The position numbers and the translations under genes are program-made. Shown one piece after another: positions 1 to 64,000 of a stretch of 64,000 bases of DNA. Source of the stretch: Actinomycetes bacterium (lineage in GTDB: Bacteria; Actinomycetota; Acidimicrobiia; Acidimicrobiales; Acidimicrobiaceae); contig JAKAQL010000008.1 of assembly GCA_021822605.1 (NCBI GenBank), positions 1-64,000 on the forward strand, given 5' to 3'. Numbering within the stretch: position 1 is the first letter of the stretch; each line of letters starts with the position of its first letter. The notes under the pieces are model-generated. The model was given only the letters and a program-made list of their open reading frames with translations, was not told the origin of the DNA and searched no databases.

Positions 1-713
1 TGAGCCTTCACGAGGCCCCGCTGCGAATCGAGTGCTACGACATGAGTCATCTGCAGGGCACGAACTATGTGGGTTCGATGGTGGTGATGGAGGATGGCCT
101 GATGAAGAACCGGGACTATCGCCACTTTGGTGTCTCTGTTCCAAAGAATGACGATTTTGCAGCGATGGAGGAGGTCTTACGTCGGCGTCTCGGCAGACTG
201 CTCGTGGAGGAGCAGGAGATTCCCGATCGGGGTAGACGTTTTGCCTATCGACCGAACCTTATTCTCCTAGATGGTGGTGCTGGACAGCTGTCTGTTGGCA
301 TCAAGGTCTTGGCGGAGCTCGGTTTGAGCGAGTCGATCGAGCTTGCGTCGTTGGCCAAGAGCTTTGAGGAGGTCTACCGCCCGAACCTCAACGAGCCGTT
401 GCGTCTACCTCGTGGCAGCCAAGCGCTCTACTTGTTGCAGACGCTACGGGATGAGTCGCATCGCTTTGCGATTACCTATCATCGGCGTCGCAGGACGATC
501 ACGGCAGAACAGTCTGTGCTTGACCAAGTACCTGGTCTCGGTCCAAAACGTAGAGCAAGGCTTCTGGAGCATTATGGTTCCGTCTTCGAGATCGCTCAAG
601 CCTCCTACGCGGATCTGGTGGCGACAAAGATCGTCCCCGAGACAGTCGCCGTGGAACTCGTTGGACAACTGACTAAAGTCTATGGTACCAACAACGGCTC
701 AAGCGAGGAGTAA
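1..713 (+). CDS. uvrC: UvrABC excinuclease subunit C, C-terminal part
   Basis: The reading frame is open from base 3, so the N-terminal GIY-YIG nuclease domain lies outside the window. What remains is the RNase H-like 5' incision domain, starting at IECYDMSHLQGTNYVGSMVV with the conserved metal-binding Asp of the ECYD motif. It is followed by the LLDGGAGQL block and a C-terminal helix-hairpin-helix pair (VPGLGPKRRARLLEHYGS) that binds bubble DNA. UvrC makes both cuts beside UvrB-bound lesions in nucleotide excision repair. It stops two bases before the next gene's GTG, so the two are probably co-transcribed. uvrC heading a rapZ-yvcK cluster is a familiar actinobacterial arrangement. Confidence 0.95.
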   Translation, partial: SLHEAPLRIECYDMSHLQGTNYVGSMVVMEDGLMKNRDYRHFGVSVPKNDDFAAMEEVLRRRLGRLLVEEQEIPDRGRRFAYRPNLILLDGGAGQLSVGIKVLAELGLSESIELASLAKSFEEVYRPNLNEPLRLPRGSQALYLLQTLRDESHRFAITYHRRRRTITAEQSVLDQVPGLGPKRRARLLEHYGSVFEIAQASYADLVATKIVPETVAVELVGQLTKVYGTNNGSSEE

Positions 714-715
714 AG

Positions 716-1471
716 GTGGATCTCGAAGCATTCCGTTCGTTGCCAGAGTGGCCAATGATCTTGCGAGACTCCTGGGAGACCAATGCAGGTTGGTGGCAAG
801 CAGGGTTTACGGAAGGCAGTGATGCCGAGTACGAGGAGCAGATCAAGCCGATCGTTCGAGTCGGTTTGGGCGGCGCTCACCGGGTACTCGATCTCGGTGG
901 TGGTGATGGGCAGTTGGCGCGGATCCTTGCGCAGAAGGGTGCAAGCACCGTCGTAGTCGACAGCTCGGCAGCCCAGTTGCACACAGCCCACCTGCGAGGT
1001 TCTTCTGCGGTATTGGCGACTGGTTCGGCGTTGCCATTCTGCGACGCGAGCTTTGATGGTGTGCTTGTGTGCCTTGTGCTAGAACATGTCGTCGAACTTG
1101 ATGAGGTGCTCAGTGAGGTATCCCGGGTGCTCGAGCCGAACGGTCGATTCCTGCTCATGCTCAATCATCCGATCCTTCAGACGCCCGGCTCTGGCTTTAT
1201 TGATGACGTAGATCTTGGCGAGCAGTATTGGCGTCTCGGCCCCTATCTCCGGGAAGATATCCAGATGGAGGAGGTCGATGCTCAGGTCTTTGTTCCTTTT
1301 GTGCACCGACCCCTCTCTCGATACATCAACGGCGCCAGCAGTCGAGGGTTGATGCTTGTGAGGATGGAGGAGCCTCCACCACCGCCGGGGTTTGTCGTCA
1401 GGGCTGAGGAGTATCGTCAAGTCCAAGAGTATCCACGTCTTTTGGTACTTCACTTCGAGCGACGCGCATGA
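716..1471 (+). CDS. class I SAM-dependent methyltransferase
   Basis: This 251-residue protein has the Rossmann methyltransferase signature. Motif I is VLDLGGGDGQLARIL near residue 57, an acidic residue ends strand 2 (VVVD), and a later motif is FDGVLVCLVLEHV followed by LEPNGRFLLML. It resembles UbiE/Methyltransf_11 enzymes, but the substrate cannot be read from sequence. The GTG start lies two bases after the uvrC stop, and its stop overlaps the rapZ ATG in an ATGA junction, so it belongs to the same transcription unit. A methyltransferase between uvrC and rapZ is not part of the usual gene order I know and may be lineage-specific. Confidence 0.85.
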   Translation: MDLEAFRSLPEWPMILRDSWETNAGWWQAGFTEGSDAEYEEQIKPIVRVGLGGAHRVLDLGGGDGQLARILAQKGASTVVVDSSAAQLHTAHLRGSSAVLATGSALPFCDASFDGVLVCLVLEHVVELDEVLSEVSRVLEPNGRFLLMLNHPILQTPGSGFIDDVDLGEQYWRLGPYLREDIQMEEVDAQVFVPFVHRPLSRYINGASSRGLMLVRMEEPPPPPGFVVRAEEYRQVQEYPRLLVLHFERRA

Positions 1472-2322
1472 GCCAGCTCGTCGTCGTTGCTGGCATGTCG
1501 GGCGCTGGGCGTTCCACTGCTGGCGCCGCACTTGAGGATGCCGGATGGTTCGTGATCGACAATCTTCCGTTGTCGCTCATCTCGAAAGTGGTGGAGCTTG
1601 GGACGCAAGGCAGTATCGAAAAGCTCGCACTCGTTCTCGGCTACCCCTCCAACAACGATTTCGGCCAGCTCGTGGAGCTCATCGACGAACTCAAGGCGGC
1701 TCCCATTGATGTCCATGTGATCTACCTCGAGGCCCGCGATGATGTATTGATCTCGCGGTTTGAAGGGACGAAGCGGCGACACCCCATGACAGCTGAAGGG
1801 CTGGCACCGGCGATCGCACTCGAGCGAGCCTCGCTCACCAAAGTGCGGGATCTTGCTGATGTTATCGTCGAAACATCGAGCCTGAGTGTTCATGACCTAC
1901 GTGCTCGTACGTTGGAGCTCGCTGATCCTATGGCCCTTCGACAACGGTTGCAGGTGCAGGTGACCTCCTTTGGTTATAAGTATGGGATCCCACTTGATGC
2001 CGATTTAGTGTTTGATGCTCGGTTTCTTCCAAACCCCTATTGGTATTCGCAGCTGCGAGGAAAGTCTGGACTCGACCGAGAGGTGCGCGAATTTGTGCTA
2101 GCACAGCCGGATACAGAGCCCTTTCTCGAGCACCTATGGCCGCTTGTCGAGTTCCTTTTGCCGCGCTTTGTGACTGAAGGAAAGTCCTATCTCAACGTGG
2201 CTATCGGCTGCACGGGAGGGCGACATCGTTCAGTGGTCGTCTCCGACGTGGTGGCTCGACGTATCACGCAGGCTGGTTATCCCGTGCAGTTGTCGCATCG
2301 AGACTTGGGGCGCAGCGAGTAA
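1468..2322 (+). CDS. rapZ: RNase adapter / nucleotide-binding protein RapZ (YvcJ family)
   Basis: This 284-residue protein carries an N-terminal P-loop GMSGAGRSTA in which Arg replaces the usual Walker A Lys, a common actinobacterial form. A WFVIDNLPLSLI segment follows, and the family's C-terminal block contains IGCTGGRHRSVVV. In E. coli, RapZ guides RNase E to the GlmZ small RNA and senses glucosamine-6-phosphate. In Gram-positives the orthologue YvcJ binds nucleotides, with a less clear role. The start overlaps the methyltransferase stop and its TAATG stop overlaps the next ATG, which implies translational coupling with yvcK. Confidence 0.95.
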   Translation: MSQLVVVAGMSGAGRSTAGAALEDAGWFVIDNLPLSLISKVVELGTQGSIEKLALVLGYPSNNDFGQLVELIDELKAAPIDVHVIYLEARDDVLISRFEGTKRRHPMTAEGLAPAIALERASLTKVRDLADVIVETSSLSVHDLRARTLELADPMALRQRLQVQVTSFGYKYGIPLDADLVFDARFLPNPYWYSQLRGKSGLDREVREFVLAQPDTEPFLEHLWPLVEFLLPRFVTEGKSYLNVAIGCTGGRHRSVVVSDVVARRITQAGYPVQLSHRDLGRSE

Positions 2323-3206
2323 TGCGCGCCGTGGCACTAGGAGGAGGTCACGGTTTGGCTGCCTCCCTGGAAGCACTGCGTGTCATTGCAGATGAGGTGA
2401 CCGCGATAGTCGGTGTTGCAGACAATGGCGGTTCAAGTGGTCGTCTACGTGAGCTCTGGCATGATTGCCCAGCGCTTGGAGATGCACGCTTGACCGTCTC
2501 TAATCTGTTAGGGCCGACGTCGGGGTTCGGCGAACTCCTGGAGTACCGTTTCCAGACTGGCGAACTGGCCGGCCATGCGCTTGGCAATTTGGTGCTCTTT
2601 GGTCTCCTCGAAAAGACCGGTAGCCTCGAGGCGGCTCTCCAGTATCTGGTAACGCTCGGCCACCTTGATGCGCGGGTGCTGCCTGCGAGTAATGCGCCTC
2701 TTGAGCTTCACGGTGTTGACAAGTCCGGTGTACCGTTGGTGGGACAACTCGCCGTCCATTGGTCTCCATCAGTGGAACGCGTCTGGATAGTTCCTGATGC
2801 TCCGCCCCTCGACGAGGCAATCAAGGAACTGATGATGGCCGATCTGGTGGTGCTCGGCCCGGGATCACTCTATACCAGCGTTTTGGCGACCGCCCTGTCT
2901 CCAGGTCTTACCGCTGCGCTTGCAGAGACAAGAGGAGTCGTGGTCTTTGTCACAAATCTGGCGCCACAGGAGGCGGAGACGCGTCATTACGATGAGGAGA
3001 TGACCATCCGTGCCCTCTTCGACCACGGCATCCGTCCCGATGTTGTACTTCTCCACCGTGCGCATCAGTTGGATGGCGTTGCGTCAGACTTTGCCAAGTA
3101 CGGAGTGGTGAGGGTGTGGGAGGGTCCTCTGAGCGAAGATGGGGTGAGACACTCCCCCCGGGCACTGGCGCCAGCGCTCGATTGGGCCATTCGCGTCTCC
3201 CACTGA
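2322..3206 (+). CDS. yvcK: YvcK/GlmR family gluconeogenesis factor
   Basis: This 294-residue CofD-like protein opens with the GGGHGLAASLEALR nucleotide-sugar-binding loop. It then has VGVADNGGSSGRLRE and, later, LGPGSLYTSVLATAL and FVTNLAPQEAET. YvcK/GlmR binds UDP-GlcNAc and balances carbon flow between gluconeogenesis and peptidoglycan precursor synthesis. Its position directly ahead of gap-pgk-tpiA fits that role. Its start is coupled to the rapZ stop. The whiA gene that commonly follows yvcK is absent; only 161 bases separate it from gap. Confidence 0.94.
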   Translation: MRAVALGGGHGLAASLEALRVIADEVTAIVGVADNGGSSGRLRELWHDCPALGDARLTVSNLLGPTSGFGELLEYRFQTGELAGHALGNLVLFGLLEKTGSLEAALQYLVTLGHLDARVLPASNAPLELHGVDKSGVPLVGQLAVHWSPSVERVWIVPDAPPLDEAIKELMMADLVVLGPGSLYTSVLATALSPGLTAALAETRGVVVFVTNLAPQEAETRHYDEEMTIRALFDHGIRPDVVLLHRAHQLDGVASDFAKYGVVRVWEGPLSEDGVRHSPRALAPALDWAIRVSH

Positions 3207-3228
3207 ACGATCGTCGGACCCCTGTGGC

Positions 3229-3390
3229 ATGCCGGAGTGGAGTGCAGCGCCGCTAGAGTTGACCCGTACCGAAGTGTTGAAGGTCAATAATGGGAGTGAG
3301 GCTGTCGTCTGGCTTGCTGGTGATAGCCCTGTGATACGAGTGGTCGATGAAACGATAAGGGGGCCTGATGGCATATCGTGTAGCAATTAA
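3229..3390 (+). CDS. possible 53-codon ORF between yvcK and gap
   Basis: An ATG-initiated frame of 53 codons (MPEWSAAPLELTRTEVLKVN...) fills the yvcK-gap interval and runs 23 bases into gap in another frame. I recognise no family, and it does not resemble any part of WhiA. It lacks a convincing ribosome-binding site. It may be chance, a small protein, or the leader of gap. Confidence 0.2.
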   Translation: MPEWSAAPLELTRTEVLKVNNGSEAVVWLAGDSPVIRVVDETIRGPDGISCSN

Positions 3391-4399
3391 CGGTTTTGGG
3401 CGCATCGGTCGCAGTTTTGTACGAGCGGTGGTGGCTGGCAACCAGCCGATTGAGGTGGTGGCAGTCAATGACTTGACCTCTCCGAGTGTCAACGCACATC
3501 TGTTGGCGTACGACTCCACCCAAGGACGCTTCCCCGGCGAGGTCCGGCTTGATGGCGACGACCTCATTGCAGGTGATCAGCACATTCGTGTGCTCAGCGA
3601 ACGCGACCCGTCCGCTCTCCCTTGGGGAGAGCTTGAGGTTGATTGCGTCATCGAGTCAACGGGTATCTTTACCGATGGGGAGCGAGCAGCTGCTCATATC
3701 AGTGCTGGAGCCAAGCGGGTGGTGATCTCTGCACCCGCGACCAACGTCGACGGTACCTTCGTGATGGGCGTGAACGACTCCGAGTATGAACCAGATCGAC
3801 ACAAGATTATCTCCAACGCATCCTGTACAACAAACTGTTTTGTGCCGATGGTCAAGGTGCTCGAGGACTCGTTTGGGGTCAATCAAGGTCTGATGACGAC
3901 GGTACACGCCTACACCAACGACCAAAACTTGTTGGACTTGCCGCACAAGGATCTGCGACGTGCGAGAGCAGCTGCTGTCAATATCGTTCCGACCTCAACC
4001 GGAGCGGCACGAGCGACGTCGTTGGTGATGCCTGCGATGCAAGGACGGCTCGATGGTGTAGCGATTCGAGTTCCAGTTGCCGATGGTTCGCTGACCGATG
4101 TGACGGCGGTTGTCCGCGGCTCCTGGTCAGTCGAGGAGGTCAATCACGCATTTTTCGAGGCTGCGACACGGGAAAGTCTCTCCAGGGTGCTCGTCTATTC
4201 TGAGGAGCCACTCGTCTCCACCGACATCGTTGGTTCCCCCGCTTCGTGCACGTTTGATTCCCAGCTCACCAAGGTACTCGATCTTGGTAACGACACTACT
4301 TTGGTAAAGATTTTCGGTTGGTACGACAATGAGTGGGGCTATACCGCACGCCTCGTCGATCTTGCCATGTTGGTCGGGAAGGGTATTGGGAGCCTGTGA
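3368..4399 (+). CDS. gap: glyceraldehyde-3-phosphate dehydrogenase, type I
   Basis: This 343-residue enzyme shows the N-terminal dinucleotide fold INGFGRIGRSFVRA and the catalytic motif SNASCTTNCFVPM with the active-site Cys. The anion-site segment TSTGAARATSLVMPAMQG and the C-terminal WYDNEWGYTARLVDL are also present. It oxidises glyceraldehyde-3-phosphate to 1,3-bisphosphoglycerate; the NDLT segment suggests NAD use. An AAGGGGG ribosome-binding site lies just ahead of the ATG. The stop overlaps the pgk GTG start, so gap, pgk and tpiA form one coupled glycolytic operon. Confidence 0.97.
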   Translation: MAYRVAINGFGRIGRSFVRAVVAGNQPIEVVAVNDLTSPSVNAHLLAYDSTQGRFPGEVRLDGDDLIAGDQHIRVLSERDPSALPWGELEVDCVIESTGIFTDGERAAAHISAGAKRVVISAPATNVDGTFVMGVNDSEYEPDRHKIISNASCTTNCFVPMVKVLEDSFGVNQGLMTTVHAYTNDQNLLDLPHKDLRRARAAAVNIVPTSTGAARATSLVMPAMQGRLDGVAIRVPVADGSLTDVTAVVRGSWSVEEVNHAFFEAATRESLSRVLVYSEEPLVSTDIVGSPASCTFDSQLTKVLDLGNDTTLVKIFGWYDNEWGYTARLVDLAMLVGKGIGSL

Positions 4400-5538
4400 C
4401 GCTATCGGCGATTCCAAGTATCGATGATCTTGCACTTGCTCCTGGGCGGAGGGTCCTGTTACGTGCTGACTTGAATGTACCGCTGCGCACTGGTCCCAAC
4501 GGCACACAGATCGTCGCCGATGCGTTCCGCATCGATGCCGCACTTCCGACGATCGCGCGGCTACGAGCGTCTGGTGCTGAGGTGGTGGTCTGCTCACATC
4601 TCGGGAGGCCGAAGGGTTTTGACCCAAGGCTCACCATGGAGCCGATTCGTGCGATTATCGAAACACACTTTCCGGAGGTGGAGGTGCTCGAGAATTTGCG
4701 CTTCGACCCGAGAGAGGAGGCGAATGACCCCGTGTTTGCCGCCGAGCTTGCAGCTGGGTTCGATGCCTTTGTCAACGATGCGTTCGGAGTCTCTCATCGT
4801 CGTCACGCCTCGATCGTAGGCGTTCCTCCGTTGCTGCCATCTGCAGGTGGAATCACCCTGTTGGAGGAGGTGAAGCATCTCACCCGGTTGCTTGAGATGC
4901 CTGCGCGCCCGTATGTAGCTGTCCTTGGTGGGGCGAAGGTTTCTGACAAGCTCGGGCTACTCAATGCGCTTGTCCAGCAGGTGGATACGTTACTCGTGGG
5001 CGGTGGGATGTGTTTTACCTTCCTTGCCGCTGAGGGCATTGAGGTTGGTGATTCCTTGGTGGAGGAGCAGATGATCGATCAGTGCCAACACCTGCTTGCC
5101 ACTGGTAAGGTAGTGCTTCCGGTTGATGTGATGGGTCTCGCATCGAATGACAGCTTTGGACCGGATGGGGGTAATGGCGTGGCTCAGCGCTTCGGGCTGG
5201 GTGTCCCTCCCGGATACCGCGGGCTTGACATCGGCGCAGCTACCATCGAGCGATTTAGCGAGTTTCTGGTTGGGGCGCGTTCGATTCTCTGGAACGGACC
5301 CATGGGAGTCTTCGAAGATCCTCGATTTCGATTGGGCACAGATGGCGTCGCCGCGGCGATCGGTCGGTCGGATGCCTACAGCGTCGTCGGTGGTGGTGAC
5401 TCTGTCGCTGCATTGCATCAGGCAGGTCTGGCTGAGAACGTGTCGCATCTCTCCACCGGCGGTGGGGCTACCCTTGAGTATCTCGAGCACGGTGACTTGG
5501 TTGGATTAGCTGCCCTACGACATTCAAGGGAGCCCTAA
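4396..5538 (+). CDS. pgk: phosphoglycerate kinase
   Basis: I place the start at the GTG overlapping the gap stop (GTGA) rather than at the track's ATG inside gap. The resulting 380-residue protein begins close to the family motif RRVLLRADLNVPL. The CSHLGRPKG substrate loop, VAVLGGAKVSDKLGLL and the C-terminal nucleotide loop VVGGGDSVAALHQ with STGGGATLEYLE are all present. It transfers phosphate from 1,3-bisphosphoglycerate to ADP. Its TAA overlaps the tpiA ATG. Confidence 0.96.
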   Translation: MTLSAIPSIDDLALAPGRRVLLRADLNVPLRTGPNGTQIVADAFRIDAALPTIARLRASGAEVVVCSHLGRPKGFDPRLTMEPIRAIIETHFPEVEVLENLRFDPREEANDPVFAAELAAGFDAFVNDAFGVSHRRHASIVGVPPLLPSAGGITLLEEVKHLTRLLEMPARPYVAVLGGAKVSDKLGLLNALVQQVDTLLVGGGMCFTFLAAEGIEVGDSLVEEQMIDQCQHLLATGKVVLPVDVMGLASNDSFGPDGGNGVAQRFGLGVPPGYRGLDIGAATIERFSEFLVGARSILWNGPMGVFEDPRFRLGTDGVAAAIGRSDAYSVVGGGDSVAALHQAGLAENVSHLSTGGGATLEYLEHGDLVGLAALRHSREP

Positions 5539-6350
5539 TGAACCGTAAGTATGACGATCTTCTCCCCAGCCCAGATCCGGTGAGTCATCGGCTACGACTT
5601 ATCTCCGCCAATTGGAAGATGAATCTCAATCATCTGGAGGCGATCGCGCTCGTGCAGAAACTCTACCACCTTCTACGTCCAGAGGATTTTCGGTACGCCG
5701 AGATCAGTATTCATCCTCCCTTCACCTCATTACGGTCGCTACAGCTCAGCTTTGAGGCCGACCGAATGCCCTTTACGCTCGGTGCTCAGAACGTCTCTGA
5801 CCAGGCTTCAGGTGCCTTCACTGGGGAGGTGTCAGCACAGATGCTCGCCAAGCTAGGTGTGGGTTACGTGATCGTAGGGCACTCCGAGCGCCGCCGTCTT
5901 TTTGGTGAGACCTCCGAGGAGGTTGCGCGCAAGGCGATCGCCGTACAGGGGACGGGCATGCATCCAATCGTCTGTATCGGAGAGTCAAATGATGAGCGTC
6001 GCGCCGGCCAGACACTGGAGGTACTCACTCACCAGCTCGACCCGATCCTTAGCACCTATCCAGCCAAAGATCTTGATGGTGTGGTGATCGCCTATGAACC
6101 CATTTGGGCCATCGGGACTGGCGAGTCGGCCGAGCCGGAGGTTGTTGAGGAGACGGGCATGGCAATTCGCCATCTGTTGACCGAGCGTGTTGGAGCGGAG
6201 ACCGCTTCGCGCATCCGTTTGCAGTATGGCGGATCGGTAAATCCAGGGAATGCGCATGAGTTTATGAGCCTCGGCGATATCGATGGTCTTTTGGTCGGAG
6301 GTGCTAGCCTGGACGCAGATACTTTTGCCATGCTGGTCAAGAGTTGTTAG
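5538..6350 (+). CDS. tpiA: triosephosphate isomerase
   Basis: This 270-residue TIM barrel has the substrate motif ANWKMN, the catalytic His in VIVGHSERRRLFGE, the catalytic Glu in IAYEPIWAIGTG, and the phosphate loop YGGSVNPGN. About 20 extra residues precede the usual N-terminus, so the in-frame start may be slightly downstream. However, the ATG overlapping the pgk stop (TAATG) makes coupled initiation plausible. It interconverts dihydroxyacetone phosphate and glyceraldehyde-3-phosphate. Confidence 0.96.
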   Translation: MNRKYDDLLPSPDPVSHRLRLISANWKMNLNHLEAIALVQKLYHLLRPEDFRYAEISIHPPFTSLRSLQLSFEADRMPFTLGAQNVSDQASGAFTGEVSAQMLAKLGVGYVIVGHSERRRLFGETSEEVARKAIAVQGTGMHPIVCIGESNDERRAGQTLEVLTHQLDPILSTYPAKDLDGVVIAYEPIWAIGTGESAEPEVVEETGMAIRHLLTERVGAETASRIRLQYGGSVNPGNAHEFMSLGDIDGLLVGGASLDADTFAMLVKSC

Positions 6351-6470
6351 GTCAGGCGTCATCTGTGCAGTCGGTCGGGCGCTTCGATGATCGGTGGATG
6401 ACCTGACTTGGTTGGTAACGCTGAGCATCCGTTTAGCGGATACAAGCGTGCAGAGTTGATTGGAGATGCG

Positions 6471-6698
6471 GTGTTAACAGCGATCCTGGTGGTTCTTGAG
6501 GTGGCATCCTCGCTAGGGATGCTCGTTTTTGTCCTGCTCCACTCCGGCAAGGGTGGTGGTCTCTCCGATCTCATGGGCGGTAGTGTCGGATCAGCCGCTG
6601 CAGGATCGACGGTTGCTGAACAGAACCTCGATCGGATCACCATCGTCCTAGCGTGTATCTTTGCATTCTCTGCCGTAGCGTTGGGACTGAGGCTCTAG
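6471..6698 (+). CDS. secG: preprotein translocase subunit SecG
   Basis: A short protein with two membrane segments separated by the SecG loop: LTAILVVLEVASSLGMLVFV, then HSGKGGGLSDLMGG, then ITIVLACIFAFSAVALGL. I choose the GTG at 6471 (75 residues) over the track's 6408 start, because TTGGAG lies just upstream and the protein then begins at the first membrane helix, as in the family. SecG assists the SecYE channel. Its place after tpiA is the common arrangement in Gram-positive and actinobacterial genomes. Confidence 0.9.
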   Translation: MLTAILVVLEVASSLGMLVFVLLHSGKGGGLSDLMGGSVGSAAAGSTVAEQNLDRITIVLACIFAFSAVALGLRL

Positions 6699-6794
6699 AC
6701 CCTCTCGGTGAACTGCTCATGTCCCGATGGTTCCAGGTTTGCCGGCCTAGGGTTCTCGGTGTTAATGATTGTGCTTTTGTGCCGATAAGGCTGT

Positions 6795-7943
6795 ATGGAT
6801 GAGTCGTTGGTTCGGTACTTGGAGGTACTGCAAAGACCGCTCGCGTTGGTTGATGCAGACCGCGTGCTCTGGGTGAACAATGCACTAACGGATCTGCTTG
6901 CCACTGCGCCCGAGGACTTAGTTGGCAGTACACTTCCGATTGCGGGTGGTCTGAATCTTGATCGCCTTCGCCGCAGCTCGACCGAGGTCGCTCTCCGTCA
7001 CGCCACCGGTTACCTTCTTGACGTGGTAATCACCACGACCCTCGTCTCGCCGACGACGTGGATGTTGGAGTTCGCGATCGCCGACTATGACGATCACAAG
7101 AGCGCGGATTATTTCCGTAAACTTCAGGCTCTTGCGGATAATCTACCAATTGGCATCCTTATCTCCGAGACGGGCCTACGGGTTGGTTACGTCAACGACT
7201 CCTTGGCAAGCCTTTTTGGCCTGATTCCTTCGGATATGCTCGGGATGAGCTGGCTGGACGCTTTTCCTGAGGTGGATCGAGGGATGCTTCGCGGACTCGC
7301 GTTGACCGCCCTGACGGGGGTTCCAGTACGCACGACGATGGTGGTGAAAACCGAGCATGCCGATCAACGTACTCTTGATATCGCCTTGATTCCCGTAACC
7401 TCTCGCGATACCAGCGTCTCCTTTATCGGTACGATACAGGACGTCACTGAGCAGGTTGCCAATGAGGCTCGGCTGAGCTTTGAGGTTGACCACGACTCGT
7501 TGACCGGGCTCGCGAACCGGAGGCGGCTCGAGAGCGATATCAGCGATCGTTTGGCACGGTTGTCAACTGGAGAGCTCGGCGTCGCCATGATTGGTTTCTG
7601 TGATATCGACAACTTTAAGCTTATCAATGACACGCTAGGTCATCTCGCTGGGGACCGCGTTCTCATTGAGGTAGCACATCGTCTCCAGGAGACTGGTTTG
7701 GCGGCGTATCGATTCGCTGGTGACGAGTTTGTGGTGCTCATTGATGAGGATACGAGGTCGCTCGAAGAGATTGAGATCATGCTGACGGACACTATTTCGA
7801 ACGCCATTGCCATCGGTACCGCCCTGCTCAGCGTCAACACGTCGGTCGGTGTCGCTACGATCGAGGCTCAAGACACGGCGAGCGAAGTGATTCGGAAAGC
7901 GGATCGTGCGATGTATGACCGCAAGCAGATGAGGGCCTCGTAA
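6795..7943 (+). CDS. PAS-containing GGDEF protein (probable diguanylate cyclase)
   Basis: This 382-residue soluble protein has an N-terminal PAS-like region (about residues 8-110) and a second PAS domain (about 112-225, including GLRVGYVNDSLASLFG and VSFIGTIQDVTEQ). A GGDEF domain follows from about residue 235 (DHDSLTGLANRRRL, GFCDIDNFKLINDTLGHLAGD). The signature reads FAGDEF rather than GGDEF, a variant found in some cyclases, so activity is likely but unproven. No membrane segment is seen. Its stop overlaps the start of an HDOD gene (TAATG), which suggests the two act in one signalling unit. Confidence 0.88.
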   Translation: MDESLVRYLEVLQRPLALVDADRVLWVNNALTDLLATAPEDLVGSTLPIAGGLNLDRLRRSSTEVALRHATGYLLDVVITTTLVSPTTWMLEFAIADYDDHKSADYFRKLQALADNLPIGILISETGLRVGYVNDSLASLFGLIPSDMLGMSWLDAFPEVDRGMLRGLALTALTGVPVRTTMVVKTEHADQRTLDIALIPVTSRDTSVSFIGTIQDVTEQVANEARLSFEVDHDSLTGLANRRRLESDISDRLARLSTGELGVAMIGFCDIDNFKLINDTLGHLAGDRVLIEVAHRLQETGLAAYRFAGDEFVVLIDEDTRSLEEIEIMLTDTISNAIAIGTALLSVNTSVGVATIEAQDTASEVIRKADRAMYDRKQMRAS

Positions 7944-8599
7944 TGCGCAGCATTGAAGTAGCTCTGGCTGGAGTCGCAGATGGCGAGTTGTTGGCCGAAA
8001 TCATGGCAGCGGTTGGTGACGAGTCGATTGGCTTTCACGAAATCGCCGATCTTGTGACACGCGATAGTGTTCTGGCCACCGAGGTGATGAGGGTGGCGAA
8101 CTCGCGTTATTACGGGCTCGCCGGCGTCGTGCAATCCTTGCAGTTCGCCTGTTCTGTGGTCGGTGCTCTTGGTCTCCGAAGCATTACCCTCAGCGAGTTA
8201 GGTCGCCGTGGTGGACGCTGCCCGGTGGAACTCAATCTTATGAGCCAAGCGATCGCCGCGAAGGCTGGAGCGGTGGCTGCAGCCGAAGGGCTCGATGCTC
8301 AGGTGGCGATCGCGGCAGGCCTGGTGGTCAACTTGGGCCTTGTACTGATCGCTCAACAGGACCCGGTTGGCTTTGTCGAGATTCGTCAGTTGCCGTTGCT
8401 CCAACGTGAAGCCTTTGAACGTGAGCGCTATGGGGAGACGAACGGCGAGATCACCATGCGGGCTCTCAGGCACTGGAATTTTCCAGAGGCTTTTATCGCT
8501 TCGGTTGGTCAACAGGGCGACGATCGCCTTGGTGATATCCTCAGAGCAGTGATTCTTGACCTGCAAGAGCTCACCGATTGGGATATTGTCTCCTCGTAG
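7943..8599 (+). CDS. HDOD domain protein
   Basis: This 218-residue protein matches the HDOD fold. It has an early helix-rich part with DSVLATEVMRVANSRYYGLAG, an SLQFACSVVGALGLRSITLSE segment, and a diverged GLVVNLGLVLIAQQ in place of the HD-type GLLHDIG. As in HDOD proteins generally, the catalytic His-Asp pairs of HD phosphohydrolases are missing. It is translationally coupled to the PAS-GGDEF gene before it. HDOD proteins usually act as signalling or scaffolding modules; the specific role here is inference. Confidence 0.8.
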   Translation: MRSIEVALAGVADGELLAEIMAAVGDESIGFHEIADLVTRDSVLATEVMRVANSRYYGLAGVVQSLQFACSVVGALGLRSITLSELGRRGGRCPVELNLMSQAIAAKAGAVAAAEGLDAQVAIAAGLVVNLGLVLIAQQDPVGFVEIRQLPLLQREAFERERYGETNGEITMRALRHWNFPEAFIASVGQQGDDRLGDILRAVILDLQELTDWDIVSS

Positions 8600-8602
8600 C
8601 CA

Positions 8603-8630
8603 TTGACAGCACGGTCAGGTGGGCTACCAT
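8603..8630 (+). promoter_or_regulatory. sigma-70-type promoter giving a near-leaderless mRNA
   Basis: TTGACA at 8603-8608 and TACCAT at 8625-8630 are separated by 16 bases. Only seven bases lie between the -10 hexamer and the ATG at 8638. Initiation at the usual distance would begin at or next to the A of the start codon. There is no Shine-Dalgarno sequence in that gap. Confidence 0.65.
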
Positions 8631-8637
8631 AGGTGGT

Positions 8638-10299
8638 ATGGGCACCTACCGTTTGGACTCTGCTGATATCGCGTTGCAGGGTCCATCGTCGGCATTCGAG
8701 CTTGAAGTTCTGCCCAGTGGGATCCGGCGCTACCGGTATGCGCCGAAGTCTCTTGGGGCGGCCATAGCCTATTTTGACCAGTTCCGGGAGCGCGAGTACC
8801 TGGTCTTTGAGGATCAACGGATCACCTACGCCGAGGCTAGAGAGCGTATCATTGGCATCATACGGGCGTTGGCGCTCAAGGGCCTTCAACCTGGGGACCG
8901 AGTAGCCATCGCCATGCGCAACTTTCCGGAGTGGGTGTTTAGCTTCTTTGCCATTACGGCAGCTGGGCTCGTCGCGGTTCCGTTGAATGCATGGTGGTCG
9001 GCAGATGAGCTGACCTATGGTCTCCTGGATTCCGGGGCTAAGCTCGCTATCGTCGATGAGGAGCGTGCAGTGGCACTGGCGGATAGGGTTGTCACCGATC
9101 TATGGTTGCGAGGTTCTACCGACCTGGAGTTTGCCCCTTTGGTCGCGATGCTTGACGATCAAGTCAAGGCTGCCGAGTCAGAGAGTGAGAGAATTGTCGA
9201 GGTGAGTGGAGCCGCACCAGCTGCCATCTTCTACACCTCAGGTACCACCGGACGACCCAAAGGCGTTGTTTTGGGGCACGACAACCTCCTGCAGGCGCTT
9301 TTTAATGCACTCTATTTGGGCGCCCGTACGCTTCTTCGAGCGGGAGGCGATCCAACTCAGAGTGGCGAACAGGCGGTTAACTTGGTGAGTATCCCACTCT
9401 TCCATGTGACCGGATGTGTGGCTGTGCTCCTACCTGGAACGGCCACTGGGGCAAAGTTTGTCCTGAGTCGTCGTTTCGATCCACTTGAAGCGCTGGCACT
9501 TATCGAACGTGAACGAGTGACATCCTTTGGTGGGGTGCCGACCGTGGCTCAGCAGATCCTGCGGCACCCAGACCGTGACCGGTTCGATCTCACCTCGGTC
9601 AAGGTGGTGAGTTACGGTGGGGCGCCATCGGCCCCCGAACTCGTTCGGACGATTGGAAGAACCTCGACCGAGATTGTGCCCGGCAACGGCTATGGGCTTA
9701 CTGAAACGGCGGGTCTCGTAACATTCAATGGCGGCGCCTCCTATCAGGAGCGGCCGAGTTCGGCAGGTCCACCGGTGCCGGTAACGGATATTAAGGTGGT
9801 AGACCCTCTAGGAGAGGACTTGCCCGACGGCGAGCCGGGGGAGTTGCTCGTACGCGGGCCGACCGTGTTCCAGGGGTATTGGGACAAACCCATCGAGACA
9901 CAGTCAGTGTTCGAAGGCGGCTGGTTTCGCACAGGTGATATCGCGACAATCGATGGCGACGGTTACCTGCAGATTGTGGATCGTCTCAAAGATCTCATCA
10001 TTCGAGGGGGAGAGAACGTCGCAACAGTTGAAGTCGAGAACGTGATCTTTGAGTTCCCAGCGGTCGAGGATGTTGCGGTCTTCGGGTATCCCGATGAGGT
10101 CCTTGGCGAACGTGTAGCTGCGGTCGTAGTCATTGCGCCAACCTCTTCCTTGGATGTCGGGGCACTTCGTGTCTTCCTCAAGGCGAGACTGGCTAGCTTC
10201 CAAGTGCCAGATGTCATCGAAGTCCGGTATAAGCCCCTGCCGCGAAACCCAGCAGGAAAACTCCTTAAACGTAGCCTACGCGATGAATATTTCGGATGA
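8638..10299 (+). CDS. acyl-CoA synthetase (AMP-forming, class I adenylate-forming family)
   Basis: I start this 553-residue enzyme at the ATG at 8638, because a promoter ends seven bases upstream and the track's earlier start overlaps hdod. The P-loop-like core is IFYTSGTTGRPKGVVLGHD, followed by GNGYGLTETAGL (A5), GWFRTGDIATIDGDGYLQIVDR (A7/A8) and the catalytic Lys region PRNPAGKLLKRSLRD. It activates a carboxylic acid as acyl-AMP and then forms the CoA thioester; it looks like a medium- to long-chain fatty-acid ligase, but chain length cannot be read. It stands alone, convergent with the decarboxylase gene. Confidence 0.9.
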   Translation: MGTYRLDSADIALQGPSSAFELEVLPSGIRRYRYAPKSLGAAIAYFDQFREREYLVFEDQRITYAEARERIIGIIRALALKGLQPGDRVAIAMRNFPEWVFSFFAITAAGLVAVPLNAWWSADELTYGLLDSGAKLAIVDEERAVALADRVVTDLWLRGSTDLEFAPLVAMLDDQVKAAESESERIVEVSGAAPAAIFYTSGTTGRPKGVVLGHDNLLQALFNALYLGARTLLRAGGDPTQSGEQAVNLVSIPLFHVTGCVAVLLPGTATGAKFVLSRRFDPLEALALIERERVTSFGGVPTVAQQILRHPDRDRFDLTSVKVVSYGGAPSAPELVRTIGRTSTEIVPGNGYGLTETAGLVTFNGGASYQERPSSAGPPVPVTDIKVVDPLGEDLPDGEPGELLVRGPTVFQGYWDKPIETQSVFEGGWFRTGDIATIDGDGYLQIVDRLKDLIIRGGENVATVEVENVIFEFPAVEDVAVFGYPDEVLGERVAAVVVIAPTSSLDVGALRVFLKARLASFQVPDVIEVRYKPLPRNPAGKLLKRSLRDEYFG

Positions 10300-10362
10300 G
10301 AGGTTCTGGAGTTTGGCCGGGTTCGGAGGATCTGTGTCGATGTGCACCAGGTGCCAGGTGCT

Positions 10363-10386
10363 GAGTTCGGAGTGAGTGAACTCCGG
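10363..10386. terminator. possible bidirectional hairpin between convergent genes
   Basis: Between two convergent genes the sequence GAGTTCGGAGTGAGTGAACTCCGG can fold either as GAGTTC/GAACTC or as CGGAGT/ACTCCG. A GC-rich inverted stretch follows. No T-run is present on either side, so a factor-independent terminator is uncertain. Confidence 0.3.
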
Positions 10387-10445
10387 CGCGGTGGGGCCCC
10401 GCTGGAGAGAGTAGATTCGGTTGTTCGCTCTTGGCGGCGGGCGGT

Positions 10446-12014
10446 TTATGTGGGGAACTCGGCGACGATGAGGTAGGGACCTCCCGATTGGAGCGCTTGT
10501 GTCAAGGCCTCGTTGAAGCCCACTGCAGTGCGGACCGTCGTTGCGGGCACCGCGAAGGCCCCGGCCAGCTGTGCATGGTGGATAGGGGGGTTGTCGAACG
10601 AGAGGAGTCGCTCTGCAGCCTGCGATGGGGCCTCAGGGCCAAGACGATCGAGCTCGAATCGCAGGATCCCATAACCTCTGTTGACCAATATGACAGTGAT
10701 GATCTTGAGTTGCTCCGCCGCATGGGTCCATATCGCTTGGGGTGAGTAGAGGGAGGAACCATCGGCGACAAAGGCCAACACCTGCCGGTCTGGGGCGGCG
10801 AGCGCTGCACCAATCGCGAGCCCCAGACCATGACCGATGGCGCCTCCGGTGAGCGCAGGGAGCCACGTGTGTGCGGGCCCGGTGAGTGTCGCCTCTTCAA
10901 GACCGACTCCGAGGGTATTGCTCTCATCGACGACGATAGCCTCAGGAGGAAGGAGGGCTGCTACGGTCGAGGCAAAGTTGGTAGTGTTGAGCGGCTCCGC
11001 GAGGTCGCCGGGCGAGGGCTCCTTGCCTGAGGGCGGATTCTTGTCGCTTTCGGGAGGAGGGACCCATTCTGCTATCAATGCCTCTGCGGAGCGGCGAGCC
11101 TCAAGGGGACTGGAAGTCACAGTGAGTACGTCGCACCCTGCGGGTATCAGACGGTCCGGAAGATGCGGATAGGCGAAGAAGGGGACAGGGGGTGAAGCTC
11201 CGATCACGATGATGTGGCGGGTATCTTCGAGTACTGCCATCGCCATCTCCGGAAGGTACGGCAAACGGTGGATTGGTGGCCTTGTGCCGCCACGGTCGAT
11301 CCGAGCAGGGAAGGTGTTCGCCCACGTTCGCAGGTTTGCCCGGCTCATCAGGCGCCAAAGCGTCTCATTGGGATCGCTGGTGAGAAGGTTACCTCCAACG
11401 ATGACGGTCGTTCCTGCTGTGCTGTCGAGCGCTCCCTTCGCTCGGGCTAGCGTCGAAGGTGGGAGGGTGGCGGTAGGCGATGGTGGTTTCGCAAGAGGGG
11501 ATACCGGTCCAAAGTCGCTCCACGAGATGTCGCTCGGTACAATGAGGGTGACGATGCCGGGCACGTCTTCGAGCGCGAGGTAGCCTGCGAGCGCGGCGGT
11601 GTGGCGTGGATGCTGGTCCCGCGTAGCATGAAGTACTGCTTTCGAGAAGGTTTTGGCAAGCGCCTCGATGTCTGAGGCAAGGGGTGGATCTTGGATTGCC
11701 ACCGCTGGACTATGGTCGCCGACGATTACAACAACCGGGGAGTGTGCCCGTTTCGCGTTGTGGAGGGAGGCGATGGCATTCGCGAGACCGGGACCAAGAT
11801 GTACAAGGATAGCCGCGGGTTTCCCAGTCATCCGAGCGAAGCCATCGGCGGCTCCCGCCGCGACGGCCTCCGAGAGGGTAAGGATGGGACGAGGAGCGGC
11901 TTCGCGCCCGAGGGCGGCCACGAAGTAGATCTCGGTGGTGCCAGGGTTGGTAAACAAGAACTCGATACCTGCATCGCGGAGACCGGTCAGCAGGTGTTGC
12001 GCTCCGGAGGTCAC
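10446..12014 (-). CDS. ThDP-dependent 2-oxoacid decarboxylase / acetolactate-synthase-like protein
   Basis: This 522-residue protein has the three-domain ThDP fold. The N-terminal PYR domain includes FTNPGTTEIYFVAAL, an EAVAAGAADG segment carrying the cofactor-activating Glu, and AAILVHLGPGLANAIASLHN. A central domain follows, and then a C-terminal PP domain with ADGSSLYSPQAIWT and VNRGYGILRFELD. The Mg-ThDP motif begins ADGS rather than GDGS. Overall it is closest to benzoylformate-decarboxylase/MdlC-like enzymes. Its start overlaps the stop of the upstream dehydrogenase gene (ATGA), so a 2-hydroxyacid to 2-oxoacid to aldehyde sequence is plausible. The substrate is unknown. Confidence 0.85.
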   Translation of the reverse strand: MTSGAQHLLTGLRDAGIEFLFTNPGTTEIYFVAALGREAAPRPILTLSEAVAAGAADGFARMTGKPAAILVHLGPGLANAIASLHNAKRAHSPVVVIVGDHSPAVAIQDPPLASDIEALAKTFSKAVLHATRDQHPRHTAALAGYLALEDVPGIVTLIVPSDISWSDFGPVSPLAKPPSPTATLPPSTLARAKGALDSTAGTTVIVGGNLLTSDPNETLWRLMSRANLRTWANTFPARIDRGGTRPPIHRLPYLPEMAMAVLEDTRHIIVIGASPPVPFFAYPHLPDRLIPAGCDVLTVTSSPLEARRSAEALIAEWVPPPESDKNPPSGKEPSPGDLAEPLNTTNFASTVAALLPPEAIVVDESNTLGVGLEEATLTGPAHTWLPALTGGAIGHGLGLAIGAALAAPDRQVLAFVADGSSLYSPQAIWTHAAEQLKIITVILVNRGYGILRFELDRLGPEAPSQAAERLLSFDNPPIHHAQLAGAFAVPATTVRTAVGFNEALTQALQSGGPYLIVAEFPT

Positions 12015-13393
12015 AATAATTTCCCAGGGTTCAAAAGGTTGTTGGGATCAAAGACAGACTTGATGGCACGCAGTAGGTTGAGGCGAGGTGGCGACTCCTT
12101 GGCGATGAGCAGGGGTCGTTTTGCTGACCCGATCCCATGTTCACCAGAGATTGCTCCGCCGAGACCGATGGCGAGACTCACGATAGACTCCGCTGCAGCG
12201 TGACACGGTACGGGGTCGGGTTGAAAGAGCGAGAGGTGCACATTGCCGTCTCCCACGTGTCCGGTGCCGACGAGCAGGGTGCCGTGATCGCGGGCACAGG
12301 TGGCTGCGCCAGCGAAGAGTGCCGCCAGCTTTGAACGTGGTACGACGGTATCGAGAATGACCGCCGCCCCCAGCTCCTTGACGGTCCAGAAAGCAGCTTC
12401 TCGAGCATCGATGAGACCACGGCGTTGCCCCTCGTCGAGCACATACTGTTCCGTTGAGCGGTGGGCATTCAGGAGGGCCATCACTTCGGTGAGCTGCCAC
12501 GAAAGATCATTGTCGTTCATCGCTTCGAGCTCTATCATCAGATAGGCACTAGCTGTTGCGGCGACCTCACTGCTCACACCAAGGCTAACTCCAGCGTGTC
12601 GTGCCATTGATTGAAGACCAGTCGCCTCGATATACTCCAAGATGCTGGGGAGCAGGCCGTGTTCAGAGATGGCGACAATAGCATGCGCGACGTCTTCGAA
12701 GCCACGAAAGCTCGCTAAGACCAACGTTCGTGTACGCGCGCGCAGGCTGAGTCGAACTAGCACTTCGGTGACCAGCGCCAAGGTCCCCTCTGAGCCGATC
12801 AGAAGCTGAGTGAGGTCATAACCCGAGCTTGTCTTCACATAGGCGCCGCCGGATCGGGTTCTCAGTCCAGTCCCGGTGACGAATTCGAGTCCGAGTACGT
12901 TGTGTCGTGTCACGCCGTACTTCATCGCTCGCATCCCGCCGGCATTGGTCGCGACGTTGCCGCCGAGGGTGGCCGACATCTCCCCGGGATAGACAGGATA
13001 GAAATAGGGGGTTCCAGCCAATGCGTCCTCGAGTTGGGCGAGGGTCACCCCTGGTTCGACGGTCGCAGTCTGATCGACGGTGTCGATCGAGAGGATGCGG
13101 TTCATGCGTTCAAAACTCACTACGAGACCGCCCACCACTGGTTGGGCTCCACCGGATAGACCGGTACCCGACCCTCGGGCTACCAATGCGAGTTTGGAGT
13201 TGACCGCGTAGTGGACGAGCGCAGCCACTTGGTCTGCGGAAGCTGGGAAGACGACCCCAAGAGGATCGACAGGATCGAGTTCGAGAGCCTCGTCGTGCGT
13301 GTAGGCCTCGGGGATGGGTCCAATAACAACGTTTGCTCGACCGACGAGAGCAGCGAGATCCTCTGCAAGTCGGTCCGTCGTGAGCTTTCCCAT
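12011..13393 (-). CDS. FAD-linked 2-hydroxyacid dehydrogenase (GlcD family)
   Basis: This 460-residue protein has a vanillyl-alcohol-oxidase-type FAD domain: ARGSGTGLSGGAQPVVGGLV, VEPGVTLAQLEDAL, GEMSATLGGNVATNAGGMRA and SSGYDLTQLLIGSEGTLAL. The C-terminal part has GTGHVGDGNVHLSLF and GAISGEHGIGSAKR, as in glycolate oxidase subunit GlcD and D-lactate dehydrogenases. It oxidises a 2-hydroxy acid (probably the D form) to a 2-oxo acid, passing electrons to a carrier. It is translationally coupled to the ThDP decarboxylase. The GlcE and GlcF partners of glycolate oxidase are not present, which argues for the single-subunit type. Confidence 0.9.
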   Translation of the reverse strand: MGKLTTDRLAEDLAALVGRANVVIGPIPEAYTHDEALELDPVDPLGVVFPASADQVAALVHYAVNSKLALVARGSGTGLSGGAQPVVGGLVVSFERMNRILSIDTVDQTATVEPGVTLAQLEDALAGTPYFYPVYPGEMSATLGGNVATNAGGMRAMKYGVTRHNVLGLEFVTGTGLRTRSGGAYVKTSSGYDLTQLLIGSEGTLALVTEVLVRLSLRARTRTLVLASFRGFEDVAHAIVAISEHGLLPSILEYIEATGLQSMARHAGVSLGVSSEVAATASAYLMIELEAMNDNDLSWQLTEVMALLNAHRSTEQYVLDEGQRRGLIDAREAAFWTVKELGAAVILDTVVPRSKLAALFAGAATCARDHGTLLVGTGHVGDGNVHLSLFQPDPVPCHAAAESIVSLAIGLGGAISGEHGIGSAKRPLLIAKESPPRLNLLRAIKSVFDPNNLLNPGKLL

Positions 13394-13404
13394 GCCTCAA
13401 GGGT

Positions 13405-13433
13405 AGTCTACGTTTGCGCTCGGTGTTAAGCGA
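13405..13433 (-). promoter_or_regulatory. probable promoter of the GlcD-like/decarboxylase pair
   Basis: On the minus strand a TAGACT -10-like hexamer (13405-13410) lies 11 bases ahead of the ATG. A weak TCGCTT -35 candidate sits 17 bases further up. The same TAGACT element occurs at other starts in the window. Confidence 0.4.
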
Positions 13434-13448
13434 GCTTGGGTTTTTGAG

Positions 13449-14267
13449 CTATTGCCTGCCTGTTCTGTTGTGGGTCACGTGGTTGGGTTGACTTCTCGTG
13501 CTGTTGGAAGGTGTTTTGGCGGCAACAACGATCGTTTCATCCAAAGTCCGGTTGGAGGTCGATGAGACGAGACCGAAGGAGAAGGGAAAGCGGGATCTCA
13601 GTTCGCAGAGAAGCCAGCAGCGTGTGGAAGACTCTTTGGGCGGTGCGTTGTTGAGGGAGGCGAATTCATCCCCATCCTTGCGCGCCAAAGTCGTTCCTCC
13701 TGAGTGACGTTCCTTGCATAGCCTGGCCGTTTGGCAGAGGACTTGATCTGCTCTGGCGTGACTGTATCCGTCGTTGATCTGTCTGAAACCATCGAGGTCG
13801 ATCAACGCGAGATGCATGGGTGATCGTCTCGCTGATTGGCACGGGTTACCACGAGGCGAAAGAAACCGTCGCAGTTATTCATGTCTGTAGGGCCATCGGT
13901 CTCGGCGCGGTGGTGCGACGCATGGGCGAGGGCAAGGAGCGCGGCGTTGACAAGCCATGACATGATGAGCAGACGGAGCGTGCTGAACCATGGATCGACA
14001 ACGGGTGTCAGGGTCGTGGCCATGACGACGAGGAGGGTTAGTACGCAAGGCCGCCATCATCAGCGGCCTTGAGGGCACAACGCAGGTAGCGCAGGCCCCG
14101 ATCCCTGGCAAGGCAGTGGGGTCGGTGGCTAACCCGAACTGGATATGACCGAGACTGATCCAAAGGCTGAGTTCGACAGCCATGAGCACCAGGACTCGTC
14201 TCTGGAGTCAGGATTGGGATCCGATGCGCCAACTGGGAAGAGCGACGGCAAGGGCGGAGGCGATCAT
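13449..14267 (-). pseudogene. decayed membrane-anchored diguanylate cyclase (GGDEF)
   Basis: Pieces of one GGDEF protein are spread over minus-strand frames. The frame 14023-13802 encodes a hydrophobic stretch (LLIMSWLVNAALLALAHASH) followed by AETDGPTDMNNCDGFFRLVV, a worn copy of the TDxLTGLxNRRGFF entry to a GGDEF domain. A frameshift near 13810 moves to the frame with LALIDLDGFRQINDGYSHARADQVL and LARKDGDEFASL, then FSFGLVSS. The signature has become DGDEF. Further upstream, around 14189-14040 and back to an ATG near 14267, hydrophobic pieces in other frames look like the remains of a membrane sensor region. I read it as a pseudogene; extent and frameshift count are approximate. Confidence 0.72.
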
Positions 14268-14500
14268 CCTAGAGATTCGATACGCTCCGGTCGGCGCTAG
14301 AGCGGCCCCGATCCACATAACCCCCTCGCTACACTGAGCGAAGCCTGTCCGACGCGGAACAACCTACGGATTGATCTCAATCGATTGAAGGGCACCGCCG
14401 GCCTCGGATCTCTCATGCCTGCCCCTAAGAGTCGCGATCACAGTCGTTTCGATGAGGTGCATTGGTATGACAGCGAGCCTGTGCCGTTTGCCCGTCGGAG

Positions 14501-16168
14501 TTAGGAGGAGGACGGCATGACGGTGACCAGCGTTCCAATGTGCACCTGTGGGTACACGATGGCTGCCGTGGGCACAGGGAGTTCGACGCAACCGAGACTC
14601 TGAGGGAAACCGTACTGGGCTCGAACAAACCCATGGACCGCCTCTGAGCCCAAGAAGTAGTTGATCCAATGAACGAGGTCGTGGTAGTGAGTACCGTTTG
14701 GATTGGTCCCACTCATGTAGTTTTCGGTGAAGCGGAGATAGATGGGGAAGGTACCGTTGGTGGTATTCAATCCGGCGATGCCGGTATTCGTCGGGCTAGT
14801 CAGGACAACGCTGCCATTTTCCCAGAGGTAGAGTGTCTCGGGGAGCGGTGCCTTCTGCACTTGAATCCATGCGTAGGGATGTGGGTCAACGTTGTTGGAG
14901 ATGACATCTTTGATCAGCGTGGGCCAAAGCAAAGGATTGTTAAGCCAACCACTGCCGTTGGTGTAGTCAAGGCTGTTGAAGTCCTCGAAAGCCATGACTG
15001 CACCCTTTGTGATGACGTTTGTGTTCCCCGGGCTCCAAAGGGACGTGAGTTGCGAGGGCATACTCCAGCGCCAATCAAAGGTCCCCTGCGGCGGTGATTG
15101 GAGGGCAGCGACTTGCGCTGCCTCCGTCGAGGCCACCGTCGTGGATGAAGTGAAGGAGACCGGAAGGTAGTTGAGCTGGGCCAGCACTTCCTGAAGGCGG
15201 AGCATCGACATCGGTGCACCACTCATGGAGAGCGTATCTCCCGTTGGTCCAAGGGCTCCCGTTGGACTCACGACCGCGACTGCGGCGGGGGTAGTCATGG
15301 TGAAGGTCTCTGATGGCCAGAAATCACCGGTCGTCGGTGTAAAGGTAAGCGTGTAGGGGGTTGGCTGAGTCCAAGTCCCCTTCACGGGGTCAGCACCCTG
15401 TATGGTAGGACTGATGGTGGGAAGTTTGTCCCCAAAGAGCTTACTGACCGGCTGCGAGAGCGTGATGGTGATTGTCGCTTCGGGAGAGAGGTTGTTCAGG
15501 TCCGGACTGATGACGGCTTCAGGTGTTGAACCAGACTGACGGAAAAACACCATATTGGATGCTGCTGGGAGTGTCTCCCAGGGGTCAGGAACGGCAGCTA
15601 CCTGCACTGAACCAGCCGCCTTACGGGAGGAACCGGGAATCGCAACACGACTGTCAGCCTTCGTCAATTTGACGTATTTCGTGCTGGAATGGAAGGAGTA
15701 GGCGACCACGCTGACCGGATTTGAGAACTCCGATTGGACCGATTGGCCCGAAGCTGCGATGGCGACTGGATCGAGTAGGCGTGCGCGAGGTGTATGGCTG
15801 GTAAGAGTGAGGCGTTGGGTCTTACCGGCGAGCCACGCGATCCAGGAGGGACGTTGGAGGGTTACGGTGACGGTTGTCGCTACACCAGTGGAGATATCTT
15901 TGGTCGGGAGGATTGCTCCACTTTCAAGTTCGACATGAATAGGCTCGCCGCCGATAGTGCCGGCGACGCTGACGATGCGCTGGTGTGCTCCCGAGGTAGT
16001 CAATTCGCCAAGTGAGGTGTAGGACGATGTGAGCGAGGCCTTTGGCCAATTGATAGCCACCACGATGCCAGCTGCGATCAGCAATCCTCCGACGATGCCT
16101 CCACCGATTGCTATGGCATTACGACCACGGTGAGAGCCCTTCGATCTAGCATGCCCGGCATTCGCCAT
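14501..16168 (-). CDS. membrane-anchored L,D-transpeptidase (YkuD-like) with Ig-like domains
   Basis: This 555-residue protein has a cytoplasmic basic tail, a membrane anchor (GGGIVGGLLIAAGIVVAINW), a long extracellular part with Ig-like regions (for example LSPEATITITLSQPVSKLFG and FTPTTGDFWPSETFTM), and a C-terminal YkuD domain. The catalytic region reads HGFVRAQYGFPQSLGCVELP, with the nucleophilic Cys and the upstream His of the HG motif. The residue usually His in SHGC is Leu, as in a subset of the family. Such enzymes form 3-3 peptidoglycan cross-links or attach proteins. A strong GAGGAGG site precedes the ATG. Confidence 0.85.
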   Translation of the reverse strand: MANAGHARSKGSHRGRNAIAIGGGIVGGLLIAAGIVVAINWPKASLTSSYTSLGELTTSGAHQRIVSVAGTIGGEPIHVELESGAILPTKDISTGVATTVTVTLQRPSWIAWLAGKTQRLTLTSHTPRARLLDPVAIAASGQSVQSEFSNPVSVVAYSFHSSTKYVKLTKADSRVAIPGSSRKAAGSVQVAAVPDPWETLPAASNMVFFRQSGSTPEAVISPDLNNLSPEATITITLSQPVSKLFGDKLPTISPTIQGADPVKGTWTQPTPYTLTFTPTTGDFWPSETFTMTTPAAVAVVSPTGALGPTGDTLSMSGAPMSMLRLQEVLAQLNYLPVSFTSSTTVASTEAAQVAALQSPPQGTFDWRWSMPSQLTSLWSPGNTNVITKGAVMAFEDFNSLDYTNGSGWLNNPLLWPTLIKDVISNNVDPHPYAWIQVQKAPLPETLYLWENGSVVLTSPTNTGIAGLNTTNGTFPIYLRFTENYMSGTNPNGTHYHDLVHWINYFLGSEAVHGFVRAQYGFPQSLGCVELPVPTAAIVYPQVHIGTLVTVMPSSS

Positions 16169-16379
16169 CCGACACCTCCTCGTGAGAATTGCAGCTATGC
16201 TGACCAGACCATAGTTCGTACTGAGCCAGACTCGCGGCAGTTGCCTGGCGAGTAGTCATGAGTATAGTTTGTCTACCGGTGGCGAGTAGTCGATCTGTGG
16301 TGGCGGAGTTGAGGGTTTCTTCAGACTGTGGTTCGGCGAGTGGTGGCGTCCATGCGACGCTTAAAGAGGCAATATAGCG

Positions 16380-16982
16380 GTGGATACTAAATTTCTGGTG
16401 GAGAGTTTTGTCACCCTAGTTGTGATCACAGACCCGATAGGCAACGTGCCGACGTTTCTGGTGGTGACCCAGGGGAAAGGTAACAAGGCTCGTCAACGCC
16501 TGGCACTTGAGGCAGTGCTGGTAGCTACCGCTGTTTTGGCCATTTTTGCAGGCTTCGGACAAGAGATCTTAAGTTATCTCGGCATCTCCTTGCCAGCTCT
16601 CCAGGTCTCTGGTGGTCTGCTCTTGTTGATCGTCGCGCTGCAGCTTTTGACTGGTAAGCAGGCAGAACTTACGGCCCAGTCCAAGGTGAACGTCGCGTTG
16701 GTCCCACTCGCGACTCCTCTCATCGCTGGCCCGGGCGCCATCGCGACGGTCTTGGTGTTCGCGGGCGAGGTGCATTCGGTGGGGAATGCGCTTGGGCTTG
16801 CGGTGGTCATCTTGGTCGTGATGGCAGTACTGCTCGTGGTGCTTCGATTCTCAGTACATCTGAGCCGGCTGCTGCGCGAGGGAGGCATCGAACTCCTCTC
16901 CCGCGTCTTTGGACTGCTCCTTGCCGCCATCGCCGTCCAATTGGCTGCCTCTGGGGTTCTGGCCTTCGCTCATGGGCACTGA
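16380..16982 (+). CDS. MarC family integral membrane protein
   Basis: This 200-residue, strongly hydrophobic protein has about six membrane segments. It begins LVESFVTLVVITDPIGNVPTF, the hallmark start of the MarC/UPF0056 family, and contains VALVPLATPLIAGPGAIATV. The GTG start puts the first helix near the N-terminus. The family's function is unresolved; MarC is not needed for multidrug resistance despite its name. It appears to be monocistronic. Confidence 0.88.
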   Translation: MDTKFLVESFVTLVVITDPIGNVPTFLVVTQGKGNKARQRLALEAVLVATAVLAIFAGFGQEILSYLGISLPALQVSGGLLLLIVALQLLTGKQAELTAQSKVNVALVPLATPLIAGPGAIATVLVFAGEVHSVGNALGLAVVILVVMAVLLVVLRFSVHLSRLLREGGIELLSRVFGLLLAAIAVQLAASGVLAFAHGH

Positions 16983-17273
16983 CTGGGGCCCACATCCCTG
17001 CGGGCCTCGCGTTGAGGCTGTTCAGAGGAGACTTCCTCAGCCGGACCAACTAGACTGTCCTTGAGAAGAACCTGGCCGTCCTACGGTGCTAGGTGTGGAT
17101 TGAGGCGCTTGTCGGTTGCGTTGTTGGTGATCGTAAGCGGTAAGAGATAGTGGTAAGAGAGAGTACGGCGTGCTTCGAACTCGCTAGTTGCAGAGTGCGC
17201 GTGTTCGCGAGTCTACGACTGTCGGGTAAGGGTTGTCCAACGGTTCTCTCAACAGAAAGAAAGTGAGGCCATT

Positions 17274-17903
17274 ATGGTCCAGTTAGGTGATGTTGCCCCA
17301 GATTTCGAGGCGGATACGACGCTAGGAAGGATACGGTTTCACGAGTGGCTTGGGGACTCCTGGGGTATTCTTTTCTCCCACCCCAAGGACTACACCCCAG
17401 TGTGCACAACTGAGCTCGGAGAGGTAGCCCGATTGCAACCTGAGTTTGACCGCCGCTCAACCAAGGTCATCGGGCTTTCGGTTGATGATGTGGCGAGTCA
17501 CCTGAAGTGGGAGGCGGACATCGAGGAGGTCCGAGGTTCTGCGGTAAAGTTCCCGATGATCGGAGATGCTGATCGGAAGGTATCGACGCTATACGGCATG
17601 ATCCACCCAAACGCATCCGATACCTTGACGGTTCGTTCTGTCTTCATCATCGACCCTGCCAAGAAATTGCGCCTTGAGATGACGTACCCGGCCTCAGTGG
17701 GTAGGAATTTTGCGGAGATACTACGGGTGTTAGATGCGCTGCAACTCGCCGATGCATTTCCTGTGGTCACCCCGGTGAACTGGGAGCCAGGCGATGAGGT
17801 GATCGTGGCAAACTCCTTGAGCGCTGAGGATGCCCGTAAGCAGTTCCAGGGTTTCCGTGAGGTGAAGTCCTATCTGCGTTTTGCAAAGGACCCAAAGGCC
17901 TAA
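17274..17903 (+). CDS. 1-Cys peroxiredoxin (Prx6-type AhpC/TSA)
   Basis: This 209-residue protein has the peroxidatic Cys in SHPKDYTPVCTTELGEVA, the GLSVDDVASHLKW segment and the long C-terminal extension typical of the Prx6 subgroup (VTPVNWEPGDEVIV). No second conserved Cys suited to resolving is visible, so it probably relies on an external thiol. It reduces hydrogen peroxide or organic peroxides in the cytoplasm. An AAGAAAGTGAGG ribosome-binding region lies upstream. A TAGACT element at 17051 lies far ahead and could mark a long leader or another transcript. Confidence 0.92.
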   Translation: MVQLGDVAPDFEADTTLGRIRFHEWLGDSWGILFSHPKDYTPVCTTELGEVARLQPEFDRRSTKVIGLSVDDVASHLKWEADIEEVRGSAVKFPMIGDADRKVSTLYGMIHPNASDTLTVRSVFIIDPAKKLRLEMTYPASVGRNFAEILRVLDALQLADAFPVVTPVNWEPGDEVIVANSLSAEDARKQFQGFREVKSYLRFAKDPKA

Positions 17904-17915
17904 AGTTCAGACCAG

Positions 17916-17936
17916 AGCACACGTGGGAGGTGTGCT
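17916..17936 (+). terminator. hairpin after the peroxiredoxin gene
   Basis: AGCACAC and GTGTGCT form a 7-bp stem with a 7-base loop, beginning 13 bases after the stop. It lacks a T-run, so it may be a weak or factor-assisted terminator. Confidence 0.45.
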
Positions 17937-18161
17937 AGCCCGTTCGGTACGTGGCTGGCAACCTCCTTGTGGATCAAGCAGCTATGGCCCACAGGGGCAC
18001 AGTGGAGAGATACGAGGACTGAGAGGGAAGCCTCGCCATGGGCCTACACGTTGACGCGTGGTATTCGCGAGACGATAGCGCGTGAGGCTCAGTTGTGCTG
18101 ACAGCCAAGGTTGCATTGGCCTCTTCGTTTCTACGCCCCAACCACATGGGCCATTCGTAGG

Positions 18162-19019
18162 TCATGGCCAGGGATGATAAGAGGGCGGCGGCGGTCCTAG
18201 CTGGCGGTTCTTTTGTTGACGTCTGCGCCCGGTGAGCCATGCAATGGCCGAACCTAGGATCATGAGTATGGCAACCACCACAATGGTGCGCGCAAGCGGG
18301 CCCGTGTCGCCGATAGCAAAAGGCGCAGGTGGACCGGCAAGCACGAGGGTATACGAGTCGGCATACTCTAAGGACTGTGAGGGTGTGAGCTGCGTAGTGA
18401 AGGCCGCACCGTAGTGGGTATCCGTTGAGGAGTTCTCGAGGATGACGGCACGATGCCCCCAGCATCCACTCGACTTTGGGGATTGACAATCAAGGTTGGA
18501 TCCGCCACCTCCATTGGTGTATCGATATCCGTCCTCGTACATCCACATAAAAACGACGACGATGGCGTTTGGGAAATTTCCCGCCCAATCTGAGCCCCCA
18601 TCCATGGAAGGAGGTATGGCCGGATCACGTGCCTGGTTGGCAGCTTGTCGGGCAAGGAGTTCGAGCTGGGGTGATGAGTCCTCGACGCTTGGCAGGTTTC
18701 GGATGGTGCGCTCATTATTGACAAGGTAGATGAGTTGGCGCGCCTGGCGTAGCTCACTGAAACCTCTTGGAAGCGTGAGGCGTGCTAGGCCCTCGGATCT
18801 TCGAGCCAGGTTCAGATCAAAGAGAGCCGCCTGGGTGCAGGCAGGCGTAGTGTTGGGAATGATTGCAGAATGGCAAGCCTTTTCCCAGTTCGGATCCCCA
18901 GTTGGAATCGTAAGATCGTGCACAGATGATGGTGCGGTCGACTGTGCGGGATTGAAGAGGAAGAGGGAGGAACCCGCGATAAGAAGGAGCGCCATCGCCA
19001 CTATTACCGCTCTCTTCAT
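18162..19019 (-). CDS. secreted CAP-domain protein with C-terminal membrane anchor
   Basis: I start at the internal Met at 19019 because a signal-peptide-like segment begins there (MKRAVIVAMALLLIAGSSLF). The track's upstream ATG would add 35 residues. The 285-residue protein then has a CAP/SCP-like domain: RQLIYLVNNERTIRNLPSV near the start, later CQSPKSSGCWGHRAVILENS and HYGAAFTTQ. A membrane helix near the C-terminus (LARTIVVVAILMILGSAIAW) is followed by a basic, Pro-rich tail, so the domain should face outside and stay attached. CAP proteins in bacteria are poorly defined; a cell-wall or adhesion role is a guess. Confidence 0.7.
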   Translation of the reverse strand: MKRAVIVAMALLLIAGSSLFLFNPAQSTAPSSVHDLTIPTGDPNWEKACHSAIIPNTTPACTQAALFDLNLARRSEGLARLTLPRGFSELRQARQLIYLVNNERTIRNLPSVEDSSPQLELLARQAANQARDPAIPPSMDGGSDWAGNFPNAIVVVFMWMYEDGYRYTNGGGGSNLDCQSPKSSGCWGHRAVILENSSTDTHYGAAFTTQLTPSQSLEYADSYTLVLAGPPAPFAIGDTGPLARTIVVVAILMILGSAIAWLTGRRRQQKNRQLGPPPPSYHPWP

Positions 19020-19180
19020 GCTGTCGTCCCATCTGTCGTCCGATTGTGCTGCCACGTCACCCGGCAACGCAGCCCTCTCAAAGTTTTGTCTTCGGAACAA
19101 GCCTAGTGAGGCTGGCGTCGCCATGACTAAGCTCGCGTCCTTTGGTAGCGTAGACTGGGGACGGAGAGGATGGAGACACG

Positions 19181-20209
19181 ATGAAGCTGGCCATGCAGAT
19201 CAACTATGCGGGCGACATTCTGGAGACAGTTGAAGAGGTAGTTCGCTATGAGAGCGCGGGACTCGATATCGTCTTTGTCGCGGAGGCTTACGGGTTCGAT
19301 GCGGTATCTATCTTGGGATATCTGGCGGCTAGAACGAGTCGCGTTCAGCTCGGGCCTGGGATCCTTCCTATTTATTCCCGGACGCCTGCACTGATCGCGC
19401 AGACTGCGGCAGGACTCGATTACGTATCGGGTGGGCGGGCGGTGCTTGGTCTTGGCGCCTCGGGGCCTCAGGTGATCGAGGGATGGCACGGAGTCGCTTA
19501 TGATCGGCCAATCGCTCGGACTCGGGAGATCATACAGCTCTGTCGCAAGGTTTGGCTTCGAGACCGGCTGGAGTCCGACGGCATCTATCAAATTCCACTT
19601 CGAGGTGGCACCGGACTGGGCAAGCCGCTCAAGCTCATTACCAAGCCAGTCCGACCTCAGGTGCCTATCTATCTCGCCGCAATTGGGCCGGCGAATGTTC
19701 GGTTGGCATCAGAACTCGCGGAGGGATGGCTGCCAATATTTTACCTTCCTGAACAGGCAGAAGCGGTCTGGGGCGATTCCATGCGCCAGGGATTGGACCT
19801 ACGAAACCCGAACCTTGGCCGCTTCGAGATCGTGGCCGGTGGATTGCTCGCTATTGGCAAGGACATCCAAGAGGTCCTCGACCTCGCGCGACCCTACGTT
19901 GCACTCTATGTCGGAGGAATGGGTGCGAAGACAAAGAACTTCTACAACGATCTTTTCCGACGCTATGGATATGGAGATCTAGCTGAACAGATTCAGGATC
20001 TCTATCTTGCTGGCGAACGGGAGAGGGCAGCCAAGCTCGTACCCAACGAACTGCTTGAACGTATGAATCTTGTCGGTGATGCCGGTTTTGTCCAGGAACG
20101 GGTCCACGCCTTTGCCCAAGCTGGCGTCACCACGCTGATGGTGACGCCAGTTGGTGAAGATCCGATCGGCTCATTCCGACAGTTGCGCGCGATGGTCGAT
20201 CGGCTCTAA
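19181..20209 (+). CDS. LLM-class, probably F420-dependent, oxidoreductase
   Basis: This 342-residue TIM-barrel protein matches the luciferase-like family used with F420 in actinobacteria. It starts MKLAMQINYAGDILETVEE, with GLDIVFVAEAYGFDAVSILG, TSRVQLGPGILPIYSRTP and RAVLGLGASGPQVIEGWHG. The barrel end has PIYLAAIGPANVRLASELAEG. The substrate is not predictable. GGATGGAG lies ahead of the ATG, and a TAGACT -10-like element is at 19151. It starts 161 bases from the divergent CAP gene and runs directly into the CrtQ-like gene. Confidence 0.88.
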   Translation: MKLAMQINYAGDILETVEEVVRYESAGLDIVFVAEAYGFDAVSILGYLAARTSRVQLGPGILPIYSRTPALIAQTAAGLDYVSGGRAVLGLGASGPQVIEGWHGVAYDRPIARTREIIQLCRKVWLRDRLESDGIYQIPLRGGTGLGKPLKLITKPVRPQVPIYLAAIGPANVRLASELAEGWLPIFYLPEQAEAVWGDSMRQGLDLRNPNLGRFEIVAGGLLAIGKDIQEVLDLARPYVALYVGGMGAKTKNFYNDLFRRYGYGDLAEQIQDLYLAGERERAAKLVPNELLERMNLVGDAGFVQERVHAFAQAGVTTLMVTPVGEDPIGSFRQLRAMVDRL

Positions 20210-20213
20210 CTTA

Positions 20214-21317
20214 GTGTTCTCTGTCGCGCTATGGTGGCCACTCTTGGTGGTTGTCTGGGAGATCTACTTCACATGGCGATTATTTTTTCCGCAACGAATC
20301 GACCAAGTTCTTTCGCCGAGGGTACCGTTGGACGGGGTGGAGGTGGTCATCCCCGCACATAACGAGGCCGCGACTCTTCCAAAACTGCTTGCCAGTCTGG
20401 ATGCTCAGAAGGGAGTGAACGCGCTGGTCACAGTTATCGATGATCGCTCAAGTGATGAGACTTGCGCCATTGCGCAGTCACTGGGAGTTGAGGTCCTACA
20501 GCTCCACGATAGGCGCGGAAACAATCCAAAGGCTGGCGCTCTGAGCAATTGGATCCCAAAGGGGACCACTGAGACGGTGGTGTTTCTGGATGCAGATGTC
20601 GATCTTGTCGAGGCTCACGCGTTGGTGCGGCTCGTAGCTGTTGCTCGGGGGCGACCAAATGATCTGATCAGCGTACAGCCCTATCATCGGATGGGGCGCT
20701 GGTACGAGCAGTTCGCATTCTTTCCGAACCTCGTCTCTATGGTGGCCTCAGGAGCCTTTGGCGCATTTGGGCTTGGATATTCGGCTGCCACCTTCGGTCC
20801 GGTGTTGTGCTGTCAGGTGGCTCAGTACCAACGGGTAGGTGGGCATGCGGTGGTGATGGACTCGGTGCTCGATGATCAGGCATTGGGTCAGAGATTTCGA
20901 GGTGCTGGCGGTCACACTGTCCTGTTCGGGGGTCGAGGATGGGTTGAGTTTCGGATGTATGCGAATGGGTTTGGACAGTTGCTGGAGGGCTTCCGAAAAA
21001 ACGTTGCGAAAGGGGCGCTCATGGTTCGTGGCTTCGGGGCGCTGCTGGCAACGCTGATGGTAGTGGGCCAACTCTCGGCACTCGCCACCCTTGCTTCCGT
21101 TGGTGTCAAGGGTCTGCCGGCGGCGTTGGTGGTCATTGGGTTGGTCTGTTTGGTCAATACGTTGGTAGCACGGCGTATTGGTGCGTTCCATTGGAGCAGT
21201 GTGTGTTTTCAGCTGGTCTATCTACCCATTTTTCTTTGGATGGTAGCCACTTCCGGGTTTGACCTACTACGCGGTATGACCACCTGGAAAGGTCAGGCGA
21301 TGAGAACGAGGCGATGA
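20214..21317 (+). CDS. crtQ: membrane-associated family 2 glycosyltransferase, CrtQ-like
   Basis: I start at the GTG at 20214, four bases after the previous stop, so the protein begins with a membrane helix (LVFSVALWWPLLVVVWEIYF). The GT-A domain shows VEVVIPAHNEAATL, VIDDRSSDET and the DAD motif in VVFLDADVDLV, then DSVLDDQALGQRF. Three to four C-terminal hydrophobic segments follow. The layout and the overlap with a clear CrtO homologue match the staphyloxanthin enzyme CrtQ, which glucosylates 4,4'-diaponeurosporenoate. Whether the acceptor here is a carotenoid is inference; no crtM/N/P is in the window. Confidence 0.82.
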   Translation: MFSVALWWPLLVVVWEIYFTWRLFFPQRIDQVLSPRVPLDGVEVVIPAHNEAATLPKLLASLDAQKGVNALVTVIDDRSSDETCAIAQSLGVEVLQLHDRRGNNPKAGALSNWIPKGTTETVVFLDADVDLVEAHALVRLVAVARGRPNDLISVQPYHRMGRWYEQFAFFPNLVSMVASGAFGAFGLGYSAATFGPVLCCQVAQYQRVGGHAVVMDSVLDDQALGQRFRGAGGHTVLFGGRGWVEFRMYANGFGQLLEGFRKNVAKGALMVRGFGALLATLMVVGQLSALATLASVGVKGLPAALVVIGLVCLVNTLVARRIGAFHWSSVCFQLVYLPIFLWMVATSGFDLLRGMTTWKGQAMRTRR

Positions 21318-21799
21318 GCGTGTCCAGTGTGACCGACATGGCGCTTGCAATCGCGTACTGGATTACGACAAGCGTAGTGGTAGGACTCCTCGGTGCACGG
21401 CTCACTCTAGGGGCGTTGCGCTCTGTCGCTCGTCGCACCTGGTGGTCAGCCGGGCCCACTGCGCGTTGGTATCGACGCATACTGCGCATTGACGTTTGGA
21501 AAGATAAGCTACCCGAGGCGGGAAGGTTTGGCGGCGGAGTCTCTAAGCGGCGAATCATCAGTCGTAAGCACTCGGTGTTGGAACGACTGTACTTGGAGAC
21601 GGTGCGGGCTGAGCTGGTACATACCGTCTTGTTGGCGATTCAGTGGGTACCGGTATTTTGGCTGAGTCCAGGTTTTATCGCCGTCCCGGTACTGTATGCG
21701 CTGGTCGCGAACGTACCCTTCATAGCAGTTCAACGGTACAACCGGTTGCGGCTGTCAAGACTTGTGAGTGTCGATGATCGCTGGAGCCTTGACGAATAG
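21314..21799 (+). CDS. crtO: CrtO-like glycosyl carotenoid acyltransferase
   Basis: This 161-residue membrane protein overlaps the CrtQ-like stop (ATGA). Its second half matches S. aureus CrtO closely: ETVRAELVHT followed by a hydrophobic stretch and YALVANVPFIAVQRYNRLRL, where the staphylococcal enzyme has a nearly parallel run. The middle has VWKDKLPEAGRFGGGVSKR. CrtO adds a fatty acyl chain to the sugar of the glucosylated carotenoid. Paired with crtQ this suggests an acylated glycolipid or glyco-carotenoid of the membrane. Its 3' end overlaps convergent orn by 45 bases. Confidence 0.85.
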   Translation: MSVSSVTDMALAIAYWITTSVVVGLLGARLTLGALRSVARRTWWSAGPTARWYRRILRIDVWKDKLPEAGRFGGGVSKRRIISRKHSVLERLYLETVRAELVHTVLLAIQWVPVFWLSPGFIAVPVLYALVANVPFIAVQRYNRLRLSRLVSVDDRWSLDE

Positions 21800-22318
21800 A
21801 TGTTCACGATAGTACTGTAGCTCTGCGATACTGTCTCGAATATCGTCAAGGGCACGATGTGAGCTGTCCTTTTTTGGCAGGAGATCAGCCAGGCCGGGAT
21901 ACCACCGCTTCGCGAGTTCTTTGATGCTCGACACATCGACGGATCGGTAGTGCAGCCAGTTCTCAAGGTCGGGCATGTACCTCGCGAGAAAGCGGCGATC
22001 AGTGCCGATCGAGTTTCCGCAGAGAGGCACCTGTCGAGCATTTGGACAGTGCCGCTTGAGAAAGGCAAGCGCGGCAAGGTTGGCTTCCTCAAGAGTGGTG
22101 GTAGATGCACGAACGTCTGCCAGGAGGCCGTTGGCTTCGTGCATCTTTGTGACAACTTTCTCCATTTCCCCAAGCGAATCGTCATCCGCGTGTATCACCA
22201 AAGGGCCGAACTCCTCAATGGTGTTGAGGTCGTCGTCGGTAACGATCATCGCGATTTCCAATATGACATTGCGCTCGGGGAGAAGCCCTGTCATCTCTAG
22301 ATCCATCCATGCCAGCAT
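21755..22318 (-). CDS. orn: oligoribonuclease
   Basis: This DEDDh 3'-5' exonuclease of 187 residues starts at the Met of MLAWMDLEMTGL; the track's extra 31 residues do not fit the family. Catalytic acids are visible in WMDLEMTGL (D, E), GNSIGTDRRFL (D) and KDSSHRALDDI (H, D). Orn degrades 2-5-mer RNAs, including pGpG from c-di-GMP breakdown, which links it to the GGDEF/EAL genes of this window. It is convergent and 3'-overlapping with crtO and divergent from ppm. Confidence 0.95.
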   Translation of the reverse strand: MLAWMDLEMTGLLPERNVILEIAMIVTDDDLNTIEEFGPLVIHADDDSLGEMEKVVTKMHEANGLLADVRASTTTLEEANLAALAFLKRHCPNARQVPLCGNSIGTDRRFLARYMPDLENWLHYRSVDVSSIKELAKRWYPGLADLLPKKDSSHRALDDIRDSIAELQYYREHLFVKAPAIIDTHKS

Positions 22319-22387
22319 GACAGCCAGGTTACTCGCTGTGTATGCTGAGTGGGGTAGCATGAAGGTAAGAGGAACAAGAAGGGGTAT

Positions 22388-23185
22388 ATGGGTCACACGG
22401 CATCGCAGCATCCCTGGGTGATCGTTCCGACGTATAATGAAGCTAGCAATATTGTCGATATCGTCAAGGCGATTCGTGAGGCGGTGCCTGCCTCCACGGT
22501 ATTGGTGGTTGATGATAGCTCGCCGGACGGCACGGCGGATTTGGTTGAGGGGCTCCGCACCACCGATAGTTGCATTCGCGTGCTACGACGTCCTGGGAAG
22601 GCCGGACTCGGTGCAGCGTATCGGTCAGGGTTTCGGCAGGCGCTGGACTCCGGTGCTACCGCCCTGGTCGAAATAGATGCAGATTTCTCGCACGACCCGG
22701 CCGTCATCCCAAGTTTGCTTCAGAGCCTCGATGACGGTGCTGGTCTCGCCATCGGGTCACGCTACGTAGCCGGTGGTTCGTCGGAAGGGTTGCCGGCCAT
22801 GCGCCTCTTGATCTCCCGTCTTGGGAATCGCTATGCGTCCCTCATGCTTGGGATGAAGGTCCACGACGCCACCGCTGGTTTCCGCGCCTACGAGGCCGGG
22901 GCAATGAAGATGATCGATCTTGACCGAGTACGCGCCGATGGGTATGGATTTCAGGTTGAGATGGCCTATCTAATCTCCCAACTGGGCTTCAGGATCACCG
23001 AGGTGCCAATCACCTTCCATGATCGGCGCGCAGGTAGCTCGAAGATGTCGAGCCATATTGTCGTCGAGGCGATGATGCTCTGCACGATTTGGGGCTTGAG
23101 TCGAAGGGTGGCGTGGCTGCGGCAGGGCTCACGACAGGACCGGCTGATCGATCAGTTGGAGAAGCTGATTCGGATGTCGAAGTGA
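22388..23185 (+). CDS. polyprenol-phosphate mannose/glucose synthase (Dpm1/Ppm1 family)
   Basis: This 265-residue GT2 enzyme has WVIVPTYNEASNI, VVDDSSPDGTADLV, the metal-binding EIDADFSHDP and IGSRYVAGG, then DATAGFRAYEAGAM and DRRAGSSKMS. These are the characteristic blocks of dolichol/polyprenol-phosphate mannosyltransferases. No multi-pass C-terminal domain is present, so it resembles the soluble catalytic part of Ppm1. It would make the lipid-linked sugar donor for lipomannan or protein mannosylation. Its stop overlaps the dut start (GTGA). Confidence 0.92.
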   Translation: MGHTASQHPWVIVPTYNEASNIVDIVKAIREAVPASTVLVVDDSSPDGTADLVEGLRTTDSCIRVLRRPGKAGLGAAYRSGFRQALDSGATALVEIDADFSHDPAVIPSLLQSLDDGAGLAIGSRYVAGGSSEGLPAMRLLISRLGNRYASLMLGMKVHDATAGFRAYEAGAMKMIDLDRVRADGYGFQVEMAYLISQLGFRITEVPITFHDRRAGSSKMSSHIVVEAMMLCTIWGLSRRVAWLRQGSRQDRLIDQLEKLIRMSK

Positions 23186-23616
23186 CGGAGATCGCGGTAC
23201 AGGTGCTTCATCCTGAAGCACAAATTCCTGCATCGCAGTTGCCGGGCGATGCAGGAGCCGATCTTGCCCTTGTCGAAAGTCTGACCCTGCGCCCCGGTGC
23301 CCGTGGACTGGGTCGCACTGGACTTGCTGTAGAGCTGCCCTCTGGGACGATGGGGTTGGTGATGCCCCGCAGCGGTCTCGCTCTTCGTCTGGGTGTGACG
23401 GTACTCAACGCTCCGGGCCTGATCGACGCGGGCTATCGCGGGGAGATCAGAGTGCTGTTGATCAATTTTGGTGAGAGTACGGTGGAGCTTCTTCCTGGTG
23501 ATCGGGTCGCACAACTCGTGGTAGTACCGTATGTGGGTGTCGACTATCTGGTGCGAGATGCATTGTCAGAGACGGAGCGAGGAGTTGGTGGCTTTGGTCA
23601 TACCGGCCATCATTGA
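23182..23616 (+). CDS. dut: dUTP diphosphatase
   Basis: I place the start at the GTG overlapping the previous stop, giving 144 residues, the usual dUTPase length. Motif 1 is PGDAGADLAL, motif 2 MPRSGLALRLGV, motif 3 APGLIDAGYRGEIRVLLIN, motif 4 GDRVAQLVVVPY, and motif 5 the C-terminal ERGVGGFGHTG. The trimeric enzyme hydrolyses dUTP to dUMP and keeps uracil out of DNA. Confidence 0.95.
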   Translation: MTEIAVQVLHPEAQIPASQLPGDAGADLALVESLTLRPGARGLGRTGLAVELPSGTMGLVMPRSGLALRLGVTVLNAPGLIDAGYRGEIRVLLINFGESTVELLPGDRVAQLVVVPYVGVDYLVRDALSETERGVGGFGHTGHH

Positions 23617-23660
23617 TCGCCTGCGTAAAGACAAGGGGCAAGGGGAGTTGGGTCGCCTGT

Positions 23661-23666
23661 TATACT
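23661..23666 (+). promoter_or_regulatory. -10 element of the tRNA-Gly gene
   Basis: TATACT lies 12 bases ahead of the mature tRNA 5' end. I see no good -35 at the usual distance. Confidence 0.4.
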
Positions 23667-23678
23667 GTTGAGCGTAAC

Positions 23679-23751
23679 GCGGACGTGGCTCAGTTGGTAG
23701 AGCATCACCTTGCCAAGGTGAGGGTCGCGGGTTCGAATCCCGTCGTCCGCT
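23679..23751 (+). tRNA. tRNA-Gly(GCC)
   Basis: A full cloverleaf can be drawn. The acceptor arms GCGGACG/CGTCCGC pair, the D arm contains CAGTTGGTAGAGC, the anticodon arm CACCT-TGCCAAG gives anticodon GCC, and the T arm is GGGTTCGAATCCC. The discriminator is U and CCA is not encoded. It lies directly after dut. Confidence 0.96.
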
Positions 23752-24342
23752 CGACAGAGGGTTTGGCTGTGCTGTTCCCTGCTTTTCGTGGTTGTTTGAA
23801 TTCGCTCGGTTCCAAGCCTGAGGTAACGGGCCTCATCACTGGGGCACAGTCGTTCTAAGGTCAGCGGTATATGTGATATTCAATCGTGGGTCTGGGTGCG
23901 GCTAGCGAGCGTAGATTCGAGCCGAAACCCTCAGCCACATGGATGGACAGCTCGCGGCGTTGACTGGACTGCAAACGCCTAGGAGGCCTCACGCCGCGGC
24001 TCTGTGAGCGTCCCTCGTTCAAGACGCGCTCCTCGTTGGCTACCCTCGCATCTCGTCGATATCGGTGGTTCGTACTGATAGTGACCAGACGCCGAAGGGA
24101 AGCTATCTATCCATCCGCTCCACTACCTTAGTGAGGCGGCTGGCTGCTTGGGATCGATCGGCTGTATCCACCTCAGACGTGAGGAGGAGCATAAGAATGT
24201 TCTATCCAGAGGCTGCACACGATCCAGCGAGGGTGTCGATTGGGGGTTGGGGCTACTGGTGCGCCCATGGCAAGCGAGGAAATTGGGGAGTGGGGCCGAG
24301 ATGGCCCGATTGCGGGGCCAGGCGCTATAGAGTGTAGCCCAC
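23752..24342. other. gene-free interval between two tRNA genes
   Basis: About 590 bases separate tRNA-Gly and tRNA-Val. The ORFs offered here are short, run on both strands and resemble no family I know. I see no repeat, array or convincing promoter. Confidence 0.5.
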
Positions 24343-24415
24343 GGGCCGTTGGCGCAGTTGGTAGCGCACTTGCATGACGCGCAAGGGGTCAGAGGTTCGA
24401 GTCCTCTACGGCCCA
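24343..24415 (+). tRNA. tRNA-Val(GAC)
   Basis: The acceptor arms GGGCCGT/ACGGCCC pair, the D arm contains GCGCAGTTGGTAGCGC, the anticodon stem is CTTGC/GCAAG around loop ATGACGC (anticodon GAC), and the T arm is GAGGTTCGAGTCCTC. The discriminator is A. CCA is not encoded; the ACC that follows does not complete it. Confidence 0.93.
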
Positions 24416-24871
24416 CCGTGATGGAGATCGCTGCTGAGTGGGTCCGAGCGAGCCATCTGCTGACATGATTCCGGTAACGGTACTCTGCATCCCGACCAGA
24501 GCGAGCTCGTTCGCCGAGAACATGGAGAATCTCCTTGCCTCACGAGAGCTGTTCTCCGCTAATCTCCCCGAAAGGGGAGTGAACGATAGTCAAAAACGGT
24601 GCGCACTCAACTGGGGTGACCGGCAGCGAGAAGGCCAAGTGAGGTGCTGCCGTGGTGATCATTGGAGTGTCGGCTGCCGAACTTTCCGAACAGGGGTCGC
24701 AGGTAAATCTTGCGGGGGCGTGTCGTGCCATAGGTGGCAACCGTATCTTCTTGGGCTGCCCGTCTACCGTTGGCTCCAAAGGGCAAGTCTGGCGCGATAA
24801 ACGCGGTATTCATGCCTCGTTTGGCCGCGGAAACGAGAAACTGACCGAGCCTATGACACTCTGAGCAGCGT
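24416..24871. other. interval without a recognised gene
   Basis: About 455 bases. A 70-codon plus-strand frame (24652-24864) and two longer minus-strand frames cross it, but their translations are low in hydrophobic patterning and match nothing I recognise. It could hold a decayed gene; I cannot support one. Confidence 0.4.
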
Positions 24872-25300
24872 CTATTGGCCGGAGTTTTTGGACGGTGATC
24901 TGCTGAGGTGATAGAGCAGGAAAGCATACGCAAAGAGCGCAAGGGTGAATCCGAGTGCCATGATCAACGACAACAGGTTTGATCGGCCACCGCCATTGAC
25001 AAAGGCGAGCCCTGCGGCAATCGCAATGACGATACCAAGGACTCCGACGATCGTGTAACCCAGGGCGCCAGCCGCGGGTTGTTCAAGTGAGGCATTGATC
25101 ATCATGACGCCGTTGATTAGGAGGGCAAGACCGATGATCACATGGATATACAGAACCGCAATGGGGTGCGATGCACCCCACGGGTTATGAGGAGTAATTG
25201 TTACATACAATACATTGGCGGTACCGAAGATGAATTCAATGAGTAGCGCAACGATGGAGGTGAACGATAAAAGTTTGAGGTCGAGCTGGCGCTTACTCAT
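24872..25300 (-). CDS. small four-helix integral membrane protein of unknown function
   Basis: This 142-residue protein has four clear hydrophobic helices: FTSIVALLIEFIFGTANVLY, AVLYIHVIIGLALLINGVMM, YTIVGVLGIVIAIAAGLAF and SLIMALGFTLALFAYAFLLY. The loops are short and the C-terminus polar. I do not recognise a named family, although the pattern is reminiscent of small heme- or quinone-associated or DoxX-like membrane proteins. It stands alone with a good promoter. No catalytic motif is visible. Confidence 0.75.
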   Translation of the reverse strand: MSKRQLDLKLLSFTSIVALLIEFIFGTANVLYVTITPHNPWGASHPIAVLYIHVIIGLALLINGVMMINASLEQPAAGALGYTIVGVLGIVIAIAAGLAFVNGGGRSNLLSLIMALGFTLALFAYAFLLYHLSRSPSKNSGQ

Positions 25301-25309
25301 AGCAACGAC

Positions 25310-25338
25310 AGTCTAGCGCCTCTGGCCGCTTTAAGCAA
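25310..25338 (-). promoter_or_regulatory. promoter of the four-helix membrane protein
   Basis: On the minus strand TTGCTT (25333-25338) and TAGACT (25310-25315) are spaced by 17 bases. Nine bases separate the -10 from the ATG, so the leader would be only about two to three bases and carries no ribosome-binding site. Confidence 0.6.
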
Positions 25339-25414
25339 GTCGGTCGCGACGACTATACCGTAACATCAGGATGAGTCCACCAATCATGTCTGGTAGTAGA
25401 GGACGAGCTATGTA

Positions 25415-27574
25415 TCAATCGAAGACCTGTTCTGTAGTGGTACGCGTCTCGAACGTGCCAGGGGTGGGTGTCTCGGCTACCTCCAGGGACGATGGTTGGA
25501 GGTGCCATCTTCTGAGGCGCAAAGCGTTCATGACGACGATAAGGGATGAACTTGCCATGAGCGCAGCGGCGAGCATAGGGTTGAGGATGCCAAGAGCTGC
25601 CAAGGTGATGGCAACTGCGTTATAGCCGAATGCCCATGCAAAGTTCTCATGAATGTTGCGCAAGGTTGCTCGCGCCAGCGATATCGCGCTGGGCACCTTG
25701 GTAATGTCGTCACCAAGGATGGTGATATCGGCGCTAGCCTTGGCGATGTCGGTGCCGCTGGCGAGTGCGATCCCAAGGTCGGCTTGCGCAAGGGCTTGCG
25801 CATCGTTGATTCCGTCGCCGACCATAGCTACTCGTCTTCCGGTTGCCTGCTCACCGCGTACCGTCGCTGCCTTGTCACCTGGTTGGACGCCGGCTCGGAT
25901 TGCAGTGATGCCGAGGGCATCAGCCAGCACCTGCGCATTAGAGAGACGATCGCCGGTCAACATGACAACCTCGATGCCACTGCGTTCCAGGGTTTGGACG
26001 AGCTCTTTTGCCCCCTTCCGGAGCGTCTCATGAAGAGTGAAGAGGAGGGGTGGCTGTTCGTCGATCTGACAGGCAATGGTTCGCGATGCCTGGTTCGTCT
26101 CGATATTGAAGTACTGTGGCGCTGCTATCGTCACCGTGTGTCCGCCCGCTGTCCCGACTAAACCTGAGCCAGGTAGTTCTCGCACAGCCTCCACTGGCGC
26201 CCTCAGCGTTGATAGTGCGGTGAGTGCACGGGAGACTGGATGCGTAGAGGCCTGAGCAACCGTCGCGATGAGGACCTTGCCCTCCTCGCTTAGTCCCGTG
26301 GGTAGGTCATCGAGTGCGAGTGTCGCATCGGTCAGGGTTCCCGTCTTGTCGAGGAAGACGGTGTCGATCTTGGGTACCTGCTCAAGAACGGTTGGACTCT
26401 GAATGAGAATACCGGTACGTGCCGCCCGAGAGGTGGCTACTAGGAATGCGATTGGCGTGGCAAGACCAAGTGAGCATGGACAGGCTACCACCAGCACCGC
26501 AATACCCGCGACGAGCGCCTTGATGATCGAACCTTGGGTTAGCCAGATCAAGAACGTGGCGATCGCAATGAGAATGACTACTGGAACAAAGACGCGAGAG
26601 ACTCGATCGCTCAGGCGCTCCAAATTCGCCTTTTTGGCCTGGGCCTGCGCTACCTGTTGAGTGAGCTGTGACAAAAAACTGCGTTGGGCACTGGTTATCG
26701 CGATGCCCTCCAACAAATGATCACGGTTGATCGACCCCGCGAGAATAGTGCTTCCTGGTCCAGCATGGTTGGTATCGGATTCCCCTGTGATGATCGCGGT
26801 GTCAACCGCAGATTCGCCAGCGGTGACGGTCATGTCGGTCGGAACGACTTGACCAGGGCGCACCGTGAGTAGGTCGTCACGCAGGATCTCCTTGGCCGGA
26901 ATTGTCATTTCGACCCCTTGGCGAGACACGGTGACGTCGCCGAGGATCTTTGCCTGGAGGTCGTTGAGATCGCTCCTCGCCGCTACCTTTGCGCGCTCTT
27001 CGATCCATCGTCCGAGATAGATGACGGTCGGCACGATCGCTGCCGCATCAAAGAAGATTGGTTCACTTGTCTTCGCTGCGATGGTGATGACTGCCGACCA
27101 GCTGAAGGCGGTGACAAAGCCAAGTGCGACAAGGGAGTCCATGCCTCCCGTCAAGTGTCGGAGGTCGCGAAGTGCAGTCACCAGGAAGCCACGACCAACG
27201 AGAATGATGACAACAAGGGCTAGCACTAGTGCGATCGGTCGTGCTATCGACCATATGGAGAGATCGCCACCAAGGAGCACGGCACTGAGTAGTGCGCTCA
27301 CGAGCAACGGCCATCGGTGGTGTGTCAACTGGGGGGAGGTCGCCTCCTGATCCTTGGCAACCGCTTCATAGCCGGCTTGGCGAACTGCCGCTAAAATTCG
27401 GTCGGTGTCAAGGGCGCTGGGGTCAAACGTGATGGTGGCCTCTTCTAGGGCATAGTTAACGGTTGCCGTTGCTCCTGGGAGGCGATTGAGCTTGCGTTCA
27501 ATACGAGATGCACAGCTCGTGCAGGTCATACCGAAGAGCTCTAGCTCAAGTTGTTTACTGGATGAGTTCGGCAT
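25415..27574 (-). CDS. copA: copper-translocating P1B-type ATPase
   Basis: This enzyme of about 719 residues has one N-terminal heavy-metal-binding domain (ELFGMTCTSCASRIERKL), then eight predicted helices with the metal-transport CPC in VVACPCSLGLATP. The actuator TGES loop is ITGESD, the phosphorylation site is FLDKTGTLTDA, and the hinge is MVGDGINDAQAL. It exports Cu(I). I prefer the start at 27574 (MPNSSSKQLELEL) because GAGG lies at a workable distance. Either start overlaps copZ, so the two are coupled. No CsoR- or CueR-type regulator is beside them. Confidence 0.95.
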   Translation of the reverse strand: MPNSSSKQLELELFGMTCTSCASRIERKLNRLPGATATVNYALEEATITFDPSALDTDRILAAVRQAGYEAVAKDQEATSPQLTHHRWPLLVSALLSAVLLGGDLSIWSIARPIALVLALVVIILVGRGFLVTALRDLRHLTGGMDSLVALGFVTAFSWSAVITIAAKTSEPIFFDAAAIVPTVIYLGRWIEERAKVAARSDLNDLQAKILGDVTVSRQGVEMTIPAKEILRDDLLTVRPGQVVPTDMTVTAGESAVDTAIITGESDTNHAGPGSTILAGSINRDHLLEGIAITSAQRSFLSQLTQQVAQAQAKKANLERLSDRVSRVFVPVVILIAIATFLIWLTQGSIIKALVAGIAVLVVACPCSLGLATPIAFLVATSRAARTGILIQSPTVLEQVPKIDTVFLDKTGTLTDATLALDDLPTGLSEEGKVLIATVAQASTHPVSRALTALSTLRAPVEAVRELPGSGLVGTAGGHTVTIAAPQYFNIETNQASRTIACQIDEQPPLLFTLHETLRKGAKELVQTLERSGIEVVMLTGDRLSNAQVLADALGITAIRAGVQPGDKAATVRGEQATGRRVAMVGDGINDAQALAQADLGIALASGTDIAKASADITILGDDITKVPSAISLARATLRNIHENFAWAFGYNAVAITLAALGILNPMLAAALMASSSLIVVMNALRLRRWHLQPSSLEVAETPTPGTFETRTTTEQVFD

Positions 27575-27758
27575 CGTAGCCGGCCTCATCCATTGCAGCG
27601 ATCAAGGTCTCCACTTGTAGCTCTTCGCCCTCGACGGTTACGATCTTTGCGTCAATATCGACCACGACGGATTGCACGCCTGGGATCTTTCCCACTTCGC
27701 CTTGAATCGCCTCTTGACAGTGGTGACAGCTCACGGTTGGAACACTAAATTGCATCAT
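27555..27758 (-). CDS. copZ: copper chaperone CopZ (HMA domain)
   Basis: I start this small protein (67 residues) at 27758, where GAGGG lies six bases upstream; the track's longer form would add an unstructured tail. It is a single ferredoxin-like heavy-metal domain with VPTVSCHHCQEAIQGEV as the Cys-x-x-Cys site and GVQSVVVDIDAKIVTVEGE as the following strands. It should carry Cu(I) to CopA, whose gene it overlaps. Confidence 0.9.
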   Translation of the reverse strand: MMQFSVPTVSCHHCQEAIQGEVGKIPGVQSVVVDIDAKIVTVEGEELQVETLIAAMDEAGYDAELIQ

Positions 27759-27783
27759 CGAGTCCCTCATCTTTCTCATCTCC

Positions 27784-27814
27784 AGTCTATCCTTGCCTGC
27801 ATTGGCCGATGCAA
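27784..27814 (-). promoter_or_regulatory. probable copZ-copA promoter
   Basis: On the minus strand a TAGACT hexamer (27784-27789) is preceded by TTGCAT at a long 19-base spacing. The TTGCAT overlaps the first codons of the divergent MFS gene. No copper operator is recognisable. Confidence 0.4.
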
Positions 27815-29023
27815 GGAGTGGTGGTGGTGGATGAGACAGTCGCGGGATCTCGGCGTGTTGATGTGAGGGTGATGCTGGTTGCGATCGGACTGTCCCTCGC
27901 AGCGGCAACATCGCTTGGTTTCGCACGCTTTGCATACTCTTTACTTCTGCCGACGATGCGTACCGCTTTGCACTGGAGTTACTTCGCGGCTGGCGCGATG
28001 AATACTGCCAACGCTATTGGGTACCTTGGAGGTGCACTCCTGGTTACGCGCATCTCGGATCGATTCGGGAACCGCCGGTCATTTGTCGTGAGCGGTGCAG
28101 GCATGGTCGTTTCGCTGGCCCTGACACCGGTGAACGCTCACCTCGTGCCGCTGCTCGGCCTCCGAATCATCTCTGGTTTCTGCGGTGCAGTGATCTTTGT
28201 CGTTGGGTCCTCCCTTGCTCAACAGGCCGCACGAGGACTATCGCGGTCGGGAGCTGCGGTCATTCTTGGGGTCTACTTCGGAGGTGCGGGCCTGGGTACC
28301 GCTGTGAGCGGCGCGATTATCCCTGCCATCCATCTGGGTATTGGCACACTATGGAGGGTCGATTGGTCGATCTTGGCCATCATCACATTGCTCGCGATGA
28401 CCGGCGCCGTACTCGCATCGCTACAGGTGGGCGATCCTCCCGTGCGCACTGCCCAAGAACGACATCTTGGCCACTACCGGCCGTTGCTCCCCGCACTTAT
28501 CGCCTACGGGCTGTTTGGCTTCGGCTACCTAGCATTTTTGACATTTCAAGTTGCCCTCATGAGCCATCAAGGCTTGGCGTCCTCGAGAGTCGTGATCTCC
28601 TATGTCATCTTTGGCATGGTCGCCGCGATCAGCGGTTTCGTCTGGTTTCGACCACTCGCTGGTCACAAGCCCGGCCTGGTGGCGGCGTCGATCTATCTTT
28701 CTGGGGCAATCGGAGCGTCGCTCTATCTGTTGTCGAAAGCACTCTGGGTCGAGATGGTCGCTGCCATGCTCTTCGGGCTTGCACTCATGAGCTGTTCTAC
28801 CGCCTTCGGGGTCGTGACTCGGGTGGTACTTCCGCCTTCGCTGCAGACAGGTGCGATGGGTGTGGCGACGGTGGCGATTGCGGTCGGGCAAAGCCTGGGC
28901 CCTCTCGTAACCGGTCAAGTCGCCGACTCGCATTTTGGTCTGGCTGGTGCAATTGGTGTCGGTGCCACCTTCATCGGACTGGCAGCGATCACCTCGCTCT
29001 TCCAGCGCACTCAGGCGGCGTAA
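27809..29023 (+). CDS. MFS transporter, YbfB/YjiJ-like
   Basis: This protein of about 400 residues has 12 predicted helices. The opening block GFARFAYSLLLPTMRTALHW, with AGAMNTANAIGYLGGALLVTR, is typical of the YbfB/YjiJ branch of the major facilitator superfamily. The start is uncertain: AAGGAG at 27813 would favour the GTG at 27824 or 27827 rather than the ATG at 27809. It is divergent from copZ with overlapping promoter space. The substrate is unknown, and a link to copper is only positional. Confidence 0.88.
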   Translation: MQGVVVVDETVAGSRRVDVRVMLVAIGLSLAAATSLGFARFAYSLLLPTMRTALHWSYFAAGAMNTANAIGYLGGALLVTRISDRFGNRRSFVVSGAGMVVSLALTPVNAHLVPLLGLRIISGFCGAVIFVVGSSLAQQAARGLSRSGAAVILGVYFGGAGLGTAVSGAIIPAIHLGIGTLWRVDWSILAIITLLAMTGAVLASLQVGDPPVRTAQERHLGHYRPLLPALIAYGLFGFGYLAFLTFQVALMSHQGLASSRVVISYVIFGMVAAISGFVWFRPLAGHKPGLVAASIYLSGAIGASLYLLSKALWVEMVAAMLFGLALMSCSTAFGVVTRVVLPPSLQTGAMGVATVAIAVGQSLGPLVTGQVADSHFGLAGAIGVGATFIGLAAITSLFQRTQAA

Positions 29024-29128
29024 CAAGTCACGGGTGTGAACGAGTCAATAGGCACTCACTTCGCAGAAATTCGTGTTGCAGGTGAGCCGCTGAATCTATC
29101 GACCCACCCCGTTCCACGAAGATCCTGG

Positions 29129-29199
29129 AGGCGGCGAGCGGATTCGAACCGCTGTGCAAGGCTTTGCAGGCCTCTGCCTAACCACTCGGCCACACCGCC
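29129..29199 (-). tRNA. tRNA-Cys(GCA)
   Basis: The minus strand folds with acceptor GGCGGTG/CGCCGCC (one G-U), D arm GGCCGAGTGGTTAGGC, anticodon loop CTGCAAA (GCA), T arm GCGGTTCGAATCCGC and discriminator U. The U discriminator is a known identity element of tRNA-Cys. CCA is not encoded. Confidence 0.95.
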
Positions 29200-29281
29200 A
29201 GTAATCTATAGGAGACTAATCGGGGCAGCAATCTGAACCGATCGAGTTGGCTGAGTCGGTGAGATTGGAACAAGATAGATC

Positions 29282-29791
29282 GTGAACAGACGCAAGGTGA
29301 TAGGTTGGAGCACTGGAGTAGGGGCGATCGTCGTGGTCAGCATTGGAACACTGGCCGCCATTCCGAGCGGTGGACAGAAACCAGCGCAAATTCCGATCCC
29401 GGGTTCGGCGACGACGGCCTTGCCACAACTACAAAAACTGGGACCTGACGGTCAGATTCCAAGGAATGTAGCGGAGACAGTCCTGCTACCGGTCGGGATG
29501 GTGCCTACTGGCTATAAGAACTTAAATCCCCAGGGTACTACCTTCGATGGTTATGTCCTCTATCGATCAACGATGACTCCGCCACAGGTGCTCGCCTTCT
29601 TCAAGGCTGCGCTGCCCGATGCTGGCTGGCACCTCTACAATGCGAGCGTCACCAAGGGTCAGGATGTGATCTTGGCATCCAAGGCAGGAAGCGACGGTTT
29701 CTATTGGGAGGTTGGCATCAAAGATCCTTTTCCGAGTGGGAGATCCCGGTCCAATCTTCAGCTACGAGTGATTCAGATTAGCTTCTCATGA
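29282..29791 (+). CDS. membrane-anchored or secreted protein of unknown function
   Basis: This 169-residue protein starts at a GTG with a basic N-terminus (MNRRKVIGW) followed by a hydrophobic anchor (VGAIVVVSIGTLAAIPSGG). A Pro-rich linker and a folded domain follow (VLYRSTMTPPQVLAFFKAAL, PDAGWHLYNASVTKGQDVIL). I do not recognise the family; the domain resembles small extracytoplasmic substrate-contact domains only in general pattern. The stop overlaps the next gene's ATG (ATGA), so it is probably made together with the geranylgeranyl-reductase-like enzyme. Confidence 0.7.
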   Translation: MNRRKVIGWSTGVGAIVVVSIGTLAAIPSGGQKPAQIPIPGSATTALPQLQKLGPDGQIPRNVAETVLLPVGMVPTGYKNLNPQGTTFDGYVLYRSTMTPPQVLAFFKAALPDAGWHLYNASVTKGQDVILASKAGSDGFYWEVGIKDPFPSGRSRSNLQLRVIQISFS

Positions 29792-31011
29792 GAGTGCTCG
29801 TCGTCGGGGCTGGTCCGGCTGGGTCGCTGACCGCCATGCTGCTCGCCAAGAGTGGTCACGAGGTCACGCTGGTCGACCGATCCTCATTCCCAAGGGACAA
29901 AGCGTGTGGGGACGTCATTGGACCGTTGGCCCTCGCAATGCTCGATCGTCTGGGGGTCGAACTCTCCGGTGACCGGCATCGCATAGGGTCGATGTGGCTT
30001 GGCTTCGAGGGTCGCGAGATGCTCATGCCAGCTCGTGCCGGACTCAATCACGGCGGTTACGGGTTGACAATTCGGCGCAAGGAGTTCGATGATCTGCTCT
30101 ATCGCCAGGCTATCACTGCGGGGGCCGAGAGTCGGGTTGGGGTCGTTGGTGACGTACAAAGAAGCGGCCCGCACCTGCGAGTCCTCCTGGATGGGAGACA
30201 GGAGGAGTTCGATATCGTCGTGGGCGCCGACGGAGCTAACTCCGGTGTTGCTCGCTCCATGGGGATGGTGGAGCCTGAGCGAATTCTGCTGGGTTTTGCA
30301 CTGCGGCGACATCTTTCCGGTTCGGTACGAGCTGACCGGGTTGATTTACTGCTTGGGGGTCGCGGACCGATCACTCCAGGGTACGGGTGGGTATTTGATC
30401 AGGGTGGTGGGCAGCTCAATCTCGGTGTCGGAGTGGGTGTTGGTGGAGAGCGGACTCGAGCGAGAGGGGTACGTGAACTCTTAGACCAGTATCAACAGGA
30501 TCTGCTCGATCGCAAGATCATCACCACAGCCGGAGCCCACCAAGAGATGGGTGGTTGGCTGAAGATGGGTCTCGTCGGCACACGTGTGGCATCGGATGGG
30601 GTGTATCTCGTTGGCGATGCGGCGGGGCTGGTGAACCCGCTACAGGGCGAGGGAATCGCCGCGGCGCTCATGAGTGCTTCGTTGTGTGCGTCGGTGATCG
30701 ATCGATGGGGTGTGGATGGCGATGCTGCCTATCGCAGTGCAATCGACCAGCACTTTCGTAAGTTCCTTGCCACTGGCTACACCATCCAGCGCCTGGCTCT
30801 TGCTCATCCGAAAGCCACCCGTCTGGCGATGCAGTCACTGGTACGTGTCGGCCGCCGATCTGAGCGGATTGCGAGTGGCTGGGGAATCTTCTGGAACGAC
30901 CTCACCGAGCACTCAGGTCCGCAGCCGGGAGCGTTTGTCGCCTGGTCGGCGCTCACGCTGGGTCAGTCGGTGACAACCTTCACAAAGGCTCGACCGTCGT
31001 GGCCAGATTAG
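29788..31011 (+). CDS. geranylgeranyl reductase family FAD-dependent oxidoreductase
   Basis: This 407-residue flavoprotein has the FAD-binding VLVVGAGPAGSLTAMLLAKSG, the family's DKACGDVIGP segment, VVGADGANSGVARSMG, and GVYLVGDAAGLVNPLQGEGI near residue 275. Such enzymes saturate isoprenoid chains (archaeal lipids, chlorophyll, menaquinone MenJ) or act as related hydroxylases. In an actinobacterium, menaquinone side-chain or other polyprenyl reduction is the most likely role, but the substrate is not readable. It is coupled to the anchored protein before it. Confidence 0.87.
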   Translation: MRVLVVGAGPAGSLTAMLLAKSGHEVTLVDRSSFPRDKACGDVIGPLALAMLDRLGVELSGDRHRIGSMWLGFEGREMLMPARAGLNHGGYGLTIRRKEFDDLLYRQAITAGAESRVGVVGDVQRSGPHLRVLLDGRQEEFDIVVGADGANSGVARSMGMVEPERILLGFALRRHLSGSVRADRVDLLLGGRGPITPGYGWVFDQGGGQLNLGVGVGVGGERTRARGVRELLDQYQQDLLDRKIITTAGAHQEMGGWLKMGLVGTRVASDGVYLVGDAAGLVNPLQGEGIAAALMSASLCASVIDRWGVDGDAAYRSAIDQHFRKFLATGYTIQRLALAHPKATRLAMQSLVRVGRRSERIASGWGIFWNDLTEHSGPQPGAFVAWSALTLGQSVTTFTKARPSWPD

Positions 31012-31112
31012 GCGCAGCGAGACGGTTCGCGATTGGGAGGTCAACCAGGATCGAACCCCTGGCCGAAGACTCTCGGTCGCTGGTTGCACGGTTCGTGTGG
31101 TTGTGACGTGGG

Positions 31113-31655
31113 CTATGGTATGGCCGGCAGCCCATCGATACTGTGGGCGTTGTAGCGTTTGCGGTAGTTTTTGAGGCCTTCGCTGCCCTTCGCAGCGAGC
31201 CAGTTTTCTAGACGGTCTCGCTGGCGCATCTGGGCGGCCATGGGTACCCCGTAGCCACACGAGTTAGTCACGCTCGTGATGGTGATCAGGATAATGGCGC
31301 GGGCACCCTCCCGGTTAGGAAACTTCGTGACCAACGATTCAAATCTTGACCCACCTGGTAACAGGGGTTGGCCACTGCCGTAGATACGCAGGATGTTTGG
31401 CACGCCAGCGAACGAGCAGAACATTAAGGTGATTCGTCCATTTTCTCTGAGATGGGCGATCGTCTCGGCACCCGAGCCAGTGAGGTCGAGGTATGCGACA
31501 TGTCGCACGTCTGGCACATGGAGTGTGTCGCGTAAACCCTTCGGCGAACAGTTGATATGGCCATGATCGCTTAGCGGAGCCGTTGCGACAAAAAAGACCT
31601 CCTGATCGTGAATGAAGTTGATGTCATCAGTGGTCAGCTCGGCGTGCGTAGTCAT
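31113..31655 (-). CDS. pyridoxamine 5'-phosphate oxidase family protein
   Basis: This 180-residue protein has the split-barrel flavin fold: FFVATAPLSDHGHINCSPKG, VRHVAYLDLTGSGAETIAHL and RITLMFCSFAGVPNILRIYG, then PNREGARAIILITITSV. Family members bind FMN or F420 and reduce various substrates, and some bind heme. It is not the vitamin B6 enzyme PdxH. It faces the flavoprotein gene and is separated by 100 bases containing a small hairpin. Confidence 0.85.
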   Translation of the reverse strand: MTTHAELTTDDINFIHDQEVFFVATAPLSDHGHINCSPKGLRDTLHVPDVRHVAYLDLTGSGAETIAHLRENGRITLMFCSFAGVPNILRIYGSGQPLLPGGSRFESLVTKFPNREGARAIILITITSVTNSCGYGVPMAAQMRQRDRLENWLAAKGSEGLKNYRKRYNAHSIDGLPAIP

Positions 31656-32188
31656 CTTCTTGAATCTAGCTACGCACTCTCTCCGGCTGGGCGTACAGGA
31701 ATTGAATTATCCACAATTTTCGTGCCCGATGGCTGCTTGCGACCCCACAGCATCTCGAGCCCTGTTCGGCGAGGCTGCGGTGCGGGCTTATCAGATTGTC
31801 TGGGCGTTAGCACCTGTCCGGTGCACTGCTAAGGTTTCGCGTGCATCAGTTGTTGTGGCTGGATTTCGCTGCCGATTGGCACTTCACGGTGGGGCTGAGT
31901 GGTAGCCTTTGGTGTCGGTGCTCCTGTTGTGATCCTCGCCTGCCAACGGTGAAGGCCTAGACAAGGATGGTGTAACCCTATATGAAGACGGATCTCTTGA
32001 AACGGTCGGTCGACGTTCATGCTCCATATGGCAGGGGAGGGCGGTCTTCGACGGTGTGGCCATTGGCGAGCAACGAGGGACGCACATCGTCCCCGGACGA
32101 GCGCTGACTCACGACTCTCTAGACGATCGATCCCAAGTGGACTGATAGGTGTGCAGCGTGAAGTCTTCGTTTTCCCGCACCGCGGATG
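31656..32188. other. long interval without a recognised gene
   Basis: About 530 bases lie between the PNPOx-fold gene and the pheA promoter. Two 100-160-codon frames cross it on opposite strands with unconvincing translations. I see no repeat or RNA gene. Confidence 0.45.
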
Positions 32189-32218
32189 TTGGTAATGGCA
32201 CCCTTGTTGTCCTAGGCT
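32189..32218 (+). promoter_or_regulatory. probable pheA-tyrA promoter
   Basis: TTGGTA (32189-32194) and TAGGCT (32213-32218) are spaced by 18 bases. The leader to the GTG start would be about 30 bases and includes GGGAGG. Confidence 0.5.
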
Positions 32219-32254
32219 TGATGGGACCGCGCACGAGTGAGGGAGGATTTCTTT

Positions 32255-33166
32255 GTGGCGAACCATGAACGCCCGATGATCTGTTTCGCAGGACCGCTTG
32301 GCAGCTCTGACCACCGAGTCATTGAGCTATTTGGTTTCACCGACTTTGATCCTCTTCCGATGCCCTCTGTCGAGCAGGTGATCTTTACCGTGTCCACCAC
32401 ACCAGGGCTTCTTGGTGTACTCCCCATCGAAAATTCTACCGAAGGAGAGTTGACGCTTACCCTTGATCGACTGATCTTTGATGCTGAGGACGCGTTCATC
32501 ATTGGCGAGGCAGTTCTTGCGGAGGAGATCTGGGGATTCTCTCTCAATGGTGAGGCGTCTGTTCATACGGTCATCTCCCACTCGATGATTCTCGACCTCT
32601 GTGCTGACTTCATTCGGCATCGCGGACTCAGCGTTCGTCACGCAGTATCCACGAAGGCTGCCTGCGACGAAGTAGTGAGTGCTCGAGATCCTGGATTGAT
32701 GGCCCTCGCGCCGCCAAGTGTCGGCGCGCAGGCGGGACTCAACGCGGTTGCCACCGAGGTAGCGCAGGTGAGTGAGTTGCGGACTCGTTATGCGCTGGTC
32801 GCGAACGCCCTTCCCGCTCCGACAGGCACCGATCGGACGATGCTCGCTATCGTCCCACGTTTTGATGCCGTCGGGGCGCTGAGTGAAATCGCTAATCACT
32901 TTAAAAATCATGATGTCAATATGTCGTCCATCTTGTCGCGCCCGCTGGCAGGAGAACGAGATGTTCACTGCTTCGTCGTGGTTGCTGATGGGCATGCCAA
33001 TGTCGAACCGGTGCGTTCGCTTCTTCGATCTCTGTTGCGAGCTGGTCATCAGGTCAAGTTGATGGGTTGCTATCCACGTTGGACTGCCAAGGACGTCGTT
33101 ACCCCCTCGACCCAACTTCCCCGGGGAGTGCTCTCCTACGAGGAGGCGGCTGGTTCAGGCGCATAG
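32255..33166 (+). CDS. pheA: prephenate dehydratase with ACT domain
   Basis: I start at the GTG at 32255, preceded by GGGAGG at the right distance; the protein is then 303 residues. The catalytic domain has LLGVLPIENSTEGELTLTLDR and SVRHAVSTKAACDEV, with the TR pair in ELRTRYALVANAL. The C-terminal ACT domain (VGALSEIANHFKNHDVNMSS, then ILSRPLAG) binds Phe for feedback control. It converts prephenate to phenylpyruvate. No chorismate mutase domain is fused. It is followed closely by tyrA. Confidence 0.93.
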   Translation: MANHERPMICFAGPLGSSDHRVIELFGFTDFDPLPMPSVEQVIFTVSTTPGLLGVLPIENSTEGELTLTLDRLIFDAEDAFIIGEAVLAEEIWGFSLNGEASVHTVISHSMILDLCADFIRHRGLSVRHAVSTKAACDEVVSARDPGLMALAPPSVGAQAGLNAVATEVAQVSELRTRYALVANALPAPTGTDRTMLAIVPRFDAVGALSEIANHFKNHDVNMSSILSRPLAGERDVHCFVVVADGHANVEPVRSLLRSLLRAGHQVKLMGCYPRWTAKDVVTPSTQLPRGVLSYEEAAGSGA

Positions 33167-33176
33167 GGGGATCTGT

Positions 33177-34172
33177 GTGGAGGGAGTTCATGGGCGGCTT
33201 GCGTCCGTTGGGGTGGTTGGTCTAGGCCATCTTGGGGCGTCGCTCGCCGCGGCGTTGACGAATGATGTCACGGTCGTCGGCTTTGATTCGAATCCGGTGT
33301 CGATGTCCATTGTTGTGCAACGTTTTGGGATCAATACGGCTGCATCATTGCTCGATCTTGTCTGCCAGAGTGAATTGATCGTGCTTGCAGTGCCGACCCC
33401 TGCGGTTCGAGGGGTTCGCGATCAGCTGGAGACTTTGGCCGATTTAACAGGGTCGCGTCCGGTCGTCTGTGATATCGCGTCAGTGAAGAATGAGCTAGCA
33501 CTCGATGACGATACTCCATCATCGTTGTCCTACATCAGCCTACACCCAATGGCAGGACGTGAGGGAAACGGTGCTGAAAGTGCCGACCCGTCGATATTTG
33601 CGAACGCGAACTGGGCAGTCGTGCTGACTGGCCAGGAGGAACCCCAGGCGCTAGCCTCGGCGTTGCTGGTTCCTCTTACCTTGGGCAACGGGGTCATACC
33701 GATCCTTCTGGCCGATCATGACCGTGCAATCGCCATGGTGTCTACTTTGCCGCACGTGAGCGCGGTTGCCCTCGGTCGCCTCGTTGGTCAGGCAGCTGAC
33801 CGCGTACTGTTGCGTAGATTGGCGGCAGGATCGATCCGTGATAGTGTTCGTGTTGCGCGCACCGACCCGGCACGAATTGTGGAGATGCTTTACCCGAATC
33901 GCGCGCAGCTCATCGGTGCCATCGATGCTCTGATTGGAGAGTTGCAGGCTTGTCTGGTTCACTTGGAAGACGAGCGTTGGCTGCTCGCTTGGACCCGTGA
34001 TGGTCATGACGGTGCGTGCTCACTCGATGACAGAGACGGAAGACGGTCCTCAAGTCACGTTCCCCAGGCGCTCCTGGTGGATGAGCTTATCCGGCTTGCA
34101 GGAGACGGTGCCATGATCGTCGGCCTTGGCTGGGAAGGGGATGACTTTCGTCTCGACCTAGTCGGCGGCTAG
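33177..34172 (+). CDS. tyrA: prephenate dehydrogenase family protein
   Basis: This 331-residue protein from a GTG start has a Rossmann start (VGVVGLGHLGASLAAALT) with an acidic residue after strand 2 (VVGFDSNPVS). The family motif YISLHPMAGREGNGAESAD is present, followed by a helical dimerisation domain. It oxidises prephenate (or arogenate) for tyrosine synthesis. The last 60 residues beyond the dimer domain are unusual and unassigned. It is 10 bases after pheA, so the two form a Phe/Tyr operon, and its 3' end overlaps the convergent GGDEF-EAL gene by 15 bases. Confidence 0.9.
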   Translation: MEGVHGRLASVGVVGLGHLGASLAAALTNDVTVVGFDSNPVSMSIVVQRFGINTAASLLDLVCQSELIVLAVPTPAVRGVRDQLETLADLTGSRPVVCDIASVKNELALDDDTPSSLSYISLHPMAGREGNGAESADPSIFANANWAVVLTGQEEPQALASALLVPLTLGNGVIPILLADHDRAIAMVSTLPHVSAVALGRLVGQAADRVLLRRLAAGSIRDSVRVARTDPARIVEMLYPNRAQLIGAIDALIGELQACLVHLEDERWLLAWTRDGHDGACSLDDRDGRRSSSHVPQALLVDELIRLAGDGAMIVGLGWEGDDFRLDLVGG

Positions 34173-36104
34173 TCGAGTCGATATTCGTCGTCGTAGTTCG
34201 AGGCCCAGACGACAAAATTCCCGTGCAGCCTCGGCGTCGTTGGTGTTGAGCACGCGCTGAGCGAGCTGGTGCTGGGCCTGATGGAGCGCGATGAGGTCGG
34301 GATCCTCTAAGCTACTGGCGATTGCGCAGCGTGGTTCGGCTAACGGCCTCTTGTGTCCGCTGGCGGCAAGTGAGATGATCGCGCGTTCCCACCTGAATCC
34401 CTGTGCAGCTGCAACGACGGATGGGTATGACTGCATGGTGGGGAGGATGAGTGAGTCGGGAAGGGCAAGGATCTCGGTGATCGGCAGTGGACGACTCAGC
34501 GCGTAACCCTGACCAAGTTGCGCCCCTAGGGCATGGAGCACTGGTAGCATCCGTGGATCCTCAATACCCTCGATCACCAGATCGACCTCGATCAGTTCGC
34601 TGAGATCGATCGCGACGGTCATCAGGGGTAAGCCAACGTTGAGCAGATCGATGGGCTCTGAAAACGCCCGATCCAGTTTGATCTCGTCAAAGGGGAAGCT
34701 CATGATTCGCGAAAGGGATGCGTAGCCCGTTCCAAAGTCATCAAGAGCTATCTGGTGCCCAGCCTTCTTAAGAAGCGCCAGCGGACCGTAGGCGAGCGAG
34801 ACGAGATCCTGGTTTTCGGTGATCTCGATTCTCAGCTGATGGGGTGAGATCCCTCGTTGGCGCCAGACGGTAATGATCTCACGCGCGTAGCTCTCGTCCG
34901 AGATGAGATCCGGCTCAATGTTGATCGCAACTGGCTTTGTTAAGCCATATTGCTCGACATCGTCGGCCACCTGGGCGAGTACCGTTTCGAAGAGTCTCCG
35001 CCGTTCCTCCCGTGCAAGCGTATCAATAAATTCCTCGGGACTGATCAGGCCGGATGACACCCTGAGGCGAGCCAGGGCTTCATATTGTGTGATCCGTCCA
35101 TTGCCCAGATCGACGATTGGCTGGTAACGAACCTCGAGATTATCACCTTCGATGGAGAGGAGGGAGTGGACGCCGGCCGTCGGGGGAGACTCGGGTGCGG
35201 CGTCAGACATCGGCAGGGTGACCAAGTGGAGCCCAGGCTCTGCACCGGTGACGAGGGCCTGTGAAAGTGCTGTCTCCGCCATACCGAGCAGCAGCATCGG
35301 GTCAGCATTTTCTCGCCACGAGATAGCAAGTCCTGCATACCAGGCTGGTGGTTCTTCACCCGGGGGTTGAAGTCGTGTCGCGCCAATCGCATTCAGCTCC
35401 CGTTCGATGATCGAGACCACTTCGTTACGACCGTCGGCCGTCTCAACCAAGAGCGCAAATGTCGTATCGCCGAGGCGTGCAACGGTGTCGGTTGAACGGG
35501 TGAGGGAACCGAGTTGCCCCGCTAGCTCTACGAGAAGACGGTCACGGTCGCGGGGGTCGGCCTCAAGGTTGTGGTCAATGGAGGTCAAGGCGTAGACGTC
35601 CAGGAGGGCGAGCGCGACTTGCGTGTGAGCACGATCGGCTCGCAGAAGACTCGCCGTCAAGGCATCGATGAATCCACGCCGATTGACGAGACCGGTCAAG
35701 GCATCATGATGGCTGAGTGCGAGGGCAGATCGTAGCTCTACTCGGTGTCGTCGGTCTAGGGTGTCCATCGCACGCGCCTGGAGACGTTGGCGTTGTTGAT
35801 GAACCATGTCAGGTTCGAGGTCTTCGCGATGCCGCATCAGCGTCACTGCAAGCGAATCGATGAGTGCGAGGACCACGGAAGGAGGGTAGCCCAACCGTTG
35901 GAGCGTGATGGCAGCCAGCTCTGCACTCTTACGGCTTGCCCTGGCATCCGCAAGGGCTGGTGCTAGAGCGAGCACCAGCGGTACGAGGAGATCACGGGTG
36001 AGCAACTGGTCCTGATTGTCGACGCCGGTGACGATTGCGGAGAGAACCTCATCGACCACCGCGGGATCGCTCAACCATGACCAAGTCGGATAGGAATGAT
36101 ACAT
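34158..36104 (-). CDS. GGDEF-EAL protein, probable c-di-GMP phosphodiesterase
   Basis: This 648-residue soluble protein has an unassigned helical N-terminus (residues 1-135), a degenerate GGDEF domain (HHDALTGLVNRRGF, but RLGDTTFALL where GGDEF should be), and an intact EAL domain. Catalytic residues of EAL are visible: YEALARL, AINIEPD, LRIEITEN, ALDDFGTGYASL, IKLDR, VIEGIED and LGQGY. About 90 further residues follow EAL. It should therefore hydrolyse c-di-GMP, with the GGDEF part possibly regulatory. Orn, which removes the pGpG product, is encoded 12 kb away. Confidence 0.9.
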   Translation of the reverse strand: MYHSYPTWSWLSDPAVVDEVLSAIVTGVDNQDQLLTRDLLVPLVLALAPALADARASRKSAELAAITLQRLGYPPSVVLALIDSLAVTLMRHREDLEPDMVHQQRQRLQARAMDTLDRRHRVELRSALALSHHDALTGLVNRRGFIDALTASLLRADRAHTQVALALLDVYALTSIDHNLEADPRDRDRLLVELAGQLGSLTRSTDTVARLGDTTFALLVETADGRNEVVSIIERELNAIGATRLQPPGEEPPAWYAGLAISWRENADPMLLLGMAETALSQALVTGAEPGLHLVTLPMSDAAPESPPTAGVHSLLSIEGDNLEVRYQPIVDLGNGRITQYEALARLRVSSGLISPEEFIDTLAREERRRLFETVLAQVADDVEQYGLTKPVAINIEPDLISDESYAREIITVWRQRGISPHQLRIEITENQDLVSLAYGPLALLKKAGHQIALDDFGTGYASLSRIMSFPFDEIKLDRAFSEPIDLLNVGLPLMTVAIDLSELIEVDLVIEGIEDPRMLPVLHALGAQLGQGYALSRPLPITEILALPDSLILPTMQSYPSVVAAAQGFRWERAIISLAASGHKRPLAEPRCAIASSLEDPDLIALHQAQHQLAQRVLNTNDAEAAREFCRLGLELRRRISTRLAAD

Positions 36105-36336
36105 GGCGCCCTTCGATCCTCCGTACGTGGTCCCTAGGCCAAGGGCTTCGAGAGGCGAACCCTACCAGCGAATATGTCCATCTACCCGACGTGTTGGTGC
36201 TTACCTTGGTCAACTACGCTCATTCTAGCCCACTGGAGGCGACCTCGCGAGAGAGTTCGCGAATGTTTTGCGCTTGGGCAACCTGGGGAGGTGATGAGCC
36301 CTGGTTGGGTGCCTGGTAGTCGTCGTGGAACTTTGG

Positions 36337-36342
36337 TAGGCT
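36337..36342 (+). promoter_or_regulatory. -10-like element of the acyl-CoA ligase operon
   Basis: TAGGCT lies 21 bases ahead of the ATG; the leader would include GAAAGGGATG. No clear -35 is visible. Confidence 0.4.
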
Positions 36343-36363
36343 AAAGCTCATATCGCGAAAGGG

Positions 36364-38040
36364 ATGATGATGGAATCGACTATGCAACAGGGTGCGCTCA
36401 CGGTGGCTGGCATATTGCGCTACGGATCGCAAGCCTTTCCTGATGCGGAGGTGTTCACCTACAACGGTGGTGATGACGTTGCCCGTGCTCGTTTTGCGGA
36501 GATCGCTGATCGGGCAGCTCGACTGGCAGGCGCCTTGGCCGGAATTGGAATCGAACCCTCCGACAGGGTGGGCACTTTCTGTTTTAACCATCAGCAACAC
36601 CTCGAGGCGTACCTCGGTATCCCCGCCATGGGGGCGGTGATTCACACGCTGAATCTCAGACTTTCACCCGATCAGCTTCAGTTTGTGATTGACGATGCAC
36701 AGGATCGGGCCATCATTGTCGATGGGATTGGATTGCCACTATTGGCGCAGGTGCTTGACGCCTGCCCCTGCGTGGAGACCATTATCGTGGTCGGGCCAGT
36801 TCTCGATGTTGCTGCCAGGAAGGCAGTGGCAGCACGGCGTCGCGTGGTAGATTATGAGGACTTTCTGGGAGGTGCAACGCCGCTGGCGGAGTGGCCGGAG
36901 CTCACCGAGACGGATGCGGCAATGATCTGTTACAGCTCAGGTACCACTGGTAGTCCAAAGGGCGTTGTCTATTCGCATCGCTCCACCTATCTCCACGCGA
37001 TCAGCGCGCTCCCGCTGTTTAGCCAACGCAGCTGGAATATTCTGGAGTCCAAGGGTGATGTTGCCCTTATTGTGGTTCCGATGTTTCATGCGGCAGCCTG
37101 GGGGTCTCCGTATGCCTGTTGGTTCACCGGATCAACCATGATTATGCCGGGGCGCTTTTTGCAGGCCGAACCGCTCGCCGCAATGATCGAGAGGTTCCGC
37201 CCGACCGTCTCCTCCGGGGTGCCTACTATCTGGAACGATCTGTTGCACTATTTGGAATCGCATCCAACGGACATCTCAAGCCTCCGCATGTTGACCTCTG
37301 GAGGGTCAGCGACACCCCGATCTCTGATTGAGGCGTATCTTGAGAGGTACAATATCCCTGTCGTCTCCGGGTGGGGCATGACGGAGACCTCCCCGATTTG
37401 CACCCTTGCGATTCCTCCCTCAGGTACGCCACGTGAACGCCTAGTTGACTATCTCGAGACGGCGGGCAAGGTTGTCCCCGGCGTAGAGTTGCGGATTGTG
37501 AATGATCAACAGCAGGCACAGCCCTGGGATGGCAAGGCGTTTGGGGAGATCGAGGTGCGCGGTCCCTGGATTACTGCAGGCTATTTGGGAGGGCGAGGAG
37601 TTGAAAACTTCGATCACGGATGGCTTCGAACTGGTGATATCGCTACCGTTGATCCACAAGGTTACGTTCGAATCATCGACCGTACAAAGGATGTGATCAA
37701 GTCCGGAGGGGAGTGGATCTCCTCCATTGAGCTTGAGAATGCCATCATGGCGCACCCCAAGGTAGCTGAGGCTGCGGTCATCGCAGTCCCGGATGATCGT
37801 TGGTTCGAGCGTCCGTTGGCTTTTGTGGTGGTAAAGCCAGGAGCGGATCTTGAGGTAGCCGAGCTTCGTGAGTTCCTGGCTGGTCGCGTCGCAAAGTGGT
37901 GGCTACCTGAGCGTTACTCCTTCGTTGAGGCTATTCCTCGCACATCGGTCGGGAAGTTTTACAAGAAGGCGTTACGTGACGGGTACCAGGAAGGCAACTA
38001 CGCGATCCATGAGGTCAGACGGACCCAAGGTCAGGAGTAG
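36364..38040 (+). CDS. long-chain fatty-acid-CoA ligase
   Basis: This 558-residue adenylate-forming enzyme has ICYSSGTTGSPKGVVYSHRS, VVSGWGMTETSPICTL, HGWLRTGDIATVDPQGYVRI and the C-terminal PRTSVGKFYKKALRDGY with the catalytic Lys. The segment around FHAAAWGSPYACWFTGS is typical of the FadD-like medium/long-chain group. It supplies acyl-CoA for beta-oxidation. Several in-frame ATGs at the start (36364, 36367, 36370, 36382) leave a few residues uncertain. It is two bases upstream of a small ORF and then acetoacetyl-CoA synthetase. Confidence 0.9.
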   Translation: MMMESTMQQGALTVAGILRYGSQAFPDAEVFTYNGGDDVARARFAEIADRAARLAGALAGIGIEPSDRVGTFCFNHQQHLEAYLGIPAMGAVIHTLNLRLSPDQLQFVIDDAQDRAIIVDGIGLPLLAQVLDACPCVETIIVVGPVLDVAARKAVAARRRVVDYEDFLGGATPLAEWPELTETDAAMICYSSGTTGSPKGVVYSHRSTYLHAISALPLFSQRSWNILESKGDVALIVVPMFHAAAWGSPYACWFTGSTMIMPGRFLQAEPLAAMIERFRPTVSSGVPTIWNDLLHYLESHPTDISSLRMLTSGGSATPRSLIEAYLERYNIPVVSGWGMTETSPICTLAIPPSGTPRERLVDYLETAGKVVPGVELRIVNDQQQAQPWDGKAFGEIEVRGPWITAGYLGGRGVENFDHGWLRTGDIATVDPQGYVRIIDRTKDVIKSGGEWISSIELENAIMAHPKVAEAAVIAVPDDRWFERPLAFVVVKPGADLEVAELREFLAGRVAKWWLPERYSFVEAIPRTSVGKFYKKALRDGYQEGNYAIHEVRRTQGQE

Positions 38041-38042
38041 CG

Positions 38043-38267
38043 ATGCCGGACCCGGATGAGAGTCGCGAGCGTATGCTGGAGAGCCTGCAGGTACTACTGT
38101 CCCAGCTCGACGACGTGAGCTTCTCACAGCTACTGAGGTATCGGCGTCTGGACCCAGCCAGAGTCAAGCAGGTACAGCAGGAGCTCGCCAAGGTGCGCCG
38201 TTCGCTGCTCAAGGCACAGCAGGTGCTGAGTCATCTGGACTTAGAGATTGAGGAGAATGAGCGATGA
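38043..38267 (+). CDS. small coiled-coil protein of unknown function
   Basis: This 74-residue, highly charged helical protein (SRERMLESLQVLLSQLDDVS, then RRLDPARVKQVQQELAKVRR and KAQQVLSHLDLEIEENER) has leucine spacing consistent with a coiled coil. It starts two bases after the ligase stop and its stop overlaps the next ATG (ATGA), so it is likely a real, coupled gene rather than chance. I recognise no family. It may be a partner or adaptor of one of the flanking CoA ligases; that is inference. Confidence 0.7.
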   Translation: MPDPDESRERMLESLQVLLSQLDDVSFSQLLRYRRLDPARVKQVQQELAKVRRSLLKAQQVLSHLDLEIEENER

Positions 38268-40213
38268 CCGAGGTTGGTGACATTCTCTGGGAACCCAGTG
38301 CTGGAGGACTGTCAGGACCTCTAGGAGCGTTTTTGGGCACCGAGGGCCCAAGGCTCGGGGTTAGTTCGAAAACCTATGATGACCTCTATCGAGCGAGCAT
38401 TACCAAGATCGGTCCGTTTTGGCGTTCCGTCGCACGTTTCTGTCAGCTCGCTGGCGATCTGGGTGATCGCGATTTGGTAGGAGAGCTACCCGATGCAGTG
38501 TTCTTCCCGGATGGTTTTATCAACTACGCCCAGGAAGCGTATCTCCGTTTTCACGACCCAGCGTGCATCGTCAAGGCTGACGAGTCCGGGATGCTAGAAC
38601 ACGTTGAGGCTCATGAGTTTTGGCGAGCTGTTGCCCAGCTTGCAGCGTCCCTTCAGGCGGCTGGCGTAGGAGTAGGCGACCGTGTCGCGGGCTATCTTCC
38701 CAATATCTATGAGGCGGTCGTTGGACTCTTTGCCACCGCGAGTATCGGTGCTATTTGGTCCTGCACGTCACCGGACTTTGGCGTCGGCGCGGTGGTGGAT
38801 CGTTTTCGCCAGATTGAACCAAAGGTCGTCTTGGCAGTCACCGAGTATCGCTATGGTGGTCGACTCATCGATCGGAGGACGACGCTTCACTCGATCCTTG
38901 ATGAGCTGCCAAGCGTTCGCACCGTTATCGTGGCGGGATCTGCGGACGGACTACCACGGGGGGCCTGGAGCCTACTCTCCTTTGATGAGGCGATCGAGGG
39001 AGAACGGCCATTGATTTTTGCTCGGGTGCCCTTTAACCATCCTTTGTGGGTTCTTTACTCCTCAGGGACGACGGGCGTTCCAAAGGCTATTGTCCACTCC
39101 CACGGTGGAATCGTGCTTGAACACAAGAAAGTGCTCGAGCTCCAGAACGAGATCGCCGATGGGAGCACGTTCTTTTGGTACTCTTCCACGGGTTGGATGA
39201 TGTGGAATTTTTTGATGGGCGGCCTGCTGGTTGGCGCTTCCATTGTGTTATACGATGGCTCCCCGGGCTACCCGGATCTCGGTCAGCTCTGGCGGCTGAT
39301 CGATAGGGCAGGTATCGATTTCTTCGGCGTCTCGGCTCCCTTTCTTCGCAGTTCGCAGGTTGGAGGGGTGGATCCACGATCACTGATCCATGGTACGTCG
39401 CTACGGGCCATCGGCTCGACCGGAGCGCCACTGACCATCGATGGTTTTGATTGGGTGTATCGTCACGTTCCGGGACCAGTACAGCTCATCTCAGCCTCTG
39501 GTGGCACGGATGTGTGTACCGCGTTTTTGGGTAGCTCTCCGATGCATCCAACGAGAGCCGGACTGATCGCGGCCCCCGCACTCGGTGTTGCGGTTGCAGC
39601 CTTTGACGAGTCAGGGACACCAGTGGTGGGAACGATGGGTGAGCTGGTTATCACCGAACCCATGCCGTCGATGCCGATCTGGTTCTGGAATGATGGGGAT
39701 CGAAGCCGGTATCATGAGGCGTATTTCGCCAAGTATCCTGGCGTCTGGAGACATGGCGACTGGGTCACTTTCTATGCTGATGGTTCGAGCGTGATCTACG
39801 GCCGTTCTGATTCAACCTTGAATCGTGGTGGTGTCCGCATGGGCACTGCCGAGTTCTACCGTGTGGTGGAGGCCATCAAAGGGGTACAAGAGGCCCTGGT
39901 GATCGACACCTCGGCTCTCGATCGAACTGGTGAGCTCATCCTTTTTCTTGTCCTGACCCCGACGGCGGTCGAGGAGGAGGTAGTCCAACAGGTACGAGCC
40001 GCGCTGCGAAGAGAGCTCTCTCCTCGACATGTTCCTGACCGGTTCTTCATGGTATCGGAGGTTCCGAAGACCTTGAATGGCAAAAAGTTGGAGGTTCCGA
40101 TTCGCCGACTTTTTCTCGGGGAGCAGCTCGCGGATGTCGCATCAAGTGACTCGGTGGCCAATCCTGGCGTCCTCAGCGAGTTTGAGGAGCTTGCTCGGCT
40201 AGCACGTCCCTGA
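38264..40213 (+). CDS. aacS: acetoacetyl-CoA synthetase
   Basis: This 649-residue adenylate-forming enzyme has the AACS-type acyl-activating core WVLYSSGTTGVPKAIVHSHG, the FFWYSSTGWMMWNFLMGGL block shared with acetyl-CoA synthetases, and the AACS segment MPIWFWNDGDRSRYHEAYF. The C-terminal PKTLNGKKLEVPIRRLF carries the catalytic Lys. It activates acetoacetate to acetoacetyl-CoA for use of ketone bodies or polyhydroxybutyrate turnover. It is coupled to the small coiled-coil ORF and shares an operon with the fatty-acid ligase. Confidence 0.93.
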   Translation: MTEVGDILWEPSAGGLSGPLGAFLGTEGPRLGVSSKTYDDLYRASITKIGPFWRSVARFCQLAGDLGDRDLVGELPDAVFFPDGFINYAQEAYLRFHDPACIVKADESGMLEHVEAHEFWRAVAQLAASLQAAGVGVGDRVAGYLPNIYEAVVGLFATASIGAIWSCTSPDFGVGAVVDRFRQIEPKVVLAVTEYRYGGRLIDRRTTLHSILDELPSVRTVIVAGSADGLPRGAWSLLSFDEAIEGERPLIFARVPFNHPLWVLYSSGTTGVPKAIVHSHGGIVLEHKKVLELQNEIADGSTFFWYSSTGWMMWNFLMGGLLVGASIVLYDGSPGYPDLGQLWRLIDRAGIDFFGVSAPFLRSSQVGGVDPRSLIHGTSLRAIGSTGAPLTIDGFDWVYRHVPGPVQLISASGGTDVCTAFLGSSPMHPTRAGLIAAPALGVAVAAFDESGTPVVGTMGELVITEPMPSMPIWFWNDGDRSRYHEAYFAKYPGVWRHGDWVTFYADGSSVIYGRSDSTLNRGGVRMGTAEFYRVVEAIKGVQEALVIDTSALDRTGELILFLVLTPTAVEEEVVQQVRAALRRELSPRHVPDRFFMVSEVPKTLNGKKLEVPIRRLFLGEQLADVASSDSVANPGVLSEFEELARLARP

Positions 40214-40395
40214 TGGTTTCCGTGGCGCCGTCGGGGCTTGCGTGCGTGCTTCTCCGCCGCCAGGCTCGGGCGGAATCCCTGTGTGCCGGTGTGGCCTAAG
40301 GGGGATGATCGCGCACTGGAGACGAGATGATGGTGAATACGTTGGTGGCGGAGTCTCCCAAAGACTGGTAGTGGCAAAGGTCTAGGATTGGAGAT

Positions 40396-40557
40396 ATGAG
40401 GAACTTGACACCTTTGGTCTGGGCAGCATCGATCATAGTGGTCGTCGTCGTTGTCGATGTAGCGTTCCTACGTCACCACACGCTCGCACGTCTCCTCATC
40501 AATATCGCGATCGTTCTCTTGTTTGCGGGTGTTTACCTGCGATGGTTTAGGCACTGA
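40396..40557 (+). CDS. two-helix membrane micropeptide
   Basis: A 53-codon ORF too short for the track encodes a protein with two hydrophobic segments (LVWAASIIVVVVVVDVAFL and LLINIAIVLLFAGVYLRWF) joined by a basic turn. A TAGGAT hexamer ends seven bases before the ATG, again giving a near-leaderless arrangement. I recognise no family. Hydrophobic low-complexity makes chance possible, but the context supports a gene. Confidence 0.5.
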   Translation: MRNLTPLVWAASIIVVVVVVDVAFLRHHTLARLLINIAIVLLFAGVYLRWFRH

Positions 40558-40729
40558 AGGCTCAAACCAATCCTCTGACGATCTCCACAACGAGCGAACG
40601 CGAACCAGATCGCACCGGCACTAGGTGGTGGGGTCGAAGCCTTCGTCGAGCCCACGTGGATAACCAACAGAAGGCGTACCTACGAGGTCGCCACCACTGT
40701 GGTTCCTTTGGCTAGATAGCCATGCTGGT

Positions 40730-41614
40730 CTAGAGGGAGGGTAGCAACTCGTGGACGCGCTGGAAGTTGGGTAAGGCCCCAGCTTGACGTATCGCCATCT
40801 CGATGGGAGCGCCGAGCGCCTGGAGTTCTGCGAGTTCTCCATCGGAGACTGCGTCAAAGAGCGGGGCCATCAATACGTTTGTCCTGCGCTCCAAATCGCT
40901 ACGGAATGCGCGCCCTTCCATAGTGATCGTCTCGTCCTTCCTGATGAGACCTCGTGAAGCAAGGCTCTCAACGCCATCGTTCCACTCATCGTCGGTGTAC
41001 CCTCTCGATGGCTGTGCCGTGGAGCGCTTTTCAGCTCCGATAGCCACCATAAGGATGTGGGCCTCACAACCATTGATCTGATTGACGGAGAGCAGGTTGT
41101 TGTGACAGTCTCCCCTGTATTCACGGATGAGAGTGGCGGCATGGAAGAGCCGAGAAGTCGGATCTTCCGGTGGCCGGAGGGATAGGTTTGCAGCGTAGAG
41201 GGGATGTCCACTACGTTCTCCATCGACGGAAATCTTGGTTGCGATCTCAGCCGCGCGGGCTAGAGCCTCCTGGCTTGGGGCGAGAGGGGTCGATTCCATG
41301 ATGCGATTCCAGGCAGCCAGCAAGCCTTCGAAACGGGCGCCGACGAACTGTTCAGGTGCGGCTATCTGCCAAACTGAAGGGATGGCGGCCTCGACATTGC
41401 GATGCGAGAAGGTGTAGAACACGGCTGTTACTACGCCTGGCTCGACCCTTCCCATCGGTGCAGCGCGTCCCCCGAAGTATCGAGCCCAGGAGTCGGAAAC
41501 CCCAAGGGCCTTATAGCTCTCGCGACACTCTTTGGCAAAGTAGGTCAGGTCGTGTAGTGTTTCGAGTTGAGCCCAGACTATCAGGGAGCTGGTTTGCCGT
41601 TCATTGCGATCCAT
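40730..41614 (-). CDS. SalK/SCO6745 family protein
   Basis: This 294-residue protein matches the actinobacterial SalK-like family: ARYFGGRAAPMGRVEPGVVT, AVFYTFSHRNVEAAIPSVW, and the central HAATLIREYRGDCHNNLLSV. The C-terminal half is helical and winged-helix-like (DEWNDGVESLASRGLIRKDE). The function of the family is unsettled. It stands alone, divergent from the carbonic anhydrase gene. Confidence 0.82.
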   Translation of the reverse strand: MDRNERQTSSLIVWAQLETLHDLTYFAKECRESYKALGVSDSWARYFGGRAAPMGRVEPGVVTAVFYTFSHRNVEAAIPSVWQIAAPEQFVGARFEGLLAAWNRIMESTPLAPSQEALARAAEIATKISVDGERSGHPLYAANLSLRPPEDPTSRLFHAATLIREYRGDCHNNLLSVNQINGCEAHILMVAIGAEKRSTAQPSRGYTDDEWNDGVESLASRGLIRKDETITMEGRAFRSDLERRTNVLMAPLFDAVSDGELAELQALGAPIEMAIRQAGALPNFQRVHELLPSL

Positions 41615-41729
41615 GTGCTCAGGCTAGTAGCCATCACTGTGCATTGGCTAACGATACTCTTTTGAAGAGCGAGCGTATCACGATGATCGATAGGCAGCGG
41701 AGTTGGTGGGGTTTAGCTAACCTGGCCTT

Positions 41730-42248
41730 ATGCCTATTTACAGTCTTGGTAGTCAAATTCCCCAGATCGCCGCCTCGGCATTTGTCCATCCAGATGCCGT
41801 CATAATCGGCTCTGTGGTGATCGGTGAGGAGGCCTCGGTCTGGCCACAAGCAGTATTGCGCGGCGATTATGGCCAGATTGCGATAGGTGATAGAACGTCG
41901 GTGCAAGATGGGACGGTCATTCATGCAACGGCTGAGCTTCCTACTATCGTTGGCGCCGAGTGTGTCGTCGGACATCTTGTGCACCTTGAGGGTTGTGTGA
42001 TTGAGGACCATTGCCTCATCGGATCGTCATCGGTTGTTCTGCACCGGGTTCGGATCCATGAGCATGCTTTGGTTGGGGCGAACGCCATGGTAACCAATGA
42101 TACCGACGTTCCTTCGTTTGCAATGGCGCTCGGGGTTCCGGCGACTGTCTTTCACGACCGGGTCTCCAAGGGAGCCTTCGCCCAGGCCGTCGATCTCTAT
42201 GTCGCCAATGGGCGACGCTATCAAAGGGAGCTGATTCGTCTGGAGTAG
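41730..42248 (+). CDS. gamma-class carbonic anhydrase family protein
   Basis: This 172-residue left-handed beta-helix has hexapeptide repeats and the metal-binding histidines of the family in DGTVIHA and VVGHLVHLEGCVI. RGDYGQIAIGDRTSVQDGTV is the usual central stretch, and a C-terminal helix follows (QAVDLYVANGRRYQRELI). It may hydrate CO2, but many family members (YrdA, PaaY) have low or other activity. A TAGCTA element lies about ten bases ahead of the ATG, implying a very short leader. Confidence 0.9.
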   Translation: MPIYSLGSQIPQIAASAFVHPDAVIIGSVVIGEEASVWPQAVLRGDYGQIAIGDRTSVQDGTVIHATAELPTIVGAECVVGHLVHLEGCVIEDHCLIGSSSVVLHRVRIHEHALVGANAMVTNDTDVPSFAMALGVPATVFHDRVSKGAFAQAVDLYVANGRRYQRELIRLE

Positions 42249-42420
42249 TGGCGACCTGGGTGGAGTGATAGGTGCTGATGTAACGATGATTCGCGACGCC
42301 CTACGGGATCACCAAACGGGAGATCCCTGAGCTATGCCGGATCTGGCTGAGCAACCCAACCATGACAGGGCAACCTTGCGGCAGGGGAGTCTCTTGGCGG
42401 GAGTGTCTGTCAGATCTGAC

Positions 42421-43215
42421 TCACCGATGCCGCAAGGCGGTGGCGACACGCCTTCCCGCGAGCGTATGGACTTCGATGGGGTGATTGAAGGCATCGGTGA
42501 GCGTTGCAGACGTCAACACCTCGTCGGCCGTACCAAACCAGTAGCCACGCTCACTCATTACGAGGGTGTGCGTGATCGAGGCGGGTAGATCCTCCAGGTG
42601 ATGAGCCACCATCACGAGAGCTCCATCCTGGTGATGGTGGTCGAGAATACGTTCGAGTGCCTCGATCATCTCTTCACGTGCCACCAGGTCGAGGTGAGAG
42701 GTGGGTTCGTCGAGCACGGTTAAGCGTGGTGTACCACTGAAGGCTCGTGCGAGAAGGACACGCTGGCGTTGACCCGATGATAGCGAGTCTAGGGTTCGCT
42801 GCGCGTAACCGTGAAGACCCACGATCTCTAGGAGCTGCTCGGCCTCGGTGTGGTCGTGGTCGTCGAGCACGAACCATTCACGACGGAGGCCCGAGTGTCG
42901 TCCAAGAGCAACCACCTCGACAGCGGTCATATCTGGGGTTAGTTGCATGGCCAGTCCGTCGAAGAAGTAGCCAATCCTTGGCCGTAAGGTTCTGATGTCG
43001 GTGGTGTGCACGTCACTGCCTAAGAGGTGCAATACTCCTCGGCTGAGCCGGAGCCGTCCTGCAAGCACCATCGCGAGTGATGTTTTTCCGATGCCGTTAG
43101 GCCCCAGGATGGCGAGGCGCTGACCAGCCTCCAAGGTGATCGATAGGTCGGCAAAGACGGTGGTCTCGCCGCGTGCCAGGTAAGCGTGCTCCATGTAGAT
43201 GATAGGGTTGGTCAT
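42421..43215 (-). CDS. ABC transporter ATP-binding protein
   Basis: I start at the ATG at 43215; the track's extension reads through the DMT gene. The 264-residue ATPase has Walker A LGPNGIGKTS, signature LSSGQRQRVLLARAF, Walker B LTVLDEPTSHLDL and the switch His in VAHHLED. It resembles ModC/PhnT-like and YtrE-like single ATPases that work with a separate permease. None is encoded here. Instead it overlaps (ATGA) a four-helix DMT protein, an unusual partner. Confidence 0.85.
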   Translation of the reverse strand: MTNPIIYMEHAYLARGETTVFADLSITLEAGQRLAILGPNGIGKTSLAMVLAGRLRLSRGVLHLLGSDVHTTDIRTLRPRIGYFFDGLAMQLTPDMTAVEVVALGRHSGLRREWFVLDDHDHTEAEQLLEIVGLHGYAQRTLDSLSSGQRQRVLLARAFSGTPRLTVLDEPTSHLDLVAREEMIEALERILDHHHQDGALVMVAHHLEDLPASITHTLVMSERGYWFGTADEVLTSATLTDAFNHPIEVHTLAGRRVATALRHR

Positions 43216-43619
43216 AGGGCTATCAAGGCTATTGCGATGATGGCGAGCGCTAGGCCCACCACCTGGCGTGGGTGGAGCTGGACTCTTGTGATGATAACTT
43301 GCAAGATGAGGGTGACGGCCGGGTAAAGAGCGGTGATTGCGATGAGCGGTGCCGCATTGGAGCCTCTCCGTAGCGCAAGAAAGAAGAGCGCGTAGCCGAT
43401 GGTGCCGGCCAGACCGGCTGCGATAGTCAACCAAGAGAAGGCGGGCCGTATGAGGAAGGCAACCGGAATGACTGCTATCGCCTCCACGAGCACTACTGTG
43501 ACCCAAAGAGTTAACGGGGCAGCGCGCACCGAGGCACGATCCGAGAGGAATCCCCACGCTCCCCATGCGAGCGCCGCACCAAGCGCCAATCCAACGGCGG
43601 TCAGCTCGATGCGAGACAC
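43212..43619 (-). CDS. half-size EamA/DMT-type membrane protein
   Basis: This 135-residue protein has four predicted helices (AVGLALGAALAWGAWGFLSD, LTLWVTVVLVEAIAVIPVAF, LTIAAGLAGTIGYALFFLAL, QVVGLALAIIAIALIAL) with the EamA-type NAAPLIAITALYPAVTLILQ. Most EamA proteins have two such halves, so this one would dimerise like EmrE or YddG halves. The GTG start has a strong AAAAGGAGG site. It is coupled to the ABC ATPase that follows. Confidence 0.82.
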   Translation of the reverse strand: MSRIELTAVGLALGAALAWGAWGFLSDRASVRAAPLTLWVTVVLVEAIAVIPVAFLIRPAFSWLTIAAGLAGTIGYALFFLALRRGSNAAPLIAITALYPAVTLILQVIITRVQLHPRQVVGLALAIIAIALIAL

Positions 43620-43692
43620 ACCCCTCCTTTTAGAATATTCGTTTTAAGGCTAGCGAGTGATCGACCGATGAAGCTCATGAGGGGTTGGTGTA

Positions 43693-44697
43693 ATGCAGCG
43701 ATCGAATTCACTCAATATCGGCGTTCTGGGCAACAGTGGTGAGAACGCTCTGACAGGGCTGTTGGAACAGCTGATGACTGCTGCTGGCGCGATGGGTGTC
43801 ATGGTGGCGAGACGGCTCGAGTCGAGGTATTTGATCGAGAGAGTTCGAGTCGTTCCTCGGATTCTACGCGAAGGCGATGTGATCGAATTCGAGAATGCCG
43901 TCGATCTGTCGACGGCCGTCCCGATTGAGCCAGATGGGCCGGGCCGCATTTTTTCTGACTATATCGGGTTTTCGCCGTTGGCCTCTCTCTACCTCGTCCC
44001 GTTCGAGGCGACGAGAGACGATAGCCTTGCTACCGTGATTTTTTCGAATCGAGAACTGCGCTGTCCTCGTCAAACGTTGGTTGCGATGTGTCGCATGATT
44101 GAGTTCACGATTACGATGGGAACCGAGTACGAGCGACAGGTTCGTTCGCTCGCAGACCAACTCGCAATTCTTGGGGAGCAGGCATCGAACGACCCCCTGA
44201 CGCAATTGCTGAATCGGCGCGGATTCCTTGAGGTCTTACAACGAGAGGCAAGTCGGCTGTCGCGGAATCCAGCACCGATGGCCATCCTGTTGTTTGATCT
44301 CGATGGTTTAAAGTCCGTTAACGACCTCTATGGACATGAGGCCGGTGATGATTATCTGATCAAGTTCGCCCGAACGCTACGCGACAATTTGCGTGCCATG
44401 GATGTGGTAGGCCGACTTGGCGGGGATGAGTTCGCCCTTCTTGCACCACAGACTGATCGTATCAATGCGGAGGAGCTGGCACGTCGCCTGCGTCGCCTCT
44501 TTGACGCCCGTCGGCTTCCGGTCTCCATTGGGGTAGCAGCATTTGAGGGTGAAAAGATGTCCCTGGCGGCCCTTCTCTCTCAGGCGGACCAGGCGATGTA
44601 TGCGGATAAGGCACAGCGCAAAGAGGCCATGGGTACGCAGGAGAAGCTAACCATCGATCTCACGGCACTTGAGGGAAGACTACAGACTCGGGTTTAA
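43693..44697 (+). CDS. diguanylate cyclase with GAF-like sensor
   Basis: This 334-residue protein has a GAF-like N-terminal region (1-155, with a hydrophobic core at FSDYIGFSPLASLYLVPFE) and a canonical GGDEF domain (SNDPLTQLLNRRGFLEVL, LLFDLDGLKSVNDLYGHEAG, VVGRLGGDEFALL). The RAMD motif five residues before GGDEF is an inhibitory I-site (RxxD), so product feedback is likely. It makes c-di-GMP. Its 3' end overlaps the convergent acuI gene by 18 bases. Confidence 0.93.
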   Translation: MQRSNSLNIGVLGNSGENALTGLLEQLMTAAGAMGVMVARRLESRYLIERVRVVPRILREGDVIEFENAVDLSTAVPIEPDGPGRIFSDYIGFSPLASLYLVPFEATRDDSLATVIFSNRELRCPRQTLVAMCRMIEFTITMGTEYERQVRSLADQLAILGEQASNDPLTQLLNRRGFLEVLQREASRLSRNPAPMAILLFDLDGLKSVNDLYGHEAGDDYLIKFARTLRDNLRAMDVVGRLGGDEFALLAPQTDRINAEELARRLRRLFDARRLPVSIGVAAFEGEKMSLAALLSQADQAMYADKAQRKEAMGTQEKLTIDLTALEGRLQTRV

Positions 44698-45681
44698 CGC
44701 GACTACCACCCGTCCCCGCACCTGCCCTTTGAGAATCTGGTCGGCGTAGCTGGGGAGTGATTCGAGGTCGATCTCGGTGATCATCTCCTCCAGGAGTTTT
44801 GGGTCAAGTACGTCAGCGAGTCGTTCCCATGCGATGTTGCGAGCGTGGAGGGGAGCGTTGACAGAATCAATGCCGGCGATCGAGACACCGCGCAGGAGAA
44901 ATGGCATCACCGATGCGGTGAATGTGGCACCGCCAGCAAGGCCCACCGATGCGATCGCTCCGGTTCGTTTCGTTTGCGCGAGCACTCGCGCGAGAGTCTG
45001 GCCCCCCACGGAATCGATGCACCCTAACCAGCGTTCAGACTCCAGCGGACGTTCTGGTCCGCCGTCGAGTTCATCCCTTGGGATAATGGTTGCGGCACCG
45101 AGATGTTTGAGATAGTCAGTCTCGTTGGCGCGTCCCGTCGAACCAGCGACCGAGTACCCGAGTCGATTGGCGATGGCGATGGCGATGGAGCCGACGCCAC
45201 CAGCTGCACCAGTCACGAGTAGCGGATCCTCCGAGCTTGGTGCTATTCCCAGGTGCTCAAGTGACATGATGGCGAGCATGGCGGTCAGGCCGGCAGTACC
45301 GATGCCCATGGCCTGTCGTGGTGTCAGAGAGTGGGGAAGGCGTACAACCCAGTCAGGTTCTAGGAAGGCCTCGTCGGCATAGCCGCCCCAATAGAGTTCA
45401 CCGATTCGAAAGCCAGTGGCTATGATCCAATCACCGGGCGTGTAGGTATCTGTCTCATCCGCTATCACCTGTCCGACGAGATCAACACCGGGAATGTGCG
45501 GGTAGGAGCGCACCAATCGACCCAATCCCTTCATCACCATGCCGTCTTTATAGTTGAGTGTCGAGTAAGCGACGTGGACCCTCAGTGGCCTGGGCCGAAA
45601 ATCAGAGACAGGGAGCTGTTCAATCGCTACGGTTGGTTGTGGTGTGGATTCCCGGACGACGAGGGCGCGGATAGTTTCCAT
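44680..45681 (-). CDS. acuI: acrylyl-CoA reductase (AcuI/YhdH family)
   Basis: This 333-residue MDR-family oxidoreductase has the AcuI-type start RALVVRESTPQPTVAIEQLP, STLNYKDGMVMKGLG, PHIPGVDLVGQV, the NADP-binding GAAGGVGSIAIAIANRLGY and STGRANETDYLKHLGAATII. It reduces acryloyl-CoA to propanoyl-CoA in dimethylsulfoniopropionate, 3-hydroxypropionate or beta-alanine metabolism, or detoxifies it. A short GGCGAT repeat lies in the codons for the AIAIA run. Confidence 0.9.
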   Translation of the reverse strand: METIRALVVRESTPQPTVAIEQLPVSDFRPRPLRVHVAYSTLNYKDGMVMKGLGRLVRSYPHIPGVDLVGQVIADETDTYTPGDWIIATGFRIGELYWGGYADEAFLEPDWVVRLPHSLTPRQAMGIGTAGLTAMLAIMSLEHLGIAPSSEDPLLVTGAAGGVGSIAIAIANRLGYSVAGSTGRANETDYLKHLGAATIIPRDELDGGPERPLESERWLGCIDSVGGQTLARVLAQTKRTGAIASVGLAGGATFTASVMPFLLRGVSIAGIDSVNAPLHARNIAWERLADVLDPKLLEEMITEIDLESLPSYADQILKGQVRGRVVVALNPSL

Positions 45682-45987
45682 TATGTGTCTCCCTTTATGG
45701 TTATTGATTCTTCAAAGGTAACTTAGTACCGCTGGCCCCGCACAAGCTCATTGGAAGGGCGAGATTCAGTGTGCTAGCCTAGAGGTCGTGGCAAACGTGG
45801 GAACTGCTCTAGCTTTCTAAGGGTTCACAGTTGGTGAGGCTGTTGCAGGGGGCGAGTTTTGTTTTCATGGTTGGCTAGCGCAGCGCGACGGTCGCCGTAG
45901 GAGCGATTGGGTACGAAGGTTGATCCCGGGATAGAGTCGGATGGTTGCGATGGGCGTCTCGAGGTCTTTGAGGAATGGGGGTTGACG
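45682..45987. other. interval without a recognised gene
   Basis: About 300 bases hold no gene I can support. A TAGCCT element near 45776 could serve the DinB-like gene, whose start is uncertain. Confidence 0.35.
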
Positions 45988-46455
45988 ATGCTCACGGTAC
46001 CTCTCGAGGAGCGATTCAACTCAGCGTTCTTGCACTTCTGTGCCGCCATGGACGGGGCCCCAGGGGGTGCCGTTACCGAGCCGGACGCTGAAACTGGCGA
46101 GCAGTGGGACAATCTCCATGTGCTCGGTCACGTTTCGGAGATGCTTGAATACTGGTTGGCTGAGGTTCTTCGGGTGCTTACTCACGGACCAGACGAACCC
46201 TTTGGTCGGCTAAAGCGCTCACCGGAGCGAATTGCCCGGATAGAACGAAGCTCGGAGCTCGCAGTGGACGAACTTCGGCACGAAATACATCTCCGTGCAC
46301 TAGCCACGATCGATTTGTGCCGATTGCTGACGCCGGAGCAGCTGAGCATTCGAGGGCTGCATCCGAAATTTGGTCTGATGACGGTAGAGCGGATACTCAT
46401 GGAGTTCGGGGTAGAGCATCTCCATGAGCACGCGTTGCAACTCGAGTCGTTGTGA
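45988..46455 (+). CDS. DinB-like (metal-binding four-helix) protein, putative
   Basis: I start at the ATG at 45988, which removes 27 residues of weak sequence in the track form. The 155-residue helical protein has HVLGHVSEMLEYWLAEVL near the start and GVEHLHEHALQLESL at the end. These His placements fit the DinB/mycothiol-dependent superfamily. The family includes mycothiol- and bacillithiol-dependent transferases. The match is by pattern only, so function is open. Its 3' end lies close to the FMN oxidase start. Confidence 0.6.
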   Translation: MLTVPLEERFNSAFLHFCAAMDGAPGGAVTEPDAETGEQWDNLHVLGHVSEMLEYWLAEVLRVLTHGPDEPFGRLKRSPERIARIERSSELAVDELRHEIHLRALATIDLCRLLTPEQLSIRGLHPKFGLMTVERILMEFGVEHLHEHALQLESL

Positions 46456-46492
46456 TGTTCTTGGGAACGATGAATCTGTTGAGGAGAAGCGA

Positions 46493-47701
46493 GTGAAACG
46501 TCAAACACCTGATTTTGTTGGGCTCAAGTCATTGTTGGCGCCACGAGCGCCTCGGTTGGATTTTTGGCGTGCGAGAGTTGAGCGTGCTCAGACCATCGGG
46601 GATTTGCGGGCGCTGGCGCGCCTGCGTACACCACGGGCCGTCTTCGACTATACCGATGGTGCCGCCGATGGTGAGTTAACGTTGGCGCGTTCGAGAGATC
46701 TATTTCGGTCGCTCACTTTCCACCCTCGCATTCTGCGCGATGTCGGTGAGGTGGACACTTCTGTCGAACTTCTTGGTGCGCGCAGTTCGCTGCCTTTCGC
46801 CCTTGCCCCCACCGGCTTTACACGGATGATGCGTGCTGAGGGGGAACCAGCGGTTGCTCGCGCAGCACAGCGTGCAGGTATCGCTTATGCCCTCTCGACC
46901 ATGGGTACGACATCGATCGAGGAGGTCGCGGCTGCGGCTCCGAACGTACGCAGGTGGTTCCAGCTCTATCTTTGGCGTGACCGAGAGGCGGGTTTGGATT
47001 TTTTGCGGCGCGCACAGACTCAAGGTTATGAAGCTCTCGTGCTGACTGTCGACGTTCCTGTAGCTGGTAATCGTTTACGCGATGCCTACAATGGGTTGAC
47101 CATTCCACCCCAGATCACTGCAAGGACCTTTGTTGACGGTGCTCTCCACCCGGCCTGGTGGTTCGATCTCCTCACGACACCTCCTTTAGAGTTTGCCAGC
47201 ATGAACGTCTATGGCGGAACGGTTGGATCCCTCATCAATAAGATGTTTGATCCGTCGGCGACCATCGAGGATCTTGCTTTTCTTCGGGAACATTGGCACG
47301 GCAAGCTGATCGTAAAGGGCGTGCAACGCCTTGAGGATGCCCAGAGTCTCGCAGCTATTGGTGTCGACGCGGTTGTGCTTTCGAACCATGGTGGTAGGCA
47401 GCTCGATCGCGCGAGCGTTCCCCTTCGTCTTCTAGGTTCCGTGGTGGAGTCGATAGGGTCCGCAATGGAGATACTGATCGACGGAGGCGTGATGAATGGG
47501 GCGGACGTTGTTGCGTCCCTGGCACTTGGTGCTAAGGCTGTACTGGTAGGTCGTGCCTACCTCTATGGCTTGATGGCGGGTGGTGAGTTTGGGGTAGATC
47601 GTAGCATTGACATCTTGGCAAGTGAGGTGCGACGTACCATGCAGCTCCTTGGGGTGCGTTCACTCGACGAGCTTGATGCCAGTTTTGTCACTCTGCCGTA
47701 G
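46493..47701 (+). CDS. FMN-dependent L-2-hydroxyacid dehydrogenase/oxidase (LldD family)
   Basis: I start at the GTG at 46493, preceded by GAGGAG, giving 402 residues. The TIM barrel has ALAPTGFTRMMRAEGEPAVA, RWFQLYLWRD, VLTVDVPVAGNRLRDAYNG, the FMN-contacting LIVKGVQRLEDAQSL, the catalytic His in VLSNHGGRQLD and ILIDGGVMNGADVV. It oxidises lactate, glycolate or a similar L-2-hydroxy acid, giving electrons to quinone or oxygen. The convergent MFS transporter could supply the substrate, but that is only positional. Confidence 0.9.
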   Translation: MKRQTPDFVGLKSLLAPRAPRLDFWRARVERAQTIGDLRALARLRTPRAVFDYTDGAADGELTLARSRDLFRSLTFHPRILRDVGEVDTSVELLGARSSLPFALAPTGFTRMMRAEGEPAVARAAQRAGIAYALSTMGTTSIEEVAAAAPNVRRWFQLYLWRDREAGLDFLRRAQTQGYEALVLTVDVPVAGNRLRDAYNGLTIPPQITARTFVDGALHPAWWFDLLTTPPLEFASMNVYGGTVGSLINKMFDPSATIEDLAFLREHWHGKLIVKGVQRLEDAQSLAAIGVDAVVLSNHGGRQLDRASVPLRLLGSVVESIGSAMEILIDGGVMNGADVVASLALGAKAVLVGRAYLYGLMAGGEFGVDRSIDILASEVRRTMQLLGVRSLDELDASFVTLP

Positions 47702-48962
47702 AGTCTTCCCCGGATGGGTCAGCTTCTGGATCAAAAGCGGTGGTACCACGGGGGGATGTGGTGGCATGTTCGACCTGGCGTCCTAACTTCTTGCCAATCG
47801 ATGTGTTGATTGACCCTAAAGCGAAGAGGCCTCCAAGCCAGAAGTAGGCGAGGCCGTGTCCGATCGCCTCGGTTGCGGTCACTGGCCCGAGAACATTGGC
47901 GAGGGCTCGCGAGAACTGGCTCAGTCCGAAGTAGCGCCCGCGGAGCCGTTTTGGAGCAAGTGCGAGGAGCACCGGAGTCCGGATGGGTGAGTAACACATC
48001 TCGCCGAAGCCGAAGATCGCTGCGAAGACCGCAAGGTCGACGAGTACGAAGGTCGTTGTGTGCCGGTAGGCGGTCGCCAGCGGAACCAACCATGCAACCC
48101 CGAAGACCAAGGCGGTGAGTTGGAGCGTTCGACGAAAACCCATACGGCTAACGAGCGAGTAGACCGGTCGTTGGAGGAGGACGATGAGGATCGGGTTGAT
48201 GACAAATCCGATGGCAATCACTTGCGGTGATTTATGTAAGGCGATCCCGATCAAAGCGGGTATGCCCGTGTCGAAGGAGGCGTAGCTGGTGAAGGAGAGG
48301 AGGACTGCAAAGACCAAGAAGCGCCTTAACCGTGGGTCAAAGAGTGCCTCTCGATAGCTGGCGTCCACGGGATGTTCACTCACGTGTCGATCATTAGGCA
48401 GCAAGAGAAAAGCCGAACCTGCAAGTGCGCCAACTACCATCCCGATGACGAGCAGGTGGAGGAAGGTCGTTGGTCTGTGTAAGTCGATAAGGAGGCCCCC
48501 ACTGAGGGTGCCTATGGCAAAGCCAGCGTTGGATGCCATGAAGTCGTAGGAAAAGAACTTTGTCGCTGGTAGGTCACCTGGCAACGCGTTCGAGGTGGCT
48601 ACGTTACGGGCAGAGTAGCGTACGTTCGAGAAGCCAAAAATGAGAGAGGCGACGAAGAAGAGAGGAGGTGTTCTTGCTAGGAAGACAAGGAAGTAGCCAA
48701 GAATCTCGACTGCAGTTCCGAGCGCAGCTGTGTTACGTGCACCAAAACGATCGACGAGAATCCCGCCAACGAGAGCCCCGGCCAGTGTGGCGATACCCTC
48801 CGTGGCGACGATGGTTCCGGCGAGTGGAGTCGAGATGTGCCGCGAGAAGTGTAGATAGAGGATGAGATAGGGCCACACCGCTCCGCCCGCCGCAGAGAGT
48901 AGCCCTGAGGTCACCACGACCATAGAGACCCGGATGATCATTGACCGGCGCGTATGTACCAT
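47688..48962 (-). CDS. MFS transporter
   Basis: This 424-residue protein has 12 predicted helices with the MFS loop GGILVDRFGARNTAALG after helix 2. A second-half loop contains FGEMCYSPIRTPVLLALAPKRLRGRYFG. The C-terminal tail is polar and acidic. It looks like an MdtH/YfcJ-type drug or metabolite transporter; the substrate is unknown. It overlaps the 3' end of the LldD-like gene by 14 bases. Confidence 0.87.
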   Translation of the reverse strand: MVHTRRSMIIRVSMVVVTSGLLSAAGGAVWPYLILYLHFSRHISTPLAGTIVATEGIATLAGALVGGILVDRFGARNTAALGTAVEILGYFLVFLARTPPLFFVASLIFGFSNVRYSARNVATSNALPGDLPATKFFSYDFMASNAGFAIGTLSGGLLIDLHRPTTFLHLLVIGMVVGALAGSAFLLLPNDRHVSEHPVDASYREALFDPRLRRFLVFAVLLSFTSYASFDTGIPALIGIALHKSPQVIAIGFVINPILIVLLQRPVYSLVSRMGFRRTLQLTALVFGVAWLVPLATAYRHTTTFVLVDLAVFAAIFGFGEMCYSPIRTPVLLALAPKRLRGRYFGLSQFSRALANVLGPVTATEAIGHGLAYFWLGGLFALGSINTSIGKKLGRQVEHATTSPRGTTAFDPEADPSGEDSTAE

Positions 48963-49255
48963 TTTCCTTTTTCTGGTTTGTTGTCATTGACCGATTCTGG
49001 TCGCCGCGATGTGGATAGCTATTCGATGGGGTGGATTGAGATTCGGGAGGGTTATGGTGATGGGTTGCGCTCGACAGTGGGCTTCTGCTCAACTCGGACG
49101 AGGTTCCAGCAACTGGAGGTGGTCGGGATCCTCGATTCGCAGTGGTGCCGTTGGCTGTTGCTCGTAGAACGAGGGGTCCTGCTGGAGTAGATATCAGTGT
49201 CAGAGTCAAGGAGTCATCACCTCTACGCTAGCGTTGAGGGGCCACCACGAGCGCC
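48963..49255. other. intergenic stretch with one weak 54-codon frame
   Basis: A frame from ATG 49026 to 49190 (MGWIEIREGYGDGL...) has no recognisable relatives and no ribosome-binding site. I see no hairpin or repeat of note. Confidence 0.3.
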
Positions 49256-50359
49256 GTGCTTGACTTAAATCATGGAAGAAACATGCTCGAGGCGATGGAT
49301 CAGTTTGCCGATGGTCAAAGCGGGGTAGTGGTGCGAAGAGGAATGGACTTGAGCACGATGAAGGGAGCACAGGTGGAGAGAGTGTCGGACTGTGAAGCGC
49401 TCGTACCTCTCGATGAGCTAGCCTCATCTTGGCCATGTCTGGCTGGAAGTCGTGTGTTGCGGATGGAACGATCAGAGAATACCACCTGGTTAGTTGTTGG
49501 CCCAGGAGGCAAGTTCGCGGTGCGCCGTTATCGTGATGGATACCAGGATGTTGCGAGCATTCGGGCTGAATTGAGATTCATGCGGCTTGCAAAGGAGGCG
49601 TTGCCCGTCCAGGTGCCGGGAGTCATCCTGACACGGTTTGGCGATGAGTTGCTTTCTCTCTTCGATCGCCTCTACGTGGTGTTTACCTACGTCCAGGGTC
49701 AGATGGCAACCCAAGGCCAGGTCATCGAGCTGGCGAGCCAGATTGGGGAGCTAGCTGCGCTTGTCCATCTCTGTGCCGACGATAGCGATCGAACTCTGCA
49801 GGCTCGCTGGAGCTGGGATGCCTCCGTTCTCACAGGGCCAGCGCCCAGATGGGGGCCGTGGCAGCCGGCGTTCTCTCGTGATCCGAGAGGGTACGAGGTC
49901 GTGGCCGCTGCTCACGGGGAGATCGGGGCAAGGCTTGATTCCGCTCCTCGAGGAGGATCTGTGTTCGGCCTGTTGCACGCCGATCTTCGTGCAGCAAATC
50001 TGTTTGTCCAAGACGATAGGTTGACTGGGATCATCGACTTTGATGATTGTGGCTATGGATGGTATGCCTATGAGGCGGTAGCGAGTCTCTCCTTTTATGA
50101 AGCGTCACCAGAGGCGTTGGGGCTCCTGCGAGGTTGGTTGGTAGGCTATGGTCGGATTCGTGCCCTTGGCTCGCAGGCACTAGCGCTAGTGCCAAGACTG
50201 TTGATGTATCGCCGGCTTCTGCTCACCGGTTGGCTACTGGAACACCCACATGTCCGGGTGCCCGAGATCGATCGATCCCGTTTTGGAGCCGATACAGTTC
50301 GGTTGGCCACTCGGTACCTTGTAGATCCCCAGGACATAGAACGACTGTTGGGCGAGTGA
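49256..50359 (+). CDS. aminoglycoside-phosphotransferase-like kinase
   Basis: This protein of up to 367 residues has the APH fold: LVVGPGGKFAVRRYRDGYQD (N-lobe), LYVVFTYVQGQMATQ (hinge), the catalytic loop GLLHADLRAANLFVQDD and the metal motif GIIDFDDCGYGWYAYE. It resembles SrkA/YihE-like and other small-molecule or protein kinases. The N-terminal 35-40 residues are weak; a start at 49343 or 49361 is possible. Substrate unknown. Confidence 0.8.
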   Translation: MLDLNHGRNMLEAMDQFADGQSGVVVRRGMDLSTMKGAQVERVSDCEALVPLDELASSWPCLAGSRVLRMERSENTTWLVVGPGGKFAVRRYRDGYQDVASIRAELRFMRLAKEALPVQVPGVILTRFGDELLSLFDRLYVVFTYVQGQMATQGQVIELASQIGELAALVHLCADDSDRTLQARWSWDASVLTGPAPRWGPWQPAFSRDPRGYEVVAAAHGEIGARLDSAPRGGSVFGLLHADLRAANLFVQDDRLTGIIDFDDCGYGWYAYEAVASLSFYEASPEALGLLRGWLVGYGRIRALGSQALALVPRLLMYRRLLLTGWLLEHPHVRVPEIDRSRFGADTVRLATRYLVDPQDIERLLGE

Positions 50360-50530
50360 CGGCATATCCAGGTCGCGACGAGACCGTGCCTCAGTCGTAC
50401 CAGGCATTGAGATGAAGTTTGCTGGCATGGGCTCGATGGCTCATAGTCTGATTGCCAGGGCTTGGTCACGATGCTGCTTGTTGTGTCTTGATCCTGAGCC
50501 GAGCATCATGGGTCGTGCCGTCGAGATGAG

Positions 50531-52246
50531 ATGGTTATGCGTGCTACCGTTCTGAAACTCGCGAACGGCGCTTTTGTCCTCGGTGTGATCGTGGCGTTAG
50601 GTCTCTACGCTGGTGGTCACGTTGTTTCCTGGACCACTGGTTCCACCGGCTCGTCACTGTTTGCAACGACAGCTGCATCCTTGGCAAGCCATACTCGCTA
50701 TTCATGGGTCAACGAGGTCGACCGGCAGAATGACTGGCTCAGCGCTGCCGAGGTCCCCTCCAGGTGCACCTATGAGGTCAACAGCTCGAGTACCAAGTTG
50801 AATAGGTTGATCGCTCGCCTGGCTAACTCGCTTCAAAAAGCATCCACCATCTGTCTGACGGGAGTTTTCCGCCGTCAGATCCGTATTGTCGACAAGGACG
50901 ACCCCAAGCTGCTCACACTCGAGTCTGCCCCAGGGCAGCACGCGCAAGTAATCATTGGAGCGGTTCGCGATGCGAACGCACCGACGGTGGGTTTTGACGC
51001 GCTCAATCCGGCGATAGCGGTACTCGGATCGACTGGGGTGCGAGTGATGGGGCTCAGTATCCGTGATGTTCTAGCTGACTCGCCCGCTGTCACCCCAGTC
51101 GGCATCGACGTCGAGGTGGCAAGCCACGGTTATGGTCAGCCACCGTCATCATGTTTACGCCGTGGATGTCGTGATATCTCTATCGTGGATAATTCAGTAT
51201 CGTCGATTGTCAATCGAGCCGATGAGTCAATGCTGGTCAGGGGTCGTTGTGGCAACGCGGGGGTGGACGCGATGGGGATCGTTGTGGAGGACTATGGAGC
51301 AGGGCTGCGAGACGCCCTTTCGCGGGTCGTCGTGGCCTCGAATCGCATCAGCAACACACGAACGGGAGATAGTGAGAATCTTGTCATCAACGGAGATGTG
51401 CATCGGTTTCTGGTAGCGAACAATCGAGTGGTGAACGGGGATAACATCGGCATCGATGTCGAGGGTTGGTACAGTCATACTTCAGAGCCCATGCTTGGCC
51501 TCCTCCAAGGCAACGAAGTGGCCAACATCGACACGACCACGAATAGCGCTGCGGGTACCTGGCGGGGCGGTCACTGTGTTGACACTGCGAATGCGGCAGG
51601 GATCTATGACGATGGCGGGCACGAGCTCTGGTTGCGAGATAACCTAGTCGTTGACACGAATCAGGGGATCAGCCTCGATACAGAGAATGCCTATCGGTCG
51701 ACCGCCGAGCTATGGGTTACCGGGAATACGGTGATCGACACGGTGGGAACGAGCAACTCGGTTCCGAGCTATGGCCTCTCGCTTGCGCCGAATCTAGGTC
51801 CATCCGAGGATGCAGGTCATGCTTTCGATGCGCTCTATGTCGACGCCTTCGGTTACGACTCCGTGATTCGGAACGTCTTCGTCGCCGATAATCGCCTGTT
51901 GAACCAGTCGTTGCATTTCGACGGAGGCGGTGACGCTCAGGCAACGGTCGTCGCCGTTGGTGGCCAGTTTCAGGACGTGGCGATCTGCCATAACGTGGTG
52001 GTCGGGAGCGGTCATCGAGCTACCAGCCTGATACAGGTCGATCTACATGGCCATGATGGCCGCACTCTCAGCGTTGACGGCAACCGGTTTCATGGACTCG
52101 CACGGAGGGGTTCGAACTTTGTCGTCGGAGATGCGTCCGCAACCTCCTTGGCCGCCTGGGACCGGCTCCGAGGTCAACTCTCGGTCGACCCGACACGGCA
52201 GTGTCATATCCTCATGAAAGATCTCGGGGCAGTTGAGAGGCGTTGA
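50531..52246 (+). CDS. secreted right-handed beta-helix protein
   Basis: This 571-residue protein has an N-terminal signal-anchor (AFVLGVIVALGLYAGGHVVS) and then repeated short strands ending in Asn ladders typical of parallel beta-helices: ISIVDNSVSSIVN, VVVASNRISNTRT, FLVANNRVVNGDN, LWLRDNLVVDTNQ, LWVTGNTVIDTVG and VFVADNRLLNQSL. Such folds are found in pectate-lyase-like and NosD-like proteins, often binding or cutting polysaccharides. No catalytic site is evident. It follows the kinase by 170 bases. Confidence 0.78.
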   Translation: MVMRATVLKLANGAFVLGVIVALGLYAGGHVVSWTTGSTGSSLFATTAASLASHTRYSWVNEVDRQNDWLSAAEVPSRCTYEVNSSSTKLNRLIARLANSLQKASTICLTGVFRRQIRIVDKDDPKLLTLESAPGQHAQVIIGAVRDANAPTVGFDALNPAIAVLGSTGVRVMGLSIRDVLADSPAVTPVGIDVEVASHGYGQPPSSCLRRGCRDISIVDNSVSSIVNRADESMLVRGRCGNAGVDAMGIVVEDYGAGLRDALSRVVVASNRISNTRTGDSENLVINGDVHRFLVANNRVVNGDNIGIDVEGWYSHTSEPMLGLLQGNEVANIDTTTNSAAGTWRGGHCVDTANAAGIYDDGGHELWLRDNLVVDTNQGISLDTENAYRSTAELWVTGNTVIDTVGTSNSVPSYGLSLAPNLGPSEDAGHAFDALYVDAFGYDSVIRNVFVADNRLLNQSLHFDGGGDAQATVVAVGGQFQDVAICHNVVVGSGHRATSLIQVDLHGHDGRTLSVDGNRFHGLARRGSNFVVGDASATSLAAWDRLRGQLSVDPTRQCHILMKDLGAVERR

Positions 52247-52268
52247 GGTTCACCCCGGTTCGTGCTGC

Positions 52269-52274
52269 TAAGCT
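52269..52274 (+). promoter_or_regulatory. -10 element of the PNPOx-fold gene, leaderless arrangement
   Basis: TAAGCT ends six bases before the ATG, so the transcript would start at or next to the codon. The -35 is poor (GAGGTT at 18 bases, or TTGAGG at 20). Confidence 0.5.
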
Positions 52275-52280
52275 TGACCG

Positions 52281-52940
52281 ATGGAACGGACTGAACTGAC
52301 GAGAGAGCGGCATCGTGCCTCGAGGGACACGTCTTCTCTCTACCGGTTACTGGACTCTCAGATCATCGGACACGTGGCCATCCAGACAGATCATGGCCCA
52401 CTGGTGCTCCCGACGGCCATTGCGCGGGTCGAGGATCAACTGCTCATGCACGGGTCGGTTGCCTCTGGATGGATGCGCCGAGCCAAACGAGGCGAACAGG
52501 TCTCGGTCGCAGTCACTCAGGTCGATGGCGTTATCGTGGCGCGCAGCAGCTTCGAGTCAAGCATTCGTTATCAATCGGCGGTCATTTTCGGGAGACCGGA
52601 GCCTGTCGACGACGAGCGAAAGCTCTGGGCGCTGACGGTGCTGACTGAGAAGCTGATACCCGGACGAACAGCAGAGATTCGTGAACCCAGCGCTCGGGAG
52701 ATTGCACAGACGATGGTCCTATCGATACCGATCCACGAATGGTCGTTGAAGATCTCCAATGGATGGCCAGATGATGGGCCCGAAGATGTCGCCACGTCGG
52801 TGTGGGCTGGTGTGGTGCTCGATCAGCCAGGTACCGGTCGTATTTTAGAGGCGCCAGACCTGGCCGCCGGAGTTCCGGTACCGTCCTCGGTGCGTGCGCT
52901 CGCGCACAGGAGCATGCCACTAGGCGATGCAGGGTCGTAG
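52281..52940 (+). CDS. pyridoxamine 5'-phosphate oxidase family protein
   Basis: This 219-residue protein has a split-barrel flavin fold: LLDSQIIGHVAIQTDHGPLV, LLMHGSVASGWMRRAKRGEQ, SSFESSIRYQSAVIFGRPEP and EWSLKISNGWPDDGPEDVAT. It resembles the nitroimidazole-resistance (NimA)-type and FMN-binding members rather than PdxH. The AUG lies directly after a -10 element. Second PNPOx-fold gene in the window; the two are only distantly alike by eye. Confidence 0.83.
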   Translation: MERTELTRERHRASRDTSSLYRLLDSQIIGHVAIQTDHGPLVLPTAIARVEDQLLMHGSVASGWMRRAKRGEQVSVAVTQVDGVIVARSSFESSIRYQSAVIFGRPEPVDDERKLWALTVLTEKLIPGRTAEIREPSAREIAQTMVLSIPIHEWSLKISNGWPDDGPEDVATSVWAGVVLDQPGTGRILEAPDLAAGVPVPSSVRALAHRSMPLGDAGS

Positions 52941-53120
52941 CGTTTGGCGGCAGGGTCCCTAAGGTTGAGTTCTTCAAGGACAGGCTCGTGTAGGCGTTGT
53001 CGTAGATGGGTCGTAGTGGGGCATACTCGGCCTCGTTGCCAGCCAAGATTGGCCGTAAGGGTCGGTTGGTCGGCTCTCCTGATGAGCCAGGCGAAGAGGT
53101 ATGGGTGATGAGTCATCGGT

Positions 53121-53136
53121 GAGGAGAGACCTCCTC
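53121..53136 (+). promoter_or_regulatory. hairpin in the his leader
   Basis: GAGGAG-AGAC-CTCCTC forms a 6-bp GC-rich stem with a 4-base loop, 46 bases ahead of the hisD start. A four-codon frame ATG AGT CAT CGG TGA (MSHR) ends inside the stem. A control role is speculation; there is no run of His codons. Confidence 0.35.
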
Positions 53137-53181
53137 TACGGTAAACGATTGGCAGATCGAGTTAGAGAAAGGATGGTAACG

Positions 53182-54483
53182 ATGAGTTTCGAGGACGCAC
53201 TGAGGATCGTGGATCTTCGCGCCGTTCAAGAACCACTTCAGATCACCGATATCCCTCGTCCAGCTGCACCAGACAGTCAGATGGTTGATCAAGTGGGTGA
53301 GATCATCGACGAGGTCCGGGCGCACGGCGATCGAGCTCTTCTTCGGTTGACCGAGAAACTCGATCGTGTCACACTGACAACGTTATCGATTGGTCGCGAA
53401 GAGATGGAGGCAGCCTATCGTAGCCTTGCACCTGAACTGAGCCAGGCTCTTACCGTGGCGCATCGGCGTATTGCGCAGGTCTATGAGGCGGAGCTACCCA
53501 CATCATCCCGGGTGACGTCGGACGGTATTACAGTGATTCGACGGAATGTTCCAGTTCGATCTGCAGGTTGTTATGTTCCTGGCGGCGCTGCCCGCTATCC
53601 ATCGACCGTTTTACACACCGCGACGGTGGCTAGTGTTGCCGGTGTCGAACACGTGGTTGTGGCCACACCTCCCTTACCTGGCGGAGGTGTTGACGAGCCC
53701 ACCCTCGCCGCCTGTTTTGTAGCCGGGGTGGAGCGGCTCTACCCAGTTGGAGGTGCCCAAGCCATCGCAGCTCTGGCCTATGGAACAGACAGTATCGAAC
53801 GAGTTGATACCATCGTTGGTCCTGGGAACCTCTACGTAGCTCTCGCGAAGGCCCAGGTTGCCCTTGATGTTGGCATCGGTTCATCCTTTGCTGGACCATC
53901 TGAAGTGCTCGTCGTTGCCGACTCATCCGTCGATCCTCACTACGCCGCTATCGACCTCGCAGTTCAGGCTGAACATGGTCCGCATGGACTGGCTTGGCTG
54001 GTGACCTGGGATGAGCAGTACCTCCACGCCGTTGATGAGGCGTTGGCGGAGTATCTGCGGTCTGCTTCTCGGATGGAGGCGATCCGATCGACCCTGGCGA
54101 CCAATGGCTATGGTGCGCTGGTCCGCGATCGTCAACAAGCGATCGAGCTAGCCAACCTGATTGCTCCCGAGCACCTTGAGTTGCTCTACCAAGACGCTGA
54201 GGGTGATACCGGGTTGGTGAGAAACGCGGGTGTTATCTTCGTTGGTGTGGATGCTACGGCGGCCTTTGGGGACTATGTCGCCGGACCATCCCATGTGTTG
54301 CCGACCTATGGTACTGCGCGGTTTGCCAGTGGTCTTGGACTCGAAGACTTCTACCGGCGACAGCACACGGTGCTGATCAGTCCCACCGCAGTTCAGGAGC
54401 TCGGTTGGGCGGTTGAGGAGATCGCAAAGGTCGAAGGACTCACGGCACACGCTGAGTCCATATCGATTCGGAGGAGGTCGTGA
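53182..54483 (+). CDS. hisD: histidinol dehydrogenase
   Basis: I start at the ATG at 53182, with AAAGG eight to nine bases upstream; this gives 433 residues. HisD carries out the last two steps of histidine synthesis. The NAD/zinc sites are visible: PVGGAQAIAALAYGTDSI, VGPGNLYVALAKAQV, GPSEVLVVADSS, QAEHGPHGLAWLVTWD, LIAPEHLELL (catalytic Glu-His) and DYVAGPSHVLPTYGTARF. Its stop overlaps the hisC start. hisG and hisE, needed for the first steps, are not in this cluster. Confidence 0.96.
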   Translation: MSFEDALRIVDLRAVQEPLQITDIPRPAAPDSQMVDQVGEIIDEVRAHGDRALLRLTEKLDRVTLTTLSIGREEMEAAYRSLAPELSQALTVAHRRIAQVYEAELPTSSRVTSDGITVIRRNVPVRSAGCYVPGGAARYPSTVLHTATVASVAGVEHVVVATPPLPGGGVDEPTLAACFVAGVERLYPVGGAQAIAALAYGTDSIERVDTIVGPGNLYVALAKAQVALDVGIGSSFAGPSEVLVVADSSVDPHYAAIDLAVQAEHGPHGLAWLVTWDEQYLHAVDEALAEYLRSASRMEAIRSTLATNGYGALVRDRQQAIELANLIAPEHLELLYQDAEGDTGLVRNAGVIFVGVDATAAFGDYVAGPSHVLPTYGTARFASGLGLEDFYRRQHTVLISPTAVQELGWAVEEIAKVEGLTAHAESISIRRRS

Positions 54484-55517
54484 TGCTGGGGCCGTCGCAA
54501 CCACACGTGCTTGCTACGAGCTATCACTCTCCTCAGCTCGAGGTAGATCTCAAACTCAATACCAACGAATCTCCGCTGACTCCACCGGAAGGATTTCTTC
54601 GGGAGGTTGCAAATCAGATTCGTCGCTCGTCGCTGAATCGATATCCGGACCGTCAGGCGATGGAGTTGCGCACACGGTTGGGCGAACTCCATGGGGTAGG
54701 TGCGGAGGCAGTCTTTGTCGGGAATGGATCCAATGAGGTGTTGCAGACCATCTTCCTTGCCTACGGAGGGCCCGGGCGCAGTGCCTGGGTAGCCCAACCC
54801 ACGTACGGGATGTATGCGCAGATTGGAGCTACGACGCGAACGGAGGTGGTATCTGGAGGGCGGAATCAACATGGCGAGCTGACGGCGGATACGATTGCCT
54901 CCGATGTCTCGATGGTAGTGATCTGTGATCCGAACAACCCCACTGGGATGGTCGAACCCGTTGAGCTCCGCTCACTTCCGTCCATGCGTTCGGATCAATT
55001 CTTTCTCGTAGATCGGGCCTATCACGATTTTGACCAGCGGGAAATCCCTGAGTGGGGTGGCGAGAACGTCGCGGTGGTGCGGACGTTCTCGAAGGCGTTT
55101 TCCCTTGCCGGTCTACGGCTGGGGTATGTGATCGCAGATCCAGCGGTCATCGACGCCCTCTACGGGATTGTCTTGCCTTACCACTTGTCGGCCCTCACGC
55201 AGGTAGTCGCGTTGACTGCCCTCGATTGGCGACAGGAACTGCAAGCGATGGTTGGGGTTGTGATCGTAGAACGTGAAGCGATGATCAGCCGACTAGCGTC
55301 GATGGGACTCTCCCCATATCCGTCAGCTACCAACTTCATCCTTGTTGACATGGGTGTGCATGATGCTCACGAGCTATGGCAACTCCTCCTGGAGCGGTCT
55401 ATTCTGGTGCGGGATGCGAGTCAGTGGCCAGGAGTGGGAAATGGATTACGGATCACGATTGGTACTCCCGAGGAGAATGCACGATTATTGTCTGCCCTTG
55501 AGGAGGTGCTGTCATGA
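54480..55517 (+). CDS. hisC: histidinol-phosphate aminotransferase
   Basis: This 345-residue type I PLP aminotransferase has LKLNTNESPLTPPEG, FVGNGSNEVLQTIF, VICDPNNPTGMVE, DRAYHDF and the PLP-binding Lys in RTFSKAFSLAGLRLGYVIA. It converts imidazole-acetol phosphate and Glu to histidinol phosphate. The start (GTG 54480 or ATG 54483) overlaps the hisD stop, and its stop overlaps hisB by four bases. Confidence 0.95.
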   Translation: MMLGPSQPHVLATSYHSPQLEVDLKLNTNESPLTPPEGFLREVANQIRRSSLNRYPDRQAMELRTRLGELHGVGAEAVFVGNGSNEVLQTIFLAYGGPGRSAWVAQPTYGMYAQIGATTRTEVVSGGRNQHGELTADTIASDVSMVVICDPNNPTGMVEPVELRSLPSMRSDQFFLVDRAYHDFDQREIPEWGGENVAVVRTFSKAFSLAGLRLGYVIADPAVIDALYGIVLPYHLSALTQVVALTALDWRQELQAMVGVVIVEREAMISRLASMGLSPYPSATNFILVDMGVHDAHELWQLLLERSILVRDASQWPGVGNGLRITIGTPEENARLLSALEEVLS

Positions 55518-56104
55518 GATCAGCAAAGTTTGAGCGTAGTTCACAGGAGACGCAGATCGTGATCGTGCTCAATCTTGATGGAGGACCCTCCTCGGTCTCG
55601 ACACCGGTTCCCTTCTTCTCGCACATGTTGAACCAGTTTGCTGTCCACGGTTCTATCGGTCTCTCGGTTGAGGCCACCGGGGACTGGATGGTCGACGCCC
55701 ACCACCTGGTAGAGGATACAGGTATCGCTTTGGGCAGTGCCTTTCGTAGCGCACTTGGTGACCGCGTCGGTATCGAGCGTTTCGCGGATCGGGTCATACC
55801 ACTGGATGAGTCACTAGTTCAGGTTGCTGTCGATCTGTCCGGTCGCGGTATGGCCGTCGTCGAGCTCGCAGGTAATCACTCACTAGCCCTTGGTACCCCT
55901 CCGTTCTATATGGAGCATGCGGAGGAGTTTTTTGCTGCGTTCGCCCGACATGGAGGCTGCACGTTGCACATACGATCGCTCAGTGATGGGAATACCCACC
56001 ATCAACTCGAGGCTGCCTTCAAAGGGTTCGCCAGAGCTGTACGTGATGCGGCGCGGGTCACCTCGACGCAGGTTCCGAGTTCGAAGGGTTTGCTTGATGG
56101 ATGA
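55514..56104 (+). CDS. hisB: imidazoleglycerol-phosphate dehydratase
   Basis: This 196-residue protein has the two-repeat fold with metal ligands in PFFSHMLNQFAVHG and DAHHLVEDTGIALGSAF, and in MEHAEEFFAAFARHGGCTL and NTHHQLEAAFKGFARAV. It is the stand-alone IGPD, without the histidinol phosphatase domain of the enterobacterial HisB. It overlaps hisC, and a gap of about 100 bases to hisH follows. Confidence 0.95.
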   Translation: MRSAKFERSSQETQIVIVLNLDGGPSSVSTPVPFFSHMLNQFAVHGSIGLSVEATGDWMVDAHHLVEDTGIALGSAFRSALGDRVGIERFADRVIPLDESLVQVAVDLSGRGMAVVELAGNHSLALGTPPFYMEHAEEFFAAFARHGGCTLHIRSLSDGNTHHQLEAAFKGFARAVRDAARVTSTQVPSSKGLLDG

Positions 56105-56209
56105 GCGCCCGCGCGTGGTAACCGTTCTGCATGGAACCCCGAGATGACACTAGGACCACTCGGCTCAGGTGATTGTGACAGCCCTGGCTCCGATCAGATA
56201 CCGACATCC

Positions 56210-56818
56210 ATGGAGATAGCGATTGTCGATTACGGAATTGGAAATCTCGGATCGCTCTCGAACGCACTCAGGCAGCTTGGTCATCGACCAGTCTTCATCG
56301 ATGACCCCCACATGTTGGAGAGATACGATCGTGCTCTTCTTCCTGGCGTTGGTCATTTTGGGGCGTGCGCTGTTCGACTTCGCCAGGCTGGTTTTGAGCA
56401 GCCGATTCTGGAGCGAGTCCAAAATGGTCGATGGCTCCTTGGCATCTGTGTTGGCATGCAGCTCTTCTTTGAGGGCTCTGATGAGTCCGAGGAGGCGGGG
56501 CTTGGCATCCTTGAGGGACGAGTTGAGCGCATGCAACCTGGGTTACGACTCCCGGAGATGCAGTGGAATCGTCTCTGCTTCGACACACCGACCCACCCGC
56601 TGTTTACCTCATTTACTGCCGAGGTGTGGACCTACTTTGTGCATTCGTATGCGGTAAGGGAGAGCGATGATGCGATCGCTTGGGAGGAGTATGGCCGGCG
56701 TTACGTAGCAGCAGTTGCTCATGGGTCACTGCTTGGCTTCCAGTTCCATCCCGAGAAGTCGAGTCGAGTCGGCCTGCGGATCCTCGGTGCGGCTCTTGGG
56801 TTGGGGATGGAGCGTTGA
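56210..56818 (+). CDS. hisH: imidazole glycerol phosphate synthase subunit HisH
   Basis: I start at the ATG at 56210, because the family begins right there (MEIAIVDYGIGNLGSLSNAL); the track's ATG at 56144 would add 22 residues. The protein is 202 residues, a class I glutamine amidotransferase with nucleophile WLLGICVGMQLFFEG and the His-Glu pair in GFQFHPEKSSRVG. It supplies ammonia to HisF. Its stop overlaps the hisA start (TGATG). Confidence 0.94.
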   Translation: MEIAIVDYGIGNLGSLSNALRQLGHRPVFIDDPHMLERYDRALLPGVGHFGACAVRLRQAGFEQPILERVQNGRWLLGICVGMQLFFEGSDESEEAGLGILEGRVERMQPGLRLPEMQWNRLCFDTPTHPLFTSFTAEVWTYFVHSYAVRESDDAIAWEEYGRRYVAAVAHGSLLGFQFHPEKSSRVGLRILGAALGLGMER

Positions 56819-57570
56819 TGAGATTTTTGCCGGCCGTCGACATCCTTGATGGGCAAGCGGTGCGCCTCACGCAGGGGGACTATGCCGCAAGGACGATCTT
56901 CGGGGACGCCGAGGAGGTAGTGGATCGACTGCTCGAGGAGGGTGCCGATGCACTTCACCTGGTCGATCTCAATGCGGCGAGAGATCCACAGGATCGACAA
57001 AACCACGCGCTCCTCGAACGATGCCTAGCGAGGGCGCGGGAGTACAAGGCCTTGGTGGAGCTCGGCGGGGGTGTTCGCGATAGGGCGACGGTTGGCGCGT
57101 TCCTGGACCTTGGGGTCGATCGTGTTATCGTTGGAACCTCGGCTCTTGAGGCGGAGGGTTGGGTGTTTGATCTGGAGGAGGATTGGCGCACCAGGATCGT
57201 GGTATCGCTCGACTTTCGCATGCGTGATGGCCAGGCGTGGGTAGTCATGGATGCCTGGCGGCACACGAGCGCGTTTCGCTTGGAGGAGGCGGTTGACGAC
57301 TTTTCTCAGCGTGGTTTTGTCCTGCAGTTGATCACGCCAGTCTCACGAGATGGGATGGCAAGTGGACCAGATCTTCCGTTGTACCGATATCTTGTTGCTG
57401 AGTATCCGATCGGTTTGATCGCCTCTGGTGGGATCCGCGACGCTCAGGATCTTCAAGCACTTGCGTCGATCGTGCCAGGGCGAGGTCGCATGGACGGTGC
57501 GATCGTCGGAACCGCGCTCTACCGCGGGACACTGACGGTCGCAGAGGGATTGCAGGCATGCAACAGGTGA
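56818..57570 (+). CDS. hisA: ProFAR isomerase HisA (possibly PriA)
   Basis: This 250-residue barrel starts at the ATG overlapping the hisH stop; the track's upstream start is inside hisH. Motifs are FLPAVDILDGQAVRLTQGDY (Asp), LHLVDLNAARDP, LGGGVRDRATV, VIVGTSALEAEGW, VVSLDFRMRDGQAWVV (Asp), ITPVSRDGMASGPD and IASGGIRDAQDL. It isomerises ProFAR. In many actinobacteria PriA also does the TrpF step. Here the region that aligns with Arg143-Trp145 of Mycobacterium PriA reads DAWR, so the Trp is kept but the Arg is not evident. Bifunctionality is open. Confidence 0.93.
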   Translation: MRFLPAVDILDGQAVRLTQGDYAARTIFGDAEEVVDRLLEEGADALHLVDLNAARDPQDRQNHALLERCLARAREYKALVELGGGVRDRATVGAFLDLGVDRVIVGTSALEAEGWVFDLEEDWRTRIVVSLDFRMRDGQAWVVMDAWRHTSAFRLEEAVDDFSQRGFVLQLITPVSRDGMASGPDLPLYRYLVAEYPIGLIASGGIRDAQDLQALASIVPGRGRMDGAIVGTALYRGTLTVAEGLQACNR

Positions 57571-58325
57571 GAATCATTCCTTGTCTGGATGTTACGCAGG
57601 GTCGAGTGGTCAAAGGCGTCTCGTTTCTCGAACTTCGCGATGCCGGTGATCCGGTGGCGATGGGGGAGCACTATAGCGAGGCGGGAGCCGATGAACTCGT
57701 ATATCTCGACATCACTGCCACCACCTCGGCTCGGACGACAATGGTCGATCTTGCGGCGCAGGTGGCGGAGCGTGCACTGATTCCGTTTACCGTAGGCGGA
57801 GGAGTGGACTCACTTGCCGTCGCCAGCAGCCTCTTGCGGGTCGGGGCAGACAAGGTATCGGTGAACTCGGCGGCAGTGCGTGATCCACACCTTATTCGTG
57901 AGATTGCCGACGTCTACGGCAATCAGTGTGTAGTGGTCGCGATCGACGTTCGTCGAACGCGGGGTGACTACGAGGTCGTAACTCATGGTGGAACGCGCCC
58001 GACCGGTCTCGAACTCTCCGCATGGCTCGACCGGGTGCAACAAGAGGGTGCGGGTGAACTGCTGGTGACGTCGATGGATCAGGATGGCCAGCAAGCGGGG
58101 TATGACCGGGCGCTCTATGCTAAAGTGCTCGCCGAGACCGATGTACCTGTCATCGCGTCCGGTGGCGTCGGTAGTCTCGATGATTTTCTGGCCGGCGCGA
58201 CACTCGGCGTCCAGGGATTGCTGGCAGCGAGTGTTTTTCACTTCGGTACGTTTACCGTAGGTCAGGTCAAAGAGTATCTTGGGCGTGCTGGAGTGGTTGT
58301 TCGAAGTGGAGATGAGGGAGCATAA
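57558..58325 (+). CDS. hisF: imidazole glycerol phosphate synthase subunit HisF
   Basis: This 255-residue barrel has RIIPCLDVTQGRVVKGVSFL (Asp), LVYLDITATTSARTTM, FTVGGGVDSLAVASSLLRVG, KVSVNSAAVRDPHLI, VVVAIDVRRT (Asp), VTSMDQDGQQAGYD and VIASGGVGSLDDFL. It closes the imidazole ring using ammonia from HisH. The start overlaps hisA by 13 bases. Confidence 0.95.
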   Translation: MQQVRIIPCLDVTQGRVVKGVSFLELRDAGDPVAMGEHYSEAGADELVYLDITATTSARTTMVDLAAQVAERALIPFTVGGGVDSLAVASSLLRVGADKVSVNSAAVRDPHLIREIADVYGNQCVVVAIDVRRTRGDYEVVTHGGTRPTGLELSAWLDRVQQEGAGELLVTSMDQDGQQAGYDRALYAKVLAETDVPVIASGGVGSLDDFLAGATLGVQGLLAASVFHFGTFTVGQVKEYLGRAGVVVRSGDEGA

Positions 58326-58335
58326 GGAGTGCGAA

Positions 58336-58665
58336 ATGAGTGACCTTGGGCCAAAGAAACAGGCGATAACGATGCTTGCCGACCGCCTGCTTGTCCAGGT
58401 TCCTACCACAGAGGGCGAGCGCACCGCACGTTCCGGGATCCTCATCCCTGCGACGGCACAGGTGGCAAAACGGCTCACCTGGACAGAAGTTGTGGCGATT
58501 GGGCCAGCGGTCAGAACTATCAAACAGGGCGACCTCGTCCTCTTCTCGCCAGAAGATCGGTTTGAGGTCGAGATCCAGGCAGAGACCTATCTGATTCTGC
58601 GCGAACGCGATATCCATGCCGTTGCCTCCGATCGGATCGATTCCGGGACTGGCCTGTATCTTTAG
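58336..58665 (+). CDS. actinobacterial GroES-like co-chaperonin
   Basis: The start is the ATG at 58336, seven bases after an AAGGAG site, so the track's longer form is not needed. The 109-residue protein has the Cpn10 fold: ADRLLVQVPTTEGERTARSG, ILIPATAQVAKRLTWTEVVA, GPAVRTIKQGDLVLFSPEDR and LILRERDIHAVASDR. It resembles a conserved GroES-like protein of actinobacteria that differs from the partner of GroEL. No groEL is present. It sits 10 bases after hisF within the his cluster. Confidence 0.85.
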   Translation: MSDLGPKKQAITMLADRLLVQVPTTEGERTARSGILIPATAQVAKRLTWTEVVAIGPAVRTIKQGDLVLFSPEDRFEVEIQAETYLILRERDIHAVASDRIDSGTGLYL

Positions 58666-58811
58666 TTCTGACGGTGATCACCCTATGCGATTGATGAAGG
58701 ATTGTTCGGTCTTCGGATCTGCTGTGTGGCGGTGCGAGTTGGCTGTACCGGTAGCAGTCCTCGCTGGTGAGTACCGATATCGGGAGAGAGTAGATTGGAG
58801 AGTGAGTAGTA

Positions 58812-59168
58812 GTGGGTATTGAGTATGACGATGAGCTCTTGGCAAGTCTCGTCTTCGACGGTCGGGGTCTCATGCCTGCGGTGGTCGTCGACGATGAGGA
58901 GCGGGTATTAATGGTCGCCTGGGTCGACGAGGAGGCCATTCGTCGGATGCTACTCGACGGCGAGACGTGGTTCTATTCACGCTCACGTCAGGAGTACTGG
59001 CACAAGGGCGCTACCTCTGGAAACACCCAAAAGGTGCTCGCCATCGTCGTCGATTGTGACGCCGACACCTTGCTCATCAGGGTCCATCAAAATGGTGGTG
59101 GGGCCTGTCACACTGGGACCTACAGCTGCTTTACCCGTATGATGGCCCACCGTGTTGGTCAGCCATGA
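58812..59168 (+). CDS. hisI: phosphoribosyl-AMP cyclohydrolase
   Basis: This 118-residue enzyme from a GTG start has LMPAVVVDDEERVLMVAWVD, TWFYSRSRQEYWHKGATSGN, and the zinc site DCDADTLLIRVHQNGGGACH, ACHTGTYSCF. It opens the adenine ring of phosphoribosyl-AMP. It lacks a HisE domain, and no hisE is here. Its stop overlaps the trpE ATG (ATGA). A TAGATT -10-like element is at 58791, so hisI-trpE may also have its own promoter. Confidence 0.94.
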   Translation: MGIEYDDELLASLVFDGRGLMPAVVVDDEERVLMVAWVDEEAIRRMLLDGETWFYSRSRQEYWHKGATSGNTQKVLAIVVDCDADTLLIRVHQNGGGACHTGTYSCFTRMMAHRVGQP

Positions 59169-60676
59169 ACTTCGACGATTTTCGGAAAGCTGCGAGGAGG
59201 TACTCTCTCGTCGCACTGACAGAGACACTCATGGTCGATACCATCACCCCGGTGGCTGCCTTTGAGGCTTTGATAGGGGCCGATGGGGATGGGGTGATCT
59301 TTGAGTCAGTCGATCAGGTCGGTCGCTGGTCCCGCTTCTCGTTCGTAGGACGCGCCCCCATCGGCCGAGTCCTTATGCGAGGAGGTGTGATCGAGATCGA
59401 CGGACGATTGCCAGTGGAGCCTTTGGCGACCGATGGCATCTTCGATTACTTGGAGCGACTGACTGACGCTCTCTCGATGCAACCGATGGGTGCTATTCCT
59501 TTCGCCGGGGGGCTTTTGGGTTATCTCGGTTACGATGTTGTCCGAGAGATCGAACCCACAATCGGCGAGACTGTTGAGGATGATCTCGGCCTGCCTGATG
59601 TGCTTCTCTCCGTCATCGGAGAGCTGGTGGTTTTTGATCACTGGGCACAGACAGTCACCCTGGTTGTCAACGTCCTGGTTGACCCAGACGGAGACGAGGA
59701 GGAGCAGTACCAGTCTGCTCGCGACAACTTGTCACGGCTGGTCGAACAGTTCTGTCAGATCCGCTCAGGTCTGGCGCCGGGCCGTGTGAAGGTGGGTAGG
59801 GGAGCTGAAGAACTCCTTCTGGACAAGACTTCGACGGAGGCCTACGAAGCGATGGTCGAGCGCGCCAAGGAGTATATTCTCGCCGGTGATATCTTCCAGG
59901 TTGTGCTTTCGCGACGTTTTGACTTTCCGTTGTTGGCGGATCCGATTTCGCTCTATCGAGCCCTTCGTGTGACGAATCCAAGTCCGTATATGTATCTGTT
60001 GCAGTCACGCGAGATCTCCGTTGTTGGTTCCTCGCCAGAGGCATTGGTCACAGCTGATCGTAGCGGATCCGTCATGGTCCGGCCGATAGCAGGAACGCGG
60101 CCAAGAGGAGGGAGCGAAGAGGAGGACCTACGGTTGATCGCGGAACTTCAGAGCGATCCGAAGGAACGAGCTGAACACATCATGCTGGTCGATCTTGCGA
60201 GGAATGACGTTGGGAAGGTCGCTGAGTTCGGCTCCGTCCAGGTTGTCAATCTCATGGTTCCCGAGTTGTTCGCTAGGGTCATTCATCTCACCAGCGAGGT
60301 GGTCGGCAAATTGCGACCTGACGTGAGTCATGTCGATCTGCTGAAGGCGACACTCCCGGCTGGAACACTGAGCGGGGCGCCGAAGGTGCGTGCCATGCAG
60401 ATCATCGATGAACTCGAGACGACTCGACGCGGTGTCTACGGAGGGGTGGTCGGATATTTTAGCGCTCATGGAGACCTGGATTTTGCGATCGCAATTCGGA
60501 CCGCCGTCGTCGACCCTTCCGGGATGTGCCATCTCCAAGCTGGGGCTGGTATCGTCGCAGATTCGATCGGTTCCAATGAAGCTGCGGAGACAGTTGCCAA
60601 GGCCGCAGCGGTGGCAAGGGCTGTGCTGCTCGCTCGTGACTTGACGCGGAACGACCCCCCGCCATCGGAGGGATAG
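59165..60676 (+). CDS. trpE: anthranilate synthase component I
   Basis: This 503-residue chorismate-binding enzyme has the N-terminal feedback region (VFESVDQVGRWSRFSFVGR) and the C-terminal core: GDIFQVVLSRRFDFPL, NPSPYMYLLQSREISVVGSS, IAGTRPRGGSEEEDL, ERAEHIMLVDLARNDVGKVA and PAGTLSGAPKVRAMQIIDEL, then FAIAIRTAVV. It starts Trp synthesis from chorismate. The partner TrpG is not adjacent. It is translationally coupled to hisI, linking the two pathways. Confidence 0.96.
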   Translation: MNFDDFRKAARRYSLVALTETLMVDTITPVAAFEALIGADGDGVIFESVDQVGRWSRFSFVGRAPIGRVLMRGGVIEIDGRLPVEPLATDGIFDYLERLTDALSMQPMGAIPFAGGLLGYLGYDVVREIEPTIGETVEDDLGLPDVLLSVIGELVVFDHWAQTVTLVVNVLVDPDGDEEEQYQSARDNLSRLVEQFCQIRSGLAPGRVKVGRGAEELLLDKTSTEAYEAMVERAKEYILAGDIFQVVLSRRFDFPLLADPISLYRALRVTNPSPYMYLLQSREISVVGSSPEALVTADRSGSVMVRPIAGTRPRGGSEEEDLRLIAELQSDPKERAEHIMLVDLARNDVGKVAEFGSVQVVNLMVPELFARVIHLTSEVVGKLRPDVSHVDLLKATLPAGTLSGAPKVRAMQIIDELETTRRGVYGGVVGYFSAHGDLDFAIAIRTAVVDPSGMCHLQAGAGIVADSIGSNEAAETVAKAAAVARAVLLARDLTRNDPPPSEG

Positions 60677-60693
60677 CTGTGGCGCGGAGATAA

Positions 60694-60753
60694 AGGTAGG
60701 GAAGCAGCGGAATGGGTAGGGAACCGGCGGAATGGGTAGGGAACCGGCGGATT
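60694..60753. repeat. three 20-base tandem copies
   Basis: Three direct copies of about 20 bases (GGGTAGGGAACCGGCGGAAT and variants) fill the 80-base gap between the trpE and ygfZ stops. Copies two and three differ by one base; the first has three or four changes. Confidence 0.75.
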
Positions 60754-60755
60754 AG

Positions 60756-61616
60756 TTATGGCGCCAGGGCAACAGGTATCGCCGTCGAAGGCCTGGCGTC
60801 GATCATAAGGCCACTCTGATCGCCAAATCTGCGCTTGACCCAGCCGCTGACGACGACAGTGGTATCCTCGAGCAGCAAGGCACGCACCTCGCCTGCGAGA
60901 TCACCAGACGCTGCGGTTAATGGCAAGGGGGGTGTGGGAAGGTGAAGAAGGGCCTCGAGGGAGAGGGGTGAGTAACGCTGTACGAAAAGTGAGGCTGGTG
61001 GTCTCGCATGACGCGAGTCTGTTCTGGCGACAAGCTCCTGCCCAACGTAGCAGCCTTTCGTAAAACTCACTCCAGTGGCAACGAGGGTTGGCACTCCGGC
61101 AACAAGCAGATCTGGAGGGGCATCGGAGGGGAGATGGGTTGCGAGTCGCGCAAGGCGAAGATGTGCAAATGCCTCGTCAGAGGCACCGTCGTCACCCGCT
61201 GGAAGCGGTACCAATGCTGTATCCAGCGGCCAGAGCGCCGTTGCTTGACTGGTGAGGCTGGTGGCCCAGTGTAGGTCCTCGACGGTGATATCGGCCTTTA
61301 CTCGTATCCGAAATCGAGCAAGGCGCTCATGCAGCAGGTTGAGGTGTTCACGATACGTGATGAGTCGCAGGGTATCCTCATTGATTCGCTGTAGGCTGGC
61401 GATCGTGACCAGCTTTCCATCAGGCGTACAGACGGCGGCGATCAAGGGCGTTTTCTCGTCAAGATGATTGAGATCGTTGGTGAGCTGGCCCTGCAGAAAG
61501 CGAGAAGCATCGGGACCGTTCACCTGGAGCGAGGCCAATGGGAGGCATGTGACTCGCTCTGGTCGAGTCGCCGCTGCTCGTGGTGATTCTTGTTGTTCAG
61601 TGAATGGAGTGCTCAT
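60756..61616 (-). CDS. ygfZ: folate-binding YgfZ/GcvT-like protein
   Basis: This 286-residue protein has the GcvT-type fold with the YgfZ signature FTKGCYVGQELVARTDSRH and an N-terminal INGPDASRFLQGQLTNDLNH-like stretch (here VNGPDASRFLQGQLTND). YgfZ uses tetrahydrofolate to help build or repair certain Fe-S enzymes. A TAGGCT element lies 10 bases ahead of the ATG. It is convergent with trpE, with 79 bases of tandem repeat between the stops. Confidence 0.9.
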   Translation of the reverse strand: MSTPFTEQQESPRAAATRPERVTCLPLASLQVNGPDASRFLQGQLTNDLNHLDEKTPLIAAVCTPDGKLVTIASLQRINEDTLRLITYREHLNLLHERLARFRIRVKADITVEDLHWATSLTSQATALWPLDTALVPLPAGDDGASDEAFAHLRLARLATHLPSDAPPDLLVAGVPTLVATGVSFTKGCYVGQELVARTDSRHARPPASLFVQRYSPLSLEALLHLPTPPLPLTAASGDLAGEVRALLLEDTTVVVSGWVKRRFGDQSGLMIDARPSTAIPVALAP

Positions 61617-61795
61617 CTGTCTCTTGAGCCTATACCCTCATCCAGACGAATCCAGGACAGCAGCTCCAATTGTGTCTCGAGCTGCTCTAATAGAGTTATC
61701 GTGAGCAGGATTCTTGGCGTTGCAGACCCTAGCCATCAGTGCCCCCGATCGGTGATCCACTACACGCATACTGAGGGCGGGGAATGAGGAGTAGG

Positions 61796-62046
61796 ATGAA
61801 GGCATACCCAAGGGAACAGAAGGAACGTGTACTGAGAAGGCTCCTAGACTACGGGGCAGTGAGCGTACTCTCGACGGTGCAATCACGAAGCTTTCAAGGG
61901 CCGAAGGAATCCCGTGGACACGCTCTACACAGAGAACGCCTCACTGAAGCGAACCGGGGCTGTTGGTAAGGTCTCGGCCTCGGGTAGTGCCTCTGTGGCG
62001 CTCTCGTCAAAGGCAAAGTACGAGATGTTTCTTAGTCCCGAGGAGA
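61796..62046 (+). pseudogene. IS3-type transposase orfA remnant
   Basis: The frame opens MKAYPREQKERVLRRLL, a typical start of IS3-family OrfA. After a frameshift near 61850 the HTH-like run ITKLSRAEGIPVDTLY continues in the next frame, followed by TGAVGKVSASGS and LSSKAKYEMFLSP. The remainder of the element and any OrfB are missing. I infer one decayed copy joined to a second remnant. Confidence 0.65.
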
Positions 62047-62421
62047 ATGTCAGCATGGGCCAAGGGCACGCTTGCCGAAGCCCTCGAATCTACAACACAA
62101 CAGCGCAAAGCGAGGCACGTCCTCGTGAATGCGGCCTACACATCGCAAATGGACTCGGCCACTCACTTACTGGAAGGTAAGTGCGTGGCGGATACGTTTT
62201 ACTGCACCAACGGGGATGTTCTAAAGGCTGACTTCAACGGTGCTCGGAACCTGCTCCATAGATACTCCGATCAAGAGATCACTCTCTACACCCCTCACAG
62301 GGAAGTTCGGCGTATCCTGCTAGCACGTTCCTCCGGCGCAACTGAGCGTCAAGAGGCACAGGTTGCACGAGACCAACACTCTTATCAACCGTGTGCGGAC
62401 AAGCCTCATGACTTTGAGTAA
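62047..62421 (+). pseudogene. TnpB (IS605 OrfB) C-terminal remnant
   Basis: From the ATG at 62047 the frame reads WAKGTLAEALES, then VNAAYTSQMDSATHLLEGKC, FYCTNGDVLKADFNGARNLL and YSDQEITLYTPHREVRRILL. This is the C-terminal part of a TnpB-like protein, with the ADxNGARN motif kept. The usual CxxC pairs of the zinc ribbon are mostly missing. It lacks about two-thirds of a normal TnpB and is joined out of frame to the IS3 piece. Confidence 0.7.
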
Positions 62422-62455
62422 TTATGCTTAGGTTTTTAGGAGCAGTGACACAGCA

Positions 62456-62941
62456 ATGATTACGCGGGTAGCAGTAGCCGTGGATGGGTCTCCCGCGTCT
62501 CTGGCGGCCGTGCAGGAAGCTTGCACGATGGTCGAGACCGGAGGCATGGTCTATATCATGGCCGTAAAGGATTATGCCGTATTTCAGCAAGAAGCGGTCG
62601 CGGAAGCGGACGTAGAGGCATCGGTGGCCGATATTGACGTATTTGTCAAGGATTGGGATAAGGCAGCGTCTCGCACGCACCATACGGTGATGACCCTACT
62701 ACAAGGGTGCGGGCACGAGTTCAAATGGATGACCATCAGTGCCAAGCCTGGCCAAGGAGGGGCTGCTCGGGTTTTCTACGAGCGCGCACTGAAGCACGAC
62801 GTGCAGGTGCTGCTCGTTGGGAGGCATCAAGGGATGGCTTGGGTGGAAGGGTTGCTGGGAAGTTTTCCATGGTGGCTGGTGGGGCATAGCACCTTGCCGG
62901 TTGTGGTGGTCCCCCCGCCCATAGGGCCTGCCGTAAGATAA
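62456..62941 (+). CDS. universal stress protein (UspA-like), copy 1
   Basis: This 161-residue protein has the start VAVAVDGSPASLAAVQEACT and the end VLLVGRHQGMAWVEGLLGSF followed by HSTLPVVVVPP, the usual nucleotide-binding pattern of UspA-type proteins (the G-x-x-G spacing is slightly altered). It begins 34 bases after the TnpB remnant. It is about half identical by eye to the next gene, so they look like a tandem duplicate. Roles in stress or metabolism are not readable. Confidence 0.85.
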   Translation: MITRVAVAVDGSPASLAAVQEACTMVETGGMVYIMAVKDYAVFQQEAVAEADVEASVADIDVFVKDWDKAASRTHHTVMTLLQGCGHEFKWMTISAKPGQGGAARVFYERALKHDVQVLLVGRHQGMAWVEGLLGSFPWWLVGHSTLPVVVVPPPIGPAVR

Positions 62942-62989
62942 TCGAGGATATCACAGTGACGAGAAAAAGGTCAGAAGAAGAGGGAGAGC

Positions 62990-63469
62990 GTGATGGTCAA
63001 TCGGTTGGCGGTGGCGGTAGATGGGTCTCCGGCCAGTTGGGCCGCCGTGCAGTATGCCGTCGATGCTGTGGATCAGGGAGGACTCCTACTGCTGATTGAT
63101 GTGCAAGACGTCAAGACTTTTTACAATGACTGTACTAGCGAGGCCGTTGCCGGGGATCTTTCCTGCGATGTGCGGTATTTTATGAAGGCCTGGGATAAAG
63201 CTGCTGAGCATGCCCAGCAAGAGGCTATGCAAATTGCCAGCATGCAGGGTGTCGAGGTAGAGTGGCGAATTGTGAAATTGCCTCCTAACCACGGTCGTTC
63301 CCCTCAAGCGTTTTACGAGGCCGCTATCCGTGAGCATGTGGATTTGCTGGTGACGGGCAAACACCACGGGCTCCAATTGCTCGAAGGACTTTTTGGGAGT
63401 TTTCCACGATGGCTGCTCCTGCATAGTCAAACGCCTGTCGCCGTCGTGCCGCCCTCCGCGGTACACTAG
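62990..63469 (+). CDS. universal stress protein (UspA-like), copy 2
   Basis: This 159-residue protein starts LAVAVDGSPASWAAVQYAVD and ends DLLVTGKHHGLQLLEGLFGS, then LLHSQTPVAVVPPS. The start may be ATG 62990 or 62993. The middle has YFMKAWDKAAEHAQQEAMQI, matching FVKDWDKAASRTHHTVMTLL of copy 1. It has an AGGGAGAGCG ribosome-binding region and is followed by a flavoprotein gene, suggesting an operon. Confidence 0.86.
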   Translation: MMVNRLAVAVDGSPASWAAVQYAVDAVDQGGLLLLIDVQDVKTFYNDCTSEAVAGDLSCDVRYFMKAWDKAAEHAQQEAMQIASMQGVEVEWRIVKLPPNHGRSPQAFYEAAIREHVDLLVTGKHHGLQLLEGLFGSFPRWLLLHSQTPVAVVPPSAVH

Positions 63470-63524
63470 CGCACGAGGGAAGCGATGGAAATGGAGTCGT
63501 CTAAAGATATGGGGAGATGAAAGT

Positions 63525-64000
63525 ATGCAGCCACAGGCATGGGATGTCCTGACGATCGGCGGGGGGCCAGGAGCGACGCCCGGCGCTCAGTTCTTAGCGG
63601 CGCATGGCAAACGGGTTGCGATTATCGAGCAGGGTCTGGGGCTTGGGGGTACGTGTCTATTTGAAGGGTGCATCCCTTCGAAGATTTATTTGGAGACGGC
63701 TGGTCGCCTGCGGGCGATCCGGGAAGGCGCGCAATTTGGCATTGTCGGTGCGGACTATACGGGGCTTGATTTGGCGCGCTTGCGCGAGAGAAAAGCACGC
63801 ATCTTATCGCAGCGCGTCATTGGAGCCAGTAAATCCAGCGAGGCGCTGGGGATCACAGTTCTCCAGGGGGTCGCGGACATTATTGACTCGCGGCACGTGA
63901 GTTTTGCCGCAGCAGGACAAGACCCCGTGACTTTGGAGGCAGAAACCCTCATTATTTCTCCCGGGTCCGTTTCGCGAGAGCTCAACGTGCCAGGAGCCAA
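63525..64000 (+). CDS. dihydrolipoamide dehydrogenase-like flavoprotein, N-terminal part
   Basis: The track misses this frame because it runs off the window. It opens MQPQAWDVLTIGGGPGATPG (FAD loop, with GATPG replacing the usual small-residue pattern) and has the redox-active disulfide in LGGTCLFEGCIPSKIYLETA. At least 158 codons are visible, up to SPGSVSRELNVPGA. A GGGGAGATGA site precedes the ATG. The disulfide CxxxxC is that of dihydrolipoamide dehydrogenase, mercuric reductase and glutathione reductase. The LFEG and KIYLETA residues match none exactly, so the family member is open. Confidence 0.85.
   Translation, partial: MQPQAWDVLTIGGGPGATPGAQFLAAHGKRVAIIEQGLGLGGTCLFEGCIPSKIYLETAGRLRAIREGAQFGIVGADYTGLDLARLRERKARILSQRVIGASKSSEALGITVLQGVADIIDSRHVSFAAAGQDPVTLEAETLIISPGSVSRELNVPGA

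Follow-up and report, generated by a model that had tools for sequence, protein, structure and literature searches.

A small gene between two CoA ligase genes belongs to an unnamed protein family of the Acidimicrobiia

A small coding gene at a CoA ligase locus

The window (the whole stretch of DNA that we analysed, 64,000 nucleotides) carries a 74-residue open reading frame, with an ATG start and a TGA stop, between the genes for two CoA ligases (Table 1). The stop codon of the upstream ligase (38038-38040) is separated from the small ORF by two bases, and the aacS start codon at 38264 forms a four-base ATGA overlap with the end of the small ORF at 38267, as the first-pass annotation of this DNA had read both junctions. 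The same annotation called the overlap fixed, which is only partly right. Across Ferrimicrobium the distance between ligase and small gene is -1, +2 or +5 bases, and the four-base overlap with aacS is present in 6/7 genomes; in the remaining one (G002, contig C26, locus L005) a TAA codon ends the small ORF one residue early, two bases before a GTG start of aacS, and the overlap is lost. The overlap measures 11 bases in Acidimicrobium ferrooxidans, and the corresponding junctions in genera other than these two have gaps of 98-131 bases or more. A scan for promoters and terminators returned no more matches than it did in shuffled sequence.

Table 1. Features at and around the small gene, in window coordinates.
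Feature	Position	Strand	Basis
GGDEF/EAL-like protein, its gene divergent to the ligase operon	34158..36104	-	read from translation only
AMP-forming acyl-CoA ligase, 558 aa, upstream neighbour	36364..38040	+	Pfam AMP-binding 6e-79; NCBIfam PRK06187 603 bits (cutoff 476)
AGGAG, Shine-Dalgarno-like, 5 nt 5' of the small-gene ATG, just before the ligase stop codon	38033..38037	+	read from sequence; putative function
Gene for a 74-aa predicted helical-hairpin protein, unnamed Acidimicrobiia-restricted family	38043..38267	+	homologues, coding test, predicted structure
AGGAG, Shine-Dalgarno-like, 8 nt 5' of the aacS ATG, within the small gene	38251..38255	+	read from sequence; putative function
Acetoacetate--CoA ligase (aacS), 649 aa, downstream neighbour	38264..40213	+	NCBIfam TIGR01217 674 bits (cutoff 521)

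The small ORF is a real, coding and conserved gene. It is present in all six sampled Ferrimicrobium genus mates, at 66-83% identity and between the same two ligases. Comparison of the window with these mates gave dN/dS values of 0.08-0.20, about 0.1, for the pairs with estimable dS, and counted 31-48 differences at third codon positions vs 5-13 at second positions. The check that had been proposed for this ORF, namely homologues together with a coding signal, thus came out on the side of a coding gene. A spurious ORF, or the decaying remnant of a gene caught between two others, might be suggested by the tail of the protein, which is short and fast-evolving in an alignment of 51 members; the low dN/dS and the retention of the gene across two orders make the probability of this reading negligible, and the coding test already refutes it.

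An unnamed family in two orders of the Acidimicrobiia

The single sequence, used as a query against 60 relatives, produced weak matches outside the genus, many of which were small ORFs adjoining an orthologous ligase, and a scan of public contigs with the window protein found two close relatives only. We aligned 16 of the matches from the single-sequence search into a profile (A1), which has matches in 264/298 genomes of the order, mostly one per genome. A second profile (A2), built from the 51-member alignment, was run on a phylum-wide sample, where it matched 29/30 genomes of the order and, outside Acidimicrobiia, gave one weak partial match within a long frame. Within the class, profile A2 also matched 39/41 genomes of a second order and 0/40 genomes of a third. 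The empty third order and the near-absence in other classes argue that the matches are not generic coiled-coil noise.

A reciprocal profile was assembled from 31 sequences, none of them from Acidimicrobiaceae, the family of the window, and none located beside a ligase. In the genome of the window, this ORF was all that it matched at E<=0.1 (E 3.1e-4, positions 5-63 of 67), and it recovered the equivalent ORF in 21 further Acidimicrobiaceae genomes. The gene is single-copy in the window's genome, where the window protein has one match at E<=10 and the reciprocal profile likewise one. The small protein is therefore a member of a usually single-copy family whose proteins have about 60-76 residues and which nearly all genomes of two Acidimicrobiia orders carry. 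Second, weaker profile matches occur in G028, G030 and G034 and, in the second order, for example in G731 and G746; these are possible paralogues.

No described family in Pfam, NCBIfam or PHROG covers the small protein, in line with the first-pass annotation, which knew of none. Scans of the three libraries yielded nothing above cut-off and, in PHROG, nothing consistent from member to member, only scattered sub-threshold coiled-coil matches; what a PDB sequence search with the family profile retrieved was limited to designed coiled coils and generic helices. As named candidates we considered the exonuclease VII small subunit, Pup, the acyl-CoA carboxylase epsilon subunit and chorismate mutase, none of which gained profile support above threshold. 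Our literature search found no paper on this small protein. The closest published kind are the conserved signature proteins of Acidimicrobiia catalogued by Hu, Cha and Gao in 2018 (PMC5962788), which are likewise lineage-restricted and unassigned in function, the small ones having 63, 71 and 99 residues. The A. ferrooxidans orthologue has 67 or 60 residues depending on which GTG is taken as the start, and that list, compared by length, has no entry of the expected length. An unnamed family present in about nine tenths of the genomes of an order, and lacking a model in the libraries checked, can serve as a marker of the lineage, and it offers functional studies a defined target in a class that has received little study.

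Genomic context and the link to the ligases

The position of the gene, between two ligases and tightly joined to both, had led the first-pass annotation to propose a partner or regulator of these enzymes. A dedicated partner of the acyl-CoA ligase and/or AacS would be co-translated with its enzyme, bind it and tune its activity or assembly. The overlap seen in most Ferrimicrobium is what such a partner would lead one to expect, as is the arrangement in Acidimicrobiaceae as a whole, where a ligase lies close upstream in 27/30 genomes and aacS downstream in 20/30 (both neighbours in 17, the ligase only in 10, aacS only in 3). Outside Acidimicrobiaceae we examined 72 genomes of the order, after removal of one duplicate. 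A ligase is found upstream in ten of them, which belong to the families f23, f48 and f49, so that ligase linkage is a trait of four families including Acidimicrobiaceae, yet the small gene itself is near-universal in the order. Homologues sit in the same position in the genus mates, and mostly in other positions outside Acidimicrobiaceae.

The gene also persists where close homologues of the ligases are missing. Among 24 genomes carrying it, matches (E<=1e-100 for the ligases, E<=1e-30 for GlcF) were missing for the upstream ligase in 5, for aacS in 9 and for GlcF in 13. Two genomes (G044, G204) keep the small gene without matches to the ligase, aacS or GlcF, and a third (G115) keeps it without a match to either ligase. 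Three Acidimicrobiaceae members have aacS but no ligase beside the small gene; G009 is one of the three, and its ligase orthologue lies on another contig. In f23 the ligase adjoins the small gene, yet the two genomes tested lack aacS. The small gene is thus neither linked to a ligase wherever it occurs nor lost together with it. Retention without close homologues of either ligase is unlike the behaviour of a dedicated ligase subunit; we consider a dedicated partner of these enzymes unlikely, and the proposal of the first-pass annotation does not survive the wider comparison. It is very likely that the small protein is not ligase-specific; a core protein of the lineage is the more probable reading than a ligase partner. 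A tight gene overlap within a single genus can mislead: the ligase neighbour that looked fixed here is local, and the gene itself is conserved in two orders.

The commonest upstream neighbour is a different gene. Outside Acidimicrobiaceae, a glcF-like gene lies immediately upstream in 29 of the 72 genomes, and in the second order glcF precedes the small gene in nine of the ten best loci. Among the 72, a gltD gene takes this place in one genome by search, with a second gltD-like case by Pfam, and the remaining loci have other contexts, including divergent ClC channel genes. In G337, of the second order, the divergent neighbour encodes an M20 peptidase. On the downstream side, LOG and fbiC are common and point towards the small gene. 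The order in f23 is ligase, small gene, LOG, fbiC, which joins the ligase context to the glcF/LOG-fbiC context and supports orthology by position. The glcF arrangement may be ancestral, being commoner and found in both orders.

With glcD further upstream, this neighbourhood raises a second enzyme-linked reading, in which the small protein is an accessory of a glycolate/lactate-type FAD oxidase, GlcD-GlcE-GlcF, and was left behind other enzymes once the operon had been lost. The frequency and possible antiquity of the glcF neighbour fit such an origin. Against it, the small gene often stands alone behind a divergent gene, and it is kept in many genomes where GlcF had no match at E<=1e-30 (G037, G143, G108, G044, G159, G295, G204, G122, G239 and G337), and we give an oxidase accessory only a small chance of being right.

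Across the class (loci L031-L112 and L171-L202), a recurrent order has glcD-(E)-glcF in front of the small gene and, facing it on the other side, LOG, fbiC (FO synthase) and a transaldolase gene; the genes upstream are exchanged, and the convergent side is often kept.

Predicted structure and proposed role

AlphaFold2 predicts the window protein as an antiparallel hairpin of two helices (residues 4-31 and 38-64; mean pLDDT 92.4), which supports the coiled-coil character ascribed to it in the first-pass annotation, and a distant member was modelled with helices at 2-32 and 40-60 (mean pLDDT 84.9). The conserved core of the 51 members, L15, L18, L22 and L30 vs L48, A/V51, V55, A58 and L62, fits the predicted hairpin, whose helix 2 has an alanine-rich inner face. 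Ala58 is invariant, and L30, R53, K57, A58 and L62 are near-invariant, a pattern of a two-helix hairpin to which the window protein conforms. The outer positions 46, 50, 53 and 57 of helix 2 are lysine or arginine in 86, 92, 98 and 100% of members, respectively; in the window protein they read Q, K, R and K. Measured against shuffled columns, the acidic outer face of helix 1 has a moment with p 0.003, and the basic-face moment of helix 2 is marginal (p 0.09). The family is acidic overall (pI 4.4-5.4).

Foldseek searches of PDB with both models returned nothing at E<=0.001, the best E values being 1.3-2.0. Short helical hairpins such as the metallochaperone CooJ (6hk5) and the WXG100-type EsxOP (4gzr) appear among the matches with TM 0.65-0.69, and their E values of 3 or worse and identities of 17-18% indicate generic hairpin geometry only. 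The lack of a significant structural neighbour means that this comparison gives no independent support to an adaptor or to a nucleic-acid ligand.

Rop/Rom is an RNA-binding hairpin of two antiparallel helices with small interface residues, and the small protein resembles it in length class, in its predicted two-helix plan and in the small residues at the interface. A Rop-like protein would dimerize into a four-helix bundle and use the basic stripe to bind structured RNA. The size, the architecture and the conserved outer stripe speak for this, each resembling the general plan of Rop. However, Pfam gave no Rop match, neither sequence nor fold is detectably similar, the protein is acidic overall, and the small family sits in Acidimicrobiia chromosomes. 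We regard a Rop-like function as quite improbable.

The explanation that we favour, and hold to be moderately likely, is that the small protein is a member of a lineage-wide family, a hairpin adaptor in a common process, and that its site beside the ligases reflects local gene order. Such a protein would be a small soluble adaptor in a process that all members of the lineage share, and it would probably self-associate through the faces of the hairpin. The stripe around R53 and K57 could then bind an acidic partner, either a protein helix or a nucleic acid; we propose this mechanism, with the basic stripe as the binding face, only tentatively. Translation may be coupled to that of the two CoA ligases at this locus, with a function that would not be specific to them. 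A ligase role restricted to Acidimicrobiaceae is possible, because the link to the ligases is strong in that family, and the small protein may touch a ligase there; such a contact would not be the reason why the gene is retained.

A more specific variant would make the family a near-universal, Acidimicrobiia-specific hairpin whose basic stripe contacts a core macromolecule (RNA polymerase, ribosome, nucleoid or RNA) and which acts as an essential or near-essential regulator, an idea to which we assign a low probability.

In some Acidimicrobiaceae (L034, L045), a quinone-oxidoreductase-like gene, which we take to be possibly an AcuI/YhdH relative, lies 3' of the cluster of ligase, small gene and, in part, aacS, and might bear on the substrate of the ligase.
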